From NCBI GenBank assembly GCA_022827885.1, contig JAJEIP010000066.1, forward strand, positions 1 through 64,000: a stretch of 64,000 nucleotides of DNA, read 5' to 3'. Of the stretch, positions 1-64,000 are shown one piece after another. The stretch comes from Candidatus Poribacteria bacterium (lineage in GTDB: Bacteria > Poribacteria > WGA-4E > WGA-3G). The first letter of the stretch is position 1. Every line of letters starts with the position of its first letter. The notes under the pieces were generated by a model. The model had not been told where the DNA came from and ran no database searches. It saw nothing but the letters and a program-made list of their open reading frames with translations. The translations under genes were made by a program, and so were the position numbers.

Positions 1-48
1 AACGTCATCAATTCTTCAACAATTACATTTTTCGTGGCTTTCGGAACT

Positions 49-1341
49 ATGCAAGACTTAAATCCTATAGCAATTGAATTAAACGAACAGATTCGAGCGA
101 CTGCTCCGACGGTTTTTGAACTGCTCTCCAAATTAGGAAAACGTATCTACCTACCGAAAGGCATCTTAAGCCAAACGGCAGAGGCGGGTACAAAAGCGCA
201 CCGTTTCAATGCCACACGTGCGATCGCCTCAGAAGATGGGGACATGATGCATCTCGCCGTTTCGCGTGAACTCGTGCCGACACTATCATTGGAAGGTATC
301 TACGGGTATGCCCCCGTACTCGGTCAACCCGAATTACGAGAGACGTGGAAAACCCATCTTTTGAAAGAGAATCCTTCGCTCGCCGAGGCAACACTGAGTC
401 TACCAATTGTGACGAGTGGCATGACGCACGGGTTTAGTCTGCTCGCCGAACTTTTCGTTGATAGCGGGGATACACTCATCCTTCCCGACAAGATTTGGGG
501 GAACTATCGACTCATCTTCCAAACCAAGGCAGGAGCGAACCTTCAAACCTATCCGTTCTTCAACGCTACAAGCGATTTTAACACACACGGCTTTCGTGAG
601 AGACTCACCAACACGGCTGGCGAGAAATTGCTGATTCTCCTGAATTTTCCACATAACCCGACCGGCTACGCGATTAACCGCACGGAAGCACAACGTATTG
701 TGGACGCAATTGTAGCGCGTGCCGACGCTGGCTGCCGTATCCTTGTTATGATTGACGATGCCTACGCCGGATTGTGGTACGACGCATCTGTTATGCACGA
801 ATCGTTGTTTGGATTGTTGGTCGGATGCCATCCCAATGTCTTGCCCGTGAAGATAGACGGGGCAACGAAGGAGGAATATGCGTGGGGACTACGCGTGGCA
901 TTTATCAGTTTCGGACTCGGAACGGCAGCGATGCAACCGCTTGAACAGAAATTCAGTGGACTCATTCGCGCAAATACCTCTGGGGCATCACAAGTCTCTC
1001 AGACGCTGATCCTCGAAGCGATGAAGGCACCCGATTATGCCGAACAAAAACAGCGAAACTATGAAATTCTCAAAGCACGGGCGTTAAAAGTGGAAGAGGT
1101 GGCGTCCGATCCGAAGTATGCCAAGTTGTGGGAGGTCTATCCGAGTCATGCCGGTTATTTCACGTGTCTGAACCTCAAGTCTGGGAATGCCGAGAAGATT
1201 CGACAACGCCTCCTTGAGGAACACGGCATCGGCACGATCTCACTCGGTGAAACTGAATTACGGGTGGCTTATTCATGCCTTGAGGAATCGGATATCGAGA
1301 CAGTTTTCAGGACAATCGCAGGGGTTGTGGAAGCCCTGTAG
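49..1341 (+). CDS. Aminotransferase class I/II, aromatic-type (5' end uncertain)
   Basis: This is a fold-type I PLP enzyme that should transfer the amino group between an amino acid and a 2-oxoacid. Visible landmarks are an NFPHNPTGY motif near residue 205, DDAYAGL near 240, and the presumed Schiff-base lysine in DGATKEEYAWGLR near 275, followed by the usual small C-terminal domain. The length of about 430 residues is normal. I chose the ATG at 49; a GTG at 34 is in the same frame, and the frame stays open to the left edge of the window, so an upstream start cannot be excluded. No clear Shine-Dalgarno site precedes either codon. The substrate cannot be read from sequence. It is transcribed away from the window edge and is not linked to the minus-strand genes that follow. 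Confidence 0.85.
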   Translation: MQDLNPIAIELNEQIRATAPTVFELLSKLGKRIYLPKGILSQTAEAGTKAHRFNATRAIASEDGDMMHLAVSRELVPTLSLEGIYGYAPVLGQPELRETWKTHLLKENPSLAEATLSLPIVTSGMTHGFSLLAELFVDSGDTLILPDKIWGNYRLIFQTKAGANLQTYPFFNATSDFNTHGFRERLTNTAGEKLLILLNFPHNPTGYAINRTEAQRIVDAIVARADAGCRILVMIDDAYAGLWYDASVMHESLFGLLVGCHPNVLPVKIDGATKEEYAWGLRVAFISFGLGTAAMQPLEQKFSGLIRANTSGASQVSQTLILEAMKAPDYAEQKQRNYEILKARALKVEEVASDPKYAKLWEVYPSHAGYFTCLNLKSGNAEKIRQRLLEEHGIGTISLGETELRVAYSCLEESDIETVFRTIAGVVEAL

Positions 1342-1427
1342 TGCATGGGTTAGATTGAGAGTGAACGCTGTGAAACCCACACCAGCGGATACGGGGGCGA
1401 ATCATCAAATTAGGTAGGCATCTTGTA

Positions 1428-1449
1428 GGGGCACCCTTTGTGGATGCCC
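1428..1449. repeat. Short palindromic repeat (GGGGCA...TGCCC)
   Basis: An imperfect hairpin inside the longer phrase GTAGGGGCACCC...GGATGCCCG, lying between two convergent genes. It belongs to the style of GTAGGGGC-type palindromes seen elsewhere in this window (for example 61594-61612) and may act as a bidirectional terminator. There is no T-tract. Confidence 0.5.
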
Positions 1450-1474
1450 GCAAATTCACTGTGAGAAATTGAGT

Positions 1475-2110
1475 CTATCGCCGTTCACTTTTCAAAGCAG
1501 CCCACGTAGTGGCGAGTTTGTCTTCGGGTTCAACGGAAAGCGTACCGATGGTGTATCGGAAATAGATGTCATCTTCACCATCGTTAGGACCGCACCACAC
1601 CCAATTCGCTTCACACTCGGGGTCTTTGAGAACCTGTTCCATGATTGCAGCACCAAATCCCCAGATACCACCGCCAAACTTTTCATAGATTTCGAGTTCG
1701 TCTTCCCAGTCACTGTCGTCGAAATCGACCTCTTCCCAGCCATCTTTCCGATCTGCGAGGAGTTTGCCGGTATCACACCGCCACCCGTCTTCACCCGTTC
1801 CAATATAGTCGGGTTTCGCATCGAGGATGATATCGGCAAGAAAACCGCCTCTGCCGGCGGCACCGGGTTCGGCATCGTGGACATAGACAGCGATCTGCGC
1901 GAAGCCGTTGTCCAGTTTAAACTCGCTGACCGTGGGGACTTGCCAGTTCCCGCTTGCAGCGACCTCTTCACCGTTAATAAATGCAACCCACGTATTATCA
2001 CCACTAATCCGCAATGTGCCTTTTTTCGGCACAGCATCTGCGGTTTGTATCAGGAGCATGACGCTCAGAAAGAGCGCGAGGACAAAAGAGAACATCAATC
2101 GTTTTTTCAT
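1475..2110 (-). CDS. Secreted protein of unknown function, beta-sandwich-like
   Basis: A 211-residue protein with a clear Sec signal peptide (MKKR, hydrophobic core to about residue 25, cleavage near ADA). The mature part is acidic and rich in Trp, Gly and Asp, with a WEEVDFDDSDWEDE stretch. That stretch resembles galactose-binding-like or rhamnosidase N-terminal sandwich domains, but I cannot name a family with confidence. The start is supported by AAGGAG six bases before the ATG. It probably sits outside the cytoplasmic membrane. It ends convergent to the aminotransferase at 49-1341, and a DUF815 ATPase gene lies upstream on the same strand. No catalytic motif is recognisable. Confidence 0.7.
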   Translation of the reverse strand: MKKRLMFSFVLALFLSVMLLIQTADAVPKKGTLRISGDNTWVAFINGEEVAASGNWQVPTVSEFKLDNGFAQIAVYVHDAEPGAAGRGGFLADIILDAKPDYIGTGEDGWRCDTGKLLADRKDGWEEVDFDDSDWEDELEIYEKFGGGIWGFGAAIMEQVLKDPECEANWVWCGPNDGEDDIYFRYTIGTLSVEPEDKLATTWAALKSERR

Positions 2111-2175
2111 AAAAATCTCCTTTTTAAATTTACTTTTGCGGTTCGTTTATGTTTCCTGTGGGAAACCGCAATCCA

Positions 2176-3060
2176 CTAATTTGAATCATTTGGTGCCGCC
2201 TTAGAAAGCGCCAACCGTCCGGCGAGATCCATGATGAACTGATACGCGACGCGCCCTGAACGTCCACTTGAAGATGCCTCCCATTCCAACGCAGCCCGGT
2301 GCAACGCTTCCGTCGGAACGGATACCCCGTGTTTCTGCGCGTAATGCGAGACAATCTGCAAATAGGTATCCTGTGAAATCCTGTGAAAAGCGAGGCGTAA
2401 CCCAAAACGGTCACTCAGCGAGACCTTTTCCTCTGTCGCTTCACGCGGATACAACTCATCTTCGTCATTCTGGGGGTATCGGTTCTCTTGGACCTGTCGC
2501 GGCATCAAGTGCCGACGGTTCGAGGTGGCATAGATCAAGACGTTGTCTGGGCAAGCAGAGATTCCACCCTCTAACATCGCTTTCAACTCGCGATACTCAG
2601 GTTCATCTTCGCTAAAGGCGAGATCATCACAGAAAAGGATATACCGTTCGGGACGTTCCCATAGCACCTCGGCAATTTCTTGCAGATGAACGAGTCCCTC
2701 CTTGCTGACACCGATTAACCGAAGTCCGTCGTCAGCATAGCGTGCCAGCATCCCCTTGACGAGCGAAGATTTACCCGTGCCGCGGTCCCCCCACAACAGG
2801 ACATGGTTGGCAGGCAGACCCTGTAGAAACTGACGTGTGTTTCTATCGAGTTCTTGCTCCTGCCGTTCTATCCCAATCAAATCCGACAGCCCCACGAGGC
2901 TTGGATGTTTAACGGGAATTAAATGCCCCGATCCATTCTGTGATCGCCACCGGAAAGCGATATACTCGTCAAGTTGGGCGTCAAGTCCCGCACTTGAGGG
3001 GTGAACCGGGAATCCGCCCAAGTGGGTCAACAAGCTATCTGCCTTCTCCAGCAGTTGCAT
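2176..3060 (-). CDS. DUF815-family AAA-like ATPase
   Basis: This matches DUF815 ATP-binding proteins: a Walker A GDRGTGKSS near residue 90, a Walker B-like FCDDLAF, the LKAMLEGG segment and the family hallmark ATSNRRHL. The reading frame continues upstream to an ATG at 3138, but those extra 26 codons are the translation of a dispersed repeat (they read LTEPQGKIK). I prefer the ATG at 3060, which has AGGAAG eight bases upstream and gives MQLLEKADSLL. The protein is cytosolic and about 295 residues long, normal for the family. The cellular role of DUF815 is not established. The gene upstream on the same strand is a HAD phosphatase, separated by about 240 bp of repeats. Confidence 0.85.
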   Translation of the reverse strand: MQLLEKADSLLTHLGGFPVHPSSAGLDAQLDEYIAFRWRSQNGSGHLIPVKHPSLVGLSDLIGIERQEQELDRNTRQFLQGLPANHVLLWGDRGTGKSSLVKGMLARYADDGLRLIGVSKEGLVHLQEIAEVLWERPERYILFCDDLAFSEDEPEYRELKAMLEGGISACPDNVLIYATSNRRHLMPRQVQENRYPQNDEDELYPREATEEKVSLSDRFGLRLAFHRISQDTYLQIVSHYAQKHGVSVPTEALHRAALEWEASSSGRSGRVAYQFIMDLAGRLALSKAAPNDSN

Positions 3061-3090
3061 AAAAAGTTCTTCCTGAGTTCGCGTTTTTTC

Positions 3091-3290
3091 ATTTTTAATT
3101 TTTCCTTGCGGTTCGGTCAGGTGGCTTTTGGGTTTCACGTGCTTCTCCGTATACTCGCCTGCGTGTTTTTGCTTGTGGTTTTTGCTTGGTGTCTTTGCTT
3201 GGGCATTTCTGCGTATTTCTGCGTATTTCTGCGTATTGTTGCAGGCTTTGCAATTTTTCCTTGCGGTTCGGTCAGGTGGCTTTTGGGTTG
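3091..3290 (-). repeat. Start-codon repeat, long variant, with duplicated 3' module
   Basis: Two copies of the same 3' module, reading on the minus strand AACCCAAAAGCCACCTGACC then GAACCGCAAGGAAAAATT, occur at 3091-3135 and 3251-3290. Between them lies GCCTGCAACAATACGCAGAAA..., with a ten-base unit (GCAGAAATAC) repeated about three times, and AAAACACGCAGGCGAGTATACG. The same phrases recur at 47939-48092 before nuoN. The 3' module overlaps the extended N-terminus of the DUF815 gene. Confidence 0.85.
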
Positions 3291-3296
3291 TTGATA

Positions 3297-3956
3297 CTAT
3301 TGTAATCTCCTCACCGATTCTAAGCTCAGCAATCCAGACACATCTTCAAGTATCGCATAAACGTCGTAATTTTCAAAAGCCGTTCGTGGTGTGACACCCG
3401 AAAGCACAGCAACAAACGCAACACCAGCACGTCGCGCCGTTTCAGCATCCGTCACACTATCCCCGACGTAGAGACAATTTTCGGGAAGACTCCCTGTTTG
3501 TGCAACCGCCGATAGTAACCCTTCAGGATCCGGCTTATACGGTGCGTCCCTACCCCCAACGATGACTTCAAACGCCTCCAGTAGATTTTCTTTCTCAAGA
3601 ATCAGTTGGATGTAGCGACGCCATTTCTGAGAAACGATAGCGAGGTGGATACCGAGCCCCTGCAATGCCTTTACCGTCTGTGGCACCTCTGCGTAAAACT
3701 CCGCCAACGCAACCATTGTCTCATCCGCGCGTTGGAGAAACAGACGGGTAAATTCATCAACATGCTTGGTGTATGCGTCTCCTGCTAACCTTGTCAGTAT
3801 ATCCGGTAGCGACAAACCGATTGCCCGACGCACAGCGGCATCGGAAGCCGTTGGCAAACCCATTTTTTTAAACGCATAATTGACACCATCAATTGTGCCT
3901 CGCGCTGAATCTACCAATGTATAGTCAAAATCGAAGATAATAGTTTGGATTGGCAT
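3297..3956 (-). CDS. HAD-family hydrolase, phosphoglycolate phosphatase-like
   Basis: A 219-residue haloacid-dehalogenase-fold phosphatase. Motif I is DFDYTLVDS at the N-terminus (nucleophile Asp), a helical cap follows, motif III Lys is in YKPDPEG and motif IV is GDSVTDAETA. The architecture fits the phosphoglycolate phosphatase / beta-phosphoglucomutase subgroup; the actual phosphate ester is unknown. I chose the ATG at 3956 (MPIQTIIFD), preceded by GAGG about nine bases upstream, over an upstream TTG at 3971. The stop codon lies directly beside the dispersed repeat at 3091-3290. It is probably soluble and monofunctional. Confidence 0.85.
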   Translation of the reverse strand: MPIQTIIFDFDYTLVDSARGTIDGVNYAFKKMGLPTASDAAVRRAIGLSLPDILTRLAGDAYTKHVDEFTRLFLQRADETMVALAEFYAEVPQTVKALQGLGIHLAIVSQKWRRYIQLILEKENLLEAFEVIVGGRDAPYKPDPEGLLSAVAQTGSLPENCLYVGDSVTDAETARRAGVAFVAVLSGVTPRTAFENYDVYAILEDVSGLLSLESVRRLQ

Positions 3957-4072
3957 CTTCAATTGCCTCAAAATTCAAGTTCGGATATTCTAATCGTCAT
4001 CAATACGGATGTCCACCAGTAACTGTGTAGCAATAAAAAATCAAGACGCAAGCGAATAGTTCCACTATAGGC

Positions 4073-5713
4073 TTATAGTTGCTTAGAGACTTGCTCTGCC
4101 AACCGAATCAGGGCAGGCGACATGTCCGATTTCCCAAGTGCTGCCTCAATTAGGACAAAATGTTGCGTCTCAGCCAGTGCAGCGTTCATAGCGGTGTCAA
4201 ATTCGCCTTCGGTACGGACAGCAAACGCACGCCCTGTGCCGAAAAGTTCTGGTACCCGAGTATAGTCCCAATTCTCTATATCGTTAAAAGACCCTTCAAT
4301 GAACGGGCGGACGGTGCCATATCCCTGGTTGTTTAAGATCAAAACGATGGGATTGAGCCCATAGCGGATAGTCGTTGACAACTCGGTGCCAGTCATTTGG
4401 AATGCCCCATCCCCTACAACAACAAGTGGACGGGACGTGGGTTTACCCAGTTGTGCTCCAATTGCAGCAGGGATTGCAAATCCCATTGAGGTATAGTAGG
4501 CAAGGCTAATAAACTCGGTGCGTTCAGGGAGCCGCAAGTCCGCAGCAGCCCAGAGACTGTCACCAACATCCGGGATAATCGTCATGTTCTCGCGTAGAAG
4601 TAGATTCAGTTGTTGGAACAGGCGGTGCATTGTAAGCGGCTGGTCAGGTGCTATCTTAAAAGGTTCTGGTACTTCCATGACCCATTCCAAGTCTATGTCC
4701 CCGCGCGCTTGGAGTTTTGGAGAACGTAATCCATCGATAAAATCTCCAAATGTGATATCTTCATAAGTCGAGTAGCCGACGGCAATTCTATCCGAGGTTG
4801 CGTATAAACAGCGGCTTCGTTCAAGTTTTGCTGTGTAAATGCCAAGATTGACGTCCGTCATGAAGGCCCCAAGAATAATAACGCAATCGGAAGTTTCAAC
4901 AAGCATGGAGACTTCATCTCTACTCATCCCGCCGCCATAGATACCCAAGTAAAGCGGATGTGCTTCTGGAATTACTGACTTGCCCAACAGTGTTGTCACC
5001 ACGGGGATCTGTTTTTCTTCGGTAAGCCGCAGTAATTTGTTTTGGTAGTCGAATCTGTGGAGGTCCGCGCCCGCTAAAATGATGGGATTCTCACTCTGAT
5101 TTATGAACCCAATTGCATTCGCTAATGCGGCATTCAATATTTCCGGGTCACTGTGGTGCCCGTCCGTTGAGGGACGTTGGTAGATCTGCCCCTGTATACT
5201 GACCATATCCCGTGGCAGTTCAATGTAACCTGGACGTTTCTGCCGATAGACTGCATCCAACACTCTGTCTATCTCGTTAAAGGCGGTAAAAGGTTCGTCA
5301 AGGAGTGCTGAGGCAACAGTGATCTCGTCATAGATACGTTGTTGTGTATAAAAATCTCTACCTTTATGGTGTAAGAGTGCCCCCTCACGGCGCTCTTTTA
5401 TTCCTGGGCTCCCGCTAATCACAACGAGAGGTGACTTTTCAGCGTATGCAGCGGTGACAGCGTTAATCATGGATAATCCACCAACACCGTACGTCACACA
5501 GGCAGCCCCCATGCCCTTTATGCGAGCATATGCATCTGCCGCAAATCCTGCCGTATCTTCTCGTGTCGTGCCGATGTGTTGAATCGGACCCTTCTCAATC
5601 AGATCGAAGAACTGCACTACATAATCACCTGGGATGCCGAAGATGTGGTCAACCCCGTAATCTTGCAGTTTTTTCAGAAGATACTCACCGATAGTAGATT
5701 GCTCATTTTGCAT
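4073..5713 (-). CDS. TPP-dependent 2-oxoacid decarboxylase (pyruvate/indolepyruvate decarboxylase family)
   Basis: A thiamine-diphosphate enzyme of the pyruvate decarboxylase / indolepyruvate decarboxylase group, expected to convert a 2-oxoacid to an aldehyde and CO2. The N-terminal PYR domain carries TREDTAGFAADAYAR with the cofactor-activating Glu. The paired histidines typical of decarboxylases are in LLHHKGRDF. The C-terminal PP domain has GDGAFQMTGTE followed by LILNNQGYGT, the GDG-NN thiamine motif. I start at the ATG at 5713 because GGAG lies eight bases upstream; a further ATG at 5749 would add 12 residues. An LDH2-family dehydrogenase lies 108 bp upstream on the same strand, so keto-acid metabolism is a plausible shared theme. 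The exact substrate is not readable. Confidence 0.87.
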   Translation of the reverse strand: MQNEQSTIGEYLLKKLQDYGVDHIFGIPGDYVVQFFDLIEKGPIQHIGTTREDTAGFAADAYARIKGMGAACVTYGVGGLSMINAVTAAYAEKSPLVVISGSPGIKERREGALLHHKGRDFYTQQRIYDEITVASALLDEPFTAFNEIDRVLDAVYRQKRPGYIELPRDMVSIQGQIYQRPSTDGHHSDPEILNAALANAIGFINQSENPIILAGADLHRFDYQNKLLRLTEEKQIPVVTTLLGKSVIPEAHPLYLGIYGGGMSRDEVSMLVETSDCVIILGAFMTDVNLGIYTAKLERSRCLYATSDRIAVGYSTYEDITFGDFIDGLRSPKLQARGDIDLEWVMEVPEPFKIAPDQPLTMHRLFQQLNLLLRENMTIIPDVGDSLWAAADLRLPERTEFISLAYYTSMGFAIPAAIGAQLGKPTSRPLVVVGDGAFQMTGTELSTTIRYGLNPIVLILNNQGYGTVRPFIEGSFNDIENWDYTRVPELFGTGRAFAVRTEGEFDTAMNAALAETQHFVLIEAALGKSDMSPALIRLAEQVSKQL

Positions 5714-5821
5714 TAAATATTCTCCGCCAGAGCCGCGCGGCATGTTCATCCCAAAGTACCAGCACTGTGATATATGAAGATGCGAGTGCTTTGTAAGTTC
5801 AGATACACCATTAATTAATTT

Positions 5822-6874
5822 TCAAAACTTAAGTTCGGATAGACCAACCTCCATTGCCGTTTCTTGGATCTGTCGCCAGGTTTCGTCATCAATAGGGATG
5901 CCTTCGCGCTGACGGCGTTCTGTTTGGCGTGCCTCGATTTCTCCTGGAGCCAGGATTTCATCGAATCCCGGTGCGGTAGGTGAGGCTTTCACGTGGGTGA
6001 TGAGCCCTTCAACGTGCTCATAAAAGTCATCAAGGGACGTAAAATTAGCAATATCCAACGCAATCATCAAGACACCGTTCTGGAGACGGGTGTTTCCAGA
6101 TCCACTGCAACCGGCACCCGACAACGCACCCCCTAAAATGTCAATCATCAGACCGAGGGCGTATCCCTTGTGCCCAGCAATTCCACCGAGCGGCAACAGC
6201 GCGCCCTGCGGAGATTCCATCAAGTCCCGCGGATCCTGGGTTGGTTCGCCTTCGCTGTTAATCAGCCAACCGAGTGGGACAGGCTCCCCACGATTAAACG
6301 CCACGCGAATCTTGCCTTGCGCAACGACGCTACTTGTGATGTCAAGCAGAATCGGATGTCCGTTGCGGGTCGGTGTAGCAATCGCGAGCGGATTCGTTGC
6401 GAGCCGTCCATCGCTGCCACCAAACGGAGCAACGTAGAGCGCAGTTCCACCGGCGTTCACCATCGTGATGCCTACCATACCGGCTTCAGCTGCCATCAGT
6501 GGATAACTCCCGATACGTCCGATGTGATTACAGTTGTAGACGCTGATTGCACTGATTGTGCTTGACTTCGCTTTCTCAATCGCGAGCGACATCGCTTTCT
6601 GTGCGATGACGTGTCCAAAGCCCCAATTGCCGTTGAGAAGTGCATGCGAGGTCGACTCGCGTTCAATGTGCATCGGTGCTCCCGGCTGAATTAATCCGGA
6701 ATCGATGAGTCCAATATACTGCGGAATTCGGATAACCCCGTGGGAATCATGCCCTGCGAGATTTGAAGCAACGAGCAGTTCCCCGATAATCTCTGCTTCA
6801 TTGCTGGGGACACCCCCGGCTTCAAAAATGTCAGTTGTGATTTTCTGTAGCTGGTTCTGCGTGAAATTTGGCAC
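5822..6874 (-). CDS. Malate/L-lactate/ureidoglycolate dehydrogenase (LDH2 family)
   Basis: A 350-residue NAD(P)-dependent 2-hydroxyacid oxidoreductase of the LDH2/YlbC/AllD family, unrelated in fold to Rossmann dehydrogenases. Typical landmarks are AGHDSHGVIR near residue 40, NCNHIGRIGSY near 115, GGSDGRLATNPLA and the GHKGYALGLMIDILGG segment with the usual Gly-rich end. The start is a GTG at 6874, supported by GAGGT six bases upstream. The PhyH gene at 6895-7680 ends 20 bases before it on the same strand, so the two are probably cotranscribed. One idea is that the oxygenase makes a 2-hydroxyacid that this enzyme oxidises, but that is inference. It is a cytosolic enzyme of normal length. Confidence 0.88.
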   Translation of the reverse strand: MPNFTQNQLQKITTDIFEAGGVPSNEAEIIGELLVASNLAGHDSHGVIRIPQYIGLIDSGLIQPGAPMHIERESTSHALLNGNWGFGHVIAQKAMSLAIEKAKSSTISAISVYNCNHIGRIGSYPLMAAEAGMVGITMVNAGGTALYVAPFGGSDGRLATNPLAIATPTRNGHPILLDITSSVVAQGKIRVAFNRGEPVPLGWLINSEGEPTQDPRDLMESPQGALLPLGGIAGHKGYALGLMIDILGGALSGAGCSGSGNTRLQNGVLMIALDIANFTSLDDFYEHVEGLITHVKASPTAPGFDEILAPGEIEARQTERRQREGIPIDDETWRQIQETAMEVGLSELKF

Positions 6875-6894
6875 GCGCTTACCTCTGCTTTCAA

Positions 6895-7680
6895 CTATGC
6901 TGCGTCAAACAGCGATGGGAAGTGACGGTATGGGTCGCCAGGTTCACGGAAGAGAATCTTCTGACGTTCTGTGAGTTCTATACCTTCCGGTGGGGTCATG
7001 CGCTGGGATTTCCACGCAATGTGTGAAACACAGTACTTGTACAACAGAGATCGGCGTTGATGCTTGCCGTTCCATGCCGCTGTGCCGTGTGTCAGTGCCT
7101 CCGTAAACAGGATCGCTGAACCTGCTGGTACCTTTGGGATGATGACACAGGGTGCCTCTTCGGGGGCATCATCTATCTGTCGTGGCAGTTTAAAATTGCT
7201 TTTATGGCTGCCCGGAACACAGCAGAATCCACCATGCTCTGGTCCGGCATCGGTGAGGTTCCACGTCACCACAACGAACCCGTTATGGATTTCGTTATCT
7301 CGGAAGGAATAGTATTCTCCTGGATTTGCTCTTGCTGTTGGAGAGGTCGCACCATAATCTGCGTGCAGCCGTCCGCGTGGCATACCTTCCCGCATATACA
7401 TTCCGTAAATCCGATCGAGTCGAAAGCAGTCGCCTAAGCGAAACTGAAGTATCGGCATAATCTTAGGATGGTCGAGTAAATCACAAAAAGGTTGCCCCCA
7501 CTGCAAAAAACCTGGACCATCTGGAGCACTTCCAAACCTTTGAACCTTTCCCGGCGTCGGAAGTTGTTGTTCGTCAACGCATTGATTGAGTGCTGCAACT
7601 TCTTCTGGGCTCAAGACATTCTCAACGACGAGGTAACCTTGCACGTCAAAGAGGTACTGTTGTAACTGTAAATCACTCAT
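6895..7680 (-). CDS. Phytanoyl-CoA dioxygenase family protein (Fe/2-oxoglutarate oxygenase)
   Basis: A 261-residue non-heme iron, 2-oxoglutarate-dependent oxygenase of the PhyH family. It has the N-terminal FDVQGYLVVENVL strand-helix, the iron-binding LHADYG (H-x-D) near residue 105, GGFCCVPGSHKSN, the distal His in ALTHGTAAW and the 2-oxoglutarate-binding Arg in QRRSLLYKY. The start has AGGAGAG about eight bases upstream. The LDH2-family gene follows 20 bases downstream, suggesting an operon. The hydroxylated substrate is unknown; bacterial members often act on amino acids, quorum molecules or lipids. Compare the gene at 54663-55472, which is similar but lacks the Asp. Confidence 0.88.
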   Translation of the reverse strand: MSDLQLQQYLFDVQGYLVVENVLSPEEVAALNQCVDEQQLPTPGKVQRFGSAPDGPGFLQWGQPFCDLLDHPKIMPILQFRLGDCFRLDRIYGMYMREGMPRGRLHADYGATSPTARANPGEYYSFRDNEIHNGFVVVTWNLTDAGPEHGGFCCVPGSHKSNFKLPRQIDDAPEEAPCVIIPKVPAGSAILFTEALTHGTAAWNGKHQRRSLLYKYCVSHIAWKSQRMTPPEGIELTERQKILFREPGDPYRHFPSLFDAA

Positions 7681-7997
7681 AAACTTACTCTCCTACTGTT
7701 CTATAGGCTTCACGCTTAACGGCGGCATTGTTCTAATAAGAGTTGATAATCAATTTATCACATTCAACCGGACTGTGTCAAACAAATTTCAATTTCGTGG
7801 CGTGTGGATGCCCTATGCGAATGTTAATAGTGATGGGATCATCAATGTCTTTGACCTTATCGCTGTAGCGGGTGCGATAAAGCGAAACCTCTTGTTGCAA
7901 TAGGGGTAGATTTTGGTGTTGACGCGAGCCAGAATCCATTGTAAACTTTGTATCATCGTTTATGTTAACACTACAGAGTTAATGAAGGAGGCAGCCT
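7681..7997. other. Intergenic region between divergent genes
   Basis: 317 bases without a convincing gene. It must hold the promoters of the divergent PhyH and aldo/keto reductase genes. I see only weak promoter-like elements and a loose TTGATAATCAATTTATCA partial palindrome near 7743, and would not assign any of them. Confidence 0.4.
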
Positions 7998-8984
7998 ATG
8001 GAAAAGCGAATCCTTGGACGGACAGGACTTGAAGTGAGTGTTTTAGGGATGGGTGGACTCTTTGTCTCAACGGCTGGTGGCAGGAATCCCACTGACGGAC
8101 GTAACGCTATCCGCCGCGCCCTGGAACTCGGTGTCAACTACGTCGATACCGCACCGAGCTACGGTAACAGTGAAGAGGTCGTCGGAGAGGCTTTGGATGG
8201 CGTGCTGCAACCGCACTATCTGTCCACGAAAATCGGTGGAAGACCGCAACCCTTCGATCCAAAGGATAAACACCTCTTGCGTCAGTCGGTTGAAGAGAGT
8301 CTGCGCTTGTTGAAAAGGGACACCATCGATATTTTGATGGTGCATGAACCCGATCGTCCGGGACAATACGATTGGTGGACAAGCCACGAGACATTTGACG
8401 GACCCGTCTGTGAGGTATTAGCCGAGCTCAAAGCGGAGGGAATTGTCCGTTTCACGGGATTAGGGGGCACAACCGCACATCAACTCCCCGCAATTATGGC
8501 GACAGGAGTCTACGATGTCGTGCTGGCAGCGCAGAACTACAGTCTACTCTGGCGTGAAGCAGCAATCTCAATTTTTCCGGAAGCGAAACGACAGAATATG
8601 GGGATTGTCATCGGGGCTCCCTTACAACAAGGCGCATTATCACGCCGCCACGCCGAGGTAGAAACGGGGGCATGGTGGCTGAGTCGTCCACGTCAGGAAC
8701 AGTTCAAAGCACTCTACCAGTTTTTGGATGAAATCGAACTCTCGCTGCCAGAGGCAGGTATCCGCACGGTTATATCCAATCCCGATATTTCTACTGTGTT
8801 GGTGGGCGCGAGGTCCGTAGAGGAGGTTGAACAGAATGTTCGTGCTGTTGAAGCCGGTCCATTGCCCTCAGAAATATTAGAGCGACTTCAGGAGATAGCG
8901 GATATGGTGCCGTTCCGACCCTTTGAAGAACCCCATAGTTTGGCGTTCGGTAGGAAATACAAGGGGCCAGGGCACGCACGGTGA
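7998..8984 (+). CDS. Aldo/keto reductase
   Basis: A 328-residue NADPH-dependent oxidoreductase with the (beta/alpha)8 aldo-keto reductase fold. The catalytic tetrad is visible: Asp in YVDTAPSYG, Tyr in the same motif five residues later, Lys in STKIGG and His in MVHEPD. The N-terminus MEKRILGRTGLEVSVLGMGG is typical, and the C-terminal part has VISNPDISTVLVGARS, which binds the cofactor phosphate. GGAGG lies about eight bases before the ATG. It resembles L-galactose or D-threo-aldose dehydrogenase-like AKRs, but the substrate is not readable. It stands alone, convergent with the lipoprotein at 9048-9815. Confidence 0.88.
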   Translation: MEKRILGRTGLEVSVLGMGGLFVSTAGGRNPTDGRNAIRRALELGVNYVDTAPSYGNSEEVVGEALDGVLQPHYLSTKIGGRPQPFDPKDKHLLRQSVEESLRLLKRDTIDILMVHEPDRPGQYDWWTSHETFDGPVCEVLAELKAEGIVRFTGLGGTTAHQLPAIMATGVYDVVLAAQNYSLLWREAAISIFPEAKRQNMGIVIGAPLQQGALSRRHAEVETGAWWLSRPRQEQFKALYQFLDEIELSLPEAGIRTVISNPDISTVLVGARSVEEVEQNVRAVEAGPLPSEILERLQEIADMVPFRPFEEPHSLAFGRKYKGPGHAR

Positions 8985-8998
8985 CACGCAAAAAAGGG

Positions 8999-9021
8999 AG
9001 GCGCGCTCGGAAAGCGCGCCT
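8999..9021. terminator. Hairpin between convergent genes
   Basis: Perfect stem AGGCGCGCT / AGCGCGCCT with a five-base loop, preceded by an A-run and followed by GCGAAAAAC. It sits in the 63-bp gap between two convergent stop codons and is a good bidirectional terminator candidate. It also belongs to the window's family of short GC palindromes. Confidence 0.65.
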
Positions 9022-9047
9022 GCGAAAAACAATCAATGTATGAGATG

Positions 9048-9815
9048 TTATTCGTTGATGTAATCCGAGCGCAACTCAAATGTGTGCAACACCCAGCTAC
9101 CTGCCCGGTTATCAAGTTCAGCCTCAATCGCCATTATCTCCTCCAACGCCTCATAAGCATCGATATCCTCTTGACTCTCAAACTCTAACTCAACGAGCCG
9201 ATGAGGAGATTCACCATAGTAGTTGTCATAAGAGGCAGTCGCTTTCAACTGAGGGGGAGCGACGAGTGCCGAAGAAATGGACGCGACCCACTCCAGGTAC
9301 GCCTGCTTCCCGCCCAGCGGATAGTCAACAAGAATAACACCTTTAATCGGCAAATCACCTTCTACGTCCTTCGAGTAGTCAGAACGTTGGATAAATGTGT
9401 GGGCGGTTGAGACACTTGAGTGATTCGGAATATCTTCGAGAATCGCAGCGATCTCTGGACGGTTCAGATAGGTCGCCATATCAAGAAAACTGTTGAATTC
9501 CCATTCGACAAGCCGGTTAGGACTCATTTCTGGGTCTTCGTTGTCATAAGACCTTATCCGGACGACCTCTGCGGGGGCTTGCAGGGTTGGTACAACGGAT
9601 GCAACCCAGGCAATATAGGCATCTTTTCCGCCCTCTGGATAGTCAATCAACAAAACAAACTTCACTGGAATTGCTTCCATATCCGTCATCGTCTCATCCA
9701 TAGTGCTGTCTGCTGGCACGCCATCTACGACCATTTTTTGTGCCTTCTCACAACCCACCAGTGCAACAAGCGCGATGAGAATTATTAAGAGTAAATTTTC
9801 TAATTTCAAATTCAT
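9048..9815 (-). CDS. Lipoprotein with two tandem homologous domains
   Basis: A 255-residue predicted lipoprotein: hydrophobic N-terminus and lipobox LVGC with Cys22. The mature part consists of two domains of about 95 residues that are clearly related. Each begins with a hydrophobic strand and IDYPEGGKDAYIAWVAS or VDYPLGGKQAYLEWVAS, continues with RSYDNED...PNRLVEWEF or ASYDNYY...PHRLVELEF, and ends with a THTF-like strand and RSDY. The pattern suggests a ferredoxin-like alpha/beta unit, as in dimeric barrel proteins, fused head to tail. No known family is recognised. AAGGAG precedes the ATG. The cobalamin adenosyltransferase gene lies upstream on the same strand. Confidence 0.75.
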   Translation of the reverse strand: MNLKLENLLLIILIALVALVGCEKAQKMVVDGVPADSTMDETMTDMEAIPVKFVLLIDYPEGGKDAYIAWVASVVPTLQAPAEVVRIRSYDNEDPEMSPNRLVEWEFNSFLDMATYLNRPEIAAILEDIPNHSSVSTAHTFIQRSDYSKDVEGDLPIKGVILVDYPLGGKQAYLEWVASISSALVAPPQLKATASYDNYYGESPHRLVELEFESQEDIDAYEALEEIMAIEAELDNRAGSWVLHTFELRSDYINE

Positions 9816-9899
9816 TGTTTCATCTCCTTTGTTAAAATGAAAATAGATAAAATATTAGGGTATCCCAATTTTAACATATCGGACGATATTATACAAGAC

Positions 9900-10454
9900 T
9901 TAAGAGCTTGCTTGCGATTCCCAAATCGGTTCCGAAGTATTTGCCCGGAAATTCACTGTGCGAGCGAGAACAAACAGAAGGTCGGACAACCTGTTCAAAC
10001 TTCGGATTATCTCAGGATTGATCTCTTCTTCGCGTGTGAGACGCACGACACACCGTTCACTTCGACGGCATACCACCCGCGTGATATGTAAGGTAGCACC
10101 AGCAGTGCAGCCACCGGGCAGGATGAAATTCGTCAGCGGCGGAAGTTCCGCAGAGAGTGTATCTATTGCGGTCTCCATCTCTGTGGTGAAATCTGGTGGT
10201 ATACGGAATTCAGCGGCTTTCGTATGTGTCGCTGGCGTTGCTAAATCCGCACCAACATCAAAGAGGTGATTCTGGACCCGTGCCATGAGTTCAGAAAGAT
10301 CAGCATCCTCAACTAACGTCTGTGCATAACCCATGTAAGCGTTCAGCTCGTCAACACTGCCGATCGCTTCAATGCGTGGTTCATCTTTCCCTAACCTCGT
10401 TCCACCATAAAGCGCAGTCTCTCCAGAATCGCCAAATTTAGTATAGATTTTCAT
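9900..10454 (-). CDS. Cob(I)yrinic acid a,c-diamide / cob(I)alamin adenosyltransferase, PduO type
   Basis: Transfers the adenosyl group of ATP to cob(I)alamin to form coenzyme B12. Diagnostic motifs: N-terminal YTKFGDSGETALYGG (ATP binding), RIEAIGSVDELNAYMG, FILPGGC, CRRSERCVV and LNRLSDLLFVLAR. These define the PduO/MMAB family, and the 184-residue length is normal. The ATG lies just downstream of a TATAAT-like sequence, with no obvious Shine-Dalgarno site. It is divergent from the L-fuconate dehydratase gene. Its presence implies B12-dependent enzymes elsewhere in the genome; none is encoded in this window. Confidence 0.92.
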   Translation of the reverse strand: MKIYTKFGDSGETALYGGTRLGKDEPRIEAIGSVDELNAYMGYAQTLVEDADLSELMARVQNHLFDVGADLATPATHTKAAEFRIPPDFTTEMETAIDTLSAELPPLTNFILPGGCTAGATLHITRVVCRRSERCVVRLTREEEINPEIIRSLNRLSDLLFVLARTVNFRANTSEPIWESQASS

Positions 10455-10497
10455 AGCGATTCATTATATACTCTGTCAGAAAAGGAGTCAAGCAAAC

Positions 10498-11832
10498 ATG
10501 GATAGCTTAGGAAAAATTGTAAAAGTTGACGTTGTCGATCTACGCGTTCCCACATCGGATACACTCCTCGGTTCCGATCCCTTTCATAAAAAACCGAATT
10601 ATTCAGCAGTCCTAACGACACTCGAAACAAGCACAGGGCATCACGGCATATCCGTAGCGTTCACCGCTGGTGCTGGAAACGACTGGATCGCCTACGGAGT
10701 TAAAGACCTTGCGCACCTCGTCGTCGGGATGGAGATGGCGACTTTTGTTGACGACCCGGGCGCGTTCCACAAACTTCTCGTCGATCATCACCAGTTGCGG
10801 TGGTTGGCTGACGGCGTTAACCGGATGGCGATCGGGAGCATTGTCAACGCCATGTGGGATGCTTGGGCGAAAATCCTCAATAAACCGCTCTGGAAACTCC
10901 TCGTCGATTTACCACCGGAGAAGATTATCCAGTCTATCGATTGGCGATACCTGCGCGACGCATTGACCCCTGACGAAGCAGCGGCGATTCTCAACACACA
11001 CGCGGACAGTCGCGAAACCCGTGAGCAGACGCTCCGTCAACAGGGACCCAAGGCTTATTCTACTGCCGGATGGCTCGGTCTCACGGATGAACAAATTATC
11101 GAAACCGTGAATCAGGTGAAAGCCGACGGACTTGACTGCTTCAAGATGAAGGTGGGACAGGATCTGGATTTCGACAAGAAACGTCTCGCTTTCATCCGGG
11201 AGGCAATCGGTCCAGAGGCGCGTTTGATGCTGGACGCAAACCAGATATGGGGAGTCGATGAAGCGATCGCCTATATGGAGGCGTTAGCACAATTTGAACC
11301 GACATGGATTGAGGAACCAACGGCGCGAGACGATGTCCTCGGCTTCGTGAAAATCGCACGTGCCTTAGAGAAATACGGTATTGGTGTCGCTACAGGGGAG
11401 CAGGTGCCATCGCCTGTTATCTTCAAACAGTTAATCACGAACGAAGCGATTCAGTACTGCCAGATTGACGCGACACGGCTCGGAGGCGTCAACGATGTCC
11501 TCGGGGTCATCTTAATGGCAGCAAAATACGATGTTCCGGTCTGCCCGCACGGGGGTGGTATTGGGTTGTGTAACATGATTCAACATTACGCCTTATGGGA
11601 TCAAATTTGTGTCGCCGCACATTCGGAAACACAGGTCGTTGAATACCTCAACTTCCTACAAGAGGACGTTTTCCTGCACCCGATCCAGGTGCGCAATGGT
11701 GCCTATGTTATGCCGACAGTCCCCGGTTGGGGGCTTGAGATGTATCCAGAATTTGTTGAGAATCACACCTATCCGACTGGTTCCGTCTGGCAGGGCAGAG
11801 AGGCATCTGGAGGAATAACCTTTGTGGCGTAG
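10498..11832 (+). CDS. L-fuconate dehydratase-like enolase-superfamily enzyme
   Basis: A 444-residue enolase-superfamily protein that matches the L-fuconate dehydratase subgroup, which removes water from L-fuconate to give 2-keto-3-deoxy-L-fuconate. Features include SIDWRYLRDALTP, the catalytic Lys pair region FKMKVG, metal ligands in LDANQIW, EEPTARDD and TGEQ, then QIDATRLGGVNDV and PHGGGIGLCNMIQH with the catalytic His. The length is typical for FucD rather than for shorter mandelate racemases. AAGGAG lies about nine bases before the ATG. The convergent gene at 11911-12666 encodes an HpcH/HpaI aldolase that could cleave the keto-deoxy product. Fucose is common in sponge glycans, so a catabolic role is likely. 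Confidence 0.85.
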   Translation: MDSLGKIVKVDVVDLRVPTSDTLLGSDPFHKKPNYSAVLTTLETSTGHHGISVAFTAGAGNDWIAYGVKDLAHLVVGMEMATFVDDPGAFHKLLVDHHQLRWLADGVNRMAIGSIVNAMWDAWAKILNKPLWKLLVDLPPEKIIQSIDWRYLRDALTPDEAAAILNTHADSRETREQTLRQQGPKAYSTAGWLGLTDEQIIETVNQVKADGLDCFKMKVGQDLDFDKKRLAFIREAIGPEARLMLDANQIWGVDEAIAYMEALAQFEPTWIEEPTARDDVLGFVKIARALEKYGIGVATGEQVPSPVIFKQLITNEAIQYCQIDATRLGGVNDVLGVILMAAKYDVPVCPHGGGIGLCNMIQHYALWDQICVAAHSETQVVEYLNFLQEDVFLHPIQVRNGAYVMPTVPGWGLEMYPEFVENHTYPTGSVWQGREASGGITFVA

Positions 11833-11854
11833 GTGCCTTGGCTTAAATGAAAAT

Positions 11855-11873
11855 GCGCGGTGAGAAACCGCGC
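11855..11873. terminator. Hairpin between convergent genes
   Basis: Stem GCGCGGT / ACCGCGC with a short GAGAA loop, in the gap between the convergent fuconate dehydratase and aldolase genes. A probable bidirectional terminator; the same palindrome type appears at 17788-17806. Confidence 0.6.
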
Positions 11874-11910
11874 AGATGAGAAGATAGAACACTTAGGTAG
11901 GTTAAATCCG

Positions 11911-12666
11911 TTAAGATTTCGCACCCGCTGCCCGTTCTTTAAATGCCGCCGCGCTGGCTGTAATCCATCCGCCAACGCCTGTCATTAAAAACCGCACCCC
12001 TGCCTTTACATATTTTTCAACAGTCGCATCGGTCGTCAAGGTCCCGGCAACCCGTCCCGCCTCTTGGATACGAGCAAGCGCCGAATCAATCGTCCCTTGA
12101 ACATCTGGGTGGGTAAGGTTCCCAATATGCCCCATAGAAGTCGCTAAATCTGACGGTGCAACGAAAAATACGTCGATATGGTCAACGGTGAGAATTTCGT
12201 CCAGATTGTTAACCGCGGCAATGTCTTCGATCAGCACGATGACGAGCGTTTGAGAGTTGGCTACGTCAAAATAGTTGTCCACACCATAGCCTTGACGGCT
12301 GGTATACATCCCACGGTGTCCGATCGGGGCGAACTTCGTCCCGTCCACAACGTTTTGTGCCTCTGCTTTCGTGTTGACATGCGGAACACAGATGCCCATT
12401 GACCCACAATCCAATGTGCGGTAGATGAGTCCTTGGTCGTTGCGGTTGACACGTGTGATAGAGGTCATACCCCAGAGATCGCAGGCACGCGTTAGGTCCC
12501 CGAGTTGTGCTGCATCAACGCTCCCGTGTTCGCCTTCCAGCCATACACCGTCGTATCCGTTTGGACCGAAGGTATCTATATCGTCGGCACTCGTCAACCC
12601 TGAGATAACGAACGCGAGATCGCCATTTGCCAATTTCTGTTTAACCCGATTTGATCTTATTTCCAT
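11911..12666 (-). CDS. HpcH/HpaI-family class II aldolase
   Basis: A 251-residue metal-dependent aldolase of the HpcH/HpaI family, which cleaves 2-keto-3-deoxy sugar acids or related compounds into pyruvate and an aldehyde. Seen: VWLEGEHGSVD near residue 40, TRVNRNDQGLI (pyruvate-contacting Arg), GICVPHVNTKAEA, a metal-ligand Glu in VLIEDIAAV and FFVAPSDLATSMG. GGGAG lies about seven bases before the ATG. It is convergent with the fuconate dehydratase gene and would be a natural next step in that pathway; the pairing is inferred from context. Confidence 0.83.
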   Translation of the reverse strand: MEIRSNRVKQKLANGDLAFVISGLTSADDIDTFGPNGYDGVWLEGEHGSVDAAQLGDLTRACDLWGMTSITRVNRNDQGLIYRTLDCGSMGICVPHVNTKAEAQNVVDGTKFAPIGHRGMYTSRQGYGVDNYFDVANSQTLVIVLIEDIAAVNNLDEILTVDHIDVFFVAPSDLATSMGHIGNLTHPDVQGTIDSALARIQEAGRVAGTLTTDATVEKYVKAGVRFLMTGVGGWITASAAAFKERAAGAKS

Positions 12667-12738
12667 AGATTTCTCCCATAAAGTTGTTATTTTAGACGTA
12701 AGGGTATCAGGAATCTCGAAAGTTGTCCATAAAAAATT

Positions 12739-12767
12739 GAAGTGCGCACTTGAAAAGCACGCACTTC
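12739..12767. repeat. Palindromic repeat (GAAGTGCG...CGCACTTC)
   Basis: An eight-base-pair stem with a 13-base loop in the 170-bp gap between two minus-strand genes. The phrase GAAGTGCGCACTTGAAAAG has the form of the other gene-end palindromes here. It could terminate transcription of the membrane-protein gene upstream. Confidence 0.5.
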
Positions 12768-12839
12768 GCCTTCAGGATCATAGCAGTGTTTCGTTCAATA
12801 AATCTCTCCACTACGAACCGAAATATCGATTTTTGCTAC

Positions 12840-13274
12840 CTATTCACTGGCGCTGGCGCGTAGCAGATGCATACCCATCGCACCGTTCAACAGCGGAAGT
12901 GTAGCATCGAAGATAATCCAAATCAGTGATCGAGTATTGTGGCCGACAGCAGTAAAGTCCGACCCGATGTCGCTGATGCCGAACCAGTTCCAGAAGAAAA
13001 TTATAGCGACGAACATAAACCCATAGAACATCGTATTCGCCGCTATGAACTCTTGAATGCTCGAATCCGCACCCGCACGGCTCATGCGGATGTAACCGAA
13101 TATCACGCCCAGTATTATTGAAATAGCCGAGATCGGGTTAATGTAGTCCCAAGTGGAACTGTAGGGACTCTCTTCGGTAGAAGTGTGATAAATCGGTTCA
13201 AATACCGTCTGGATGGCGACTATCGCCGCAATGACGATAAGTACAACGCCTATAATTCGTTTGAGGGCTGCCAT
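12840..13274 (-). CDS. Small integral membrane protein, unknown
   Basis: A 144-residue protein with about four hydrophobic segments: residues 6-22, 48-62, 82-98 and 115-130. The loops contain YHTSTEESPYSSTWDYINP and RMSRAGADSS. The start is supported by GGAGG eight bases upstream. I do not recognise a family. Its position upstream of the HpcH/HpaI aldolase on the same strand is separated by 170 bp with a hairpin, so cotranscription is doubtful. Confidence 0.65.
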   Translation of the reverse strand: MAALKRIIGVVLIVIAAIVAIQTVFEPIYHTSTEESPYSSTWDYINPISAISIILGVIFGYIRMSRAGADSSIQEFIAANTMFYGFMFVAIIFFWNWFGISDIGSDFTAVGHNTRSLIWIIFDATLPLLNGAMGMHLLRASASE

Positions 13275-13450
13275 GAGAATTTCCTCCTCTTCCCTTACGG
13301 GGTACCGTTAAATCCTATCCCAAGAAACGAAATTGGGTATAGCATTGTCAAGCGATGAAGTTCGAAATCCTTGTCCTTTTCGGTAACGCAACAAGAGGTT
13401 ACCATTATTTCTGGACAAAATTGTTAAAGAAAAAAACGACGCAATATCCA
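13275..13450. other. Intergenic region, no feature assigned
   Basis: Moderately AT-rich sequence between a membrane-protein gene and a doubtful small gene. I see no convincing promoter, RNA or repeat in it. Confidence 0.3.
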
Positions 13451-13804
13451 TCAACGGATACTGAGTCGCTGCTTTTCGATTTTAACGCCGACCTCAACTG
13501 TTCGAGGCTTACCATCTTCCGTAGGGAGGGGCACTACATCCGCTTGTAGTCGGTGAAAATGGACACCGCCTACAGCACGTTTCCCGAAACCGTTGCTTTC
13601 ATCCACGTGCCCCGCATGTCCCCTTCCCTTGAAACAATCTGGCTGTTGGCATCCCAACACAAACCGGTGACCAACGCCGTTGTTGATTACCGGTCGGGAA
13701 TAGGTGCCGATGTTCAATTCGTTATGATTCAGGCGCGAAACCGCCAACGAATTCAGGCACAAAGAATCTTGCGATGCGAGGTGAACACGGTCTCGGATAT
13801 TCAT
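13451..13804 (-). CDS. Hypothetical protein, doubtful
   Basis: A possible 117-residue protein starting at an ATG (MNIRDRVHLAS) with a full GGAGGT Shine-Dalgarno site eight bases upstream. That is the main argument for it being real. The composition is ordinary: His- and Val-rich, no membrane segment, no signal peptide, no recognisable domain. A plus-strand frame (13553-13930) overlaps it but has no comparable start signal. It lies downstream of the patatin gene on the same strand, about 115 bp away. It could be a decayed or misread region; only conservation would settle it. Confidence 0.35.
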   Translation of the reverse strand: MNIRDRVHLASQDSLCLNSLAVSRLNHNELNIGTYSRPVINNGVGHRFVLGCQQPDCFKGRGHAGHVDESNGFGKRAVGGVHFHRLQADVVPLPTEDGKPRTVEVGVKIEKQRLSIR

Positions 13805-13919
13805 TGTTGGGACCTCCATGATAAGGTTTTATCCCAAAAAGAAAATTACCACGTGTTACGGAAGAATTCGCCAGATGTGCCCATATTATACATTTTTCAA
13901 CATTTAATGTCAATTTTTT

Positions 13920-14831
13920 TTACAAAATAGAAATAAACGCCTCAATCTCTGCAGCATACCTCTCAAAATCACGATCCGCGAGAGATTTGAGGTTGTCCAA
14001 CTGTGTCAGGGTATCCAACTCCCAGAAATCAATTTCTGGATTGATTCGCAGGTAGTTCTCCTTCAACAGCAATTTCGCTGTCCTCGCGGATGCCTGAGAT
14101 TGCAACGTCATTACATAAGATGTCAATTTTGCACCACCCCATCCGGTGATAAATCCCCATCCGCGTCTGTTACGATACATATTCACCGAATGCCCGGTGC
14201 CAACGGACAGCATCCGAATCCCTCGTGCCTCCTTCCCAAACGCCGAGAGTGCCTCTGTGAAGGCAACCGTGGACGGATTATTTGCCCAGAGTCCACCGTC
14301 TGCTAACAGAAAATTATCAACGGATTTTGGTGCGAAAAACGTAGGCGCGGCACAGGAAGCGAGGATCGCCTCTCTCAGATTCACGCCTTTATCCGTAGGA
14401 GCGACCTCTGAATCGCGACTGCTATAATTCGATCTAAAGATATGGACCTCACTTTTAGCAATCTCCGAACTCGTTATCATCAAAGGCGTTTCTATTTCAC
14501 GAAGGGACGTTGCGGGGAGATGCTTGGCAATAATCTGTGCCAGTTTTTGATCGGGATATTTACTGAGGAACAACGGAATACGGTACCACCGTCTTCGGAA
14601 GATATAAGGGGTCTCCGTCTCAAAAAGTTCGACGATATCCTGCATAGGGATGTCGGAGACAGCTGCACCGGCGATGATTGCTCCTGTGCTTGTCCCAACG
14701 ATGAGGTCAAAACGGGTTCTGATACGTGTCCCAAAAGCCTGTTCAATTTTGGCGAGGAGTTGGGCGGTGTATATGCCGCGAGTGCCACCGCCATCTAACG
14801 CGAGGATATGGAAGGTTTCTGTATTGTCCAT
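13920..14831 (-). CDS. Patatin-like phospholipase
   Basis: A 303-residue patatin-fold lipid acyl hydrolase. The oxyanion loop ALDGGGTRG is at residues 11-19, the nucleophile elbow VGTSTG places Ser48, and the catalytic Asp of the dyad is in LLADGGLWANNP near residue 175. The N-terminal layout resembles the stand-alone patatins that also serve as CapV effectors in CBASS immunity. No nucleotidyltransferase, ubiquitin-like or other defence gene is next to it, so a housekeeping lipase is equally likely. It has no signal peptide. It is divergent from the superoxide dismutase gene; no strong Shine-Dalgarno site is seen. Confidence 0.85.
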   Translation of the reverse strand: MDNTETFHILALDGGGTRGIYTAQLLAKIEQAFGTRIRTRFDLIVGTSTGAIIAGAAVSDIPMQDIVELFETETPYIFRRRWYRIPLFLSKYPDQKLAQIIAKHLPATSLREIETPLMITSSEIAKSEVHIFRSNYSSRDSEVAPTDKGVNLREAILASCAAPTFFAPKSVDNFLLADGGLWANNPSTVAFTEALSAFGKEARGIRMLSVGTGHSVNMYRNRRGWGFITGWGGAKLTSYVMTLQSQASARTAKLLLKENYLRINPEIDFWELDTLTQLDNLKSLADRDFERYAAEIEAFISIL

Positions 14832-14933
14832 TGATTGTTTCCCGATGTATCTTATACATACATTTTTCGTTATCTTTGTATGCTACAGTCAAAATACCAC
14901 ATTTCTTTGCCAAAATCAACTGAATTTTGGTAC

Positions 14934-14963
14934 TTGACACAAACTCACAATTTCTGCTAAAAT
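14934..14963 (+). promoter_or_regulatory. Sigma70-like promoter for the superoxide dismutase gene
   Basis: TTGACA, an 18-base spacer and TAAAAT, ending 31 bases before the ATG. AAGGAG follows in the short leader. No operator-like palindrome is obvious. Confidence 0.7.
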
Positions 14964-14994
14964 GCTGTCCAAAACAATAGGATAAGGAGAACAA

Positions 14995-15702
14995 ATGAAT
15001 CGTAGAAACTTTTTAATTCACGGAAGTGCCGCGTTGGCAGGACTGTTCGTCGCCAGCAGTCCGCTGCGGGTATATGCTCAGCATGACCACCAGGGTCAGA
15101 AATTACCACCATTACCTTACGCCTACGATGCGCTTGAGCCCCATATTGACAAACGCACGATGGAAATCCATCACGGAAAACACCACCAAGGCTACGTCAA
15201 TAAACTCAATGCAGCAATCGCACGCAGCCATGACTTGCAGCACATGACCCTTGAAGGCATGCTCCGAAATATTGAAAGGGTGCCGAAACACCTCCGACAA
15301 GCCGTTATCAACAGCGGCGGTGGACATGCAAACCATACGCTTTTCTGGAATATTATGACCCCTGGCGGTAGTGAACCGACAGGCAAAGTCGCTGAAGCCA
15401 TTCAATCCACTTTCAGTTCCTTTGATGCTGGCAGTGAAATGTTCGTCAAAGCCGCGAAAACGCATTTCGGATCAGGATGGGCATGGCTCGTTGTCGATGA
15501 AAACAAGAAGTTGCAGATCTACTCCACATCGAATCAGGATAGTCCTCTGATGAAGGGACACACGCCTATCCTCGGTCTTGATGTCTGGGAGCACGCCTAT
15601 TATCTCAATTATCAGAACCGACGTGCAGACTACGTTGATGCCTGGGGCAAAATCGTCAATTGGGAACAGGTTAACGCCAACTATCTCGCTGCAATGAAGT
15701 GA
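14995..15702 (+). CDS. Exported Fe/Mn superoxide dismutase with Tat signal
   Basis: Converts superoxide to hydrogen peroxide and oxygen. The Fe/Mn-SOD fold is shown by [26 protein letters not shown] (first metal His), NHTLFW (second His) and [11 protein letters not shown] (Asp and His ligands). An extra N-terminus [18 protein letters not shown] carries a twin-Arg motif and hydrophobic core, so the enzyme should be exported folded. Cytoplasmic relatives are about 200 residues; the extra 35 are the signal. AAGGAG is five bases from the ATG and a clean promoter lies at 14934-14963. The next gene also encodes a Tat substrate, which suggests a shared periplasmic oxidative role. Confidence 0.92.
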
Positions 15703-15825
15703 GAACAATATGCCAGTTAAATGAGGATTAAGTATTTAAATCGGTAATCCCTATTTCCTTATTACCGAATTATTTTTTCAAATTCATGAAACTGAGCCTA
15801 CCCCAAAAGATAAAGAGGAGGCACT

Positions 15826-16962
15826 ATGGAGCGTAGAGATTTTTTGCGGCAGAGCGGCTTAACGCTGACCGGGTTGCTACTCAGCCCGTGGGCGGTCTAC
15901 GCCTTCCCAAGCCGTGAAGGTGAAGTGCTTATCCCGTTCACCGATCAGCCACCGGAACCGCCGTCAAAACGCGGTTTACTGGATTGGAACGAACTCGATT
16001 CCTTTATCACACCGAACGCTGAATTCTTCAACGTTTCACACTACGGCAAACCTGAAGTAGACCTCGCGACGTGGAAACTGGAAGTCGCCGGTTTGGTCGA
16101 AAATCCGTTGATGCTCACGATTGAGGACATCAAAGCGCGCCCCCGACAGGAGGTGACTTTTACGCTGGAATGTTCTGGTAATCATGGGTTTCCAACGTTC
16201 ACTGGCGGAATCGGCAACGCAAAATGGGCAGGGACACCGCTCGCACCCATCCTCAAAGAAGCCGGCATCCGAGAAAACGGCATTGAAGTAATTTTCTTCG
16301 GGCACGATGTCGGAGAAGAGGAACGACGCGATGTAAAAATGCGCCAGAATTTCGCACGGAGCATGTCTGTTGAAGACGCATTACAGGACACCAACCTCCT
16401 CTGTTATGAAATGAACGGTGAACCGTTACCGCACCCGAACGGTGCCCCGCTCCGCTTGATTGCACCCGGCTGGTACGGCATTGCGTGCGTCAAATGGCTC
16501 AAACGCATTGAGGTGCGCGACACCCGATTTATGGGGAGATTCATGGGGCGCGACTATGTCACGATCCGCGAGGAGAAACGTTCCGACGGTGAATCCGTCT
16601 GGATGGAGACTTCCGTTGGTAGAACAAAGTTGAAATCGTTAGCGGCGAAGGTAACCCGCATTGACGATAAATACCGTATCTACGGTGCCGCGTGGGGTGC
16701 CCCTATCCAAAGGGTTGAAGTCAGCATTGACGGGGGGGCATGGCAACAGGTAACGATAGATCCCGAAGAGGACGCGGAATTCGCATGGAAAATCTGGCAT
16801 CTCGACTGGAACAGCCCCTCGAAGGGTGAACACACCGTCGTTTCCAGAGCCATTGATACGGCAGGCAATATCCAACCCGCAGGCGATTCCGACTACATCA
16901 CTGGAAAGCACACCTACTGGGAGAGCAACGGTCAAGTTGTCCGCCAAGTCAATATTGAATAG
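15826..16962 (+). CDS. Tat-exported molybdopterin-dependent oxidoreductase (sulfite oxidase/SorA-like)
   Basis: A 378-residue member of the sulfite oxidase family. The Tat signal is MERRDFLRQSGLTLTGLLL. The oxidoreductase molybdopterin domain follows, with the molybdenum-ligating Cys in TLECSGNHGF, then GAPLRLIAPGWYG and VKWLKRIEV. The C-terminal 100 residues form the Mo-co dimerisation domain (YGAAWGAPIQRVEVSIDGG...W). There is no cytochrome b5-like heme domain. The enzyme should act in the periplasm on sulfite or a similar substrate, passing electrons to a separate acceptor. GAGGAGG precedes the ATG. The PhyH gene begins 26 bases downstream, introduced by a short copy of the start-codon repeat. 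Confidence 0.88.
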   Translation: MERRDFLRQSGLTLTGLLLSPWAVYAFPSREGEVLIPFTDQPPEPPSKRGLLDWNELDSFITPNAEFFNVSHYGKPEVDLATWKLEVAGLVENPLMLTIEDIKARPRQEVTFTLECSGNHGFPTFTGGIGNAKWAGTPLAPILKEAGIRENGIEVIFFGHDVGEEERRDVKMRQNFARSMSVEDALQDTNLLCYEMNGEPLPHPNGAPLRLIAPGWYGIACVKWLKRIEVRDTRFMGRFMGRDYVTIREEKRSDGESVWMETSVGRTKLKSLAAKVTRIDDKYRIYGAAWGAPIQRVEVSIDGGAWQQVTIDPEEDAEFAWKIWHLDWNSPSKGEHTVVSRAIDTAGNIQPAGDSDYITGKHTYWESNGQVVRQVNIE

Positions 16963-16968
16963 AAGTCC

Positions 16969-16988
16969 CTTAAGGTAAAATTAAAAAT
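16969..16988 (+). repeat. Start-codon repeat, short copy
   Basis: The phrase CCTTAAGGTAAAATTAAAAAT lies directly before the ATG of the PhyH gene at 16989. It matches only the 3' end of the dispersed repeat described at 30699-30788, and contains the same AAGG at a 12-14 base distance from the start. Confidence 0.6.
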
Positions 16989-17768
16989 ATGAAGATAACC
17001 GATGCACAGAAACAGCAATTCCAAGAGGAAGGCTATTTCATTTTAGAGAATGTGATCCCAGAACCGCTGCTGGAACTGCTCCGCGGTGAATGCGGAACCT
17101 TTATCAGTCAGATGGATGCCGACATGGACCGGCAGGACACGGATGTCCTCGGCATCAATCATCGCAACAAACGCTATTTCGTCTCAAACTGCTTCAGAAA
17201 ACAGCCAAAACTTCGCGAATTCCTGTTCAGCGATCTAATGGCGGAAGTCTGCCGTGCCACCTTAGGCGATACGGCATATCTTTTCTGGGAACAGTATGTC
17301 GTCAAAGGCGCAGAAGCCGGAATGAAGTTCAGCTGGCATCAAGATTCAGGCTACGTCGGCTATCCCGACCATAAGCCGTATCTCACCTGTTGGTGTGCGC
17401 TTGATGATATGTCTGAAGAGAACGGCACCGTCTACGTGATGCCGTTTTCGCAGATCGGTATCCGTTCATGGGTGAAACATGTTCGTGAAGAGGGAAGCAA
17501 CGATATGGTAGGCTATTTCGGACCGGAAAAGGGTGTCCCCGCGATTGTGCCTGCGGGCAGCATTGTCGCATTCACGAGCATCAACTTCCACTGCAGCGGC
17601 ACGAACTACACCAGTAACCTGCGGCGTGCCTATCTCGCCCAGTATTCCGCGGAACCGCTCCTTGCACACGATGGAAGCCGTTTATGGGGCAACGCAGAAC
17701 CGTTGCTACGCGATGGAAAGTCTGCTGTAGGAGATCCTCCCCCCGATATTACCTCGCGGTTTGATTAA
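16989..17768 (+). CDS. Phytanoyl-CoA dioxygenase family protein
   Basis: A 259-residue Fe(II)/2-oxoglutarate oxygenase. The N-terminus FQEEGYFILENVIP is typical. The iron site is WHQDSGYV (H-x-D, near residue 118) with the distal His in FHCSGTN, and the 2-oxoglutarate Arg is in LRRAYLAQY. The ATG immediately follows a short copy of the window's start-codon repeat. It is 26 bases downstream of the molybdopterin oxidoreductase gene and may be cotranscribed with it. The substrate is unknown. It is distinct from the other PhyH proteins here, with only motif-level similarity. Confidence 0.88.
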   Translation: MKITDAQKQQFQEEGYFILENVIPEPLLELLRGECGTFISQMDADMDRQDTDVLGINHRNKRYFVSNCFRKQPKLREFLFSDLMAEVCRATLGDTAYLFWEQYVVKGAEAGMKFSWHQDSGYVGYPDHKPYLTCWCALDDMSEENGTVYVMPFSQIGIRSWVKHVREEGSNDMVGYFGPEKGVPAIVPAGSIVAFTSINFHCSGTNYTSNLRRAYLAQYSAEPLLAHDGSRLWGNAEPLLRDGKSAVGDPPPDITSRFD

Positions 17769-17787
17769 TCTTTTATCAGAGTTGTAA

Positions 17788-17806
17788 GCGCGGTTTCAAA
17801 CCGCGC
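17788..17806. terminator. Hairpin between convergent genes
   Basis: Near-perfect stem GCGCGGTTT / AAACCGCGC with almost no loop, inside the phrase GTAAGCGCGGTTTCAAACCG. It separates the convergent PhyH and carboxypeptidase genes and is probably a bidirectional terminator as well as a member of the palindromic repeat family. Confidence 0.6.
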
Positions 17807-17855
17807 CTACAGGAGATTGTGGCGTTTAATTTCTGGGCAATTATTTCAGACTTAT

Positions 17856-19124
17856 TTATTCTTCCGCCTTCTTCAGACGACTAAACCGTGTCAAATAATT
17901 CCCAATCGTATCTTGGATACTTCGCGCAGATCTTGCTGGACCGATATAATGACTGATGAGGATACCAAATGCAAACACCTCATCGTCTGCGGTCACGGTA
18001 TAGCCAGCGAGCGCAGAAACCCCACTCAACGTCCCCGTTTTCGCACGCAATACCTTTTCGGCGGACACGCCTTGCATCCGATTTTTCAAGGTGCCGTCAA
18101 CGCCAGCAATCGGAAGCGATGATAGAAACTCCGGCATCACCTCAAAATTGTGATACATATAAACAAGCAACCGTGTGAGCAATTCCGCGTTGAGGAGGTT
18201 GTACCGAGAGAGTCCAGAACCGTCAACGAATCGGTGTATCGGCGGTTCATCCATAATGTCCGCTAAAAATTCGGCGATGGCTTCTCTTCCTTTTTTCCAT
18301 GTCCCCGGTTCACCCATGACCTCAGCACCGATTGTCTTAAAAACTAATTCAGCGATCCAGTTATCGCTCGGTTTGTTCATCAACTTGAGAAGGTCAGCAA
18401 GGGGCGGTGATAGATGCTTGGCGACCCTGTGTGCATCTGACGGGACTGTTCCTGGTACGACCTTACCCATTACGTTGATGCCTTTTTCCGTCAGCGCAGT
18501 TTTCAAGAGATGTCCACAGGCAAGTGCCCTACTCATTTTGTTTGCATCGGGTTCGACTTCTCGGATACTCAAAGCATTGATCCACAGCGGTCTATCGTCC
18601 CACATCCATCCCGGACCCTCCCAAATGGCATCGAGATATGTTTCATCGACAACGATATACCCCTGTATCGACTTCACACCCGCTTCAAGCAAGGCATCAC
18701 CCAATTTTACGATGTCTTGAGGTTGGAGCACTGGATCAGCCTTACCTTTTAGATAGATATTTCCTAAGACTTCACCTTTCACAATAGCATCAGCATAGAG
18801 TGTTGTTTCAAATCGGTAATCCGACCCCAATTTCGCTAAGGCGGTCGCTGCCGTGAAGAGTTTTGTTGTAGAGGCGGGATGATGCAACTTGTGGCTATTT
18901 TTTTCGTAAATCACTTCCCCTGTTCCAACAGCAACCACTTTAATACCGATGCTTGCATTCGTGAACAGTTCCTCTTGCAAAACGGCATCGATATCGGTCT
19001 GTAGTCTTTCGAGCGGGTCTACAGTAGAGGGGGGTGGTTCGGTTTGAGTCGGCTTGGTAGTGAATATCCCACAACCTGAGAGTAACAGTGTGCCGGAAAA
19101 TAGAAAGATAACAAAGGTCTTCAT
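17856..19124 (-). CDS. D-alanyl-D-alanine carboxypeptidase/endopeptidase (PBP4 type, peptidase S13)
   Basis: A 422-residue cell-wall enzyme that cleaves D-Ala-D-Ala or peptide cross-links in peptidoglycan. It has a lipoprotein signal with LSGC lipobox, a Pro-rich linker, then the S13 triad: SxxK in HPASTTKLFTA near residue 84, SxN in KPSDNWIAE and KTG in RAKTGTLSG. The long insert between the first two motifs is typical of DacB. Being lipid-anchored is less usual than the soluble E. coli form. It is convergent with the PhyH gene and divergent from citramalate synthase. Confidence in the class is high; penicillin sensitivity cannot be read. Confidence 0.9.
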   Translation of the reverse strand: MKTFVIFLFSGTLLLSGCGIFTTKPTQTEPPPSTVDPLERLQTDIDAVLQEELFTNASIGIKVVAVGTGEVIYEKNSHKLHHPASTTKLFTAATALAKLGSDYRFETTLYADAIVKGEVLGNIYLKGKADPVLQPQDIVKLGDALLEAGVKSIQGYIVVDETYLDAIWEGPGWMWDDRPLWINALSIREVEPDANKMSRALACGHLLKTALTEKGINVMGKVVPGTVPSDAHRVAKHLSPPLADLLKLMNKPSDNWIAELVFKTIGAEVMGEPGTWKKGREAIAEFLADIMDEPPIHRFVDGSGLSRYNLLNAELLTRLLVYMYHNFEVMPEFLSSLPIAGVDGTLKNRMQGVSAEKVLRAKTGTLSGVSALAGYTVTADDEVFAFGILISHYIGPARSARSIQDTIGNYLTRFSRLKKAEE

Positions 19125-19240
19125 GATTTTTAATCATATCACAACTCAGTGAATTCTCAAAATACAAACCGATAGAAACCGGTTTTCAGTTTTCAGTTTG
19201 CCTCGCAGTGAGAGTTATCAGTAGGACAATCGCGGGAAAT

Positions 19241-19269
19241 TTGACTTTTGCCCTGAGATGTGTTAAAAT
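19241..19269 (+). promoter_or_regulatory. Sigma70-like promoter for citramalate synthase gene
   Basis: TTGACT, 17 bases, TAAAAT. The transcript would have a leader of about 120 bases before the ATG at 19398. That leader contains AAAAGGAG near 19312 with no long reading frame after it (TTG GCA TTG TAG only) and some repeated CTTGC/GCAAG elements, so attenuation is possible but not demonstrated. Confidence 0.6.
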
Positions 19270-19397
19270 ATCATAAGGTAAATTAACAGAAATTATGACA
19301 TAAAAGCATAAAAGGAGACACTGAATTTTGGCATTGTAGGGCGACGCTTGCAAGTCTTTAGGTAAAACCGCAAGCCAAAACTTGCTGTGAAAACGAC

Positions 19398-20972
19398 ATG
19401 GTTGAATTTTATGATACAACACTCAGGGATGGCAGCCAAGCAGAAGGCGTAGCGTTTTCTGTTGAAGATAAACTCATCATCATAGAGGCACTCGATAAAT
19501 TAGGCATTCGCTATATTGAGGGCGGTTATCCCGGTTCCAATCCAAAAGACATAGAATTTTTCAAGCGAGCAAAAGGCATGGCACTGGAAACAGCAACCAT
19601 CGTGCCGTTCGGTAGCACGCGCTATCCCACCTATACCGCCGATGCCGATCCAAATCTAACCGCTTTGCTGGATACAGGGGCAAGAACTGTAACGATCTTT
19701 GGAAAGAGTTGGCGACTCCATGCCACGGATGTCCTACGCGTCACAGCAAAAGAGAACTTGGAATTAATTGAGAGTTCTGTCCGTTATCTCGTGGAGAATG
19801 GTCGCGAAGTCATCTACGATGCCGAACATTTTTTCGATGGTTACGCCGACGATGCTGAATATGCGATAGAGACGCTACGAGCCGCTGCCGCTGGCGGCGC
19901 GAATTGCCTCGTCCTCTGCGATACGAATGGCGGCAGATTACCCTTAGAAATTCAGGAAGGTGTTGAAGTCGTCCGCTCCGATCTGTCATTGCCTGTCGGT
20001 ATCCATACCCACAACGACGCTGGAATGGGGGCCGCAAACGCTGTACTCGCCGTGCAAGCAGGCGCAACCCACGTGCAAGGCACTTTCAACGGATATGGTG
20101 AACGGTGCGGCAACGCGAATCTTGCCTCTATCATTCCTACAATTCAACTCAAACTCGGGATAAAGGGTCTCAGTGATCCACAATTACAAGCGTTAACAAG
20201 TGTGTCCCGACTCATCAGTGAATTGGCGAACCTTCCGCATGACGAGCGTCAACCCTACGTTGGGCGCTCCGCCTTTGCGCATAAGGGTGGGTTACATACC
20301 GATGCCATCCGTAAAAACCGCCTCACTTATGAGCATATTGTGCCGGAAACGGTCGGCAACACACAACGGATTCTCGTCTCCGACCAAGCGGGACGGGGGA
20401 CCCTTATGAAAAAAATCGAGAAAGAGTATCCCGATTACGACAAGAATTCACCACAGGTCCTGGAACTCTTCAAACGCCTCAAAGCAGCGGAACAGGAAGG
20501 CTACCAATACGAAGCCGCCGAGGCATCGTTTGAACTCTTGACGCATAAGATCTTCAATGGATACGAATCCTTCTTTGAACCTGTCGGTTTCCGCGTGATT
20601 ATCGAACAGTTCAGCGACTTCGCCATGCGTTCAGAAGCCACGATAAAGGTCACAACCCCAGATGGTCTTACCGCGCACACCGCCGCTGATGGGGATGGAC
20701 CCGTCAATGCCCTTGATACTGCACTCCGAAAAGCACTTGAGCAGTTCTACCCCGCCCTGCAGACAGTCCGACTCATAGATTACAAGGTTCGGGTATTGGA
20801 TACGAAGGCTGGCACGGGTTCGAAAGTTCGGGTGTTAATTGAAGCCAGCGATGGTGAGCGGATTTGGAGTACCGTTGGTGTTTCAGAGAATATTATCTCC
20901 GCAAGTTGCGAAGCACTGATAGATAGTTTCGAGTATAAACTCTATATAGACAAAGCCATTGTGACACAATAA
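19398..20972 (+). CDS. cimA: (R)-citramalate synthase
   Basis: Condenses pyruvate with acetyl-CoA to citramalate, opening a threonine-independent route to isoleucine. The 524-residue protein has the DRE-TIM-type start YDTTLRDGSQAEGV, the metal-binding HTHNDAGMG, GTFNGYGERCGNANL and a C-terminal LeuA-type regulatory domain from about residue 400. The KGGLHTDAI segment favours CimA over isopropylmalate synthase. The C-terminal domain predicts feedback inhibition by isoleucine, which is family knowledge. An upstream in-frame stop leaves the ATG at 19398 as the start. No other branched-chain genes are adjacent. Confidence 0.9.
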   Translation: MVEFYDTTLRDGSQAEGVAFSVEDKLIIIEALDKLGIRYIEGGYPGSNPKDIEFFKRAKGMALETATIVPFGSTRYPTYTADADPNLTALLDTGARTVTIFGKSWRLHATDVLRVTAKENLELIESSVRYLVENGREVIYDAEHFFDGYADDAEYAIETLRAAAAGGANCLVLCDTNGGRLPLEIQEGVEVVRSDLSLPVGIHTHNDAGMGAANAVLAVQAGATHVQGTFNGYGERCGNANLASIIPTIQLKLGIKGLSDPQLQALTSVSRLISELANLPHDERQPYVGRSAFAHKGGLHTDAIRKNRLTYEHIVPETVGNTQRILVSDQAGRGTLMKKIEKEYPDYDKNSPQVLELFKRLKAAEQEGYQYEAAEASFELLTHKIFNGYESFFEPVGFRVIIEQFSDFAMRSEATIKVTTPDGLTAHTAADGDGPVNALDTALRKALEQFYPALQTVRLIDYKVRVLDTKAGTGSKVRVLIEASDGERIWSTVGVSENIISASCEALIDSFEYKLYIDKAIVTQ

Positions 20973-21024
20973 CCTCACCTACAAATAACGTTCAAATTTT
21001 GGCGCAGCTTGCAACGCCGGGGTC

Positions 21025-21045
21025 CCCACCCGTTACTGGGAAGGG
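21025..21045. repeat. Shared 21-base repeat, copy 1
   Basis: The phrase CCCACCCGTTACTGGGAAGG occurs here and again at 37780-37800, in both cases in the leader of a gene and inside a local inverted repeat (GGGGTCCCC...GGGAAGGGG). Function unknown; it may form a hairpin in RNA. Confidence 0.7.
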
Positions 21046-21109
21046 GCTAAACTTGCAGTTAAAATATCTTGCCTTGAGGTCACCGTGCCTAACATCTTCG
21101 GGAGAAACC

Positions 21110-21697
21110 ATGGGACATTTAGACACAATTGAAAAAGCAGCACAGAAATTGATCGCACTCTGTCAGAAAGAAAAACAAACAAAAACCGACAAAAAAAAGA
21201 TGCTCGGCATACATGCCGAGATCCTGACAAGCATCGAAAACCTTGCCGAATGTGAACTCTGCGGCACAATCACAGAAATGATTGTAACCATGACCTTGGC
21301 TGACATCACAGCGAAGTTGTGTAAAGAGTGTGGGGTCAAATCATTGGAGACAGGAAAGATTCAGGTTTCCAAACAGGGGACATCTCGGAAAAAGACCCAC
21401 CGTGCGAAAACATCCACTTCTGCTACAACGGAGTCGAAGACCAAGACCAATAGAACGTCTTCCAAACGCGCAGCACCGGTTGAAAAACCAGAAACACCAG
21501 CCGCACTACATACTCGGATTGAAGCACAGACTGGCATCAAGAAAGCCGATGTAAAACGTCTCCATAAGATCGTTCAGGACATTGCCGCGCCGATGAGCGC
21601 GGCGCATACGCTCACCTATGTTCAACGCGAAGCAGAAATCGCAAAGATAAAGGTAGACGCGGATGCATTAAAAAAAGCAGTGCCTTTACTGACTTAA
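21110..21697 (+). CDS. Zinc-ribbon-containing basic protein, unknown
   Basis: A 195-residue protein. Two CxxC knuckles, ECELCG and LCKECG, about 30 residues apart, suggest one zinc ribbon near residues 45-80. A Lys/Thr/Ser-rich linker follows, then a helical C-terminal domain (residues 125-195) with GIKKADVKRLHKIVQDIA. The start is the ATG at 21110 with GGGAG five bases upstream; an apparent extension to 20999 would translate a repeat. Basic charge plus zinc ribbon suggests nucleic-acid binding, but no family is recognised. It is separated from citramalate synthase by 137 bp. Confidence 0.65.
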   Translation: MGHLDTIEKAAQKLIALCQKEKQTKTDKKKMLGIHAEILTSIENLAECELCGTITEMIVTMTLADITAKLCKECGVKSLETGKIQVSKQGTSRKKTHRAKTSTSATTESKTKTNRTSSKRAAPVEKPETPAALHTRIEAQTGIKKADVKRLHKIVQDIAAPMSAAHTLTYVQREAEIAKIKVDADALKKAVPLLT

Positions 21698-21705
21698 AAA
21701 ACGGT

Positions 21706-22677
21706 TTAGTTGGTCTGGATGTGCTTTGCCCATTCGCGATTTGCTTGGTACCATTCTACGAGGGCAGTAATACCTTCACGAAAACTAACTTGAGGTCGCC
21801 ACCCTAAAAGTTTTTCTGCTTTACGGATATCTGCCCACGTAGCGCGAGCATCCGCTGGATGAAACGGTTGGTGTGAGAGTTCTGCTTTTTTTTCAACCAG
21901 TTCCTCTATCAATCGAATCGTATCGATAAGCACAATCGGACTATCGGAACCGAGGTTAATCACCTCGTATCCGAGCGGTTTCAGCCCCGCAATCACCCCT
22001 CTTGCTATGTCATCCAGATAGGTATAATCTCGTGAGGATTCTTTGCCATCGCCATAGACGGTAACCCGTTTCCCTTCGCTAATCCAGTGGACGAACCGAA
22101 ACGCGCTCATATCGGGTCTGCCCGCGGGTCCATACACGGTGAAAAAACGGAAGATTGTCACGTCGATGCCGTGGAGGTGATGGTAACTGTGACAGATCGC
22201 TTCGGCACCTTTTTTTGACGCGGCATAAGGAGATAAGGGTCCCTCTGTGTTCGCCTCCTCACTGAACGGAAGTGGATTATTGTCTCCATAGAGGCTTGAC
22301 GTAGAAGCCAGCACGAATTTCTTCACTTCAAATTCGCGGCACAAATCCAATAAATTCAGCGTGCCAGTCACGTTTGTATCCTGATATACCCAGGGATCCT
22401 CAACGGAATGCCTGACGCCGGCGCGCGCTGCGAGGTTAATCACCGCGTCATAAGAGGTGTTGAATATTGTGCGAAGTGATTCCCGGGCGCAGATGTCTGA
22501 ACGGTGGAAGTGGAAATTTGGGGTGCCTTCGAGTTGTTCAAGTCTCCACTGCTTGACCCGCGGGTCATACGAGTCATTTATGTTATCGATCCCAACGACG
22601 GTATGTCCCGCCGCCAGCAAAAATTCCGTTACTCTCCATCCGATAAATCCTGCACAACCCGTGACAAGATATTTCAT
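21706..22677 (-). CDS. NAD-dependent epimerase, UDP-glucuronate 4-epimerase-like
   Basis: A 323-residue extended short-chain dehydrogenase that should epimerise or dehydrate a nucleotide sugar. Landmarks: Rossmann TGCAGFIG at residues 7-14, STSSLYGD, the catalytic YxxxK in SPYAASKKGAE, FRFFTVYGPAGRPDM and RDYTYLDDIARG. These favour UDP-glucuronate 4-epimerase or a related UDP-sugar epimerase, supplying precursors for surface polysaccharide. I chose the ATG at 22677 (MKYLVTG), with GGAG seven bases upstream; the 66 further codons upstream overlap the neighbouring gene and are not convincing. The redoxin gene ends 17 bases upstream, so the two are probably cotranscribed. Confidence 0.88.
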   Translation of the reverse strand: MKYLVTGCAGFIGWRVTEFLLAAGHTVVGIDNINDSYDPRVKQWRLEQLEGTPNFHFHRSDICARESLRTIFNTSYDAVINLAARAGVRHSVEDPWVYQDTNVTGTLNLLDLCREFEVKKFVLASTSSLYGDNNPLPFSEEANTEGPLSPYAASKKGAEAICHSYHHLHGIDVTIFRFFTVYGPAGRPDMSAFRFVHWISEGKRVTVYGDGKESSRDYTYLDDIARGVIAGLKPLGYEVINLGSDSPIVLIDTIRLIEELVEKKAELSHQPFHPADARATWADIRKAEKLLGWRPQVSFREGITALVEWYQANREWAKHIQTN

Positions 22678-22694
22678 AATATCACTCCCAATTT

Positions 22695-23243
22695 TTATTT
22701 TTCTTTCATATCTGGTATTGCCAAAAGCCTGTCGATTTCTTTTTTCAGTTCGGCGTGAATTTCTGCCTTGAAATTCGTTTTTCGGTGGAACACAATCGTG
22801 CCTTCCTGCGAGATGAGGTAGAGCGTCGGTTTCTTTTCTTCTGTTTGATACTGTTTGTGGACCGCTCCCTTCCAATCCAACAGGAATTTCACAGGAGGTG
22901 GGTTCTTCTTCAGCTGACTTCTGATAAACCGTTTCGGTATGAATCCGGGAGCGCTCCGTAAATCACCAATAATATAGGCGACAACCTGTTCATTTTCTCC
23001 ATATTCCTTCTGGAACGCCTCTGCCCATTTATCGTCTTCCTCCCGAATCTTGCGATTTCCCATAATGAGAAAAACGACCTTGCCGCGCAACTTCTCCAGG
23101 GTATGCTCCTTTTCTTCAACGTCTTGAAGCGTCCAATCCGGTGCTGTATCGCCCACTTTCGGAGGTGCAATTTTTTCGTCGGCGACAGCCATGAACATCC
23201 CAAAGAGAGTGACGCTAACCATAATAACGATAAACAGTTTCAT
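22695..23243 (-). CDS. Secreted redoxin/thioredoxin-fold protein lacking active-site cysteines
   Basis: A 182-residue protein with a signal peptide (MKLFIVIMVSVTLFGMFMAVA) and a redoxin-type start: GDTAPDWTLQDVEEKEHTLEKLRGKVVFLI. Where AhpC/TlpA relatives carry a Cys or CxxC, this protein reads MGNRKIREED, so a thiol redox role is unlikely. The later VVAYIIGD and KPTLYLISQEG segments, the latter resembling the cis-Pro loop, keep the fold. I chose the ATG at 23243; a start at 23276 would add 11 residues. It is 17 bases upstream of the epimerase gene on the same strand. Function unknown. Confidence 0.7.
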   Translation of the reverse strand: MKLFIVIMVSVTLFGMFMAVADEKIAPPKVGDTAPDWTLQDVEEKEHTLEKLRGKVVFLIMGNRKIREEDDKWAEAFQKEYGENEQVVAYIIGDLRSAPGFIPKRFIRSQLKKNPPPVKFLLDWKGAVHKQYQTEEKKPTLYLISQEGTIVFHRKTNFKAEIHAELKKEIDRLLAIPDMKEK

Positions 23244-23391
23244 AGCAGTTCTCGGCTCCTTGCATTTGCTATCCACATTCTAACACGCGCCAGTGACAAT
23301 TGTCAAGTTGACTTTTCCCGAAAAACCTGCTACGCTATTAGACAAGAAAATTGTGCTAACAAACGCTCATCCTACTATTGAGATCCGCAAC

Positions 23392-24099
23392 ATGAATGCC
23401 GAACGCACTATCCCTACACTTTTGAATCGGATTCGGGAGGAAGTTCTCCCATCCATTGTGCATCCTTCGGAACTTCAAACGACTGAGAGCTTGCAAGACC
23501 TCAGAAGTCGGTTCCACAGCCTCCACTATTACTGCATCCGCGCACAAATTCCAGATCCGGTTTGCAACCGTATAGAGACTTTGCTTTCAACGAGTTCAGA
23601 CCTTTGGCATCTCATCGCTGAAAACGAGTTGATGTTGAAAAATCTGAAAGAGTATACCCGCGTGCGGACCTTCTCCGCAGAAGCAGAAGGGATCACCAAT
23701 ATTGAGGAGCTCCTTTCCGGGGAAGATACCCTCCGCGATGTGCTCATCAACAGTATCGCCTTTATGCTCAATTGGAAGGCGAACACAATCTGGGTGGACT
23801 CTGCGAAACGCGCACGCACCGCAATGGCAAAAAACTATATACTGGAAATCCAGGATCGTATTTGGCAGTTCATCAAGGAAAGCACGGTCGAAACAGACGA
23901 CGACGACTTAGAGAAAGCCGAACAGGTCAGAGAACGTGCGGACAGGTTGCTCGCGGTAATCCATGCCAGCGATTTACCCACAGAAGCACAGGTTACGCTC
24001 CTGATGCAGATCTATACGCTACTCTTGCGACTTCAACTCGGTCAACTGATTCTTCAATTAGAAACCCTTCAAGATCAGGAGAATGGAACGAACGCATGA
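23392..24099 (+). CDS. Alpha-helical protein of unknown function
   Basis: About 235 residues, predicted almost wholly helical from its heptad-like Leu/Ile spacing, with an acidic patch TDDDDLEKAEQ near residue 180. No signal peptide, membrane segment or recognised domain. The start is uncertain: ATG at 23392 (MNAERTIPTLL) is the best candidate, while the frame is open to 23293. Its TGA overlaps the ATG of the next gene (ATGA at 24096-24099), so the two are translationally coupled. The partner is an exported esterase with a TPR-like tail. Function unknown. Confidence 0.65.
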   Translation: MNAERTIPTLLNRIREEVLPSIVHPSELQTTESLQDLRSRFHSLHYYCIRAQIPDPVCNRIETLLSTSSDLWHLIAENELMLKNLKEYTRVRTFSAEAEGITNIEELLSGEDTLRDVLINSIAFMLNWKANTIWVDSAKRARTAMAKNYILEIQDRIWQFIKESTVETDDDDLEKAEQVRERADRLLAVIHASDLPTEAQVTLLMQIYTLLLRLQLGQLILQLETLQDQENGTNA

Positions 24100-25337
24100 A
24101 AACACGTCTTTTTCTACGTTCCAATAATTTCTTCCGCAGCGTAGGAATTGTATGCAGTAACACGCTCCTGTTGTTTCTACTCCACAGCTCCCTCGCCGCT
24201 GAGATACCTACGCTGTCGCCGGGAAGAGAGGTGCGAATCACAGCGCCAAAGACAGAGAAGACCTTTCTGCTTTACGTCCCAATTGATTACACCGATAAAC
24301 GTCCGTTTCCGGTCATTTTTTGTTACCACGGCTACCGCGGATCAGCCACAACCTGGCCCTTCAAACAGGTAACAAAAGGAGAAGGGTTCATTATTGTCGG
24401 TATGAACTACGCAACTGACGCTTACTACCACAAACTCCGCTTCACCACAACGGCACCGGAGAAAATCTTCTTTGATGAGGCGTTAGAAATTATCTCAACA
24501 CGGATAAATGTTGACCAAGACTACATTTTTATGGGTGGCTATAGCCAAGGCGGTTACTCAACGACCGTTCTCGGAGAACAACTGTTAGATCGGTTAGCGG
24601 GAAATCTCGTCCTTGGAGCAGGTAGGTGCTATGTGGACATGAATCCACCATCGGCGGAACTCATCCGCGGGCATCCGTTTTTCTATGGTGTAGGCGAACT
24701 GGATGACCCACATTACCCACGCGCAAAACGTGCTTTGCAGTTTTATACCGAATGCGGTGCAGATGTGACTTTTGAGGGGTGGGAAGGTGAAACCCACAAA
24801 CTCTCTCCGCAGTGGATGGCGAAAACAAGAATGCGGGAGTGGCTTATCACTTACGGACCCATGAAGCAGGTTGAATCCGAGTTTGAAAAGGCGCAAATCG
24901 CTGAAAAAAATGGTAGACTTGGGGAGGCGTTCACACTTTATACCCAAATCGCGGAGATTTTACCCGATACGGAACTGTGCCGCGCGGCGAAAGAATCCGC
25001 AACACATCTCGGCACCCAAGCCGAAACACAATTCAATCGGCTAAAAAAAATGACCGATGAGAAACCCTATGCCCAGTCAGTAAAGGCATTGGAAACATTC
25101 CGCGATAAATATGCTGGCAGCGTTTTCAAAGAACATGCCACGCAACTGCTCAGTGAACTCCTAAATGCCAAAGCAGATGCGTTGGAAGGTCGAGCGCGCG
25201 AGGCGGAAGCAGGAAACAACTATACGCGGGCACTGCAACTCTATAAACTCTATCTTACCCACTTCCGGGAAGCAGAACGCTACGCGGAAGTCCAGAAACA
25301 TGTAAAAGCTTTGAAAGACAAAACAGGGATGAAATAA
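24096..25337 (+). CDS. Exported alpha/beta-hydrolase (esterase) with TPR-like C-terminal domain
   Basis: A 413-residue protein. A signal peptide covers about residues 1-33 (hydrophobic core SNTLLLFLLHSSLAA). The alpha/beta-hydrolase domain follows: oxyanion HGYRGSATTW, nucleophile elbow GGYSQGGYS, acid candidate in GELDDPHY and His in EGETHKLS. From about residue 250 the sequence turns into helical repeats (FEKAQIAEKNGRLGEAFTLYTQIAE..., YTRALQLYKLYLTHF) resembling TPR units. An esterase-TPR combination suggests a periplasmic or surface enzyme in a protein complex. The start is fixed by ATGA overlap with the upstream gene. MazG follows ten bases downstream with its own AAGGAG. Confidence 0.75.
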   Translation: MKTRLFLRSNNFFRSVGIVCSNTLLLFLLHSSLAAEIPTLSPGREVRITAPKTEKTFLLYVPIDYTDKRPFPVIFCYHGYRGSATTWPFKQVTKGEGFIIVGMNYATDAYYHKLRFTTTAPEKIFFDEALEIISTRINVDQDYIFMGGYSQGGYSTTVLGEQLLDRLAGNLVLGAGRCYVDMNPPSAELIRGHPFFYGVGELDDPHYPRAKRALQFYTECGADVTFEGWEGETHKLSPQWMAKTRMREWLITYGPMKQVESEFEKAQIAEKNGRLGEAFTLYTQIAEILPDTELCRAAKESATHLGTQAETQFNRLKKMTDEKPYAQSVKALETFRDKYAGSVFKEHATQLLSELLNAKADALEGRAREAEAGNNYTRALQLYKLYLTHFREAERYAEVQKHVKALKDKTGMK

Positions 25338-25347
25338 GGAGAATCCT

Positions 25348-26148
25348 ATGGAAAAAGAATTGTTCAAAGAACTTGTCGGGGTCATAGCGATATTAAGAAG
25401 TGAGAATGGGTGTCCGTGGGATCGCGAGCAAACCCATGAAACCCTGAAATCTACACTCATTGAGGAGACCTACGAGACACTTGAAGCCATCGATACAGGC
25501 GACCCGAAAAAATTGAAAGAGGAATTGGGTGATCTCCTGTTGAACGTTATGCTCCAAGCACAGATCGCAGCGGAACATAAGGATTTTGACATCTACGCCG
25601 TGATTGAAACACTCACAGAGAAACTCATTCGACGACATCCGCACGTCTTTGGCGATACCGACGTTGAAGATTCAGATGAAGTTGTGAAAAACTGGGAAGA
25701 AATTAAACGCCAAGAGGCAGGCTACGAAGATCGTAAATCCGTCCTTGACGGAATTCCCGACGCACTTCCGACACTCCTCCGTGCCCAGAAAATACAGAAC
25801 CGAGCCGCCCGGGTCGGTTTCGATTGGGAGGAGCTCGCCGATGTTGTCGCCAAAGTCGACGAAGAACTCCAAGAAGTCAAAGCAAGTATGAGGACTGATG
25901 AACCTGACGCAGTTTCAATGGAACTTGGAGATCTGTTCTTTGCCATTGTCAATCTGTGCCGCTTCATGGAGATCCAAGCCGAAGAAACACTCCGGGCGGC
26001 GAACCGCAAGTTTATGACCCGCTTTAAATGGATGGAAGCGGAATTAGAACGCCGCGGCACAAATTTTGAAGCACAAAACTTAGAGAGTCTCGATGCGATC
26101 TGGGAAGAAGCGAAAAAGGCGGAAATTGATGGAGACCTCGGTTCGTAG
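25348..26148 (+). CDS. mazG: Nucleoside triphosphate pyrophosphohydrolase MazG
   Basis: Hydrolyses non-canonical (d)NTPs to monophosphate and pyrophosphate. The first MazG domain shows NGCPWDREQTHETLKSTLIEETYE and the metal-binding EELGDLLLNVMLQAQIA (ExxE...ExxD); the second repeat has SMELGDLFFAIVNLCRF. The 266-residue length equals E. coli MazG. AAGGAG precedes the ATG, ten bases after the esterase stop, so it is in the same operon as the helical protein and the esterase. No toxin gene is nearby, so this is the house-cleaning form. Confidence 0.93.
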   Translation: MEKELFKELVGVIAILRSENGCPWDREQTHETLKSTLIEETYETLEAIDTGDPKKLKEELGDLLLNVMLQAQIAAEHKDFDIYAVIETLTEKLIRRHPHVFGDTDVEDSDEVVKNWEEIKRQEAGYEDRKSVLDGIPDALPTLLRAQKIQNRAARVGFDWEELADVVAKVDEELQEVKASMRTDEPDAVSMELGDLFFAIVNLCRFMEIQAEETLRAANRKFMTRFKWMEAELERRGTNFEAQNLESLDAIWEEAKKAEIDGDLGS

Positions 26149-26149
26149 T

Positions 26150-26194
26150 GGCGCAATAGCGCAAGTCGCGTGTGGACTTGCGGAACAATGCGCC
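26150..26194. repeat. Nested inverted repeat
   Basis: Two nested stems: GGCGCA / TGCGCC outside and CGCAAGTC / GACTTGCG inside, with a seven-base loop. It lies in the 87-bp gap between mazG and the adenylyltransferase gene. It could terminate transcription or be a palindromic repeat. Confidence 0.6.
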
Positions 26195-26235
26195 TTGCGT
26201 AAGTCTTAATATGCAACAGGAGCGCACGTAGACGA

Positions 26236-26985
26236 ATGGCACACTCACTATTGGACCTATTGATACAAAAGTGTGAAGATCATCCGGATTATGAAGGGTA
26301 CACTGAACTCTTTAATCGGTTGGATCCAGCGGCATTGCCGCGGATAGAATTGATACACCGTGCAAAATCAGCAATATCGGAACCGCGTAAGAGACTCGGC
26401 ATTTTTTCAGGTTCCTTCAATCCACTAACGCTTGCGCATACCAAAATGATTGAGGACACAATTACTGAACACCAGTTGGACGAACTGCTCCTACTCCTTG
26501 CGAAGGCGAATGTGGATAAAACGGTGTTTGGCTTGCCACTTGCCGCAAGACTCTTGACCCTCAAAAGGTACACCAAAAACCGAGAAAAATTTTCCGTCGG
26601 TGTCTCAAGCCACGGTAGATATATTGATAAAGTAACCGCTTTAAAGGTTATTTTGCCACCAGAAACCGAGTTCCATTTCATCGTTGGATACGATACCCTC
26701 GTCAGAATCTTCGATCCGAAATACTACACAGATTTCCACACCGAGTTGGGAGAACTCTTTGTAGATGCCTGTTTCATTGTTGCGAACCGAGCGGAGGCGG
26801 ATGTCGAAACGATAGCGTCCTTCATGGATCAACCCGAGATCCACCAATATACCCCCTACGTTTCATCCCTTCTACTTCCCGATGTTTACGCGTATATGTC
26901 CTCAACAGAGGTGCGCGAACTATTAAAGCGCGGTGAAGCTATTGAACACCTCGTGCCACCCAGCATCCTTGCCATGCTCGACTAA
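26236..26985 (+). CDS. Nicotinamide/nicotinate mononucleotide adenylyltransferase-like protein
   Basis: A nucleotidyltransferase with the cytidylyltransferase-like fold. The signature GIFSGSFNPLTLAHTKM near residues 54-70 is a variant of GxFxPxHxGH, and the C-terminal MSSTEVRELLKRGEAIEHLVPPSI is characteristic of NadD/NMNAT enzymes. It should join an NMN or NaMN moiety to ATP-derived AMP. An N-terminal helical extension of about 52 residues precedes the catalytic motif, which is not usual for NadD, so it may be a paralogue with a different acceptor. No clear Shine-Dalgarno site precedes the ATG. It follows mazG by 87 bp across a hairpin. Confidence 0.75.
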   Translation: MAHSLLDLLIQKCEDHPDYEGYTELFNRLDPAALPRIELIHRAKSAISEPRKRLGIFSGSFNPLTLAHTKMIEDTITEHQLDELLLLLAKANVDKTVFGLPLAARLLTLKRYTKNREKFSVGVSSHGRYIDKVTALKVILPPETEFHFIVGYDTLVRIFDPKYYTDFHTELGELFVDACFIVANRAEADVETIASFMDQPEIHQYTPYVSSLLLPDVYAYMSSTEVRELLKRGEAIEHLVPPSILAMLD

Positions 26986-27329
26986 TTTTTAATTTTTCCT
27001 TTATTTACACGACAAAAGTGCAGCATGCATCCGCCCTAAATATGTTGCTATTTTGCTACATAAATATATATTTCTTGTCCTATTGTGTTTAATTACACAC
27101 ATTTTTCTAACTTATCCTCTCATATTGGCATCTCTACGGTGGCATCATTCTTGCTATCTCCTAATCATCATCCTGTTCATCGGAAAACTTGACCTACAAA
27201 TTTTGAAACCGACTCATATATCTTTCGTTTACTGCATGTAATAATTCAGGTAGTAATCTCAATATTTGAGAAATGCCTACAGGTTCATATAGGGCTATCA
27301 TAAAAATTCCATATTGAGGAGAGCCTATA
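26986..27329. other. AT-rich intergenic region
   Basis: About 340 AT-rich bases. A 62-codon hydrophobic plus-strand frame (27053-27241) has no ribosome-binding site and looks like a composition artefact. No promoter, RNA or repeat is assigned with confidence. Confidence 0.35.
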
Positions 27330-27482
27330 ATGTTCAACGGAATAGAATTCATTATTGGCAGTTTGGGTGCCCTCATCGGTATCGGTGGCGGTTACTTAGT
27401 CCTTTCTGCCTTCTTTGCGGGCATCCGGCATATTACAAAGCCCGGTGCCGTTGAGGTCAAAGAGACGCGGGAAAAGGAATAA
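27330..27482 (+). CDS. Small single-pass membrane protein, 50 residues
   Basis: A short gene: ATG at 27330, TAA at 27480-27482, with GAGGAG about nine bases upstream. The product begins MFNGIEFIIGSLGALIGIGG, continues with a Gly-rich hydrophobic helix to about residue 31, then a charged tail RHITKPGAVEVKETREKE. One transmembrane helix with a short cytoplasmic tail is predicted. No family is recognised. It stands alone between the adenylyltransferase and endonuclease V genes. The strong Shine-Dalgarno site and coherent membrane-plus-tail pattern argue that it is real. Confidence 0.6.
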   Translation: MFNGIEFIIGSLGALIGIGGGYLVLSAFFAGIRHITKPGAVEVKETREKE

Positions 27483-27513
27483 TCATTAGACTTGCAGTCT
27501 ACACTGAAGAGAC

Positions 27514-27542
27514 TTGACAATCGGAGTGTTTTGTATTATAAT
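27514..27542 (+). promoter_or_regulatory. Consensus sigma70 promoter for endonuclease V gene
   Basis: TTGACA, exactly 17 bases, TATAAT: a perfect consensus promoter. The start of transcription would be near 27549, giving a leader of about 94 bases before the ATG. The leader contains CCGCGGAGGGTTACCACCGC, which could form a small hairpin. Confidence 0.8.
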
Positions 27543-27642
27543 GTTACAAGCATCCGCGGAGGGTTACCACCGCACGCTTTCTTTATGCCTGAAGCATTGT
27601 AAAACACGACGACGTTTACATTGAAAACGAACAGCGGCAGCT

Positions 27643-28314
27643 ATGCAGTATCGCGCCCTCCATTCATGGGATGTTACCCCTGAAGAAGCACGGAGACTTC
27701 AAAATGGGCTCCGCACACAGGTGGTTAAAACAGACCGGTTTGGGAAAATCAATACCGTTGCTGGGGTAGATATCGGATTCAAAAAGGACATCGCACGCGC
27801 ATCCGTGGTAGTCCTCAGTTTTCCCAGCTTGCAGGTGATAGATAGCGTGGTTACTGAAAGCCCTGTTCGTTTTCCTTATGTACCGGGGCTGTTGTCCTTT
27901 CGGGAGATCCCGCCCCTGCTGACAGCATTCACGCAGCTACAAACCGAGCCGGATCTGGTAATAGTAGACGGACAGGGAATCGCACACCCAAGACGGTTTG
28001 GACTCGCATCGCATTTGGGACTGATTTTGGATAGACCCACGATTGGATGCGCAAAATCTCGACTCTGGGGACGCTACGAGGAACCAGAAACGGAACACGG
28101 ATCTTACACCTACCTGATGGACAAAGACGAGGTGATCGGTGCTGTTGTTCGCACGCGTAAAAACGTTAAGGTGGTGTACATATCTATAGGACACCGAATC
28201 TCTTTGGATTCCGCACGCACATTGACACTCGCATGTTGTCGAGGCTACCGATTACCCGAAACAACCCGTTACGCACATAACGCTGCCTCCGGTAAAGAAT
28301 ATCTGTTAAAATAA
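27643..28314 (+). CDS. nfi: Deoxyribonuclease V (endonuclease V)
   Basis: Nicks DNA near deoxyinosine and other deaminated bases, starting repair. Motifs: TVAGVDIGF with catalytic Asp43, PYVPGLLSFREIPP with the following Glu, VDGQGIAHPRRFGLASHLGL with the second Asp, and GHRISLDSA with the third metal-site region. The 223-residue length matches E. coli Nfi. A consensus promoter lies at 27514-27542; the immediate Shine-Dalgarno site is weak (GCGGCAGCT). It is a single-gene transcript as far as can be seen. Confidence 0.94.
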   Translation: MQYRALHSWDVTPEEARRLQNGLRTQVVKTDRFGKINTVAGVDIGFKKDIARASVVVLSFPSLQVIDSVVTESPVRFPYVPGLLSFREIPPLLTAFTQLQTEPDLVIVDGQGIAHPRRFGLASHLGLILDRPTIGCAKSRLWGRYEEPETEHGSYTYLMDKDEVIGAVVRTRKNVKVVYISIGHRISLDSARTLTLACCRGYRLPETTRYAHNAASGKEYLLK

Positions 28315-28371
28315 GTTAAAAAACGGAGCCTCCAACTCGAACACGGGAATCATCAAGCGCTAAAGCATCCC

Positions 28372-28399
28372 ACCTATCCGCAAGGTAAAATTAAAAGTG
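28372..28399 (+). repeat. Start-codon repeat, short copy
   Basis: CACCTATCCGCAAGGTAAAA followed by TTAAAAG matches the 3' end of the dispersed repeat. Here it ends 11 bases before the ATG at 28411 instead of abutting it, so this copy may have drifted or the real start may differ. Confidence 0.65.
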
Positions 28400-28410
28400 A
28401 TTCCAATACT

Positions 28411-29205
28411 ATGAACGATAGCAATTCGCTGCACTGGTCCTTTGACTACAATTACGGTGCCCAAAACCCCCAATTTGCCCAAGAATTAATCGGGACGCTT
28501 CGCGGATATGACCCTGAAGTTGCCATACGCGGCACGCAGACACCGCAAACCATCACGCATGTTTACAATGTGCTACCGAACTACTGGCGCGGCTATAGCA
28601 GAGGTGGGGACACAGAGACACTGCGGATCGGGACTGCTGTCATCGAACGGCGCAAAAACGACAATCTGTGGCACTATTCGGTCAAATACGAGAATACAAC
28701 GAGCGGCGAGAATCTGCAAATGCAATTCTGTTGTAGTGATGAAAACTACCGTCCGCTTAGGAGTAATTGGAGCATTAACGTCCGAAACAGTGCTGGTGAT
28801 GAATACTCTCAATTGACGTGTACGGGCTATCTCGCCTCGGATTCAGAGGTGCGGCTGCGCATCAACGGAAACCCTGAAATTGCTGCAGGAAGGATGAGCG
28901 CATCCGTCAAATTGACGTGCAATTGGGCACTCTTTGATGTAATTCCTACGCTTGCCCGAACAATTCAAGCGTCAGGCGATGGGGTAGACATTGCTGTGCT
29001 TGAAGATCTGGAACAACTGCGACTAAAAAGTAAGCTCGGTTTCCTTGAGTCGATACAGACGCCTATTCCGCTTGACGGTTATTATCTTTACGGTGCTGGA
29101 CTTTTGCCTTCGTATTGGTGGCTTGATGGACACGGAGATGTCGCTATCGTTTCGACCTTTTTCGAGACGCTGGTGCTGAGAGAGAAGATGGGGGAAGATG
29201 TATGA
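28411..29205 (+). CDS. Unknown protein coupled to sulfatase
   Basis: A 264-residue cytosolic-looking protein with no signal peptide. The composition is rich in Tyr, Trp and Asn, with beta-type alternation through residues 60-180 (for example DNLWHYSVKYENTTSGENLQ), suggesting a beta-sandwich followed by a helical tail (IAVLEDLEQLRLKSKLGF). I do not recognise a family. Its stop overlaps the sulfatase start as ATGA at 29202-29205, so the two are translationally coupled and probably functionally linked. A short copy of the start-codon repeat lies just upstream. It might bind or recognise the sulfated substrate, but that is a guess. Confidence 0.65.
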   Translation: MNDSNSLHWSFDYNYGAQNPQFAQELIGTLRGYDPEVAIRGTQTPQTITHVYNVLPNYWRGYSRGGDTETLRIGTAVIERRKNDNLWHYSVKYENTTSGENLQMQFCCSDENYRPLRSNWSINVRNSAGDEYSQLTCTGYLASDSEVRLRINGNPEIAAGRMSASVKLTCNWALFDVIPTLARTIQASGDGVDIAVLEDLEQLRLKSKLGFLESIQTPIPLDGYYLYGAGLLPSYWWLDGHGDVAIVSTFFETLVLREKMGEDV

Positions 29206-30626
29206 ACGAACGCCCCAATATTCTTTTTATTAACACCGATCAGCATTCGTGGGATGCAATTTCGGCTTACGGAAATCCGTTCCTTCGGACCCCTAATATC
29301 GATGAACTTCATCGGAACGGGACCTCCTTTCGCAGATCGTTCTGCACGGATCCAGTGTGTGCCGCTGCTCGTTCCAGCTGGGCGACGGGTCTATACACCT
29401 CCGAAACAGGTGTTCCGTTTAACGGTGGATATTTGCGCTCAGAAATCCCTGACCTTGGACAATTACTTAACGCAGGTGGCTATCAAGCATTCCACTGCGG
29501 TAAGTGGCATGTGCCGGGCAGAGATGTCCGCGAGAGTTTTCAGACCCTCTATTATGGGCAACAGGACATTGGCGCAGGGGGTGCCGCATACTACGATTCG
29601 GCATCTACGCACGCAGTTGCTGGTTTCTTGACGAACTACGACAGCGACGATCCATTCTATCTTCAGATCGGTTACGTCGATCCGCACGACGTATGCGAAT
29701 ACTTGCACAACCATGAGGAAAAACAGATCCCAAACCCGTTGGAGCAGGGAATCGTTTCCGAAGACGATCTGCCGCCGCTCCCCGAAAACTTCGATTATGA
29801 TGAACGGGAAACCGTGTTACACCGTGTCTGCCGAAGGGTTGACGACGCGCTTATCCACGCCGCGATCCTTAAAGAGGTACGGGATTGGGACGAATTCCAT
29901 TGGCGTTACCTGAGATGGAACTATTATAGGTTCATCGAGAAAGTGGACGCAGAAATTGGAAGAGTCCTCACGCTGCTGCGAGAGACATCTCGGCACCATA
30001 ACACGCTTATTATCTTCAGCGCAGACCACGGGGAGGCATGCGGTAGCCACCAGATGTTCCAGAAATTCACGCTTTACGAAGAGAGTGTGAGAGTGCCTTT
30101 CATCGTCGCGTGTTTGGGAGACAACGTTCCTGTAGAGAAGGATCGGTTCGACGAAACACACTTCGTCTCTGGGGTCGATCTATTCCCTACCGTCTGCGAT
30201 TACGCCGGTATTGACGTGCCTGAAGGAATACAGGGATTGAGCGTCCGTTCCCTTGTGGAGGGGAAGGATGTCCCTTGGCGTGATTGCGCCTACATAGAGA
30301 GCAATTATTGGGGACGGGCAATTGTCACGGACCGGTATAAATACGTTACAGAATACAAACCTAAAGCAGTAGAGGACTTCCAGCCCCCTGGACCAAATAC
30401 CGACCAACTTGGGCTTGCACAGTTGTTTGACCGGCAAAATGATCCTGGGGAGACAGAAAACTTAGCAGGAAACCCAACTTACGATGAAGTCGTTAAGGTA
30501 TGCAGGAACAAACTATTTGCCCAAGAGGCGAGACTCCATCGGCAGCAAATCGTGCATCCAAGCCCGAAGCAGGTCATATCGAATTGGGGCGATCGGTTAC
30601 GAACATATTGGGCAGATGGCGGATAG
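29202..30626 (+). CDS. Type I sulfatase (formylglycine-dependent)
   Basis: A 474-residue alkaline-phosphatase-superfamily sulfatase, expected to hydrolyse a sulfate ester. The N-terminus NILFINTDQHSWDAISAYGNP carries the metal Asp pair. The signature CAAARSSWATG fits C-x-(P/A)-x-R-x4-TG with the Cys that is modified to formylglycine. GKWHVPGRD and FSADHGEACGSH supply further metal ligands. There is no signal peptide, so it acts in the cytoplasm or needs another export route. It needs a formylglycine-generating enzyme, not seen here. The coupled upstream gene is unknown. Sulfated polysaccharides are abundant in sponges, which fits the setting. Confidence 0.9.
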   Translation: MNERPNILFINTDQHSWDAISAYGNPFLRTPNIDELHRNGTSFRRSFCTDPVCAAARSSWATGLYTSETGVPFNGGYLRSEIPDLGQLLNAGGYQAFHCGKWHVPGRDVRESFQTLYYGQQDIGAGGAAYYDSASTHAVAGFLTNYDSDDPFYLQIGYVDPHDVCEYLHNHEEKQIPNPLEQGIVSEDDLPPLPENFDYDERETVLHRVCRRVDDALIHAAILKEVRDWDEFHWRYLRWNYYRFIEKVDAEIGRVLTLLRETSRHHNTLIIFSADHGEACGSHQMFQKFTLYEESVRVPFIVACLGDNVPVEKDRFDETHFVSGVDLFPTVCDYAGIDVPEGIQGLSVRSLVEGKDVPWRDCAYIESNYWGRAIVTDRYKYVTEYKPKAVEDFQPPGPNTDQLGLAQLFDRQNDPGETENLAGNPTYDEVVKVCRNKLFAQEARLHRQQIVHPSPKQVISNWGDRLRTYWADGG

Positions 30627-30698
30627 TTATTAGCAATCAGCTTTCAGTTAAAAGGTCTTCGTCTCAGAAAAATATTTTCTTCAGGGAGTTTCAAATCC

Positions 30699-30788
30699 CG
30701 TAGCCCGTAAGCGTAGCGGAGGGCGGATTTGAGAGACGCACGTTATAGTCCAAACGCACGAACTTTACCCGCAAGGTATAATTAAAAA
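30699..30788 (+). repeat. Start-codon repeat, full-length copy (about 90 bp)
   Basis: Begins CCGTAGCCCGTAAGCGTAGC, then GGAGGGCGGATTTGAGAGAC, and ends CCGCAAGGTATAATTAAAA immediately before the ATG of the aminotransferase at 30789. Relatives of the same length lie at 42949-43039, 46303-46394, 59986-60080, 60583-60676 (minus) and 63110-63200. The 3' end has AAGG 12 bases and TATAAT six bases before the start codon. Confidence 0.85.
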
Positions 30789-31964
30789 ATGAATATATTT
30801 TCAAAACGCTTAAATCGACTCCCACCCTACATGTTCGGCAAACTTAGGCAGCTAACACACGAACGTCGGCAACAAGGCATTGATGTTATCGATTTGGGGA
30901 TGGGCAATCCGAATCAACCGACCCCGCAACCTATTATTGATAAATTGACGGAAGCGGCACAAGAACTCAGAAATCACCGCTATTCCGTTTCGCGTGGTAT
31001 CTACAACCTGCGCAGGGAAGTCAGTTGGCATTATGAACGCCGGTTCGGTGTGGATATTGATCCGAATGAAGAGGCAATCGCTGTTGTTGGCACGAAAGAG
31101 GGGCTCGGACACCTTGCTTTAGCCTTGATTGATAATGGTGACTTAGCGATGGTCCCAAATCCGACCTTTCCCATTCACATGTACAGCATTGTGCTCGCAG
31201 GTGGAAGCGTTGTGAGCATACCCCTCACAGAAGAGAACGATTTCATCCCCTCGCTCACCGAAATCACACGGGACATTTGGCCCAGACCCAAGGTGTTAAT
31301 CTTAAGTTTTCCACACAACCCAACCGGTGCTGTCGTCGACCTCGGATTCTTTGAAGAGATTGTTGCCTTCGCGAAACGCCAAGAGATTGTTGTAATCCAC
31401 GATTTGGCGTATGCAGACATTGTTTTTGATGGCTACAAGGCACCGAGTCTCTTGCAAGCAAAAGGCGCGAAGGATATCGGTATCGAATTTATCTCTCTGT
31501 CTAAATCCTACAATATGGCGGGCTGGCGGTGTGGGTTTGCTGCTGGAAACCGTGAGATTGTCGAAGCACTCGCTCGGATTAAAGGATATTACGATTACGG
31601 GATTTTCGCACCGATCCAGGTTGCCGCGATTATGGCGCTACGGACCCCAGAGGATACGGTGATGGAAAACGCTGCCGTTTACCAAAAACGCCGGGATGTG
31701 CTGGTTGATGGTCTCAACAGGATCGGATGGAAGGTTCCAAAGCCGCAGGCTTCAATGTTCGTCTGGGCACCGATTCCTGACGCATGGAAACACCTCAGCT
31801 CCATGGAATTCGCCATGAAACTTCTGAGCGAAGCAGAGGTCTGTGTGTCTCCCGGCGCAGGATTCGGACACAACGGTGAGGGCTATATTCGTATTGCCCT
31901 TGTGGAGAACGAAGATCGAATTCGTCAAGCCGTGCGTCAGATCCGACGATCGTTGTTCGGTTAA
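30789..31964 (+). CDS. PLP-dependent aminotransferase, AlaC-like
   Basis: A 391-residue fold-type I aminotransferase close to the AlaC / LL-diaminopimelate aminotransferase group, using alanine, pyruvate or glutamate family substrates. Seen: RLPPYMFGKLRQL and DLGMGNPNQPTP at the N-terminus, FPHNPTGAVVD, DLAYADIVFDG and the PLP lysine in SLSKSYNMAGWRCGF. The ATG directly follows a full copy of the start-codon repeat, which supplies AAGG at 12 bases. The stop codon overlaps the stop of the convergent PhyH gene (31961-31964). Only the subgroup assignment is less certain. Confidence 0.88.
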   Translation: MNIFSKRLNRLPPYMFGKLRQLTHERRQQGIDVIDLGMGNPNQPTPQPIIDKLTEAAQELRNHRYSVSRGIYNLRREVSWHYERRFGVDIDPNEEAIAVVGTKEGLGHLALALIDNGDLAMVPNPTFPIHMYSIVLAGGSVVSIPLTEENDFIPSLTEITRDIWPRPKVLILSFPHNPTGAVVDLGFFEEIVAFAKRQEIVVIHDLAYADIVFDGYKAPSLLQAKGAKDIGIEFISLSKSYNMAGWRCGFAAGNREIVEALARIKGYYDYGIFAPIQVAAIMALRTPEDTVMENAAVYQKRRDVLVDGLNRIGWKVPKPQASMFVWAPIPDAWKHLSSMEFAMKLLSEAEVCVSPGAGFGHNGEGYIRIALVENEDRIRQAVRQIRRSLFG

Positions 31965-32863
31965 TCCAATCCCCACGCTTTCTTCGCTTCCTCAAACGAA
32001 ATTTTCTGGCTACCCGTATGGGAGATCGGGTTTTTGCCGACCCATCGCTCATCAATAGGATGCGCTGCGGGTTGGAAACGGATGTCACAACTGATTCGCC
32101 ACCTGTCGGAGAGGTTCGTCGTAGAGGTGTGCATCGTGTGCATCGTGAAGATGATGACATCCCCCATCTCGAAATCCGCTGTTTGCCACTCACCGCCATA
32201 TTTTTCACTGATCTCCATCGGAACGCGCCCGAAATGTCCGGGGGTGCCGTCTCTGTCAACATCTGTTTTGCCGTAGGTATCCCGAATCCGAGCGAAGCTG
32301 GGGAGGTTATGCGACCCGACAAGCACGGCCAATGTTCCCATTGTTGCTGGCACGTCGCCGAACGGCACCCAACAGGTGTGCAACTGCTCCGAACCTCTCC
32401 CCATATACACGAAATCGAAATGCGGTCCCGACCAACCGTCAGGACGGATGAACCGTAGCCACTTATAATCGAAAGTGCGGGTATCGCCCTCAAAGAAGGT
32501 TCGGAAGAACTTGAAAAGTTCGTTCCCCTCCAAAACCGCCTGCACGTCCGGATGGTGTGTAACGGCGGGGGTGCCCATCGTTCGACCAGGGCGTCCATCA
32601 CCGGCAATTGCTTCCATTATATCAGTGCCGGACTTGAAAACCTCGTCTTTCCCGTTTCCGTTAGCATATTCAAGGATAGCCCGACGCGCTGCGACAATTT
32701 TTCCTTTATCGATTAAGCCTCGAACCAGCAGATACCCATCTTCTGCTATCTGTTTCTGCAAGCCTTCTGCTGAATCGAGCACAGCGTTGCAGTCCCGAAG
32801 CACACCGAGATGTGTACCCGGAAAGGTCAGTTCGTGGTCTCCTAAAAACACAGTTTGTGCCAT
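31961..32863 (-). CDS. Phytanoyl-CoA dioxygenase family protein
   Basis: A 300-residue Fe(II)/2-oxoglutarate oxygenase. The N-terminal part has an extra 35 residues before the usual IAEDGYLLVRGLI. The iron ligands are PHFDFVYM (H-x-D) and the His in TMHTSTTNLS, and the 2-oxoglutarate Arg is in DRWRISCDIR. TLAVLVGSHN marks the core strand. GGGAGG lies just before the ATG. It converges on the AlaC-like gene with overlapping stop codons and lies downstream of an orphan binding lipoprotein on the same strand. Substrate unknown. Confidence 0.88.
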   Translation of the reverse strand: MAQTVFLGDHELTFPGTHLGVLRDCNAVLDSAEGLQKQIAEDGYLLVRGLIDKGKIVAARRAILEYANGNGKDEVFKSGTDIMEAIAGDGRPGRTMGTPAVTHHPDVQAVLEGNELFKFFRTFFEGDTRTFDYKWLRFIRPDGWSGPHFDFVYMGRGSEQLHTCWVPFGDVPATMGTLAVLVGSHNLPSFARIRDTYGKTDVDRDGTPGHFGRVPMEISEKYGGEWQTADFEMGDVIIFTMHTMHTSTTNLSDRWRISCDIRFQPAAHPIDERWVGKNPISHTGSQKISFEEAKKAWGLD

Positions 32864-32884
32864 TATTTTCCTCCCAAATGAAAC

Positions 32885-34096
32885 CTATGGTGTAATCGCT
32901 TTATGAAGTTGTATCCTTCCATCTTTGACGGTGTTGACAACAGCACTCTTAATCGCGTGCCGATTTTCATCAAAATGCGACAGGACTGTAGCGCCACTAT
33001 AGTTCTGGGTCGCCTGAATTTCGTCTCGAATCGCCGCGGGTGTCAAGTCGGGGACGCGTCTCATCGCTTCAATGATGATGTTCGCTGCATCGTATCCGAG
33101 CGATGCCGGACCATCAGGAGCAATGCCAAACCGTGAGGTATAGTCCGCAATAAATTGACTCGCCTTTTTCCCTAACTGTTCTTCGGTTCCTCCGGCTGAA
33201 AAGTGATTCGCAAAGAAACTCCCTTCTGCTGCTATCCCGGCGATTTCAACGAGATCCGGTCGATCCCAACCATCGCCTCCGAGGAAGGTCGCGGAAATGT
33301 TGATATCGGTAGTTTTCGCCTGCTTCACGGCTAACAGGAATTCGGGACCCAAACCCGGTAGGAAGACAACGTCAACAGCGGGTTCCACGGCTGCAATGGC
33401 TGTCAATTGCTCAGTGAAATCCGTGGTGCCAGCCTCGTAAAATTGATGGATTGCAATTGTGCCCCCCTGGTCGGTGAATTCTTCAACAAAGACCTCCGTC
33501 AACCTTTGTGAGTAAGTTTCACCTGCCTCTGTAAGCACGCCCGCTGTTGTCGCGCCTAATTCCTGAACGGCGAAACCCGCCATCACACCGGCTTGGTATG
33601 GATCCGTGAACGCCCCCATAAACGAGAATCTCCTGTTTTCAGGACCTTTCGGATTCGTGGGATAGGTCGTCACCATAGGGATTCCAAGTTCTTGGACAAC
33701 ATCCCCGACTGGCATTGCCAGAACGGAGTAGTCTGGTCCCACGATTGCGGATACACCCGCGTTAATCAGTTCCTTTGCATACTGGACGCTGAGTGCGGGG
33801 TCTTTTTTATCATCTCGGATAAGGAGTTCTATCGGTAGCCCATTAATGCCGCCCGCCTCATTCGCGAGTGAAACAGCCAATTCCGCCCCGTTCCGCGTCG
33901 TCCCCGGATCGGGTGGACTGTATAGAAAACCGATTTTGACAGTAACCCTGCTATCGGGTGTTTCTGAATCCGTTGGTGCAACAACATGTTGGATGCGTTG
34001 GCACCCTAAAAGAAACACGACTGCAAAGAAAAATGATGCCAGAATTCCGTAAGCAACACGAGAACTAAAGGGTATTTGGTTCCGCTTATGTATCAT
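32885..34096 (-). CDS. ABC transporter substrate-binding lipoprotein (branched-chain amino acid type)
   Basis: A 403-residue periplasmic binding protein of the Leu/Ile/Val-binding (type I fold) family. The lipobox LLGC gives a lipid anchor at Cys32. Typical segments: KIGFLYSPPDPGTTRNGAELAVSLANEAGGINGLPIELL, AIVGPDYSVLAMPV and SLGYDAANIIIEAM. No permease or ATPase genes are adjacent, so its transporter is elsewhere or it is a sensor. GGAGG lies six bases before the ATG. The PhyH gene follows 21 bases downstream on the same strand and may be cotranscribed. Confidence 0.87.
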   Translation of the reverse strand: MIHKRNQIPFSSRVAYGILASFFFAVVFLLGCQRIQHVVAPTDSETPDSRVTVKIGFLYSPPDPGTTRNGAELAVSLANEAGGINGLPIELLIRDDKKDPALSVQYAKELINAGVSAIVGPDYSVLAMPVGDVVQELGIPMVTTYPTNPKGPENRRFSFMGAFTDPYQAGVMAGFAVQELGATTAGVLTEAGETYSQRLTEVFVEEFTDQGGTIAIHQFYEAGTTDFTEQLTAIAAVEPAVDVVFLPGLGPEFLLAVKQAKTTDINISATFLGGDGWDRPDLVEIAGIAAEGSFFANHFSAGGTEEQLGKKASQFIADYTSRFGIAPDGPASLGYDAANIIIEAMRRVPDLTPAAIRDEIQATQNYSGATVLSHFDENRHAIKSAVVNTVKDGRIQLHKAITP

Positions 34097-34197
34097 ATAA
34101 ATCCTCCGGTGCTTTTGTTTTTTTTAGATATTGATATTTTCGGAGATCATCTTAACAAATTTTGGAGATTTCGACAAGGTTTTTCAGAAGAATTGAT

Positions 34198-34226
34198 TTG
34201 ACACAATTTTGACTTTCGATTAAACT
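34198..34226 (+). promoter_or_regulatory. Sigma70-like promoter for ThuA-domain gene
   Basis: TTGACA, 17 bases, TAAACT, giving a leader of about 115 bases before the ATG at 34348. No clear operator. Confidence 0.6.
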
Positions 34227-34347
34227 ATCTCCACAAATTGCAGTTCTTGCGTTCGATTTTTCATCGTAAGCGGCGGATTTAGTGCCGTTTCCAAATTGTG
34301 TGTGCTCCTAAGACGCAATGTGTCTTTGCTTTATATTGGAGGCTCTC

Positions 34348-34995
34348 ATGTCGAAAATTCTCGTGTTATCAGGTGAAAACCACGGTTTCAGTGCAAGTGC
34401 CAGCATCATTCACGATTTTCTCTCCGATGATGCTAATATTTCAGCGACGTTAACTGACGATAAAGGGGTTTTAGCATCCGAGGCATTAAATACCTACGAT
34501 GCGTGTGTCTTTGGCACCGGCTTCACGCGGACAGAACGCCAAGCGGACGGCTCCGTCGCTCGTGTCTCCGATTTAGCACCTGCTGAAGAAGAGGGTTTGT
34601 TCCAATTTGTCAATAGTGGTAAAGGGTTAGTCGGCATTCACGGGACCGCGTGGTGGATCAGTGGTCAAGCAATGGATCTCATCGGTGGTGCTTCCAATTG
34701 GCATCCACCGGGCTCAACGTTTACTGTCCATATTGAGGATAGTGAACATCCCACGACCCAAGGCGTCGAAGATTTTGATGTGGAAGATGAAATCTACATC
34801 TCCGCCCACGATCCCCACATTCACGTGCTGGCGTCTGCTGAGTGGTTCGGTAAGGCACATCCGATGGCATGGGTGCGATCTTACGGTTCTGGACGCGTCT
34901 TTTACACCACGTTAGGACACGGGCCCGGAACCTTCGAGCGCGCCGGAATGCAGAAGTTTCTCACCCAAGGTGTGAAATGGGCAGCGGCATCGTAG
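34348..34995 (+). CDS. ThuA-like domain protein
   Basis: A 215-residue protein with the ThuA (trehalose utilisation) glutamine-amidotransferase-like fold. Diagnostic parts are ILVLSGENHGFSAS at the N-terminus, GKGLVGIHGTAWW near residue 95, DEIYISAHDPHIHVL and GRVFYTTLGHGPGTFE near the C-terminus. The start is the ATG at 34348, with GGAGG five bases upstream, not the frame-open codon at 34318. ThuA proteins accompany sugar oxidoreductases and glycan degradation, but their chemistry is poorly known. The next gene is an enolase-superfamily dehydratase on the same strand. Confidence 0.85.
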   Translation: MSKILVLSGENHGFSASASIIHDFLSDDANISATLTDDKGVLASEALNTYDACVFGTGFTRTERQADGSVARVSDLAPAEEEGLFQFVNSGKGLVGIHGTAWWISGQAMDLIGGASNWHPPGSTFTVHIEDSEHPTTQGVEDFDVEDEIYISAHDPHIHVLASAEWFGKAHPMAWVRSYGSGRVFYTTLGHGPGTFERAGMQKFLTQGVKWAAAS

Positions 34996-35046
34996 ATGTG
35001 TGTGGAAAGTTTTGCAAATCTGCAAGCGACACCTAAAATTCTCTAA

Positions 35047-35068
35047 GGCGAGGCACCTATGCCTCGCC
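35047..35068. repeat. Palindromic repeat overlapping a false start
   Basis: Perfect stem GGCGAGGC / GCCTCGCC with a six-base loop. An ATG in the loop opens the long frame of the next gene, but the nine codons it adds are the repeat itself. It may be a weak terminator after the ThuA gene. Confidence 0.65.
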
Positions 35069-35085
35069 ACTCCATTATCGTAAAA

Positions 35086-36165
35086 ATGCCCATACTAAAA
35101 ATCGCAAACATAGAGACCGAGATCGTTCAGGTAAACCACCGTGGTAATTGGGTCTTCGTCAAAGTCCATGCCGACGACGGCACAATCGGTGTTGGTGAGG
35201 CTTCCCACGGTAGGGACGACGCGAGCATCCAACATATCATTCAAACGCTCAAATCTGCGCTCATCGGTTGGGATCCGTTTCAACTTGAGGCATTTCGCCA
35301 ACGTTTCTACCACGACGCCGAAAGCCACACCTACCATACTGCTCTCAGCGGGATTGAGCAGGCAATGTGCGATCTGATAGGGAAGGCGTTGGATGTGCCG
35401 AGTTATCAATTGTTAGGCGGCAAGTGCCGAGAAAAGATCCGTCTTTACGCCAATATCAACCGTGCGACCCTTGATCGCAGTCCTGCCGGTTTTGCCACCA
35501 ACGCCGAGCGCGCTGTTGCTGAGGGGTTTACCGCTATAAAATGTGCACCCTTCGACGATGTTTCCGTCGCAAACCTTTCACGCGGAACGCTGACCCCTGC
35601 TATCTTCACGGGGATTGAGCGCATTCGCACAATTCGCGCAGCGATCGGTGCGGATATCGATCTCATGGTGGATTGCCACAGTCGTTTTAACCCGGGTATT
35701 CTCATCCAAGTCGCAAAGGAACTGGAGGACTTGCACCTCTTCTGGATTGAGGATGCCGTGTCACTGGACAATCTTGATGCTTTCGCCTATATGAGTCAAT
35801 CCATCGGTATCCCAATTGCAACCGGTGAACGCTTACGCACTCTCACGGATTTTGATCGGTTGCTAACCCAAACACACGTTGATTATATTTTACCGGATGT
35901 CAAGCATGTTGGCGGGATTACCGGTTTGAAAAGAATTGCGACGCTTGCTGCTGCGCGAAATGTCATGGTAACACCCCACAATCCGAGCGGTCCTGTCGCG
36001 ACCGCCGCGAGTGTGCAATGCATGGCGAGTGTCCCGAACTTCGCAATCCTTGAATACGCCTGGGGAGAAGTAGACTGGCGCGCATCTCTCATTGATCCAC
36101 CCGAAGCAATCGTTGATGGATTTATCGACGTGCCTTCCCGAACCGGACTCGGCGTTACACTTTAA
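35086..36165 (+). CDS. Mandelate racemase/muconate lactonizing family protein, galactonate dehydratase-like
   Basis: A 359-residue enolase-superfamily enzyme that abstracts a proton next to a carboxylate. The N-terminal capping domain runs to about residue 115. The barrel carries the Lys in AIKCAP, metal ligands in MVDCHSR, WIEDAV and ATGERLR, and TPHNPSGPVAT with the catalytic His, a pattern typical of D-galactonate dehydratase and related sugar-acid dehydratases. I start at the ATG at 35086 (MPILKIANIE) because the upstream ATG at 35059 lies inside a palindromic repeat. It follows the ThuA gene by about 90 bp. The exact sugar acid is unknown. Confidence 0.86.
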   Translation: MPILKIANIETEIVQVNHRGNWVFVKVHADDGTIGVGEASHGRDDASIQHIIQTLKSALIGWDPFQLEAFRQRFYHDAESHTYHTALSGIEQAMCDLIGKALDVPSYQLLGGKCREKIRLYANINRATLDRSPAGFATNAERAVAEGFTAIKCAPFDDVSVANLSRGTLTPAIFTGIERIRTIRAAIGADIDLMVDCHSRFNPGILIQVAKELEDLHLFWIEDAVSLDNLDAFAYMSQSIGIPIATGERLRTLTDFDRLLTQTHVDYILPDVKHVGGITGLKRIATLAAARNVMVTPHNPSGPVATAASVQCMASVPNFAILEYAWGEVDWRASLIDPPEAIVDGFIDVPSRTGLGVTL

Positions 36166-36183
36166 AATATCTCAGGAGTCTGA

Positions 36184-36960
36184 ATGATGTTTTGCAAACC
36201 TGACAACCCAATTATCCTCAAATTTATGCCGCTTTGTCTTTTTCTGCTTGTCCTTACTTTTGCTGGATGCCTCGGAAACCTACAGACGATGCAAACCGCA
36301 ACCGATACGCCTGCTCCCGCTGCAGAGACGGAGGAAGCATCGCGTCCGCTCGCGGAACTTCAACTCTCGACACCTAAGACAAATTATGCTGCACAGGAAG
36401 AAATTCCCCTTCAACTCAATATTCAGAACGGCAAATTTGACCTCCTCGTGCCTTTCTTCAGTGTCGCGACGAAGGGTGCCTTCACGCGGATAACTGTAAA
36501 GGACGCGAATGGACAAATCGTCGAACCGAAGCGCGCGATTACGCAGGAGCACCCACAGACATATGTAACACACGATGGAAAGCCTGTCCGATGTATCCAC
36601 GGATTTGATTTCAAAGCGGACATGAAGCAGGAACTGACATTGAAAGATATTCAACGATACTATCGGTTACAACCCGGTACTTACACCATAACGCTTGCAA
36701 TTGATCTGGAAGTTTACCGAGAATTTATCATTGAGGATCACCCCGATATACTCGAATTAAAGCGCGATCTCGCACGGCTTCAGAGTGATCCAAATCTTCA
36801 AGCAGCCGCAAAGGCGGACGCTGTCAATTACTACCAAGAACAAATTAAACTGATTGGAGAAAGACACGAGGATGTAGTGGAGGACATTTACTTACCCGTC
36901 AAATCACGGCGTGGAAAGGCATCGCTTGTATCTAACGAAATCACACTAACCATAAAGTAA
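36184..36960 (+). CDS. Lipoprotein, paralogue of the next gene
   Basis: A 258-residue predicted lipoprotein: lipobox FAGC at about residue 29, a Thr/Ala/Pro/Glu-rich linker, then a beta-rich domain with STPKTNYAAQEEIPLQLNIQ, FDLLVPFFSVATKGAFT and VEPKRAIT, followed by a helical segment and a closing DIYLPVKSRRG...ITLTIK. The next gene has the same layout at about 40 percent identity by eye. AGGAG lies five bases before the ATG. It follows the dehydratase gene by 18 bases, so it may be cotranscribed. No known family; a role at the membrane surface is likely. Confidence 0.75.
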   Translation: MMFCKPDNPIILKFMPLCLFLLVLTFAGCLGNLQTMQTATDTPAPAAETEEASRPLAELQLSTPKTNYAAQEEIPLQLNIQNGKFDLLVPFFSVATKGAFTRITVKDANGQIVEPKRAITQEHPQTYVTHDGKPVRCIHGFDFKADMKQELTLKDIQRYYRLQPGTYTITLAIDLEVYREFIIEDHPDILELKRDLARLQSDPNLQAAAKADAVNYYQEQIKLIGERHEDVVEDIYLPVKSRRGKASLVSNEITLTIK

Positions 36961-36967
36961 ATCTTCT

Positions 36968-37693
36968 ATGAAACCCTCTAACACTCTTATACTTCTTTGT
37001 ATAGTTCTAATTTTTAGCTTAATAGGATGCCTTGCCGGTTTACAAACCCCATCTTCCCCAACCGATGTAGCGACTGCCGCTTCAGGTGTTACCCTCTCTC
37101 TTAAAACGCCTACGTCGACTTACACCTCTAAGGCACCTATCCCTCTTGAGCTCGGCATTCAGGGTGGGGAGTTTAATCTGCTCGTTCCTTTTGTCAATGT
37201 CGCAACGTCTGGAGCGTTTACCCAACTGAAAGTAACCGATACCGATGGCAACATTGTTGAACCCAAACGCTCGATTACACTGCCCAGGACAGAGGAAATT
37301 TTCATTGAAAAAGAGAGGAAATCTATCCAGTGTATCCGGGGATTTGAATTGAAACCTACCACAACACAGGTTGCCTCTCTAACGGATTTGCGGAAATACT
37401 ATGAGTTTCAAAAAGGCAATTATACAATCACACTCACAATGGCGTTACCGGTTTACCGAGATTTTTTGAAAAAACGGAATCCAGAGATTATGGAATTAGA
37501 GGAGGAAATTAAACGAATTAAAAAGGTTGCAGATGCACACGTCTCCGCCGCCGATAAACGTTCCGCAGTCAACGACCTACAGCAACAAATTGAACGTCTT
37601 GAAAAGAGGGCCAGCGATATCTATCTACCCGTTAAATCACTGCTCGGTCAGGCAGCCCTCACCGCTAATAGTGTTGTCCTGACAATAGAATAG
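36968..37693 (+). CDS. Lipoprotein, tandem paralogue
   Basis: A 241-residue lipoprotein with lipobox LIGC at about residue 21. The mature part repeats the plan of the preceding protein: LKTPTSTYTSKAPIPLELGIQ, FNLLVPFVNVATSGAFT, VEPKRSIT, RKYYEFQKGNYTITLTM, then a charged coiled-coil-like helix (ELEEEIKRIKKVADAH) and DIYLPVKSLLG. The linker is shorter and the sequence more Lys-rich. It starts seven bases after its paralogue, with only a weak Shine-Dalgarno site, so it is probably translated by coupling. Tandem duplication is clear; function unknown. Confidence 0.75.
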   Translation: MKPSNTLILLCIVLIFSLIGCLAGLQTPSSPTDVATAASGVTLSLKTPTSTYTSKAPIPLELGIQGGEFNLLVPFVNVATSGAFTQLKVTDTDGNIVEPKRSITLPRTEEIFIEKERKSIQCIRGFELKPTTTQVASLTDLRKYYEFQKGNYTITLTMALPVYRDFLKKRNPEIMELEEEIKRIKKVADAHVSAADKRSAVNDLQQQIERLEKRASDIYLPVKSLLGQAALTANSVVLTIE

Positions 37694-37779
37694 GGATTTG
37701 GGAAAGTATTTATGGTAAACCTGAAAAATAAACAGACATTTTATCCCGGGCCCGGTAGGTGCGGTTTCTAACCAGGGTT

Positions 37780-37800
37780 CCCACCCGTTACTGGGAAGGG
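37780..37800. repeat. Shared 21-base repeat, copy 2
   Basis: Second copy of CCCACCCGTTACTGGGAAGG, identical to that at 21025-21045. Here it follows a GGTTTCTAACC palindrome. Confidence 0.7.
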
Positions 37801-37901
37801 ACACCGGTTCTGAATGTCTAATTAATTCTAAGGTCTACTATAGTCTTAATTCTGTGCGAAATGCCCAAACAGAATGCCCTCGCGTCCTTTAAAAATTTTA
37901 C

Positions 37902-37930
37902 TTGCAAATTCGCGCAAAATAATATATAAT
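37902..37930 (+). promoter_or_regulatory. Sigma70-like promoter of the nuo operon
   Basis: TTGCAA, 17 bases, TATAAT, giving a leader of about 60 bases before nuoA. It is the only strong promoter seen for the eleven-gene operon. Confidence 0.7.
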
Positions 37931-37996
37931 TTTAACCAACGAAACGCATACACCCTAAAGTTTACGTGACATCGCGATTCTCAAGGATCACCCAGA

Positions 37997-38407
37997 ATGC
38001 TTTTTAACTTCGCAAATGTGCTAATCTTCTTGATTGTTGGTTGTTTATTTGTCGTTTTAAACCTTACTGTCTCTCGCCTCCTCCATACGAAAATATTCTC
38101 AGGCGAAAAGTATATCCCATACGAATGCGGCGAAGATCCGATCGGTGATACACGGATTAAGTTTAACACCCGCTTTTACGTCATCGCGCTCATTTTCCTC
38201 ATCTTTGACGTGGAGACGGTGTTCCTTTTCCCGTGGGCGGTCGTTTTTCGCGACTTCGGGCTCTTCGCATTTTTGGAGATGCTCGTTTTTATCGCCATTC
38301 TGTTAGTCGGGCTTGCATACGTCTGGGCAAAGGGAGATCTGGAATGGATCCGATCCACGCAGTTGGAAGTCCAATCCGTCCGGAGGGAAGAAAGTTATGA
38401 TAATTGA
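37997..38407 (+). CDS. nuoA: NADH-quinone oxidoreductase subunit A
   Basis: A 136-residue membrane subunit of complex I with three transmembrane helices (about residues 5-25, 60-80 and 90-110). Diagnostic are [10 protein letters not shown] and the second-helix [22 protein letters not shown]. First gene of the operon, downstream of a promoter at 37902. Its stop overlaps nuoB: nuoB starts at 38397, inside the last codons. Length and motif are typical. Confidence 0.95.
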
Positions 38408-38978
38408 TGAGAAACTGGACAAAAATGTTATTGTCACCTCGGTTGATGCCGTCGCCAACTGGGCACGCTCCTCCGCCCTCTGGCCCATGACGTTCGGGCT
38501 TGCCTGCTGTGCCATTGAATTTATGGCGACTGCCGCTTCTAACTACGACCTCGACCGGTTCGGCGCAGGTGTGCCGCGCGCGACACCCCGTCAGTCCGAT
38601 CTTATGGTTATCTCTGGCACGGTGACACTCAAGATGGCAACTCGGATCCGACGGCTTTATGAACAGATGCCGGAACCGAAATATGTTATTTCGATGGGCA
38701 GTTGTGCGACCAGCGGCGGCCCCTATTGGCAACACGGATACCACGTCCTCAAAGGCGTTGATCGGATTATTCCTGTTGATGTGTATGTGCCAGGATGCCC
38801 ACCGCGCCCGGAAGCACTTATTGAAGGACTCCTCAAGTTACAAGAGAAGATTAGAACCCAGACCGTCGCAAAACGCGATCACGTACCCTTCCTGAAGAGA
38901 CTCTTTACGAAAACGGAGTGGTACGAGCTTGAAGGAACTGAAGCCGCGGAAGCCGAAAACACTGAAACTACCGCCTAA
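38397..38978 (+). CDS. nuoB: NADH-quinone oxidoreductase subunit B
   Basis: A 193-residue peripheral subunit that binds the terminal iron-sulfur cluster N2 next to the quinone site. Cluster Cys are in [22 protein letters not shown] and VPGCPPRPE. The start is the ATG at 38397 with GGAGG about ten bases upstream and an eleven-base overlap with nuoA; the frame is open further upstream but that part is a nuoA shadow. The C-terminal 35 residues (after [12 protein letters not shown]) are an acidic, Ala/Glu-rich tail. Confidence 0.95.
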
Positions 38979-39037
38979 ACGATCAGTTGTCCAACGGTAG
39001 CAGCGATTTGTAATCGCAAGCATGGAGTAGGATATAC

Positions 39038-39523
39038 GTGAAACCGGAAGAAATCTATGAAGTCCTAACCAAACAGTTTGGTGAAGCCGTCCTCGGTTTT
39101 GACACCGAACTCGCTGGTGACCCGAATATTCGCATTGCCCCCTCAGCAATCGCCGATGTGTGCCAGTATCTCGCCGAAACCGACACATTGGCATTTGATT
39201 CCCTGATGTGCCTTAGTGGTCTTGATTTGAGTGCCAGGGACGAAGAACTCGCTATTGTCTACCATCTCTATGCCATGCAGCATCGGCATAGCGTCGTACT
39301 GAAAACGACAGTTCCGAAAACCGATTCACACCTTCCAAGCGTCTCGCATATCTGGAAAACCGCGGATTGGCACGAGCGTGAGGCTTATGACCTCTACGGC
39401 ATTTTCTTTGAGGGACACACCGATCTCCGCCGCATCTTACTTCCCGATGATTGGGACGGATACCCCCTACGCAAGGATTACAAGGAGCCGGAGTTCTATC
39501 GCGGTATGCGTGTGCCGTATTAG
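39038..39523 (+). CDS. nuoC: NADH-quinone oxidoreductase subunit C
   Basis: The 30-kDa subunit of the connecting arm, here 161 residues. The family signature is intact: WHEREAYDLYGIFFEGHTDLRRILLPDDW followed by GYPLRKDY near the C-terminus. The start is GTG at 39038, with GGAGTAGG upstream. It is separate from nuoD, unlike the fused nuoCD of E. coli. The 59-bp gap after nuoB contains a small GCGATTTGTAATCGC palindrome. Confidence 0.93.
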   Translation: MKPEEIYEVLTKQFGEAVLGFDTELAGDPNIRIAPSAIADVCQYLAETDTLAFDSLMCLSGLDLSARDEELAIVYHLYAMQHRHSVVLKTTVPKTDSHLPSVSHIWKTADWHEREAYDLYGIFFEGHTDLRRILLPDDWDGYPLRKDYKEPEFYRGMRVPY

Positions 39524-39640
39524 GGGCAGTTCAGATTTGACATCGGACATCAAAAATGGTATCATATATACTGGTAAAGTCCAAAAATACGAGGGAATGC
39601 GTAAGTCCTACATGGAAAGAAACGCAGCTTGGAACGAAAA

Positions 39641-40846
39641 ATGGAAACGACACCACAGACTGAAAGCAAAATCATAGAGTTGAAACCGTTCGCTGATGAA
39701 ATGGTGGTGAACATGGGACCGCAGCATCCAAGTACACACGGCGTGTTACGGCTGGAGTTGAAATTGGATGGCGAAGTCGTTCGGGAAGCAATCCCCCACA
39801 TCGGCTACCTGCATCGCTGTTTTGAGAAGCACTCCGAGAACCTCTCTTACCCCCAAATTATTCCCTTTACCGACCGAATGGATTACATAGCGGCGATGAA
39901 CCAGAATTGGGGGTTCTGTCTCGCTGTCGAGAAATTGTTGGAGATGGATGAAAGCAAAGACTTCGAGGTGCCGGAACGGGCGGAATACCTGCGGGTACTT
40001 ATCTGTGAATTAAATCGTATTGCGAGCCATCTCCTCTCCTTCGGGACCTACGGAATGGACATTGGCGCATTTACGCCATTTCTTTACGCCTTCCGGGATC
40101 GAGAACGGTTGCTCCTGCTTTTTGAGAAAATATGCGGTGCACGCCTCACCTATAACTATATCCGTATCGGTGGCGTCTCCGAAATCATCCCGATGGAGTC
40201 GGGTTCCATTGCCGAACAGAATTTTTTGGACGAAGTCGAGGCGTTTTTAGACTACTTTGAACCGTTGATTGATGAGTATAACGAACTCCTGACAAAAAAC
40301 AGTATCTTCGCGCAACGCACGACGGGGGTCGCTGTCATGTCGGCGGAGATGGCACTCAGCTACGGCGCAACGGGTCCGAACCTTCGCGGTTCCGGTATTG
40401 ATTGGGATCTGCGGCGAGACGAACCCTACTCTATTTACGACAGGTTTGACTTTGATGTGCCTGTTGCTGTGGACGTTCCAGAATTAGGAGCGGTTGTCGG
40501 TGACTGCTGGTGTCGTTACAAAATACGCATGGACGAAATGAAAGAGTCTGTCCGGATTGTGCGACAGATTTTAGCGGAAGGACTCCCCGACGGTCCCGTC
40601 ATGGCGGATTTAAAAGCCGTCCGTCCACCGAAAGGTGAAATCTATTTCCGCAGTGAAGCTCCGCGCGGTGAACTTGGATTCTACATTGTCAGTGATGGCA
40701 CACCGAAGCCTGTCCGTCTCAAGGGACGTTCCCCCTGCTTCAGTGCTTTGAGCGCACTCCAGGAACTCAGTCGCGGTTTGATGGTCGCAGATATTATCGC
40801 CATTATCGGTAGTATTGATATTGTGATGGGAGAAGTGGACCGGTAA
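39641..40846 (+). CDS. nuoD: NADH-quinone oxidoreductase subunit D
   Basis: The 49-kDa subunit that, with NuoB, forms the quinone-reduction site. Landmarks: VVNMGPQHPSTHGVLRL (quinone-site His), YLHRCFEKHSENLSYPQ, MDYIAAMNQNWGF and PRGELGFYIVSDG near the C-terminus. I start at the ATG at 39641; an in-frame TTG at 39629 adds four residues. A 117-bp gap separates it from nuoC, with no obvious element. About 401 residues, normal length. Confidence 0.94.
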   Translation: METTPQTESKIIELKPFADEMVVNMGPQHPSTHGVLRLELKLDGEVVREAIPHIGYLHRCFEKHSENLSYPQIIPFTDRMDYIAAMNQNWGFCLAVEKLLEMDESKDFEVPERAEYLRVLICELNRIASHLLSFGTYGMDIGAFTPFLYAFRDRERLLLLFEKICGARLTYNYIRIGGVSEIIPMESGSIAEQNFLDEVEAFLDYFEPLIDEYNELLTKNSIFAQRTTGVAVMSAEMALSYGATGPNLRGSGIDWDLRRDEPYSIYDRFDFDVPVAVDVPELGAVVGDCWCRYKIRMDEMKESVRIVRQILAEGLPDGPVMADLKAVRPPKGEIYFRSEAPRGELGFYIVSDGTPKPVRLKGRSPCFSALSALQELSRGLMVADIIAIIGSIDIVMGEVDR

Positions 40847-40890
40847 ACGCGCTTCATAGCGAAGTTGACCGAATCAAACAAGGAGGTTAG

Positions 40891-42159
40891 ATGTCGGATT
40901 TTAGGACGATGCTTGCAGGTTTCCCATATTTCAATATATCTGAAAATTTCTTTCCCAATCTAAGGTTACAAGATGGACACAACTGGGCAGAGGAATTTAT
41001 ACAGAACGTTGTGATTCCGCGGTTACCGGAAGCGGTTGCTTCGCATTTTCCTGTGGAGATCGGCACAGTTCTCGTTATGTTTGCATGTGCTGGCGTTTTT
41101 GTTGGAGTCGTCCCATTACTCCCCTTGGTATTGGTGCTCGCAGAACGAAAGGTCTCCGCGCGTTTTCAGAATCGAACGGGTCCGATGCGCGTCGGACCGT
41201 GGGGTATACTGCAAACGTTAGCCGACGGTGTAAAACTCATTTTCAAAGAAGATTTTATCCCCCCACAAGGCGATAAACTCCTTTTCCTCCTTGCCCCCTA
41301 TATCATTTTTGCCTGCTCATTCGCTGTCTTTGCCGCGATTCCCTTCAGCGAAGGTATATTGGTGAGCGACTTTAATATCGGTATCTTCTATATTATGGCG
41401 ATCTCCTCTGTGATTGTCATGGGGGTGATTATGGCGGGCTGGTCCTCGAATAGCAAATGGTCACTGTTGGGGTCGCTCCGTTCTGCTGCCCAGATTGTCA
41501 GTTATGAAATTCCGCTCGGTCTCTCTATCCTCACCGTGGTGATGCTCGTCGAAAGTTTGAGCATGCAGGAGATTGTCGCAAGTCAATCCAATGGCGTTTT
41601 CAGTTGGCTCATTTTCCGAACCCCCTTTGCCTTTATCGCATTCTTTATCTTCTTTATCTCTTCTATCGCTGAGGTAAACCGAACGCCGTTTGATTTGCCC
41701 GAAGCCGAATCCGAAATCGTTGCGGGTTTCCATACCGAGTATAGCGGTATGCGTTTCGCACTCTTCTTTATCGCTGAATACGCGAACATGTTCGCAGTGA
41801 GCGCAATCGCTGTAACACTTTTCCTCGGGGTTTGGGAAGGTGTTTTACCGGGTTACGATATCCTCGGCGGCTTCCCCGGTTTTGTTATCAAATCCATGGG
41901 ACTCGTCTTTTTGATGATGTGGTTGAGATGGACGTTGCCGCGCTTGCGGGTAGATCAGCTGATGAATCTCTGCTGGAAATACTTCATCCCGATCGCCTTC
42001 TTTAACATCTTAGGCACGGGTATCTGGGGACTCATTTTCCCAGAAGACACCGTGATTAGCACCAGCATTAGTTGCGCAATTATCTATATTGGACTTATCG
42101 CCGCGTATAAGGTTGCTGGACGGGGGATCGCACAGAGACCCGCACCACAACCAAGTTAG
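40891..42159 (+). CDS. nuoH: NADH-quinone oxidoreductase subunit H
   Basis: The membrane subunit that links the quinone cavity to the proton-pumping arm. Eight or so helices, with the signature AERKVSARFQNRTGPMRVGPWGILQTLADGVKL and the quinone-channel Glu-rich loop EVNRTPFDLPEAESEIVAGFHTEYSGM. It is 422 residues, longer than the usual 320-350, because about 55 residues precede the first helix (start MSDFRTMLAG). A full AAGGAGGT site lies four bases before the ATG, supporting that long start. Confidence 0.94.
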   Translation: MSDFRTMLAGFPYFNISENFFPNLRLQDGHNWAEEFIQNVVIPRLPEAVASHFPVEIGTVLVMFACAGVFVGVVPLLPLVLVLAERKVSARFQNRTGPMRVGPWGILQTLADGVKLIFKEDFIPPQGDKLLFLLAPYIIFACSFAVFAAIPFSEGILVSDFNIGIFYIMAISSVIVMGVIMAGWSSNSKWSLLGSLRSAAQIVSYEIPLGLSILTVVMLVESLSMQEIVASQSNGVFSWLIFRTPFAFIAFFIFFISSIAEVNRTPFDLPEAESEIVAGFHTEYSGMRFALFFIAEYANMFAVSAIAVTLFLGVWEGVLPGYDILGGFPGFVIKSMGLVFLMMWLRWTLPRLRVDQLMNLCWKYFIPIAFFNILGTGIWGLIFPEDTVISTSISCAIIYIGLIAAYKVAGRGIAQRPAPQPS

Positions 42160-42198
42160 GGTCGTATCTGTATCCATTATCTGGAAGGAGCACCTAAA

Positions 42199-42918
42199 AT
42201 GGACAAATATATACGAAACATCTACAGAGGCGTTTATACTGTGCTCGTCGGGATGCGGGTGACAATCAGGCAGTTCTTTGAACCGAACGTCACGCATCAA
42301 TATCCGTATGAACACGACTTTGAAAAGAAACGGAACGTCCGAGAGATTCCGAAGGGGTATCGCGGACAACTCTACAATCGAATTGAGGATTGCATCGGGT
42401 GCAAAAAATGTGAGTTGATTTGTCCGGTCGATTGCATTACCATCACAGGTACCAAACTTCCCAAAGGTGAACAACTCTGGGATAGCATGAACGTCGTGCA
42501 CCTCAAGGATGGACGGGAAGTCATCGGTATTGTTGACGGGGACGATAAAAAAATAAAATCGGCAGATTCAATAACCCTTACGAATATCACGTCTCGCCAA
42601 GGTTCACAGGAGGTCATAGACCGCCTTGAACCATCAGGTGTTGAGAATCGAACCCAGACGTTTTCCGGTGACGAGGTGTCGCGTGTTGTCACCCGAAATC
42701 CGGTGGTCTTCTACCTCGATCAGTTCGATATTGATATGTCCCTCTGTATGTATTGTGGACTTTGTACTGAAGTTTGTCCGACGGAGTGTCTCACCATGAA
42801 GGATACACTCGCTGGTGTTGAATACTCAAAATTCGACCGATCGGATCTCATCTTTAAGTTTGACAAACAGGAAATGTACAACAAAGGTAATACCGAAGAG
42901 GCAGATGCCGCTGACTAA
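42199..42918 (+). CDS. nuoI: NADH-quinone oxidoreductase subunit I with inter-cluster insertion
   Basis: The 2[4Fe-4S] ferredoxin-like subunit that passes electrons along the peripheral arm. Cluster one uses Cys65, 68, 71 and 75 (CIGCKKCELIC) and cluster two Cys183, 186, 189 and 193 (CMYCGLCTEVC). Between them lie about 107 residues, while E. coli NuoI has about 30. The extra part (roughly residues 90-165) is polar and includes KDGREVIGIVDGDDKK and VIDRLEPSGVENRTQTF. AAGGAG precedes the ATG. The total length of 239 reflects this insertion plus an acidic C-terminal tail. Confidence 0.93.
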   Translation: MDKYIRNIYRGVYTVLVGMRVTIRQFFEPNVTHQYPYEHDFEKKRNVREIPKGYRGQLYNRIEDCIGCKKCELICPVDCITITGTKLPKGEQLWDSMNVVHLKDGREVIGIVDGDDKKIKSADSITLTNITSRQGSQEVIDRLEPSGVENRTQTFSGDEVSRVVTRNPVVFYLDQFDIDMSLCMYCGLCTEVCPTECLTMKDTLAGVEYSKFDRSDLIFKFDKQEMYNKGNTEEADAAD

Positions 42919-42948
42919 AAGACAAATTGGGAAAGTGTTAGCACCAGA

Positions 42949-43039
42949 CCCGTAGCTTGAAACGAAGTGGAAAGCGGATTTAAGAAAGGCCCGTCATAAG
43001 CCAAACCACCGTGCCTTAACCGCAAGGTATAATTAAAAA
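42949..43039 (+). repeat. Start-codon repeat, full-length copy in nuo operon
   Basis: CCCGTAGCTTGAAACGAAGT, then GGAAAGCGGATTTAAGAAAG, ending AACCGCAAGGTATAATTAAA just before the ATG of nuoJ. About 91 bases, aligning along its length with 30699-30788 and 46303-46394. It fills most of the nuoI-nuoJ gap. Confidence 0.85.
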
Positions 43040-43570
43040 ATGGAATTTACGCTTAAAACATTTATTTTTTACGGCTTTGCCCTGATGACAGTCGCCTCAG
43101 CGCTCATTGTTGTCACAGTCCGAAACATCGTCCACGCCGCGTTTTCGCTCATGGTGACGCTCTTCGGCGTTGCCGGGCTTTACGTCTTCTTACAGGCTGA
43201 TTTTCTCGCTGCAACGCAGGTGATTGTCTATGTCGGTGGTATACTCGTCCTCATTCTATTCGGGGTCATGATGACAAGCGAACGTTTTGACATGCCCATT
43301 CAGGTTAAAGGTCATATAGAACGCGGACAACTGTTTCTCGGAGGCGTGATTGCGCTGGCACTGCTTATGTTGCTCTTAACCGTTATCGCGAATACACCCG
43401 CATGGAAGAATCTTACCGACGATGGCACCGAGCTGCCACCGACAACAGCACGCATTGGCGAATTGATCCTGAATGGACAATTTCTCTTGCCCTTTGAAGT
43501 CGTCTCTGTCCTGTTGTTAGTTGCCTTAATCGGAGCCGCCCTGATTTCCCGGAAGGAGGTTAGGGACTAA
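43040..43570 (+). CDS. nuoJ: NADH-quinone oxidoreductase subunit J
   Basis: A 176-residue membrane subunit with five helices. The N-terminal helices contain IVVTVRNIVHAAFSLMVTLFGVAGLYVFLQADFLAATQVIVYVGGILVLILF in outline, of which VHAAFSLM and QVIVYVGGILVLILFGVM are characteristic. It starts directly after a start-codon repeat, whose AAGG is the only Shine-Dalgarno candidate. nuoK begins 16 bases after its stop. Confidence 0.93.
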   Translation: MEFTLKTFIFYGFALMTVASALIVVTVRNIVHAAFSLMVTLFGVAGLYVFLQADFLAATQVIVYVGGILVLILFGVMMTSERFDMPIQVKGHIERGQLFLGGVIALALLMLLLTVIANTPAWKNLTDDGTELPPTTARIGELILNGQFLLPFEVVSVLLLVALIGAALISRKEVRD

Positions 43571-43586
43571 ACCCTTTACACTAAAG

Positions 43587-43895
43587 ATGACCCTACAACA
43601 CTACCTCGTTATCAGTGCGATTCTGTTCACGCTCGGTATCTTCGCCGTCTTGACCCGACGCAACGCCATTAGTATTTTGATGGGAATTGAGTTGATTCTC
43701 AATTCGTGTAATCTTAACTTTGCCGCATTCTCGCGTTTTATGACACCGCCGGAAGACATCAGCGGACAAATTATAGCGATTTTTGGAATTGTACTCGCCG
43801 CAGCGGAAGCCGCTGTCTTTTTGGCGATTATCCTCGCGATCTACCGTGAATTCGGAAGCATCCGCCCCAACGAAGTGGACACCTTAAAGGGGTAA
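43587..43895 (+). CDS. nuoK: NADH-quinone oxidoreductase subunit K
   Basis: A 102-residue subunit with three helices, homologous to MrpC. It shows GIELILNSCNLNFAAFSRF, with the conserved membrane Glu, and the second Glu in AAAEAAVFLAIILAIYR. Length and topology are standard. It follows nuoJ by 16 bases. Confidence 0.95.
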   Translation: MTLQHYLVISAILFTLGIFAVLTRRNAISILMGIELILNSCNLNFAAFSRFMTPPEDISGQIIAIFGIVLAAAEAAVFLAIILAIYREFGSIRPNEVDTLKG

Positions 43896-43944
43896 TTTTT
43901 TAGCGATTTTGAACCGCAAACAGGTTCTTTCATCAATTTTAGAT

Positions 43945-43967
43945 CGGTGTTGACAGCGGAAACACCG
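43945..43967. repeat. Small hairpin between nuoK and nuoL
   Basis: CGGTGTT / AACACCG stem with a nine-base loop, in the 94-bp gap before nuoL. GGAG follows it, 13 bases before the nuoL ATG. The start is preceded by TTAAAAATATG, reminiscent of the end of the start-codon repeat. Confidence 0.45.
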
Positions 43968-43989
43968 CCCTGGAGCAATAGTTAAAAAT

Positions 43990-46206
43990 ATGGTTGTATT
44001 TTTAATAAGTCTTATCTTACTTTGCCCGCTTGCCGCATTTACGGTCTTTGGGCTTTTGGGCTTGGGAAATCGGAGTTTCCAGCGACAGGACTATCTCTCC
44101 ACTGCCGCAATGCTCATTGCACTCGTCTGTTCGTTCCTGTTGTTGGGAGAGATCGCTCCCGATCCAGAACCGCATACAGTTAATTGGATCTCGCTCGGTG
44201 GTGTTACCTTCTCTATGGGTTTTTATTTGGACAGCGTCACAGCGATCATGCTGATTGTTGTCACGCTCGTCAGTAGCCTCGTTCATATTTTCTCTATGGG
44301 CTACATGCACGGCGATCCGAGATACCCACGGTTTTTTGCTTACCTTTCGCTCTTCTCTTTCTCAATGCTTTTCTTGGTCGTGTCGGATAACCTGCTCGGT
44401 ATCTATATCGGTTGGGAACTCGTTGGACTCTGCTCCTATCTGCTCATCGGTTTCTGGTTTGAAAAGAACTCCGCCGCGGATGCCTGTAAAAAAGCGTTCT
44501 TGACGACGCGTGTCGGTGATGTCGGTATGTTCATCGGCATGATGATGCTCTTCACTAAGTTTAAAACGCTCTCGCTCTATGGAGAAGGCGGTATTTTTGC
44601 CCTTGTCGCCAGCCTGAATACCGGTGATATGGTATGGCTCTCGATCGCAGGGGTCCTCATCTTTTGCGGTGCTATCGGTAAATCCGCACAAGTGCCGCTG
44701 CATACATGGCTCCCTGATGCCATGGAAGGACCTACACCCGTCAGTGCCTTAATTCATGCTGCCACAATGGTTGCCGCCGGCGTATATCTTACCGCTCGGA
44801 TGTTCCCTATCCTGACAGAAACCTCATCCCTCGTAATCGCCTATATTGGTGGTATTACTGCACTCATCGCTGCGACTATCGCTATCGTCCGTTTCGACAT
44901 TAAACGGGTTCTGGCATACTCCACGATTAGCCAACTCGGTTATATGATGCTTGGGATTGGGGCTGGAAGTTATGTCGCGGGGCTTTTCCACCTCACGACA
45001 CACGCCTTTTTCAAAGCACTCCTGTTTCTCGGTTCAGGGAGCGTCATCCACGCCTTCCATGCCATGCATGCACACGCACATGACGATGAAAACGATCATG
45101 CCCACGATACACACGGACATGAACACGACGACCACGCTTTAGTCCATGATCACGGTTCCGAAATTCCGCCCGATCAGGACATGCGGAACATGGGCGGATT
45201 GCGCCACAAAATGCCAATTACTTTTGTCACAATGCTCATCGCAACGTTGTCTATTTCTGGAGTGCCTTTTGTCTTCTCCGGTTTCTGGAGCAAGGACGCG
45301 ATCTTAGGCGGCGTGCTCGGGCGAGCGATGGAATGGAACTCTGTCCATCACTATCTCCTATTCGGGATAGCACTCTGTGCCGCTGGAATTACGGCATTCT
45401 ATATGTTCCGACTGATTTTCATGACCTTCTTCGGCGAACCACGCAATCAGGAAATGCACGACATGGCGCATGAATCCCCGAAGTCGATGACCGTGCCGCT
45501 CCTCATTTTGGCGGTTCTGAGTCTGCCTGTCGTGAATATACTTTGGTTTAACGAAAACTATGTTCAACCACCAGAACAACCGCATCTTCACGCACCACAG
45601 CATGCATACGCTTCACCTGACAGCAAAATGGACGAGGCGCGAGGCACACTGTCACTCTTCGGCGTTTCTGAAGCCGTCGCAGCGGAAGAAAGCGGACACG
45701 ATACACACGGCGCACACGCTGATGATGGACATCATGGACACGGTCCGGCACATACCATCGCGATGGTGCTGTCTATTTGCGCAGCTGGATTAGGTATATT
45801 CCTCTCATGGTTGTTCTACCACAAGAGGACTTTGTCTGCCGAATCTGTCGCAACGACTTTCCGACCGCTTTATAATCTGTTCTGGCATAAATACTACTTT
45901 GACGAGTTTTACGACGGTGTATTGGTCGCGCTAACCGTATGGAAAGCACGACTCTTCGCGCAATTCGATGGAACTGTCGTTGACGGTATCGTCAACGGTG
46001 TTGGAAAAGTGACGCGAGACTTCCTCGCTGTGTTCATCGGTGTTTTTGATAACCGTGTCGTTGATGGCGCGGTCAATCGAGTCGCTGAGGTTACGTGGGC
46101 AATCGGCGGAAGAGTCCGTCGGATCCAGACCGGCGCGATTCAGACCTATCTCTTCGTTGTGATCGCTGGAATTGTGTTGTTAATCTTAATTTTTCGGGCG
46201 TTGTAG
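43990..46206 (+). CDS. nuoL: NADH-quinone oxidoreductase subunit L with His-rich loops
   Basis: The largest proton-pumping subunit, 738 residues, related to Mrp antiporters. Core motifs: WELVGLCSYLLIGFW, HTWLPDAMEGPTPVSALIHAATMVAAGVYL with the central Lys/His region, and HAFFKALLFLGSGSVIHA. Two insertions are unusually rich in His and acidic residues. One, at about residues 353-392, has HAHAHDDENDHAHD and HGHEHDDH. The second, at about 530-590, has HLHAPQHAY and HDTHGAHADDGHHGHG. The long C-terminal amphipathic helix and final membrane anchor are present. The rest is of normal length. Confidence 0.94.
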   Translation: MVVFLISLILLCPLAAFTVFGLLGLGNRSFQRQDYLSTAAMLIALVCSFLLLGEIAPDPEPHTVNWISLGGVTFSMGFYLDSVTAIMLIVVTLVSSLVHIFSMGYMHGDPRYPRFFAYLSLFSFSMLFLVVSDNLLGIYIGWELVGLCSYLLIGFWFEKNSAADACKKAFLTTRVGDVGMFIGMMMLFTKFKTLSLYGEGGIFALVASLNTGDMVWLSIAGVLIFCGAIGKSAQVPLHTWLPDAMEGPTPVSALIHAATMVAAGVYLTARMFPILTETSSLVIAYIGGITALIAATIAIVRFDIKRVLAYSTISQLGYMMLGIGAGSYVAGLFHLTTHAFFKALLFLGSGSVIHAFHAMHAHAHDDENDHAHDTHGHEHDDHALVHDHGSEIPPDQDMRNMGGLRHKMPITFVTMLIATLSISGVPFVFSGFWSKDAILGGVLGRAMEWNSVHHYLLFGIALCAAGITAFYMFRLIFMTFFGEPRNQEMHDMAHESPKSMTVPLLILAVLSLPVVNILWFNENYVQPPEQPHLHAPQHAYASPDSKMDEARGTLSLFGVSEAVAAEESGHDTHGAHADDGHHGHGPAHTIAMVLSICAAGLGIFLSWLFYHKRTLSAESVATTFRPLYNLFWHKYYFDEFYDGVLVALTVWKARLFAQFDGTVVDGIVNGVGKVTRDFLAVFIGVFDNRVVDGAVNRVAEVTWAIGGRVRRIQTGAIQTYLFVVIAGIVLLILIFRAL

Positions 46207-46302
46207 ATGAAATTTTTAATTGATGGCCGGCTGGACTGCGTTTCACTTCCTCCCGCCCGCGTGGGGATATAAGGGATGTGCAGGTGCCTGGTATAGTATA
46301 AA

Positions 46303-46394
46303 ACCCGTAGCCCGTAACGAAGTGGAGGGCGGATACGAGGAAGGCACGTCAAGGACGAAACCCACTTCATTACTCCGCAAGGTAAAATTAAAAA
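46303..46394 (+). repeat. Start-codon repeat, full-length copy in nuo operon
   Basis: ACCCGTAGCCCGTAACGAAG, then TGGAGGGCGGATACGAGGAA, ending TCCGCAAGGTAAAATTAAAA just before the ATG of nuoM. About 92 bases. It shares the whole GTAGCCCGTAACG...GGAGGGCGGAT portion with 30699-30788. TATAAT is here TAAAAT. Confidence 0.85.
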
Positions 46395-47906
46395 ATGTTA
46401 CTATCGCTGATGATTTTTATCCCGTTGCTCGGGATGATCGCTGTTTTACTGCTGCCGCGCGAGTCGGAGGAACTGATTAAACGCGTTACGCTCCTCTTTA
46501 CACTCATCCCACTCGCACTCGCAGTCGCTTTATTCATATCCTACGACCGCTCGACTGCAGGAACACAGTACGTCGTTAACGTTCCTTGGATCCAAGCCTT
46601 TAATATCCAATATCACATCGGCATTGACGGACTCAGTGTGACGCTTCTGCTCCTCACTGCACTCTTAGGGCCCATCTGTGTTATTGCCTCTTGGCGAAAC
46701 ATCGAAAAAGGTATCAAGGCTTACATGGCGTTGTTCCTACTGCTTGAGACCGGAATGCTGGGTTTCTTCGTTGCCTTGGATCTATTCCTTTTCTACGTCT
46801 TCTTTGAACTGACACTCCTGCCGATGTACTTCCTTATCGGTATCTGGGGCGGACCGCGCCGCGAATACGCTGCAATTAAGTTCTTCCTCTATACGCTCTT
46901 TGGCAGTGTGTTAATGTTGGTTGCGATGATAGCGGTCTATCTCAACAGTGGCGCACCAGGGGCACGAACTTTTGATATTCCGACACTTATTACATTAGCG
47001 TCTACAGAAGGACACGCCCTGCACAACCTCAACTTCCAGATCTGGGTCTTCCTCGGTTTCTTTGTCGGGTTTGCTGTAAAAGTGCCAATCTTTCCGTTCC
47101 ATACGTGGCTTCCCGATGCACACGTCGAAGCACCGACAGCCATTAGCGTTATCCTTGCCGGGATTCTCCTAAAGATGGGAACTTATGGGTTGGTTCGGGT
47201 GAACATGGCAATGTTCCCACAAGGCTTGGATTTCTTCTGTAATGGGATGGGTTTCTGGGGCAATAGTCTCGCACTTCTTGGATTTATTAATATCGTCTAC
47301 GGATCCTTCTGCGCATTGGCACAAACCGACTTTAAGAAATTGGTCGCGTATTCCAGTATTGGACACATGGGTTTTGTCATCTTAGGGCTTTCCGCACGGA
47401 ATGACAGCGGCATCACCGGTGCGATTCTTCAAATGTTTAACCACGGTGTCATCAGCGCGATGCTCTTCCTACTCGTCGGTGTCCTTTACGACAGGGCACA
47501 CCATCGTGAAATCAATGGATTCGGCGGTCTGGGAACCAAAATGCCCGTCTATACCGGCATTACGACGCTTGCGTTCATGGCTTCTTTGGGACTCCCCGGC
47601 TTGAGTGGATTCGTCGGAGAGGCACTCTCCTTACTCGGTGCCTACGATAAATTCAAACTGTTGACCATCTTATCCACTATCGGTATCGTTGTTGGTGCGG
47701 CATATTTCCTCTGGACGCTCCAAAGGGTTTTCTTAGGGACACTCAACCCGAAATATGAAGACCTTCCCGAAATCAATGGACGTGAAATCTTGACATTGGT
47801 GCCGCTTGGAATCTTAACCATCGTGCTTGGTGTCTGGCCCAACTTCGCTATTGATATGTTCAGAGAGTCGGTTACCAGCCTCATCGGTGTCCTGCAGGTA
47901 AATTAA
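46395..47906 (+). CDS. nuoM: NADH-quinone oxidoreductase subunit M
   Basis: A 503-residue antiporter-like proton-pumping subunit. Characteristic: FFELTLLPMYFLIGIWGG with the conserved Glu, VKVPIFPFHTWLPDAHVEAPTAISVILAGILLKMGTYG in outline with its Lys and His, and KKLVAYSSIGHMGFVILG. The ATG sits at the end of a start-codon repeat that occupies the gap after nuoL. Length is standard. Confidence 0.95.
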   Translation: MLLSLMIFIPLLGMIAVLLLPRESEELIKRVTLLFTLIPLALAVALFISYDRSTAGTQYVVNVPWIQAFNIQYHIGIDGLSVTLLLLTALLGPICVIASWRNIEKGIKAYMALFLLLETGMLGFFVALDLFLFYVFFELTLLPMYFLIGIWGGPRREYAAIKFFLYTLFGSVLMLVAMIAVYLNSGAPGARTFDIPTLITLASTEGHALHNLNFQIWVFLGFFVGFAVKVPIFPFHTWLPDAHVEAPTAISVILAGILLKMGTYGLVRVNMAMFPQGLDFFCNGMGFWGNSLALLGFINIVYGSFCALAQTDFKKLVAYSSIGHMGFVILGLSARNDSGITGAILQMFNHGVISAMLFLLVGVLYDRAHHREINGFGGLGTKMPVYTGITTLAFMASLGLPGLSGFVGEALSLLGAYDKFKLLTILSTIGIVVGAAYFLWTLQRVFLGTLNPKYEDLPEINGREILTLVPLGILTIVLGVWPNFAIDMFRESVTSLIGVLQVN

Positions 47907-47938
47907 AAACGGCTTCTGTCAATGAGATAAGTTGGAAA

Positions 47939-48092
47939 GCCTGCAACAATACGCAGAAACACCCCGCTGAATGCCACACGCGCGTTCAGCGTTGATTCGC
48001 AAAAACACGCAGGTGGATATACGCCGATAAACGGTATTGGACCAACGCACCTGACCGAACCGCAAGGTATAATTAAAAAGTATAATTAAAAT
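47939..48092 (+). repeat. Start-codon repeat, long variant, before nuoN
   Basis: GCCTGCAACAATACGCAGAA at the 5' end, AAAAACACGCAGGTGGATAT in the middle and CACCTGACCGAACCGCAAGG at the 3' side, followed by TATAATTAAAAAGTATAATT. The TATAATTAAAA unit is duplicated before the ATG. This is the same long variant as 3091-3290. Confidence 0.85.
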
Positions 48093-49583
48093 ATGCAACC
48101 CTTAAGCAACATCGAAAGCCTCCTCTACTTCAGCCCAGAAATCCTCCTTGTGATTTTTGCCGCCGCTGTTGTGCTCCTTGATCTCGTCGTAAAGGATGGA
48201 GAAAGTTCCGCAGTCGCACATCTCTCTCTTGCAGGATGTATTTGCGTTTTCGCCGCTGTCCTTATCACACACTTCTCTTTCGGCGATGAAGGTCCTATTT
48301 CCCTCTTTTTGGGGATGGTCCGACTGGACGTGTTTTCCAGCTTTTTCAAGGTTTTATTGCTACTCGCAACCGCTGCAACGATTCTCTTTTCGCTCCGCTC
48401 CGATGAACTGGACGCCCGTTTGAAAGGCGAATACTATGCACTTTTGTTAGCCATCACCCTCGGAATGTTCCTGATGGCATCCTCGACAAATCTGTTGATG
48501 ATATTCATCTCGTTGGAAACGGTAAGTCTTACCTCCTATATTCTCGCTGGGTTCTTGACACATAGCCCGCGTTCCAGTGAAGCCGCGTTTAAATACATAA
48601 CCTATGGCGCAGTCGCCTCTGGCACCATGCTCTTCGGGTTGTCGCTCCTCTTCGGGATGACTGGCTCCGGCGATCTCGGTCAAATTAGCGTGCGACTCAC
48701 CGAGTTCCTCGCATCTGGGGATATTACCCCTCTCGCTGTGCTAATTGCCATAACCTTCATTCTGGCAGGCGTAGGCTATAAGATCGCTTCAGTCCCGTTT
48801 CACATGTGGTCCCCTGATGTCTATGAAGGCGCGCCTATCCCAATCACCGCCTTTCTGTCAGTCGCCTCAAAATCCGCAGGTTTTGCCCTGTTCATCAGGT
48901 TTTTCTATGCCGGGTTTGGCAACGCTGAATTGATGCAAGCTGTTGATTGGACCCTGATGTTAGCGATAGTCTCTGCCTTGACGATGACTGTCGGAAATCT
49001 CGCCGCTTTACCACAACAGAATGTGAAACGTTTATTGGCGTATTCCAGCATTGCACACGGCGGTTACCTTTTAATGGGTGGGGTCCTGCTCACCTCTGAA
49101 GGCATTGGTGCGATCCTCTTTTATCTTGTTGTCTATCTCTTTATGAACTTAGGCGCGTTTTATGTCGTTGTCCTGATTGCGAATGAGGAGGGGACTGAGA
49201 TGATTGCGGGCTATCGCGGTCTCGCCTCGCGGGCACCGTTGGTCGCTTGGGCAATGGCGATTTTCCTCTTTTCGCTGACAGGGATTCCGCCCTTCGCGGG
49301 TTTCTTCGGAAAATGGCTACTCTTTGCCGCTGTTCTTGAGCAAGGGTATTATTGGCTCGCACTTGTCGGACTGCTCAATAGCGTCGTCTCGCTCTACTAT
49401 TATGCCCGTATTGTGAAAGCGATGTTTCTCGAAGATGCTGGAGAGGAAACGACGCAGGTCTCCTTTTCTACCGGCACTTTTGCCCTCTTGAGCGTCTTTG
49501 TCATCCCAACGATCCTCATCGGATTCCTCAATATTTTCTATACCTTCTCCAATATCTCAGTCTCGGTCATGCCGATGCAGTAA
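48093..49583 (+). CDS. nuoN: NADH-quinone oxidoreductase subunit N
   Basis: A 496-residue antiporter-like subunit, last gene of the operon. Seen: FISLETVSLTSYILAGF with the conserved Glu, KIASVPFHMWSPDVYEGAPIPITAFLSVASKSAGF in outline, and VKRLLAYSSIAHGGYLLMG. The start follows a long-variant repeat with duplicated TATAATTAAAA. Operon order A-B-C-D-H-I-J-K-L-M-N is complete except that E, F and G are absent. Confidence 0.95.
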   Translation: MQPLSNIESLLYFSPEILLVIFAAAVVLLDLVVKDGESSAVAHLSLAGCICVFAAVLITHFSFGDEGPISLFLGMVRLDVFSSFFKVLLLLATAATILFSLRSDELDARLKGEYYALLLAITLGMFLMASSTNLLMIFISLETVSLTSYILAGFLTHSPRSSEAAFKYITYGAVASGTMLFGLSLLFGMTGSGDLGQISVRLTEFLASGDITPLAVLIAITFILAGVGYKIASVPFHMWSPDVYEGAPIPITAFLSVASKSAGFALFIRFFYAGFGNAELMQAVDWTLMLAIVSALTMTVGNLAALPQQNVKRLLAYSSIAHGGYLLMGGVLLTSEGIGAILFYLVVYLFMNLGAFYVVVLIANEEGTEMIAGYRGLASRAPLVAWAMAIFLFSLTGIPPFAGFFGKWLLFAAVLEQGYYWLALVGLLNSVVSLYYYARIVKAMFLEDAGEETTQVSFSTGTFALLSVFVIPTILIGFLNIFYTFSNISVSVMPMQ

Positions 49584-49604
49584 ATTTCTATGGCTACGTT
49601 TACC

Positions 49605-49633
49605 TTGCGCAAAGTTTGTTTTCAAGGTATAAT
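49605..49633 (+). promoter_or_regulatory. Sigma70-like promoter for small membrane-protein pair
   Basis: TTGCGC, 17 bases, TATAAT. It ends 35 bases before the ATG at 49669 and lies just after the nuoN stop, so the pair does not depend on the nuo transcript. AAGGTATAAT here echoes the start-codon repeat. Confidence 0.65.
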
Positions 49634-49668
49634 GTTCGGAGAGTGGTTATCCTTTTTAATTCCTAAAA

Positions 49669-49848
49669 ATGAAAAACCAGCATGGCACGAATGATAAACT
49701 CAAAGAAGAAATTGGCTGGTTAAAGGATGGAAAAGTTAACTCAGTTCTTTTTCTCATTGGAGCTCTTGCGGCAATTCTACTTACATTTTTAAATGTCTTG
49801 ATTAATAGAATAGCATATCGAAAGATTGATGAATTGGAGGAAGATTGA
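49669..49848 (+). CDS. Small single-pass membrane protein, 59 residues
   Basis: Begins MKNQHGTNDKLKEEIGWLKD, with a soluble charged N-terminus, one transmembrane helix (VLFLIGALAAILLTFLNVLI, about residues 26-45) and a charged tail ending RKIDELEED. The stop TGA overlaps the next start (ATGA at 49848). It has its own promoter at 49605. The codon use is AT-richer than the nuo genes. No family is recognised. Two coupled tiny membrane proteins could be a regulator of a neighbouring membrane complex, a small toxin-like pair, or a phage-derived remnant; nothing in sequence decides. Confidence 0.6.
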   Translation: MKNQHGTNDKLKEEIGWLKDGKVNSVLFLIGALAAILLTFLNVLINRIAYRKIDELEED

Positions 49849-49949
49849 TGAATTGGATGGAATGGGTTATTGCGGGGGTATTTATTACTTTTCTTGCTGG
49901 TTTGGGTACAATCGTAGGCACCGCTATAAAACATGCGAACAAAAGTTAA
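49848..49949 (+). CDS. Small single-pass membrane protein, 33 residues
   Basis: Reads MNWMEWVIAGVFITFLAGLG then TIVGTAIKHANKS: one transmembrane helix and a short basic tail. GGAGG lies seven bases upstream inside the previous gene, and ATG overlaps the previous stop, so translation is coupled. Too small for family assignment. The strong Shine-Dalgarno site and overlap are the evidence that it is real. Confidence 0.6.
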   Translation: MNWMEWVIAGVFITFLAGLGTIVGTAIKHANKS

Positions 49950-49970
49950 ATTTACTTATCTGTCGAAAAA

Positions 49971-49999
49971 TTGACAAACGCGATTTCTTAAGGTATACT
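49971..49999 (+). promoter_or_regulatory. Sigma70-like promoter of tRNA genes
   Basis: TTGACA, 17 bases, TATACT, ending 30 bases before tRNA-Gln. It probably drives both tRNAs. Confidence 0.75.
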
Positions 50000-50029
50000 T
50001 AAACATAACACGCCGCAAATGCGTGTTGA

Positions 50030-50100
50030 TGCCCGGTCGTCTAATGGTAGGACGCGTGGCTCTGGACCACGTAGTGAAGGTTCGAGTCCTTCCCGGGCAG
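50030..50100 (+). tRNA. tRNA-Gln (CUG)
   Basis: Full cloverleaf: seven-pair acceptor TGCCCGG / CCGGGCA, D arm GTCTAATGGTAGGAC, anticodon stem CGTGG / CCACG with loop CTCTGGA (anticodon CTG at 50062-50064), T arm GAAGG-TTCGAGT-CCTTC and discriminator G. The U-A first pair and anticodon identify glutamine. CCA is not encoded. Confidence 0.95.
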
Positions 50101-50121
50101 TTCTTTCTATTATATCAATGT

Positions 50122-50193
50122 GCCGCTATCGTCTAGGGGTTAGGACGGGTGGTTCTCAGCCACCAAACCGGGGTTCGAATCCCCGTAGCGGTA
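50122..50193 (+). tRNA. tRNA-Glu (CUC)
   Basis: Acceptor GCCGCTA / TAGCGGT (first pair G-U), D arm GTCTAGGGGTTAGGAC, anticodon stem GGTGG / CCACC with loop TTCTCAG (anticodon CTC at 50155-50157), T arm CGGGG-TTCGAAT-CCCCG and discriminator A. Anticodon gives glutamate. CCA is not encoded. It is 21 bases after tRNA-Gln. Confidence 0.94.
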
Positions 50194-50295
50194 TCCTTTT
50201 CACTTGGACGGGCGGGGTTTTCATAGCACCCGCCCATTATCTTAAGAGCGCAGATACCTTCTGAGTTAGCGTCCCACACATTGGAGAAATGCCCC

Positions 50296-52359
50296 ATGCA
50301 CGGTACACCCAAACACACCAACCGTCTTATCCATGAAACAAGCCCCTATCTGCTCCAGCACGCCCATAATCCTGTTGACTGGTATCCCTGGGGCGAAGAA
50401 GCATTGACGCGCGCCAAAGATGAGCAGAAGCCTATCCTCCTCAGTATCGGCTACTCGGCGTGCCACTGGTGCCACGTCATGGAACGCGAATCCTTTGAAA
50501 ATGAGGAGATTGCCGCGGTCATGAACGAACTTTTTATCAACGTCAAAGTTGATAGAGAGGAACGTCCCGATTTAGATGAAATCTACATGAACGCCGTCCA
50601 GATCATGACGCGTCAAGGTGGCTGGCCCATGACCGTCTTCCTCACGCCTGACCTGAAACCCTTTTACGGCGGAACCTATTACCCACCGACCGACAGATAC
50701 GGGAGGCCCGGGTTTCCAAAGGTGATGCAAGCTGTTGCCGAAGCGTTCAGTGGTCAGAATGTGCAGGTCCTACAGCAGGCGGACCAAATTACCGCGCACC
50801 TTACCCAGATGAGTAACGTCGTTGACCCGCACCACCATGAACTCACGGAAGAATTGATGACCCAGGCGTTTCAGCACTATCGCTCGCGATTCGATGCAAA
50901 CCACGGTGGATTCGGCGATCCTCCCAAATTCCCACCCAGCATGGGATTGCCCTTCCTCCTGCGCTATTGGCACTACAGCGGCAACGCCAACGCTTTAGAG
51001 ATGGTCGAGCTTACACTGGAGAAGATGGCGCGCGGGGGTATGTATGACCAACTCGGTGGCGGTTTCCACCGATATTCTACCGATGCACATTGGCTTGTCC
51101 CACACTTCGAAAAGATGCTTTATGACAACGCACAACTCGTTGTCGCCTATTTTGAGGCGTATCAAGCCACGCAGAAACCGTTCTATCGTGATATAGCCAC
51201 AGAAACCCTCGATTACGTCCTCCGTGAGATGTACGACGCAGAAAACGGCGGTTTCTATTCCACCCAAGATGCCGATAGTGAAGGCGTAGAGGGCAAATTC
51301 TTCGTCTGGGAACCCAACGATGTAGAGGATGTCGTCGGTGAAGAGAACGCCGAAATTTTCTGTGAGTATTACGACATCACACCACAGGGCAACTTTGAAG
51401 GAGAGAACATCCTCAACGTCCAAGTGCCACCTGATGTCTTTGCTCGAAAGCTGCGGATAGATGTCGGGAAACTGGAAGCGCTCCTTGCAGATGGAAAGCA
51501 GAAGTTGTTTGATGAACGAGAGAAGCGGATTAAACCCGGATTAGACGACAAAATCCTCACCAGTTGGAACGGAATCATGATCCGCGGCATGGCGATGGGA
51601 TACCAACTTACTGGGAAACCTGAATACCTTGCGGCGTGTGAAAAATCCGCTGCGTTCGTCTTGACGACCCTCTCACAAGAGGATGGACTCCTCTTACGCA
51701 CCTATCGGACCGGTAAAAGTCACCTCAACGCCTATCTTGAGGACTACGCCTACTTCATCGCCGGGTTAATCGCGCTCTACGAGGCCAGTTTTGAACCGCG
51801 GTGGCTCACTGAAGCCGAACGCCTTGCACACATCATGATCGATCAATTCGGTGACGACGCAGGCGACGGATTTTTCTTCACCGGCAAAGCACACGAGACG
51901 CTGATCGTCCAATCCAAGTCCGCTTACGACGGTGCCACACCTTCCGGGGCATCTATGGCGATTCACAGCCTCCTGCGACTCGCCAAACACCTTGACAATT
52001 CTGAATTCCACGACAAAGCCGTTGAGACGTTATTGCTCTACTTCCATCAGATGGAAGGGATGCCTTCAGGATCTGGACAACTACTCTGTGAATTAGCGTT
52101 CCTGCTATCAACACCGAAAGAGATTGCGATTGTTGGCGAAAAAGGGAATGTGAAAACGGAGGCGATGCTGGAAGCATTGCACGGCACATATCTGCCCAAC
52201 AAAATCGTCGCCTTGAGCGAATCCGCTGACGGACAGACATTACCGCTCCTCACCGGCAAGACCCAAGTTGACAACACCGCAACCGCCTACGTCTGCGAGA
52301 ATTACGTCTGCCAAGCCCCCACAACGGATGTTGAAGCATTTGTTGGGATGCTTCAGTAA
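50296..52359 (+). CDS. Thioredoxin domain-containing protein, YyaL/DUF255 (SSP411-like)
   Basis: A 687-residue protein of the YyaL/spermatogenesis-associated protein 20 family. The N-terminal DUF255 thioredoxin-like domain starts [20 protein letters not shown] and carries the redox motif [14 protein letters not shown], followed by [24 protein letters not shown]. The remainder is an (alpha/alpha)6-barrel like that of N-acylglucosamine epimerases, with [14 protein letters not shown] and [17 protein letters not shown] start at the ATG at 50296, with GGAG nine bases upstream, instead of the TTG at 50281. The function of the family is not settled. It follows the tRNAs. Confidence 0.92.
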
Positions 52360-52600
52360 CGCTTCCTACAACGCACCACATTTCTTACCCCCCTGATAAG
52401 GGGGGCAAGGGGGGTTATATATACTGTGCTTGATAAAAGACGCTATATCCCCTACAATAAAACTCTGACCGAAAAAGCGCGTGAAAACCGTAAAAATCCC
52501 CCTTATCAGGGGACTTCCGGAGGATATCCTGTCACGGTGAGATCAATGATCAATAGCGAAAAATGATTTATAGACCATAAAAGCATCGGAGGAAACGGTA
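52360..52600. other. Intergenic region with MITE-like element
   Basis: Contains the terminal-inverted-repeat element described at 52388-52512 and the leader of the next PhyH gene (GGAGGAAACGGTA before the ATG). Nothing else is recognised. Confidence 0.5.
52388..52512. mobile_element. MITE-like element with CCCCTGATAAGGGG termini
   Basis: The left end is the palindrome CCCCCCTGATAAGGGGGG at 52388-52405, and the right end CCCCCTTATCAGGGG at 52498-52512 is its inverse. The 90 bases between carry no gene. The form fits a non-autonomous miniature element or a paired palindromic repeat. No target-site duplication is clear. Confidence 0.5.
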
Positions 52601-53476
52601 ATGGCACACACAAGCGAAGCATTAACCGATTTAGATTGGCACCCACTCTCCAATGAGGACATACAGCACTTTGACGATAAAGGCTACCTCATCATCCGAA
52701 ATGTGCTGGACTCGGAGACGGTTGACAAACTGATTGAAGCGAGTGATCGACTCATAGCGAGTGATCTGCGTGAGAAACGCCAAACATACCCCAACGGCTT
52801 ATACGACGGCTTCCGAAATTGCGTCGCTACTGACGATGCCTTCATCCCACTACTGGCGCACAAGACAATGCTCTCCGTTGTGACGCAACTTCTCGGTGCA
52901 CATTTGCAACTGGTGGTCTCACACCTGATATACAAATACCCCGATCCACCGGGCACACCCGATACCGCTCGCGTCCCGGGTTGGCATCGCGACTACGGCA
53001 CCGCGACGAAGGTCCTTGGCGACAAGGTGCCACGTGTTTTACTAAAATGCGCCTACTACCTGACCGATTTGAGTGAATCCAATTCCGGTGCAACACTCGT
53101 TGTTCCCGGAAGCAACAATCTTCCTGATCCGATTCCGGTCCCAGAAGGGCAGACGGATCCAAAGGGGGCATTTGAACCGAGTTTACGTCCTGGGGACTGC
53201 CTGTTGTTTGAGAACCGTATCTTGCACGCAGGAGGTGCCAACTTAACCGATCAAATTCGTAAGGCTGTGATGTTCGGCTATGGGTACCGATGGCTGATGC
53301 CGCTGGACTATCGAACGCAGGAACAGACGCTGTTGGATAAACTATCGCCACTGGGTCAGTATCTGGTTGGAGAACCCTGCAAGAAAACGAAAGAATATTA
53401 TGCCGGTGGTGGTGACAGCCCGCTCGCCGCATGGTGTGAAGAGCACGGTGTTCCAGCGATAAGACCAATCCATTAA
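52601..53476 (+). CDS. Phytanoyl-CoA dioxygenase family protein, tandem copy 1
   Basis: A 291-residue Fe(II)/2-oxoglutarate oxygenase. DDKGYLIIRNVLDS at the N-terminus, iron motif GWHRDYGTAT (H-x-D, near residue 128), NSGATLVVPGSNN, distal His in ILHAGGANL and Arg in IRKAVMFGY. GGAGG precedes the ATG. It is about 75 percent identical by eye to the gene at 53686, including the leader around the Shine-Dalgarno site, so the two arose by recent tandem duplication. Substrate unknown. Confidence 0.9.
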   Translation: MAHTSEALTDLDWHPLSNEDIQHFDDKGYLIIRNVLDSETVDKLIEASDRLIASDLREKRQTYPNGLYDGFRNCVATDDAFIPLLAHKTMLSVVTQLLGAHLQLVVSHLIYKYPDPPGTPDTARVPGWHRDYGTATKVLGDKVPRVLLKCAYYLTDLSESNSGATLVVPGSNNLPDPIPVPEGQTDPKGAFEPSLRPGDCLLFENRILHAGGANLTDQIRKAVMFGYGYRWLMPLDYRTQEQTLLDKLSPLGQYLVGEPCKKTKEYYAGGGDSPLAAWCEEHGVPAIRPIH

Positions 53477-53481
53477 CCGAT

Positions 53482-53631
53482 CTATGTCAACGTAATAACG
53501 TCTTTTTTAACAACCTTTTGGTGCGCCTGAGAGATTAACGCCAGCGTTTTTGGCAAGAGCCGTTCTCTAATCTCTTCAGACACCCGACTCTTGCCACGGT
53601 GTTGCGATCTGTAACGTAAAGTACGAAACAT
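53482..53631 (-). pseudogene. C-terminal remnant of a PhyH gene
   Basis: Translated on the minus strand, the last 49 codons read RTLRYRSQHRGKSRV, then RERLLPKTLALISQA, and end VVKKDVITLT with a stop. The intact gene at 54663-55472 ends RPQHRGESRV, SPETLELISQAG and IVKKDVITLT, so this is the 3' end of a related PhyH gene whose 5' part is missing; only the C-terminal block is retained. It lies between the two tandem plus-strand PhyH copies. Confidence 0.75.
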
Positions 53632-53685
53632 TGAGAACAAAAAAACAAAGGATTGTCCCCGCTCCAAAACATCGGAGGAAAAGCA

Positions 53686-54561
53686 ATGGCACACGCAAAC
53701 GAAGCAGCAATTGATATGGACTGGTATCCGCTCTCTGATGAAGACATACGCCATTTTGACGACACAGGCTATCTCATCGTCCGGAACGTGCTGGATTCGG
53801 ATACGCTTGGGGAACTCATTGAAGTCAGCGATCGACTCATGGCGAGCGAGCGACGTGAGAATCGCCAACACAACTCCAACAACCGATACGACAGTTTCCG
53901 AAATTGTATCTCTATTGACGATGCATTCATTCCCCTCATCGCGCAGGAGACCATCCTCCCTATTGTCGTGCAACTTCTCGGGGCAGACTTGCAACTGATG
54001 ACCTCACACCTTATCTATAAACACCCGGATCCACCTGATACGCCAGACACCGTCCGTATGCCGGGGTGGCACCGCGACTACGCTATCGCAACAAGAACAC
54101 ACGGTAACAAACTACCACGCATTTTACTAAAATGCGCCTACTACTTTACCGATTTGAGTGAACCCAATTCCGGCGCAACGCTCGTCGCTCCCGGTAGCAA
54201 CAATCTCCTTGAACGGATCAGAATTCCAGAGGGGCAGGCAGATCCAGAAGGCGCCCTCGAACCGAGCCTGCAACCCGGCGATTGCCTACTGTTTGAGAAT
54301 CGGATCTTTCATGCAGGGGCAACGAACCTGACTGGCCAGACCCGAAAAGCTGTGATGTTTGGCTACGGTTACCGTTGGGTGATGCCGATGGACTATCGGA
54401 CACAGGAACAGACGGTGTTGGATAAGTTGTCGCCACTGGAGCAGTATCTGGTCGGCGAACCCTTTAAAAAGACGAAAGAGTATCATCCGGGTGGCGGTGA
54501 AAACCCACTCGCGCCATGGTGTGAACAGCACGGCGCCCCAGCCGTGAGACCCGTCGATTAA
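53686..54561 (+). CDS. Phytanoyl-CoA dioxygenase family protein, tandem copy 2
   Basis: A 291-residue paralogue of the gene at 52601. Start at the ATG at 53686 (MAHANEAAIDMD), with GGAGG upstream as in copy 1; the frame opens at 53653 but that is leader. Iron motif GWHRDYAIAT, distal His in IFHAGATNL, Arg in TRKAVMFGYGYRW. All catalytic residues are intact, so both copies may be active. A run of four 24-base hairpin repeats follows its stop codon. Confidence 0.9.
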   Translation: MAHANEAAIDMDWYPLSDEDIRHFDDTGYLIVRNVLDSDTLGELIEVSDRLMASERRENRQHNSNNRYDSFRNCISIDDAFIPLIAQETILPIVVQLLGADLQLMTSHLIYKHPDPPDTPDTVRMPGWHRDYAIATRTHGNKLPRILLKCAYYFTDLSEPNSGATLVAPGSNNLLERIRIPEGQADPEGALEPSLQPGDCLLFENRIFHAGATNLTGQTRKAVMFGYGYRWVMPMDYRTQEQTVLDKLSPLEQYLVGEPFKKTKEYHPGGGENPLAPWCEQHGAPAVRPVD

Positions 54562-54569
54562 CGCATTTG

Positions 54570-54661
54570 GGGAGGGATTTGTAACCCCAATGTGGGAGAG
54601 GTTTGTAACCCCAATATGGGAGGGGTTTGTAACCCCAATGTGGGAGGGGTTTGTAACCCCG
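54570..54661. repeat. Four tandem 24-base hairpin repeats
   Basis: The unit GAGGGGTTTGTAACCCCAATGTGG (quoted as GAGGGGTTTGTAACCCC plus AATGTGG) is repeated about four times with minor changes. Each unit contains the palindrome GGGGTTTGTAACCCC. The array fills the gap between the convergent PhyH genes and may act as a strong bidirectional terminator. A single related palindrome lies at 63849-63869. Confidence 0.85.
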
Positions 54662-54662
54662 A

Positions 54663-55472
54663 TTACGTCAATGTAATAACGTCCTTTTTAACGATCTCTT
54701 TCGTGTCATAGTGCCCTGCCTGGGAGATGAGTTCCAGGGTTTCCGGTGACAATCGGGTTCTAACCTCTGGCGGCACTCGACTCTCCCCGCGATGCTGTGG
54801 TCTGTAGCGTAAGGTCAGAACACAACGATAGCGATCTTTCGGTTTCCAAGGCAGCGCACCGTGCGTCAGAAGCTCAGAGATAATCACGAAATCCCCTGCC
54901 TTTGGTGTGATGTTAACGACCCCTTCTGGAATATCATCGGCATCCTTAATTTTGCCGTTGTTATAGAGGTGTTCAGGACGATCGAAAAAGGTTTTGTGTG
55001 TGCCGGGAACGACCAGCAACCCGCCATCTCCCGGATGCACGTCGTAGAGGTAAGGAAAAACGACAAAATCGTCACAAAAGATTCGACCATTTCGGACCTC
55101 ATAACGGTTGCAGTGCCATCCAAAATCTTCTCGCGCACAATGCAAGCGGAGTCCTTCTTCCGACTCCGACGCACCCGCCCGATCCGCAATCATTGTACCA
55201 CGCATCAATTGCGGTTTGTTATTCGTCAGTTCCTTAATGATGGGCCACGTCGATCGGTGCATCGTGAGTGCCTCTAAAGGTTTCGCGAAGGCAAAGCCGT
55301 TTGGGAGGTTTTTTTCACTGGAATCGAATCCGGGTGGAAGTTCTTCGGTAGGGGTATTGATGTATTCATTCGCTGCTGCTTGTGCCGCTTTCAGCTCTTC
55401 GTCCGTCATGACGTTCTCTAAGTGAAGGTATCCGGTAACATCGAAAAGATACCGTTGTTCAGGGGTCATCAT
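54663..55472 (-). CDS. PhyH-family protein lacking the HxD iron motif
   Basis: A 269-residue protein clearly of the PhyH family: FDVTGYLHLENVMTDEE at the N-terminus, GGLLVVPGTHKTFF in the core, the distal His in ELLTHGALPWKPK, and the 2-oxoglutarate Arg in DRYRCVLTLRYRPQH. The region that should hold H-x-D instead reads LHCARED and, nine residues later, WHCNRYE: the residue two after His is Ala or Asn, and no other H-x-D is near. Gene 6895 has LHAD at the first position. Loss of the Asp is known in SyrB2-type iron halogenases, where Ala or Gly leaves room for chloride; inactive or re-ligated enzymes are alternatives. The ATG is at 55472 or 55469. Confidence 0.85.
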   Translation of the reverse strand: MMTPEQRYLFDVTGYLHLENVMTDEELKAAQAAANEYINTPTEELPPGFDSSEKNLPNGFAFAKPLEALTMHRSTWPIIKELTNNKPQLMRGTMIADRAGASESEEGLRLHCAREDFGWHCNRYEVRNGRIFCDDFVVFPYLYDVHPGDGGLLVVPGTHKTFFDRPEHLYNNGKIKDADDIPEGVVNITPKAGDFVIISELLTHGALPWKPKDRYRCVLTLRYRPQHRGESRVPPEVRTRLSPETLELISQAGHYDTKEIVKKDVITLT

Positions 55473-55613
55473 AGTATTTACTCCTTTGGGACTTAGGCAA
55501 TTGAATGTAGGTTGGGTTGAGCGGAAATCATAGAAGTTCCCGAGAACAAAGATTCACCTTTGGGTTCAGGGCATTTTGAAATCATTGAAACCGTAGCGAA
55601 ACCCAACACAAGT
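55473..55613. repeat. Split inverted repeat (GTTGGGTT...AACCCAAC)
   Basis: TGTAGGTTGGGTTGAGCG at about 55507 and CCGTAGCGAAACCCAACA at about 55591 are inverted relative to each other across some 65 bases. GGTTGGGTTGAGCG...GCGAAACCCAAC is a known style of bacterial palindromic repeat; here the arms are separated. Confidence 0.5.
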
Positions 55614-56879
55614 CTAAACCGATGCTTCCCACACTGGCCAATCGCTCTCCTGTAATTGCTTAAAGAGTTGGTCAAAGCCTTCACTCCCGTCATCTTCCCA
55701 TTCATCCAAACGCACCCCCGGCGCATAAGATTCGTCTACACCCTGTTTCATGAGGCGTTCCGCCTGTTGTAGGTTTCGGTAGTAATGCTTTATGCCACCC
55801 GGTAAGGTGACAACAGAGACGTGTCGTTTCCATGTAGGTTCAGGCGTTTCGGAATACCGTTTCACAGCAGCTTCATCTAATGCCACACCGAGACCGGGAC
55901 CCTCTGGCACCTGCATAAATCCGCGCTGAACTTTGTGCGGTGTAACAATTAAGTCGCTTTCATAAGCGTGGCTTGCAGTGACGCCCGGCAGGGTCGCTGT
56001 CGGGATCACGGCTCCCAGATGACACGCAAATGCCGCTGTAATGCCAGTACCGACATACTGGAGTAGGATCGGTGTATTCGCAGCAGCGAAAGCCCACCCC
56101 GATGCCAACGCACTTTTGACACTTTCATGGCTACACAGCGCACCGTCAAAATCGCCTGCCCGAAGCCCAATCCACGGACCTGAAGGCTGACGCGATGCTC
56201 CCTCCCGGATAACACCAACACCGTGTAGATAGAACGGGATCCGAATCTCTTGATGCAGCCGTCGCCACCCCTCCACATCATAAGCGAAAATCGGTTCTTC
56301 GAGACCCTTGACAACCGGAATTTTCTCCAGTTCCCGTAGGATGGGGAGTGCTTTCTCAACGTTGATTAACGAGCCGTTGAAGTCGAATTCCACGCGAAAG
56401 TCAGGCGGCGCGACCTCTTGGATTGCCTTTGACTGCTCAACGACATCGTAGAAGGCGCGCGCCTTACACTTCAGACCGCGATACCCCCGTTCAGCAGCGA
56501 CTTGAACCTCAGCAGCCGTATCTTCAGGCGACATACACGGCATCCACCACCCCATCGCAACCCACTCCCGAACCTGTTGACCCATCAATTTCCATGCTGG
56601 CAGACCGAGATGTTTCCCCATCAGGTCGTAACACGCCATGTCGAGATTAAAACGACCCTCACCCATGACGTGATCGAACGGGTTCGTACCGAGATAGGTA
56701 TCCAACACCTCCTGATCAAACGGCGGTCCCGGGTTCTCTCCGAGACCGATGAGACCGGTATCGGTATAAAATTTATAGACCGTGACCAATTCGGTCATCG
56801 CAAAATGGTGGTATCTCTTACGAATCCGTTCCTCGTAAGGCACACGTAATGGAATTGATTCAATCTCGGTGATTTTCAT
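55614..56879 (-). CDS. Mandelate racemase/enolase-superfamily protein
   Basis: A 421-residue enolase-superfamily enzyme. The N-terminal capping domain begins MKITEIESIPLRVPYEERIRKRYHH. The barrel shows GLKCKAR (the K-x-K catalytic pair), VEFDFNGS (metal Asp), GLEEPIF (metal Glu) and ASHAYESDLIV near the C-terminal catalytic His region; a C-terminal extension of about 60 residues is unusual. I start at 56879 (MKITEIE); the open frame further upstream to 56984 is leader. It lies in an oxygenase-rich neighbourhood, so sugar-acid or related catabolism is likely. The substrate cannot be read. Confidence 0.85.
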   Translation of the reverse strand: MKITEIESIPLRVPYEERIRKRYHHFAMTELVTVYKFYTDTGLIGLGENPGPPFDQEVLDTYLGTNPFDHVMGEGRFNLDMACYDLMGKHLGLPAWKLMGQQVREWVAMGWWMPCMSPEDTAAEVQVAAERGYRGLKCKARAFYDVVEQSKAIQEVAPPDFRVEFDFNGSLINVEKALPILRELEKIPVVKGLEEPIFAYDVEGWRRLHQEIRIPFYLHGVGVIREGASRQPSGPWIGLRAGDFDGALCSHESVKSALASGWAFAAANTPILLQYVGTGITAAFACHLGAVIPTATLPGVTASHAYESDLIVTPHKVQRGFMQVPEGPGLGVALDEAAVKRYSETPEPTWKRHVSVVTLPGGIKHYYRNLQQAERLMKQGVDESYAPGVRLDEWEDDGSEGFDQLFKQLQESDWPVWEASV

Positions 56880-57160
56880 TTTTTTAACGATGGCTCCTAA
56901 GCCGCTGGATCGTATTCTCCCGCAGGTTCCTTCATAGGCTTGCGTAATACAGATTTCCTTCGTGTTTTCAGGATATTTTATCAAAGGCTGTGAAAAGAGT
57001 CAAACCTAAACCGAAAATCTCTTAAGCAGAAAATCGAAGTTACGGGAGAATTGAATGCCTCTGTCCAACCTGAAATAATTTGCCCTTTAAATCAAAATGT
57101 AGTATTATTAAGAGACATATTGAGCTGAAGAACGTGAGGAATAGGGGGTGGTATCGCAGA

Positions 57161-57781
57161 ATGGCATTTAGCGATTTCAAAAAAATCTCTGAAGTCCAAG
57201 AAAAATTCAGAATCAAATATACGGCGAGTGCCTTTTTCGAGGTTGAAACAACGAGTCCTCCAGAGCAATTCCTTCAAGAATTTCAGTTCACCCTGCAACA
57301 CATCAACGTTTTTTCGTCTGAGGCATCACGGTGTGAGGCGATCATCTTTCCTGTTTTAAGGGAGGTTTATAAAGCGTATGCCGATACTTATGCCCTCTGG
57401 ATACAGGAACCCATCACCTACGATGAAACTTTGAGTGGCACGCCGGATTACCTCATCGCTACAAAATCCGAATTGGGCATGACAGTTGTCGGCACACCCT
57501 TGATACTGCTGGTTGAGGCGAAGAAAAACGACTTTGAGCAAGGCTGGGGGCAATGCCTCGCAGAGTTGGTAGCCGCACAAAAAATCAACGCTGATCCGGA
57601 TGTTCCCGTCTACGGTATTGTGAGCGATGGAACATCGTGGCAATTTGGGAAACTTGTCGGCGACGCATTCATCCAAAATAGGACGAGTTTTAACGTTGAT
57701 AATTTGCCAATGCTCTTCGGTGCCATTAATGCCGTTTTCAAAGCGGCGGGTCAGACAGAAGCAACGCGGAGCAGGCATTGA
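57161..57781 (+). CDS. PD-(D/E)XK nuclease-like protein
   Basis: A 206-residue protein with an order typical of PD-(D/E)XK folds: GTPDYLIATK (the Asp), then ILLVEAKKNDF (E-x-K) about 20 residues later, then QGWGQCLAELVAA (a Gln typical of the fourth motif). It resembles restriction-associated or DUF-type nuclease domains, but lacks partners such as methylase or helicase genes. The start ATG at 57161 has a modest GGTGG upstream. Its stop overlaps the TTG start of the following lipoprotein gene. It may be an orphan nuclease or a non-catalytic nucleic-acid protein. Confidence 0.6.
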   Translation: MAFSDFKKISEVQEKFRIKYTASAFFEVETTSPPEQFLQEFQFTLQHINVFSSEASRCEAIIFPVLREVYKAYADTYALWIQEPITYDETLSGTPDYLIATKSELGMTVVGTPLILLVEAKKNDFEQGWGQCLAELVAAQKINADPDVPVYGIVSDGTSWQFGKLVGDAFIQNRTSFNVDNLPMLFGAINAVFKAAGQTEATRSRH

Positions 57782-58398
57782 AAAACGGGTCGAGATTTCT
57801 CCAATTCCTATTGTGCGGCATCATGATCGGCGGTTTCGTCGGATGTGATTCGCCTAACACTCAGAAGCAGCCTTACGAAAACCTCGTTTTTAAGGTCGAT
57901 AAGACCCGACTTGAACCTGCAGTAGAAGATACAACGCTCAGAATCAAAATAGCCGCACCGAAAAATTGGAAAAAAATTGACGATCCAATGCTCGCGCAGG
58001 TCATTAACGAATTGGATACTCAACCCACCCCTGAACTGCAGATAGTGCCGCGATGGATTTTCTTGGATAAGAGTTCACAAGCAATGTGTATCGTGTCAAA
58101 GTTAAATGGTGTGGAAATTGCACCAGACGAAACCTTGCTAAAAACCCTCACAACTGCCTACCAAAACCAATTCCCAAACGCAACGGTTCGACAGGCAGTT
58201 TTTATGAAAGATGCATTTCGTATCCATCAATTAATGGTTATTGCTGCCGATTTTGTACGCATCAAACTGATATGCGACGCACCGGAAACCCTCGTTTTTG
58301 AGGTCGACTACCGCGTCCCAAGAGATGTTTACCAAACAGAACTGCGAGCCATTGAATCCTCAATTGGTTCTATTAATCTAATCCACAAACGACAATAG
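57778..58398 (+). CDS. Lipoprotein of unknown function
   Basis: A 206-residue lipoprotein: MKNGSRFLQFLLCGIMIGGF then lipobox FVGC at Cys23. The mature domain is alpha/beta with RIKIAAPKNWKKIDDP, ELQIVPRWIF, and a C-terminal IESSIGSINLI, resembling secreted domains of unknown function with a PsbP/DUF-like pattern, but no family is firm. The start is TTG at 57778, overlapping the TGA of the upstream gene (TTGA), so the two are coupled. A hairpin overlaps its stop codon. Confidence 0.65.
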   Translation: MKNGSRFLQFLLCGIMIGGFVGCDSPNTQKQPYENLVFKVDKTRLEPAVEDTTLRIKIAAPKNWKKIDDPMLAQVINELDTQPTPELQIVPRWIFLDKSSQAMCIVSKLNGVEIAPDETLLKTLTTAYQNQFPNATVRQAVFMKDAFRIHQLMVIAADFVRIKLICDAPETLVFEVDYRVPRDVYQTELRAIESSIGSINLIHKRQ

Positions 58399-58419
58399 GC
58401 ACGCTGTGAAAACGTGCCT
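58397..58419. repeat. Hairpin in leader of the Bor-like gene
   Basis: AGGCACG / CGTGCCT stem with a nine-base loop, starting in the stop codon of the lipoprotein gene and ending a few bases before the AAGGAG of the next gene. It may end the upstream transcript. Confidence 0.55.
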
Positions 58420-58433
58420 CCAAGGAGAAATTT

Positions 58434-58727
58434 ATGTTCAAAAAACTTTCCGCTGTACTTCTCATCGTGGGAATGTTGTTCGTCATTGGTTGTGCGACAC
58501 ACATACACACAGTCGGGAACGGGGCACAAGGCACCGACCTGATCGAATCACGGCAATGGTATGTGCTGTGGGGCCTGGTACCGATCAACGAGGTTGATAC
58601 ACAGGCAATGGCGGGTGAGGCAACCGATTATGACATCATCACCGAAGTTAACGTGCTTGATGCTGTTATCAATGCTTTTGTCGGTAGTGCAACAATCTAT
58701 TGCCGCACAGTAACTGTCCTGAAGTAA
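58434..58727 (+). CDS. Bor-like small lipoprotein
   Basis: A 97-residue lipoprotein with signal MFKKLSAVLLIVGMLFVIGC (lipobox VIGC). The mature part reads ATHIHTVGNGAQGTD, QWYVLWGLVPINEVDTQAM and SATIYCRTVTV, the plan of Bor/lambda-lipoprotein-related proteins seen in many Gram-negatives. Role unknown in this setting. AAGGAG lies about nine bases before the ATG. It lies downstream of the preceding lipoprotein gene with a hairpin between. Confidence 0.7.
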   Translation: MFKKLSAVLLIVGMLFVIGCATHIHTVGNGAQGTDLIESRQWYVLWGLVPINEVDTQAMAGEATDYDIITEVNVLDAVINAFVGSATIYCRTVTVLK

Positions 58728-58807
58728 CCCATCGCTGGTTCAAGCAGCGCACAGGCAAAGTAGATGTCTGTCTTATCGTTGGACACTACTTTGCCATATC
58801 CGACCCT

Positions 58808-59881
58808 TCACGGCACCAACTGCACCTTAATCGAATCCGACCCTTCCTGAACCAATTCAAATCCCATAAGATAGTCCTCCAACGGCAATTGATGCGTCAC
58901 AATATGCTCGACCGCGATGAGACCGCGATGAATGTAATCAATCGCCAATGGATACGCATACGGACCTAAGTGCGAACCGTGGATATTCAACTCCTTTGTG
59001 TCCCCAATAATCGTCCAGTCCACAGTTACCGGTTCCCGCATGACACTGAATTCGACGAAAGTGCCCGCCTTCCGAATCATGTGCAGTCCCTGCTCAACCG
59101 CCTTTGGGTGTCCCGTTGCCTCGATATAGACATCGCACCCGTAGCCTTCTGTGAGGTCTAACACCTCTTGAACAGCATTCGTTTCCGATGGGTTAATCCC
59201 GATATCTGCGCCCAACTTTTTGGCGACCTCTAACCGTTTCGGCATCAGGTCAATAGCGATAAGCACCCCCGGATTTTTCAACTTCGCTGCGCCGATCATA
59301 CCGAGTCCGAGAGTCCCTGCACCCGCAATTACAACGACATCACCGAACTCAATGTTTCCGCGTTGCACAGCATGAATAGAACAAGCGAGCGGTTCGATCA
59401 CTGCAGCATTCGCTGTCGGAATATCGGAAGGGACTTTGTAGACAAGCGAGCGCGCCGGAAACTTCATATAGTCCGCCATACCACCGTTCACAACAGGTTG
59501 AAACCCGTATATGTTATGGACTTGGCAGAGCCAATACTTCCCGGTTCGACAATACCGACACTCCCAACACGGGACTATCTGCTCTGCGATAGCCGTATCA
59601 CCGATTTCAAGCTTATATTTCTCACCTGCCCCTGGACCGAGTTCTACGACTTCACCGATGAATTCGTGTCCGGCAATAACGGGTGCCTCCACGTATGGTT
59701 CGCGGTGTTCATCGCCCCAGAAAAGCGGCGCGCCTGTATAACATTTGATGTCGCTCGCGCAAACCCCGCATGCATTCACCTTAATGACGACTTCACCGGG
59801 ACCTGCCTCCGGCAGTGGCACCTCTTCGAGGCGGTAATCCCACGGTTCGCGACACATAATCGCTCGCATCGTTTTCGACAT
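58808..59881 (-). CDS. Zinc-dependent alcohol/polyol dehydrogenase
   Basis: A 357-residue medium-chain dehydrogenase. Catalytic zinc ligands: Cys in NACGVCASD, His-Glu in AGHEFIGE; structural zinc by four Cys in CWECRYCRTGKYWLC. The cofactor-binding Rossmann motif is AGAGTLGLGMIG. This pattern fits the threonine/sorbitol/galactitol dehydrogenase group; the substrate is probably a polyol or sugar. The start is the first ATG (MSKTMRAIM). It converges on the Bor-like gene and is separated from the SpoU methyltransferase by about 190 bp. Confidence 0.88.
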   Translation of the reverse strand: MSKTMRAIMCREPWDYRLEEVPLPEAGPGEVVIKVNACGVCASDIKCYTGAPLFWGDEHREPYVEAPVIAGHEFIGEVVELGPGAGEKYKLEIGDTAIAEQIVPCWECRYCRTGKYWLCQVHNIYGFQPVVNGGMADYMKFPARSLVYKVPSDIPTANAAVIEPLACSIHAVQRGNIEFGDVVVIAGAGTLGLGMIGAAKLKNPGVLIAIDLMPKRLEVAKKLGADIGINPSETNAVQEVLDLTEGYGCDVYIEATGHPKAVEQGLHMIRKAGTFVEFSVMREPVTVDWTIIGDTKELNIHGSHLGPYAYPLAIDYIHRGLIAVEHIVTHQLPLEDYLMGFELVQEGSDSIKVQLVP

Positions 59882-59985
59882 TTTTCTAACTATGGCCTCC
59901 CAGCCTGCCCTCTACTTCGTTGCGAGCAGGTTTTCAGTAAGTCTTGGACACGGGGGTATGCGAAGGGTCCGCGAAAGAAACAAAG

Positions 59986-60080
59986 CACGTAGCACGTAAT
60001 ATAATGGAGTGCGGATTTAAGGAACACATTTGATAGTCCAAGCCCACGTAGTTCCTCCGCAAGGTAAAATTAAAATTGAT
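59986..60080 (+). repeat. Start-codon repeat, full-length copy not before a plus-strand gene
   Basis: CACGTAGCACGTAATATAATGG at the 5' side (shown in part: CACGTAGCACGTAATATAAT), then GGAGTGCGGATTTAAGGAAC and TCCGCAAGGTAAAATTAAAA. It points away from any start codon. Its complement supplies the TAA stop of the SpoU methyltransferase at 60070. This is the one clear full-length copy that does not precede a gene. Confidence 0.8.
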
Positions 60081-60582
60081 GTAAGATGTGGTAGGCGGCG
60101 ATACCGAGCGAGACATGAACGTTCAATGAGGCACCCGCGCCATACATCGGAAGATAAATGATCCTGTCACAGGCAGCAAGCGTTCGTTTCGTTACCCCGT
60201 GGTCCTCATGCCCTACGATAAGACAGATTTTGTCTGGATAGTCTATCTCATCATAACGGATGGATTGCGCAGTAACTTCTAAAGCGCAGCTCGTGTAGCC
60301 ATCGGCTTTCAGCGATGCAATCGCGTCCGCTGCCTGCTCTGTGTATCGCCATTTGACCCGTCGGTGTTTCCCGCGCGCCACTTTGCGCACCAGTGGATGG
60401 GGCGGTTGTGCGCTGATACCTGTCAAAATCAGTTCTTTCACACGGCACGCGTCCGCTATCCGAAATACGGAACCGACATTCACCGGGTCTTGGACGTCTT
60501 GTAAGATAAAAACCAGTTCTCTTTCCGGCGGTTTCACCTGCTTCAGAAAGTCTTTGAGCGGTTTGCCGCGTAGTTGCTTCAA
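60070..60582 (-). CDS. SpoU/TrmH-family RNA 2'-O-methyltransferase
   Basis: A SPOUT-fold methyltransferase that should 2'-O-methylate tRNA or rRNA using SAM. Motifs: ILQDVQDPVNVGSVFRIADA near the N-terminus, IVGHEDHGV in the middle, and the knot motif IYLPMYGAGASLNVHVSLGIAAYHIL in outline. The frame is open to an ATG at 60633, but those 17 residues (…RLTEPQGKLKI) are the translation of the start-codon repeat. By analogy with other copies the start is the TTG at 60582 immediately after the repeat, giving LKQLRGKPLKDFL. About 170 residues, short for RlmB. Its stop codon lies in another repeat. Confidence 0.85.
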   Translation of the reverse strand: MKQLRGKPLKDFLKQVKPPERELVFILQDVQDPVNVGSVFRIADACRVKELILTGISAQPPHPLVRKVARGKHRRVKWRYTEQAADAIASLKADGYTSCALEVTAQSIRYDEIDYPDKICLIVGHEDHGVTKRTLAACDRIIYLPMYGAGASLNVHVSLGIAAYHILHQF

Positions 60583-60676
60583 TATTTTTAGTTTTCCTTG
60601 CGGTTCGGTCAGGCGGGTTTGGATAGGGGACATTCCGCTCCGTACATCCGCCCTCCACTACGTTACGGGCTACGCG
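60583..60676 (-). repeat. Start-codon repeat, full-length copy (minus strand)
   Basis: On the minus strand: CGCGTAGCCCGTAACGTAGT, GGAGGGCGGATGTACGG, then CCGCCTGACCGAACCGCAAG followed by GAAAACTAAAAATA and the TTG start of the methyltransferase. It joins the 5' half of the short type (GTAGCCCGTAACG) to the CTGACCGAACCG of the long type, which ties both variants into one family. Confidence 0.85.
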
Positions 60677-60700
60677 CTTTTCTAAATGCACATCCGACTC

Positions 60701-60726
60701 TAATTTACCTTGCGGTTCGGTAAGAT
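60701..60726 (-). repeat. Start-codon repeat, 3' fragment
   Basis: Minus strand CTTACCGAACCGCAAGGTAA followed by ATTA. Only the 3' end of the repeat is present, between the stop of the aldo/keto reductase gene and the full copy at 60583-60676. Confidence 0.7.
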
Positions 60727-60738
60727 TGGAAACTCCAT

Positions 60739-61515
60739 TTAAGCCGCTTTACGTTGTATCAAACGTCGTCTCGCACTCGCACGTGCAAGCCTGACATCCA
60801 ACGTGATGTGGTGATAATCGCTGATACCGAGGTTGATCGCATGTGCCGTTTCGAGGTTAAAACCCCACTCAATCCATTCCGGCATATCTGCCTCTGGAAT
60901 ATTACCCGCAACAATAACCTTCATGATGCTGATGCCTTTACCGAGCGAATACGCGCGTTCAATGTATTCCAGATGCCGATCAAAGGGACCGCCTTCTAAC
61001 ATCTTACCCTCTTTGTTCGCTGTCGTCAAAATGACATCAAGTTCCGGATGCTCAATCACTGCGTCCATCACTGGACCTGTGTATAGGTGTGTAGAACAGC
61101 CAATAACTCGGATTTTGCCAGCCGCTTTTGCTTCTCGGAACGCCTCGAGTGCGCCTTCTCGCGATTCTAAATCTTCAGGTGAGGAGATACCGTGCAATAA
61201 GAGAACATCTAAGTAATCCGTCTGCATTTCCTGAAGAGAACGTGTAATGCTTGCCTTGGCACCCTCATAATCTTTCGCGCCGGTTTTCGTTTGGATGATG
61301 ACTTCATCCCGAGCAATCTGACGGACTGCCGCTCCGAGATGCGGTTGACTGCCGTAACCTTCGGCGGTATCCCAGAACGTAATCCCTTCGTCAAGTGCTT
61401 TCAACATCAGTTTACCGCCGGCTTCATAGTTTTCGCAGGTGTTGTTGAGATGTCCTGCCCCGAAACAGAGGCGTGAGATTTCTAAACCCGTTTTTCCATA
61501 AGCTAAATATTCCAT
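60739..61515 (-). CDS. Aldo/keto reductase
   Basis: A 258-residue short aldo/keto reductase. Catalytic Asp and Tyr are in FWDTAEGYGS, Lys in IIQTKTGAK and His in LLLHGISS. The C-terminus carries LGISDYHHITLDVRLA instead of the usual NADPH-phosphate motif and the barrel is short, so cofactor preference is unclear. I start at the ATG at 61515 (MEYLAYGKTGLEISRL), with GGAGG five bases upstream; the codon at 61533 would add six residues. It lies upstream of the SpoU gene on the same strand across repeats. Confidence 0.82.
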   Translation of the reverse strand: MEYLAYGKTGLEISRLCFGAGHLNNTCENYEAGGKLMLKALDEGITFWDTAEGYGSQPHLGAAVRQIARDEVIIQTKTGAKDYEGAKASITRSLQEMQTDYLDVLLLHGISSPEDLESREGALEAFREAKAAGKIRVIGCSTHLYTGPVMDAVIEHPELDVILTTANKEGKMLEGGPFDRHLEYIERAYSLGKGISIMKVIVAGNIPEADMPEWIEWGFNLETAHAINLGISDYHHITLDVRLARASARRRLIQRKAA

Positions 61516-61593
61516 CTTGTCCTCCACATCCAATTTGTTATGGTAAAGGCGACAATTGAGTAACCTTATCCTTTAACGGAAGGGGGTTCGTAG

Positions 61594-61612
61594 GGGCGAG
61601 GTCGCCTCGCCC
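61594..61612. repeat. Palindromic repeat GTAGGGGCGAGG...CCTCGCCC
   Basis: Stem GGGCGAGG / CCTCGCCC with a three-base loop. Same style as 1428-1449 and 35047-35068, typical of dispersed palindromes in this genome. Confidence 0.65.
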
Positions 61613-61774
61613 GTCTCGTCTGTAATTTCTTTATAGTTTTAAGATTTTCCATGATTATCGAAGATTCCATCATTATGGTAATCACATAAATCATATAAAT
61701 CCTGGTCAAAACTGGCTCAGATAGTCCTGAATATACTTTAACTGAATTTCTCCAAAAAATGCAACTCTTTTTTC

Positions 61775-61803
61775 TTGGTAACAAATCCGTTTTCAGGTAT
61801 TAT
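61775..61803 (+). promoter_or_regulatory. Sigma70-like promoter of nagA
   Basis: TTGGTA, 17 bases, TATTAT. It gives a leader of about 130 bases. No operator is obvious. Confidence 0.5.
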
Positions 61804-61943
61804 AGAAACCATTGAGAATCTTCAGTGTTTGCGGAGTAAGGCTCGGGTGGAGGGTCGCACGGTCGGACACCTATCTTTCCATTCTTCCATCCAAGGGACT
61901 TTCAGTCTTCTATTCCGCGCTGAATGCCGCCTGCTAAAAAAAT

Positions 61944-63101
61944 ATGAAATTCAATGGACATACACTTTTCGATAACATCCCTACCGAAATCGTCCTGACT
62001 GACCGGCGCGTTCAAACAATTCGCGAAGTAGACGCCGTCAACAGCGAGGTATGGATCGCACCCGCGTTGGTAGATATTCAGGTGAACGGTTTCGCCGGAT
62101 TCGACCTCAATGTCGCTACCGTTACGTCGGAAGATGTATCTGCAATGGTCCACGCCCTGTGGCGAGTCGGCACCGGTTTTTTGTGTCCGACAGTTGTAAC
62201 GGGTTCTTTCGAGGGAATCGGTAATTCCCTGCGTGCCATTCTGAAAGCGTGTGAAGTGGATTCACGTGTTGCCCACTCAGTGCTTGGAATTCACTTGGAG
62301 GGACCCTATATCTCCGCAGAGGATGGACCGCGGGGAGCACACCCGTTAGAGCATGTGAGAGAACCGGATTGGGACGAATTTCAGCGGTGGCAGGATATTG
62401 CCGAAGGGCAAATCAAAATCGTAACGCTTGCCCCTGAGAAAAAGGGTGCCATTCCGTTTATTGAAAAACTAATCGCGAATGGGGTTATCGTCGCATTGGG
62501 ACACACGGCTGCTTCAGCGGACGATATTCGAGCGGCAATTGACGCTGGTGCGAAACTTTCTACACATCTCGGCAATGGAGCGCACGCCTTAATCCGTCGC
62601 CATCCGAATTATATTTGGGAGCAACTCGGTGCTGATGAACTCTGGGCAAGCCTCATTGTTGATGGACACCACCTACCGCCTACTGTCGCCAAGTCAATGA
62701 TACGTGCAAAGACGCTGGATCGGTGCCTTCTGGTCAGCGATGCTGTCGCTTTAGCGGGAATGCGACCCGGTATCTATCAGTTTGCAGGAAAATCGGTGGA
62801 GTTGACCGCAGAACGGTGTGTCCGGTTGGTCGGGACAGAGTATCTCGCAGGTTCTGCCATTGAATTGGCACGCGGTATTGAGAACAGTGTTCGGTTTGCA
62901 GGTATCTCCCTAAAAGAAGCAGTTTCGCTCGCTACCCTACAACCGATGCGTTTCCTTGACGCAAAAAAACGCGTAGAGGCACAGACAAACCTGATTCTCT
63001 TTGAATGGGATACAGCAGAATGCGAACTCAATCTGCTGGCGACAATTATTGCAGACGAATTGGTATATCATTCAGAGGCTTGGTCTACGGAAGGGAATTA
63101 A
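61944..63101 (+). CDS. nagA: N-acetylglucosamine-6-phosphate deacetylase
   Basis: A 385-residue amidohydrolase that removes acetate from GlcNAc-6-phosphate, a step in chitin and amino-sugar breakdown. Seen: VDIQVNGFAGFDLN, LGIHLEGPYISAEDGPRGAH with the metal Glu, ALGHTAAS, THLGNGAHAL, DGHHLPP and the catalytic Asp in LLVSDAVALAG. Length is normal. No strong Shine-Dalgarno site lies before the ATG, and the leader holds only an A-run (CTAAAAAAATATG). A sugar-isomerase or kinase partner is not adjacent. The start-codon repeat follows its stop. Confidence 0.9.
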   Translation: MKFNGHTLFDNIPTEIVLTDRRVQTIREVDAVNSEVWIAPALVDIQVNGFAGFDLNVATVTSEDVSAMVHALWRVGTGFLCPTVVTGSFEGIGNSLRAILKACEVDSRVAHSVLGIHLEGPYISAEDGPRGAHPLEHVREPDWDEFQRWQDIAEGQIKIVTLAPEKKGAIPFIEKLIANGVIVALGHTAASADDIRAAIDAGAKLSTHLGNGAHALIRRHPNYIWEQLGADELWASLIVDGHHLPPTVAKSMIRAKTLDRCLLVSDAVALAGMRPGIYQFAGKSVELTAERCVRLVGTEYLAGSAIELARGIENSVRFAGISLKEAVSLATLQPMRFLDAKKRVEAQTNLILFEWDTAECELNLLATIIADELVYHSEAWSTEGN

Positions 63102-63109
63102 TATGAAAC

Positions 63110-63200
63110 CCAAGCCTGTAAGCGTAGCGGAGGGCGGCTCGTGAGAAGGTACGTCAAAGATGAAACCCGCATTATTCATCCGCAAGATAAAATTAGAAAA
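63110..63200 (+). repeat. Start-codon repeat, full-length copy before TPR gene
   Basis: CCCAAGCCTGTAAGCGTAGC, then GGAGGGCGGCTCGTGAGAAG, ending ATCCGCAAGATAAAATTAGA just before the GTG at 63201. AAGG has become AAGA here. About 91 bases. Confidence 0.8.
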
Positions 63201-64000
63201 GTGACCCTCCTCGTCTTCTGTTTCGCAGTATCGCTGGTTTCCGCACAACAAACCCATCACGGATCTGGCGATGAACAGTCCAAATATTATGCCCGCGGGA
63301 TGCGTGCACTCCAATTAGGGCTTTACGACGAGGCAATCGCCGATTTTCAGCGGGTCTTACAGGTGAACCCACAAAATGCCGCGGCGTACTGCGAACTCGG
63401 TGCAGCTTACAGGTTCAAAGAACAAACCGACGAGGCGTTAGCGGCATATCTTCGCGCACTGGAATTACCTGCCTCCCCTCAAACGCACGGTGTTGCCCAT
63501 GTCTGTCTGGCGAGACTTTACCATTCCCAAGGCAGGTTTGCAGACGCTGAAAACCACGGACAGCACGCCGTCGCTATGCTACCAAAGAATCCCGAACCCT
63601 TTTTCCGACTCGCGGATACATACCTACAAAGAGGGAAGTTGGCGTTGGCGCAGCGAATGTATCAGCAGGCACTCGCACTGGATACGAACCTCGTCCCGGT
63701 CTATCACGGATTGGGTAGGATTGCGTTCCTACAGGACAGATTAGAGGAAGCCGTTCGATATTACCAAAAGGCACTTACGCTTGCACCATATCACGCTGAA
63801 ACCCATTACAACCTCGGACTCGTGTATCGGCGTTTGGGACGGAGTTCCGTAGGAGGGGTTTCTAACCCCGATGCCTTACAGAATCTGGCGGAAGCGAAAA
63901 ACCTGATGACCGCTTTCCAACGGGTGAAAACCTATAACGAGCAGACGAACCGGTATCGCAGACGCTTGTTGGAACAACCGACTGCCTTGGAACCGCGTGT
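63201..64000 (+). CDS. Exported TPR-repeat protein, truncated by window end
   Basis: At least 266 residues, open to the right edge. The start is GTG at 63201 directly after a start-codon repeat, followed by a signal-like segment MTLLVFCFAVSLVSAQQ. TPR units follow, for example ALQLGLYDEAIADFQRVLQVNPQ, CELGAAYRFKEQTDEALAAYLRALEL, RLYHSQGRFADAENHGQHAV and GRIAFLQDRLEEAVRYYQKALTLAP in pieces. Between two units the codons GRSSVGGVSNPDA are the translation of a GTAGGAGGGGTTTCTAACCCC palindrome inserted in frame (63849-63869). A periplasmic or surface scaffold role is likely; downstream domains are unseen. Confidence 0.85.
   Translation, partial: MTLLVFCFAVSLVSAQQTHHGSGDEQSKYYARGMRALQLGLYDEAIADFQRVLQVNPQNAAAYCELGAAYRFKEQTDEALAAYLRALELPASPQTHGVAHVCLARLYHSQGRFADAENHGQHAVAMLPKNPEPFFRLADTYLQRGKLALAQRMYQQALALDTNLVPVYHGLGRIAFLQDRLEEAVRYYQKALTLAPYHAETHYNLGLVYRRLGRSSVGGVSNPDALQNLAEAKNLMTAFQRVKTYNEQTNRYRRRLLEQPTALEPR
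63849..63869. repeat. Palindromic repeat inside a coding frame
   Basis: GTAGGAGGGGTTTCTAACCCC, stem GGGGTT / AACCCC with a three-base loop, within the TPR gene. It keeps the frame open and adds SVGGVSNP between helices. Related to the tandem array at 54570-54661. Confidence 0.75.

Follow-up and report, generated by a model that had tools for sequence, protein, structure and literature searches.

Known small mobile repeats

Small mobile repeats that form in-frame fusions with genes are known from several bacteria and include the RPE, ERIC/RU, and Correia families (PMC2229807, PMC2759123, PMC10969869). The Rickettsia palindromic elements (RPE) are mobile palindromic repeats of about 100–150 bp which can be fused in frame into conserved proteins (PMC2229807, PMC10969869). 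ERIC/RU-1 and other enterobacterial MITEs are described as intergenic, transcribed, and structured, with in-frame fusions and loss of a native stop codon (PMC2759123). The REP/REPIN sequences consist of a GTAG-led hairpin found in hundreds of extragenic copies and in tandem clusters (PMC3116915). The available portions of the RPE, ERIC/RU, Correia, and REPIN descriptions mention no repeat that terminates at start codons and provides an initiation site. A literature search, mainly of openly accessible titles, yielded no report on intergenic repeats of Poribacteria.

Here, we analyzed a repeat family of sponge-associated Poribacteria, with an element of about 95–100 bp present in hundreds of copies. 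Like an RPE, it is a small mobile repeat fused in frame to conserved genes, RuvC, CoaBC, HemC, GalE-like, and Pup ligase among others. Compared by description, RPEs insert within reading frames, whereas the Poribacteria element ends at a gene boundary and supplies a start or an antisense stop. Insertion inside reading frames with a conserved element peptide, by which RPEs are recognized, was not found; the frame read through the element is variable and in many cases closed, and the 3′ ends of the element lie at gene boundaries. ERIC/RU-1 is likewise intergenic and structured and forms in-frame fusions, but these are occasional in ERIC, for which the available part of the source describes neither flush positioning at start codons nor an SD-bearing terminus. 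The GTAG-led hairpin, the hundreds of copies, and the tandem clusters are common to the element and REP/REPIN. The element differs from the latter in having no RAYT association, in being mostly single and directional, and in carrying a long conserved non-palindromic tail. It is short, non-coding, multicopy, and dispersed, as MITEs are; terminal inverted repeats are absent, and single copies have unlike ends (CAAAAC... and ...AATTAAAA). In our assessment, the family probably consists of small non-autonomous structured mobile repeats of one Poribacteria genus, in which the 3′ tail is a ready-made translation-initiation site.

Copies of the element in the window

The window, i.e., the whole analyzed stretch of 64,000 nucleotides, belongs to a 208-kb contig; the genome measures 5.13 Mb. 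All six copies listed in the preliminary description were recovered, with cmsearch E-values from 6e-14 to 2e-20, and five of them adjoin a start codon, as it had stated (Table 1). The 3′ motif CCGCAAGGTANAATTAAAA gave 11 matches in the window at up to three mismatches, while 0.06 were expected. The start of the SpoU gene belongs to the minus-strand copy; the gene is bounded by two elements, with the copy at 60583 beginning it and the copy at 59986 ending it. In the minus-strand ORF 2176..3138, the GTG inside the element is the sole canonical start upstream of the conserved frame, a case in which the tail does not lie outside the gene. The window also contains two tandem genes (52601–53476 and 53653–54561) with a common 300-bp stretch at 76% identity.

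Table 1. Coordinates of the element copies and their parts in the window.
Feature	Position	Strand	Evidence
Element in frame with ORF 2176..3138; in-frame GTG 3138 inside the element	3092..3169	-	
Degenerate upstream copy	3247..3328	-	
Diverged element or tail; PhyH gene follows, with the tail in frame and ATG 28411 lying 14 nt beyond it	28318..28397	+	
Full-length element, flush with ATG 30789 (aminotransferase 30789..31964)	30693..30788	+	cmsearch 83.0 bits
P1 hairpin of the type copy, AGCCC...GGGC, with GT before it	30702..30723	+	covariation over 57 copies
Tail CCGCAAGGTATAATTAAAAA: SD-like AAGG, ATT codon, antisense TAA	30769..30788	+	
Full-length element, flush with ATG 43040 (nuoJ); absent in G053, G066, G081, G068, G075	42945..43039	+	
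Full-length element, flush with ATG 46395 (nuoM); 36-nt native leader with GGAGG here in G068/G075/G081	46300..46394	+	
Variant element before nuoN ATG 48093; P1 loop expanded, tail duplicated in part	48002..48092	+	
Full-length element; tail TTA 60070-60072 is the TAA stop of convergent SpoU (ORF 60070..60633, minus)	59982..60076	+	
Full-length element at SpoU start (TTG 60582, minus strand)	60584..60680	-	
Full-length element before GTG 63201 (TPR gene)	63104..63199	+	

Structure of the element

The element consists of a 5′ GTAG hairpin (P1), a variable middle, and the tail CCGCAAGGWAWAATTAAAA. The conserved unit extends from about CAAAAnC, just 5′ of GTAG, through AATTAAAA; upstream of it there is no common sequence. 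The tail consensus is CCGC-AAGG-WAWA-ATT-AAA(A). P1 comes in interchangeable sequences (GCCC..GGGC, GCTC..GAGC, GCTT..AAGC, and GCCTGC..GCAGGC), and its covariation was directly observed: among 57 copies, 97.8% of cells are paired, with 43 two-sided changes, a result matched by none of 500 shuffles. Each of the four counted pairs changes on both sides in some copy. The middle occurs in several subtypes; its pairing is weaker than that of P1, register-specific, and arranged around a nearly invariant GG..CC.

Two recurring inserts, AATACGCAGAAATACCCAAGCAAAAAC (in either orientation) and TATGCCTTAAATGGCATAATTTGTCTTWGCTTTACATT, frequently make the P1 loops larger, as at 47930–48060 and 3160–3270 of the window and at many other loci. 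A smaller sibling family was also seen, with the tail GACCATAAATTAAAA immediately after a P1-like hairpin, often head to head with the element (window 46207–46230; L041, c. 8480–8540; L184, c. 3430–3490). Its tails number 13 in 1.26 Mb, some of them by chance.

Copy number and distribution

The source genome contains 267 tails of the CCGCAAGGTAW... form, or 298 with W at both positions, at up to one mismatch; the reversed tail pattern, used as a control, gave no match genome-wide. The covariance model found 143 elements in 1.26 Mb of own-genome sequence, made up of 20-kb stretches picked without regard to the repeat, which extrapolates to about 580 per genome. Copies frequently lie in tandem, with 21-bp tail duplications and 142-bp arrays among the cases. 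On the complete chromosome OX638352.1 (L108, 2652–3522), seven tails at 142-bp spacing form a tandem array of the element.

In a pattern scan of GTDB with one genome per species, at least 80 loci were found, and all among the matches listed belong to Candidatus Poribacteria. The source genome and eight relatives (nine genomes) carry 144–450 copies each, the rest of the genus fewer than 85, and genomes elsewhere in the phylum about zero. High copy number is limited to one sub-clade of one genus.

Mobility and leader replacement

Among G000, G053, G062, G067, and G083, matched loci carry the element in one genome and lack it in another, and such differences were seen between genomes whose flanks are 85–97% identical. 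In comparisons of occupied with empty sites, the alignment of the flanking genes extends to the boundary; the sequence between the genes either takes the place of the old spacer or is a new insertion. One insertion (#161) splits a gene pair that overlaps by ATGA in a relative. Neither a consistent target-site duplication in the empty-site pairs compared nor a consistent target sequence across the empty sites examined was found.

Before nuoM, three relatives (G068/G075/G081) retain a 36-nt native leader with GGAGG, and the other relatives have an element, of differing subtypes and in one case much degraded, up to the same ATG; in G061, a second copy lies upstream of the flush one. The same pattern is seen at nuoN and nuoJ, and at nuoN the native GGAGG leaders of G068/G075/G081 are replaced flush at the ATG. 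By sequence comparison, the native leader including the Shine-Dalgarno sequence is replaced up to the ATG.

The term mobile initiation cassette, proposed in the preliminary description, is largely borne out in both its parts. Mobility is supported by occupied and empty orthologous sites in close relatives, together with the clade-limited burst in copy number. The initiation-cassette idea is supported by replacement of the native SD and leader up to the ATG and by start codons that the element supplies. Among dispersed copies in the own-genome sample, no two are more than 87% identical, and for two species-specific insertions the nearest paralogue in their own genome is about 90% identical. Because of these identities, the mobility, as judged from the alignments, belongs to the diversification of the genus and not demonstrably to the present.

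Position relative to gene boundaries

For 373 tails from several genomes, an ATG lies 4–15 nt past the tail ATT in 42% (155/373), compared with 3–6% at random positions. Random placement relative to starts, the outcome that would have spoken against the reported association, was tested and is contradicted by these values. At +16 to +60 of the tail, an ATG was found in only 3% of the 373, compared with 5–9% at random. In the same set, the tail TTA coincides exactly with the TAA stop of a convergent gene in about 10% (at most 1% at random positions), and 14–31% of tails have no assigned boundary. In own-genome sequence, 55% of tails have, at +4 to +15, the canonical start of a frame that is open for 80 codons or more; the same measure gave 10–13% at random positions and other ATTAAA sites (11–13% for the ATTAAA controls). 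The distance from ATT to ATG is +7, +8, or +9 in 55 of 66 cases.

The idea that the repeat inserts at gene starts is too narrow. The 3′ end also adjoins the ends of genes on the opposite strand, to which it supplies TAA, and about 15% of copies are fused in frame with the first codons replaced. Since tails also adjoin antisense gene ends and fuse in frame, the association is with coding-sequence boundaries. In native genes of the source genome, SD motifs lie 6–10 nt upstream of the start, and the AAGG of the element lies at 11–12 nt. This spacing is on the shoulder of the native optimum, i.e., workable and not tuned; therefore, the position follows the end of the element and not the SD optimum.

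It is very improbable that the association with starts is an artefact, produced either by A/T-rich leaders that bear an SD or by erroneous start calls. The tail does resemble a leader (AAGG, A/T-rich), but the similarity extends over 90 bp with a covarying hairpin, and the ATG starts align with those of orthologues free of the element. The artefact is refuted by the ATTAAA controls, the boundary statistics, and the nuo leader comparison. A cis-regulatory RNA leader of the riboswitch or attenuator class, kept for regulation and spread by duplication, would likewise be structured, co-oriented with genes, and end at the start codon. We regard this as improbable, although less so than an artefact: the downstream genes are unrelated, the antisense copies lie at gene ends, and sister species differ at the same gene, which indicates turnover. 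Moreover, an Rfam search of the window gave two tRNAs only, with no structured-RNA match to the element above the gathering score, and a built-in promoter at the 5′ end of the element was not indicated (16 -10-like sites observed, 16.5 in shuffled sequences).

In-frame fusions and the start codon

About 15% of copies are followed by a gene that is open in the ATT-AAA frame and lacks a nearby start. Of 18 such fusions, 14 have an ATG or GTG in frame inside the element, compared with 30 of 114 other copies (26%; p = 4e-5). Pfam domains begin 2–15 residues past the junction in Pup ligase, GalE-like, HemC, DUF6785, and homocysteine methyltransferase genes. In CoaBC of four species, the ancestral ATGGAATTCAGAGATCGGACGATTATC became CCGCAAGGAAAAATTAAAAATATTATC, with seven codons lost and the frame retained. 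In RuvC, the element-internal ATG is conserved across the genus, and the ATT codon drifts to ATA, AGT, ACT, and others. The use of AUU as the start of all in-frame fusions was mostly rejected, given the 14 of 18 that carry an element-internal ATG/GTG and the ATG kept by RuvC. A putative AUU start survives only for genes that have no canonical start at all.

AUU is a rare start codon, used by infC of E. coli. The element would have the AUU initiation codon in common with infC; here, in contrast, AUU would come from a repeat and be given to unrelated genes. DUF309 has the element in frame in 11 genomes, with the ATT intact in 11/11, and in 8/11 there is no canonical start between the upstream stop and the conserved protein; its element-less relatives start with ATGGACAC. 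An ICMT-like gene has no canonical start upstream of the protein in eight species, with the ATT intact in all, and in element-less relatives it has an ATG. A permease has ATT as the only start in two species. Two RuvC genes have lost the internal ATG and kept the ATT, which is kept in only about 3 of 18 with the ATG. We lean slightly towards AUU initiation at the putative tail-donated starts, on the basis of conservation among species with common ancestry. The wider proposal, i.e., that a portable initiation site with AUU replaced native starts, that DUF309 and the ICMT-like gene start at a repeat-donated AUU in at least eight species, and that the mover targets coding-sequence boundaries, is doubtful.

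Proposed mechanism and possible site-directed insertion

A copy established between genes replaces the old spacer, in many cases completely, and its end is flush with the neighbouring coding sequence. Three outcomes were observed. In the first, a native ATG, GTG, or TTG directly follows the tail, and the tail AAGG would become its Shine-Dalgarno sequence 11–12 nt upstream. In the second, the first codons are lost and the gene is fused in frame; the start would be an ATG or GTG inside the element, which lengthens the N-terminus slightly, or the tail AUU if there is no internal ATG/GTG. In the third, antisense outcome, the tail TTA provides the TAA stop of a convergent gene. The flush position would arise because a copy is retained only if it gives the boundary a functioning start or stop again. 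We think that such selective retention explains it, with site-directed insertion as the main alternative.

According to this alternative, a recombinase or reverse-transcription machinery would target start/stop codons or an A-rich context, and the flush junction would result from the mechanism and not from selection. Several observations agree with it: the species-specific insertions #161, #170, #183, and #187 are already flush, the +16 to +60 zone is nearly empty, and at nuoM different subtypes hold the same flush place in different species, with the extra upstream copy in G061. The near-empty zone and the repeated flush occupation of nuoM also argue against plain random insertion. However, some junctions fall within the first 7–8 codons (CoaBC, #190) or, at #159, within the last ones, which argues against a machinery that recognizes the codon itself; in addition, the empty sites offer no consistent target sequence, and the enzyme was not found. 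Site-directed insertion is a possible but tentative explanation. Replacement of the old spacer after insertion is also possible as an alternative to targeted insertion at gene starts.

Search for the mobilising machinery

We infer a DNA-level transposition step by a putative enzyme. A cognate enzyme was not found, and no autonomous copy was seen between outward-facing ends. It is unlikely, although less so than a regulatory leader, that the element is a REP/REPIN of a RAYT (Y1) transposase. The 5′ GTAG followed by an imperfect hairpin, which is the covarying P1, is REP-like, and head-to-head pairs and tandem clusters are present. However, the flanks of Y1/RAYT genes in the source genome and relatives carry other GTAG-type repeats, and P1 of the element was found beside 0 of the 28 Y1 loci in the eight relatives searched, so RAYT/Y1 mobilisation was rejected. 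Inverted partners occur in only 18/136 copies (control 0/136), which also led to rejection of a composite unit bounded by TTTTAATT...AATTAAAA as the general arrangement.

The RAYT-like Y1 transposase genes of the own genome (L195, L196, L197) and of relatives (L286–L303) each have their own flanking repeats (GGTAGGTGCGGTTTnnAACCGCACC; GTGGGAGGGCTTTGTAAGCCCG; GGTAGGAGGGAACTCCGATTCCC; GGCGAGGTTAGGAAACCTCGCC). A 24-bp tandem repeat at 54546–54687 of the window, GGGAGGGGTTTGTAACCCCAAT(GT), resembles the repeat beside the RAYT gene of L196.

Significance

It is usually assumed that point mutation drives the evolution of start codons and ribosome-binding sites. Between sister species, the repeat described here swaps both wholesale, and hundreds of genes are affected, nuo, ruvC, coaBC, and hemC among them. 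The family offers a natural experiment on leader replacement, on growth of the N-terminus, and on the tolerance of initiation, including AUU. Automatic start annotation in the phylum Poribacteria is likely wrong for many genes.
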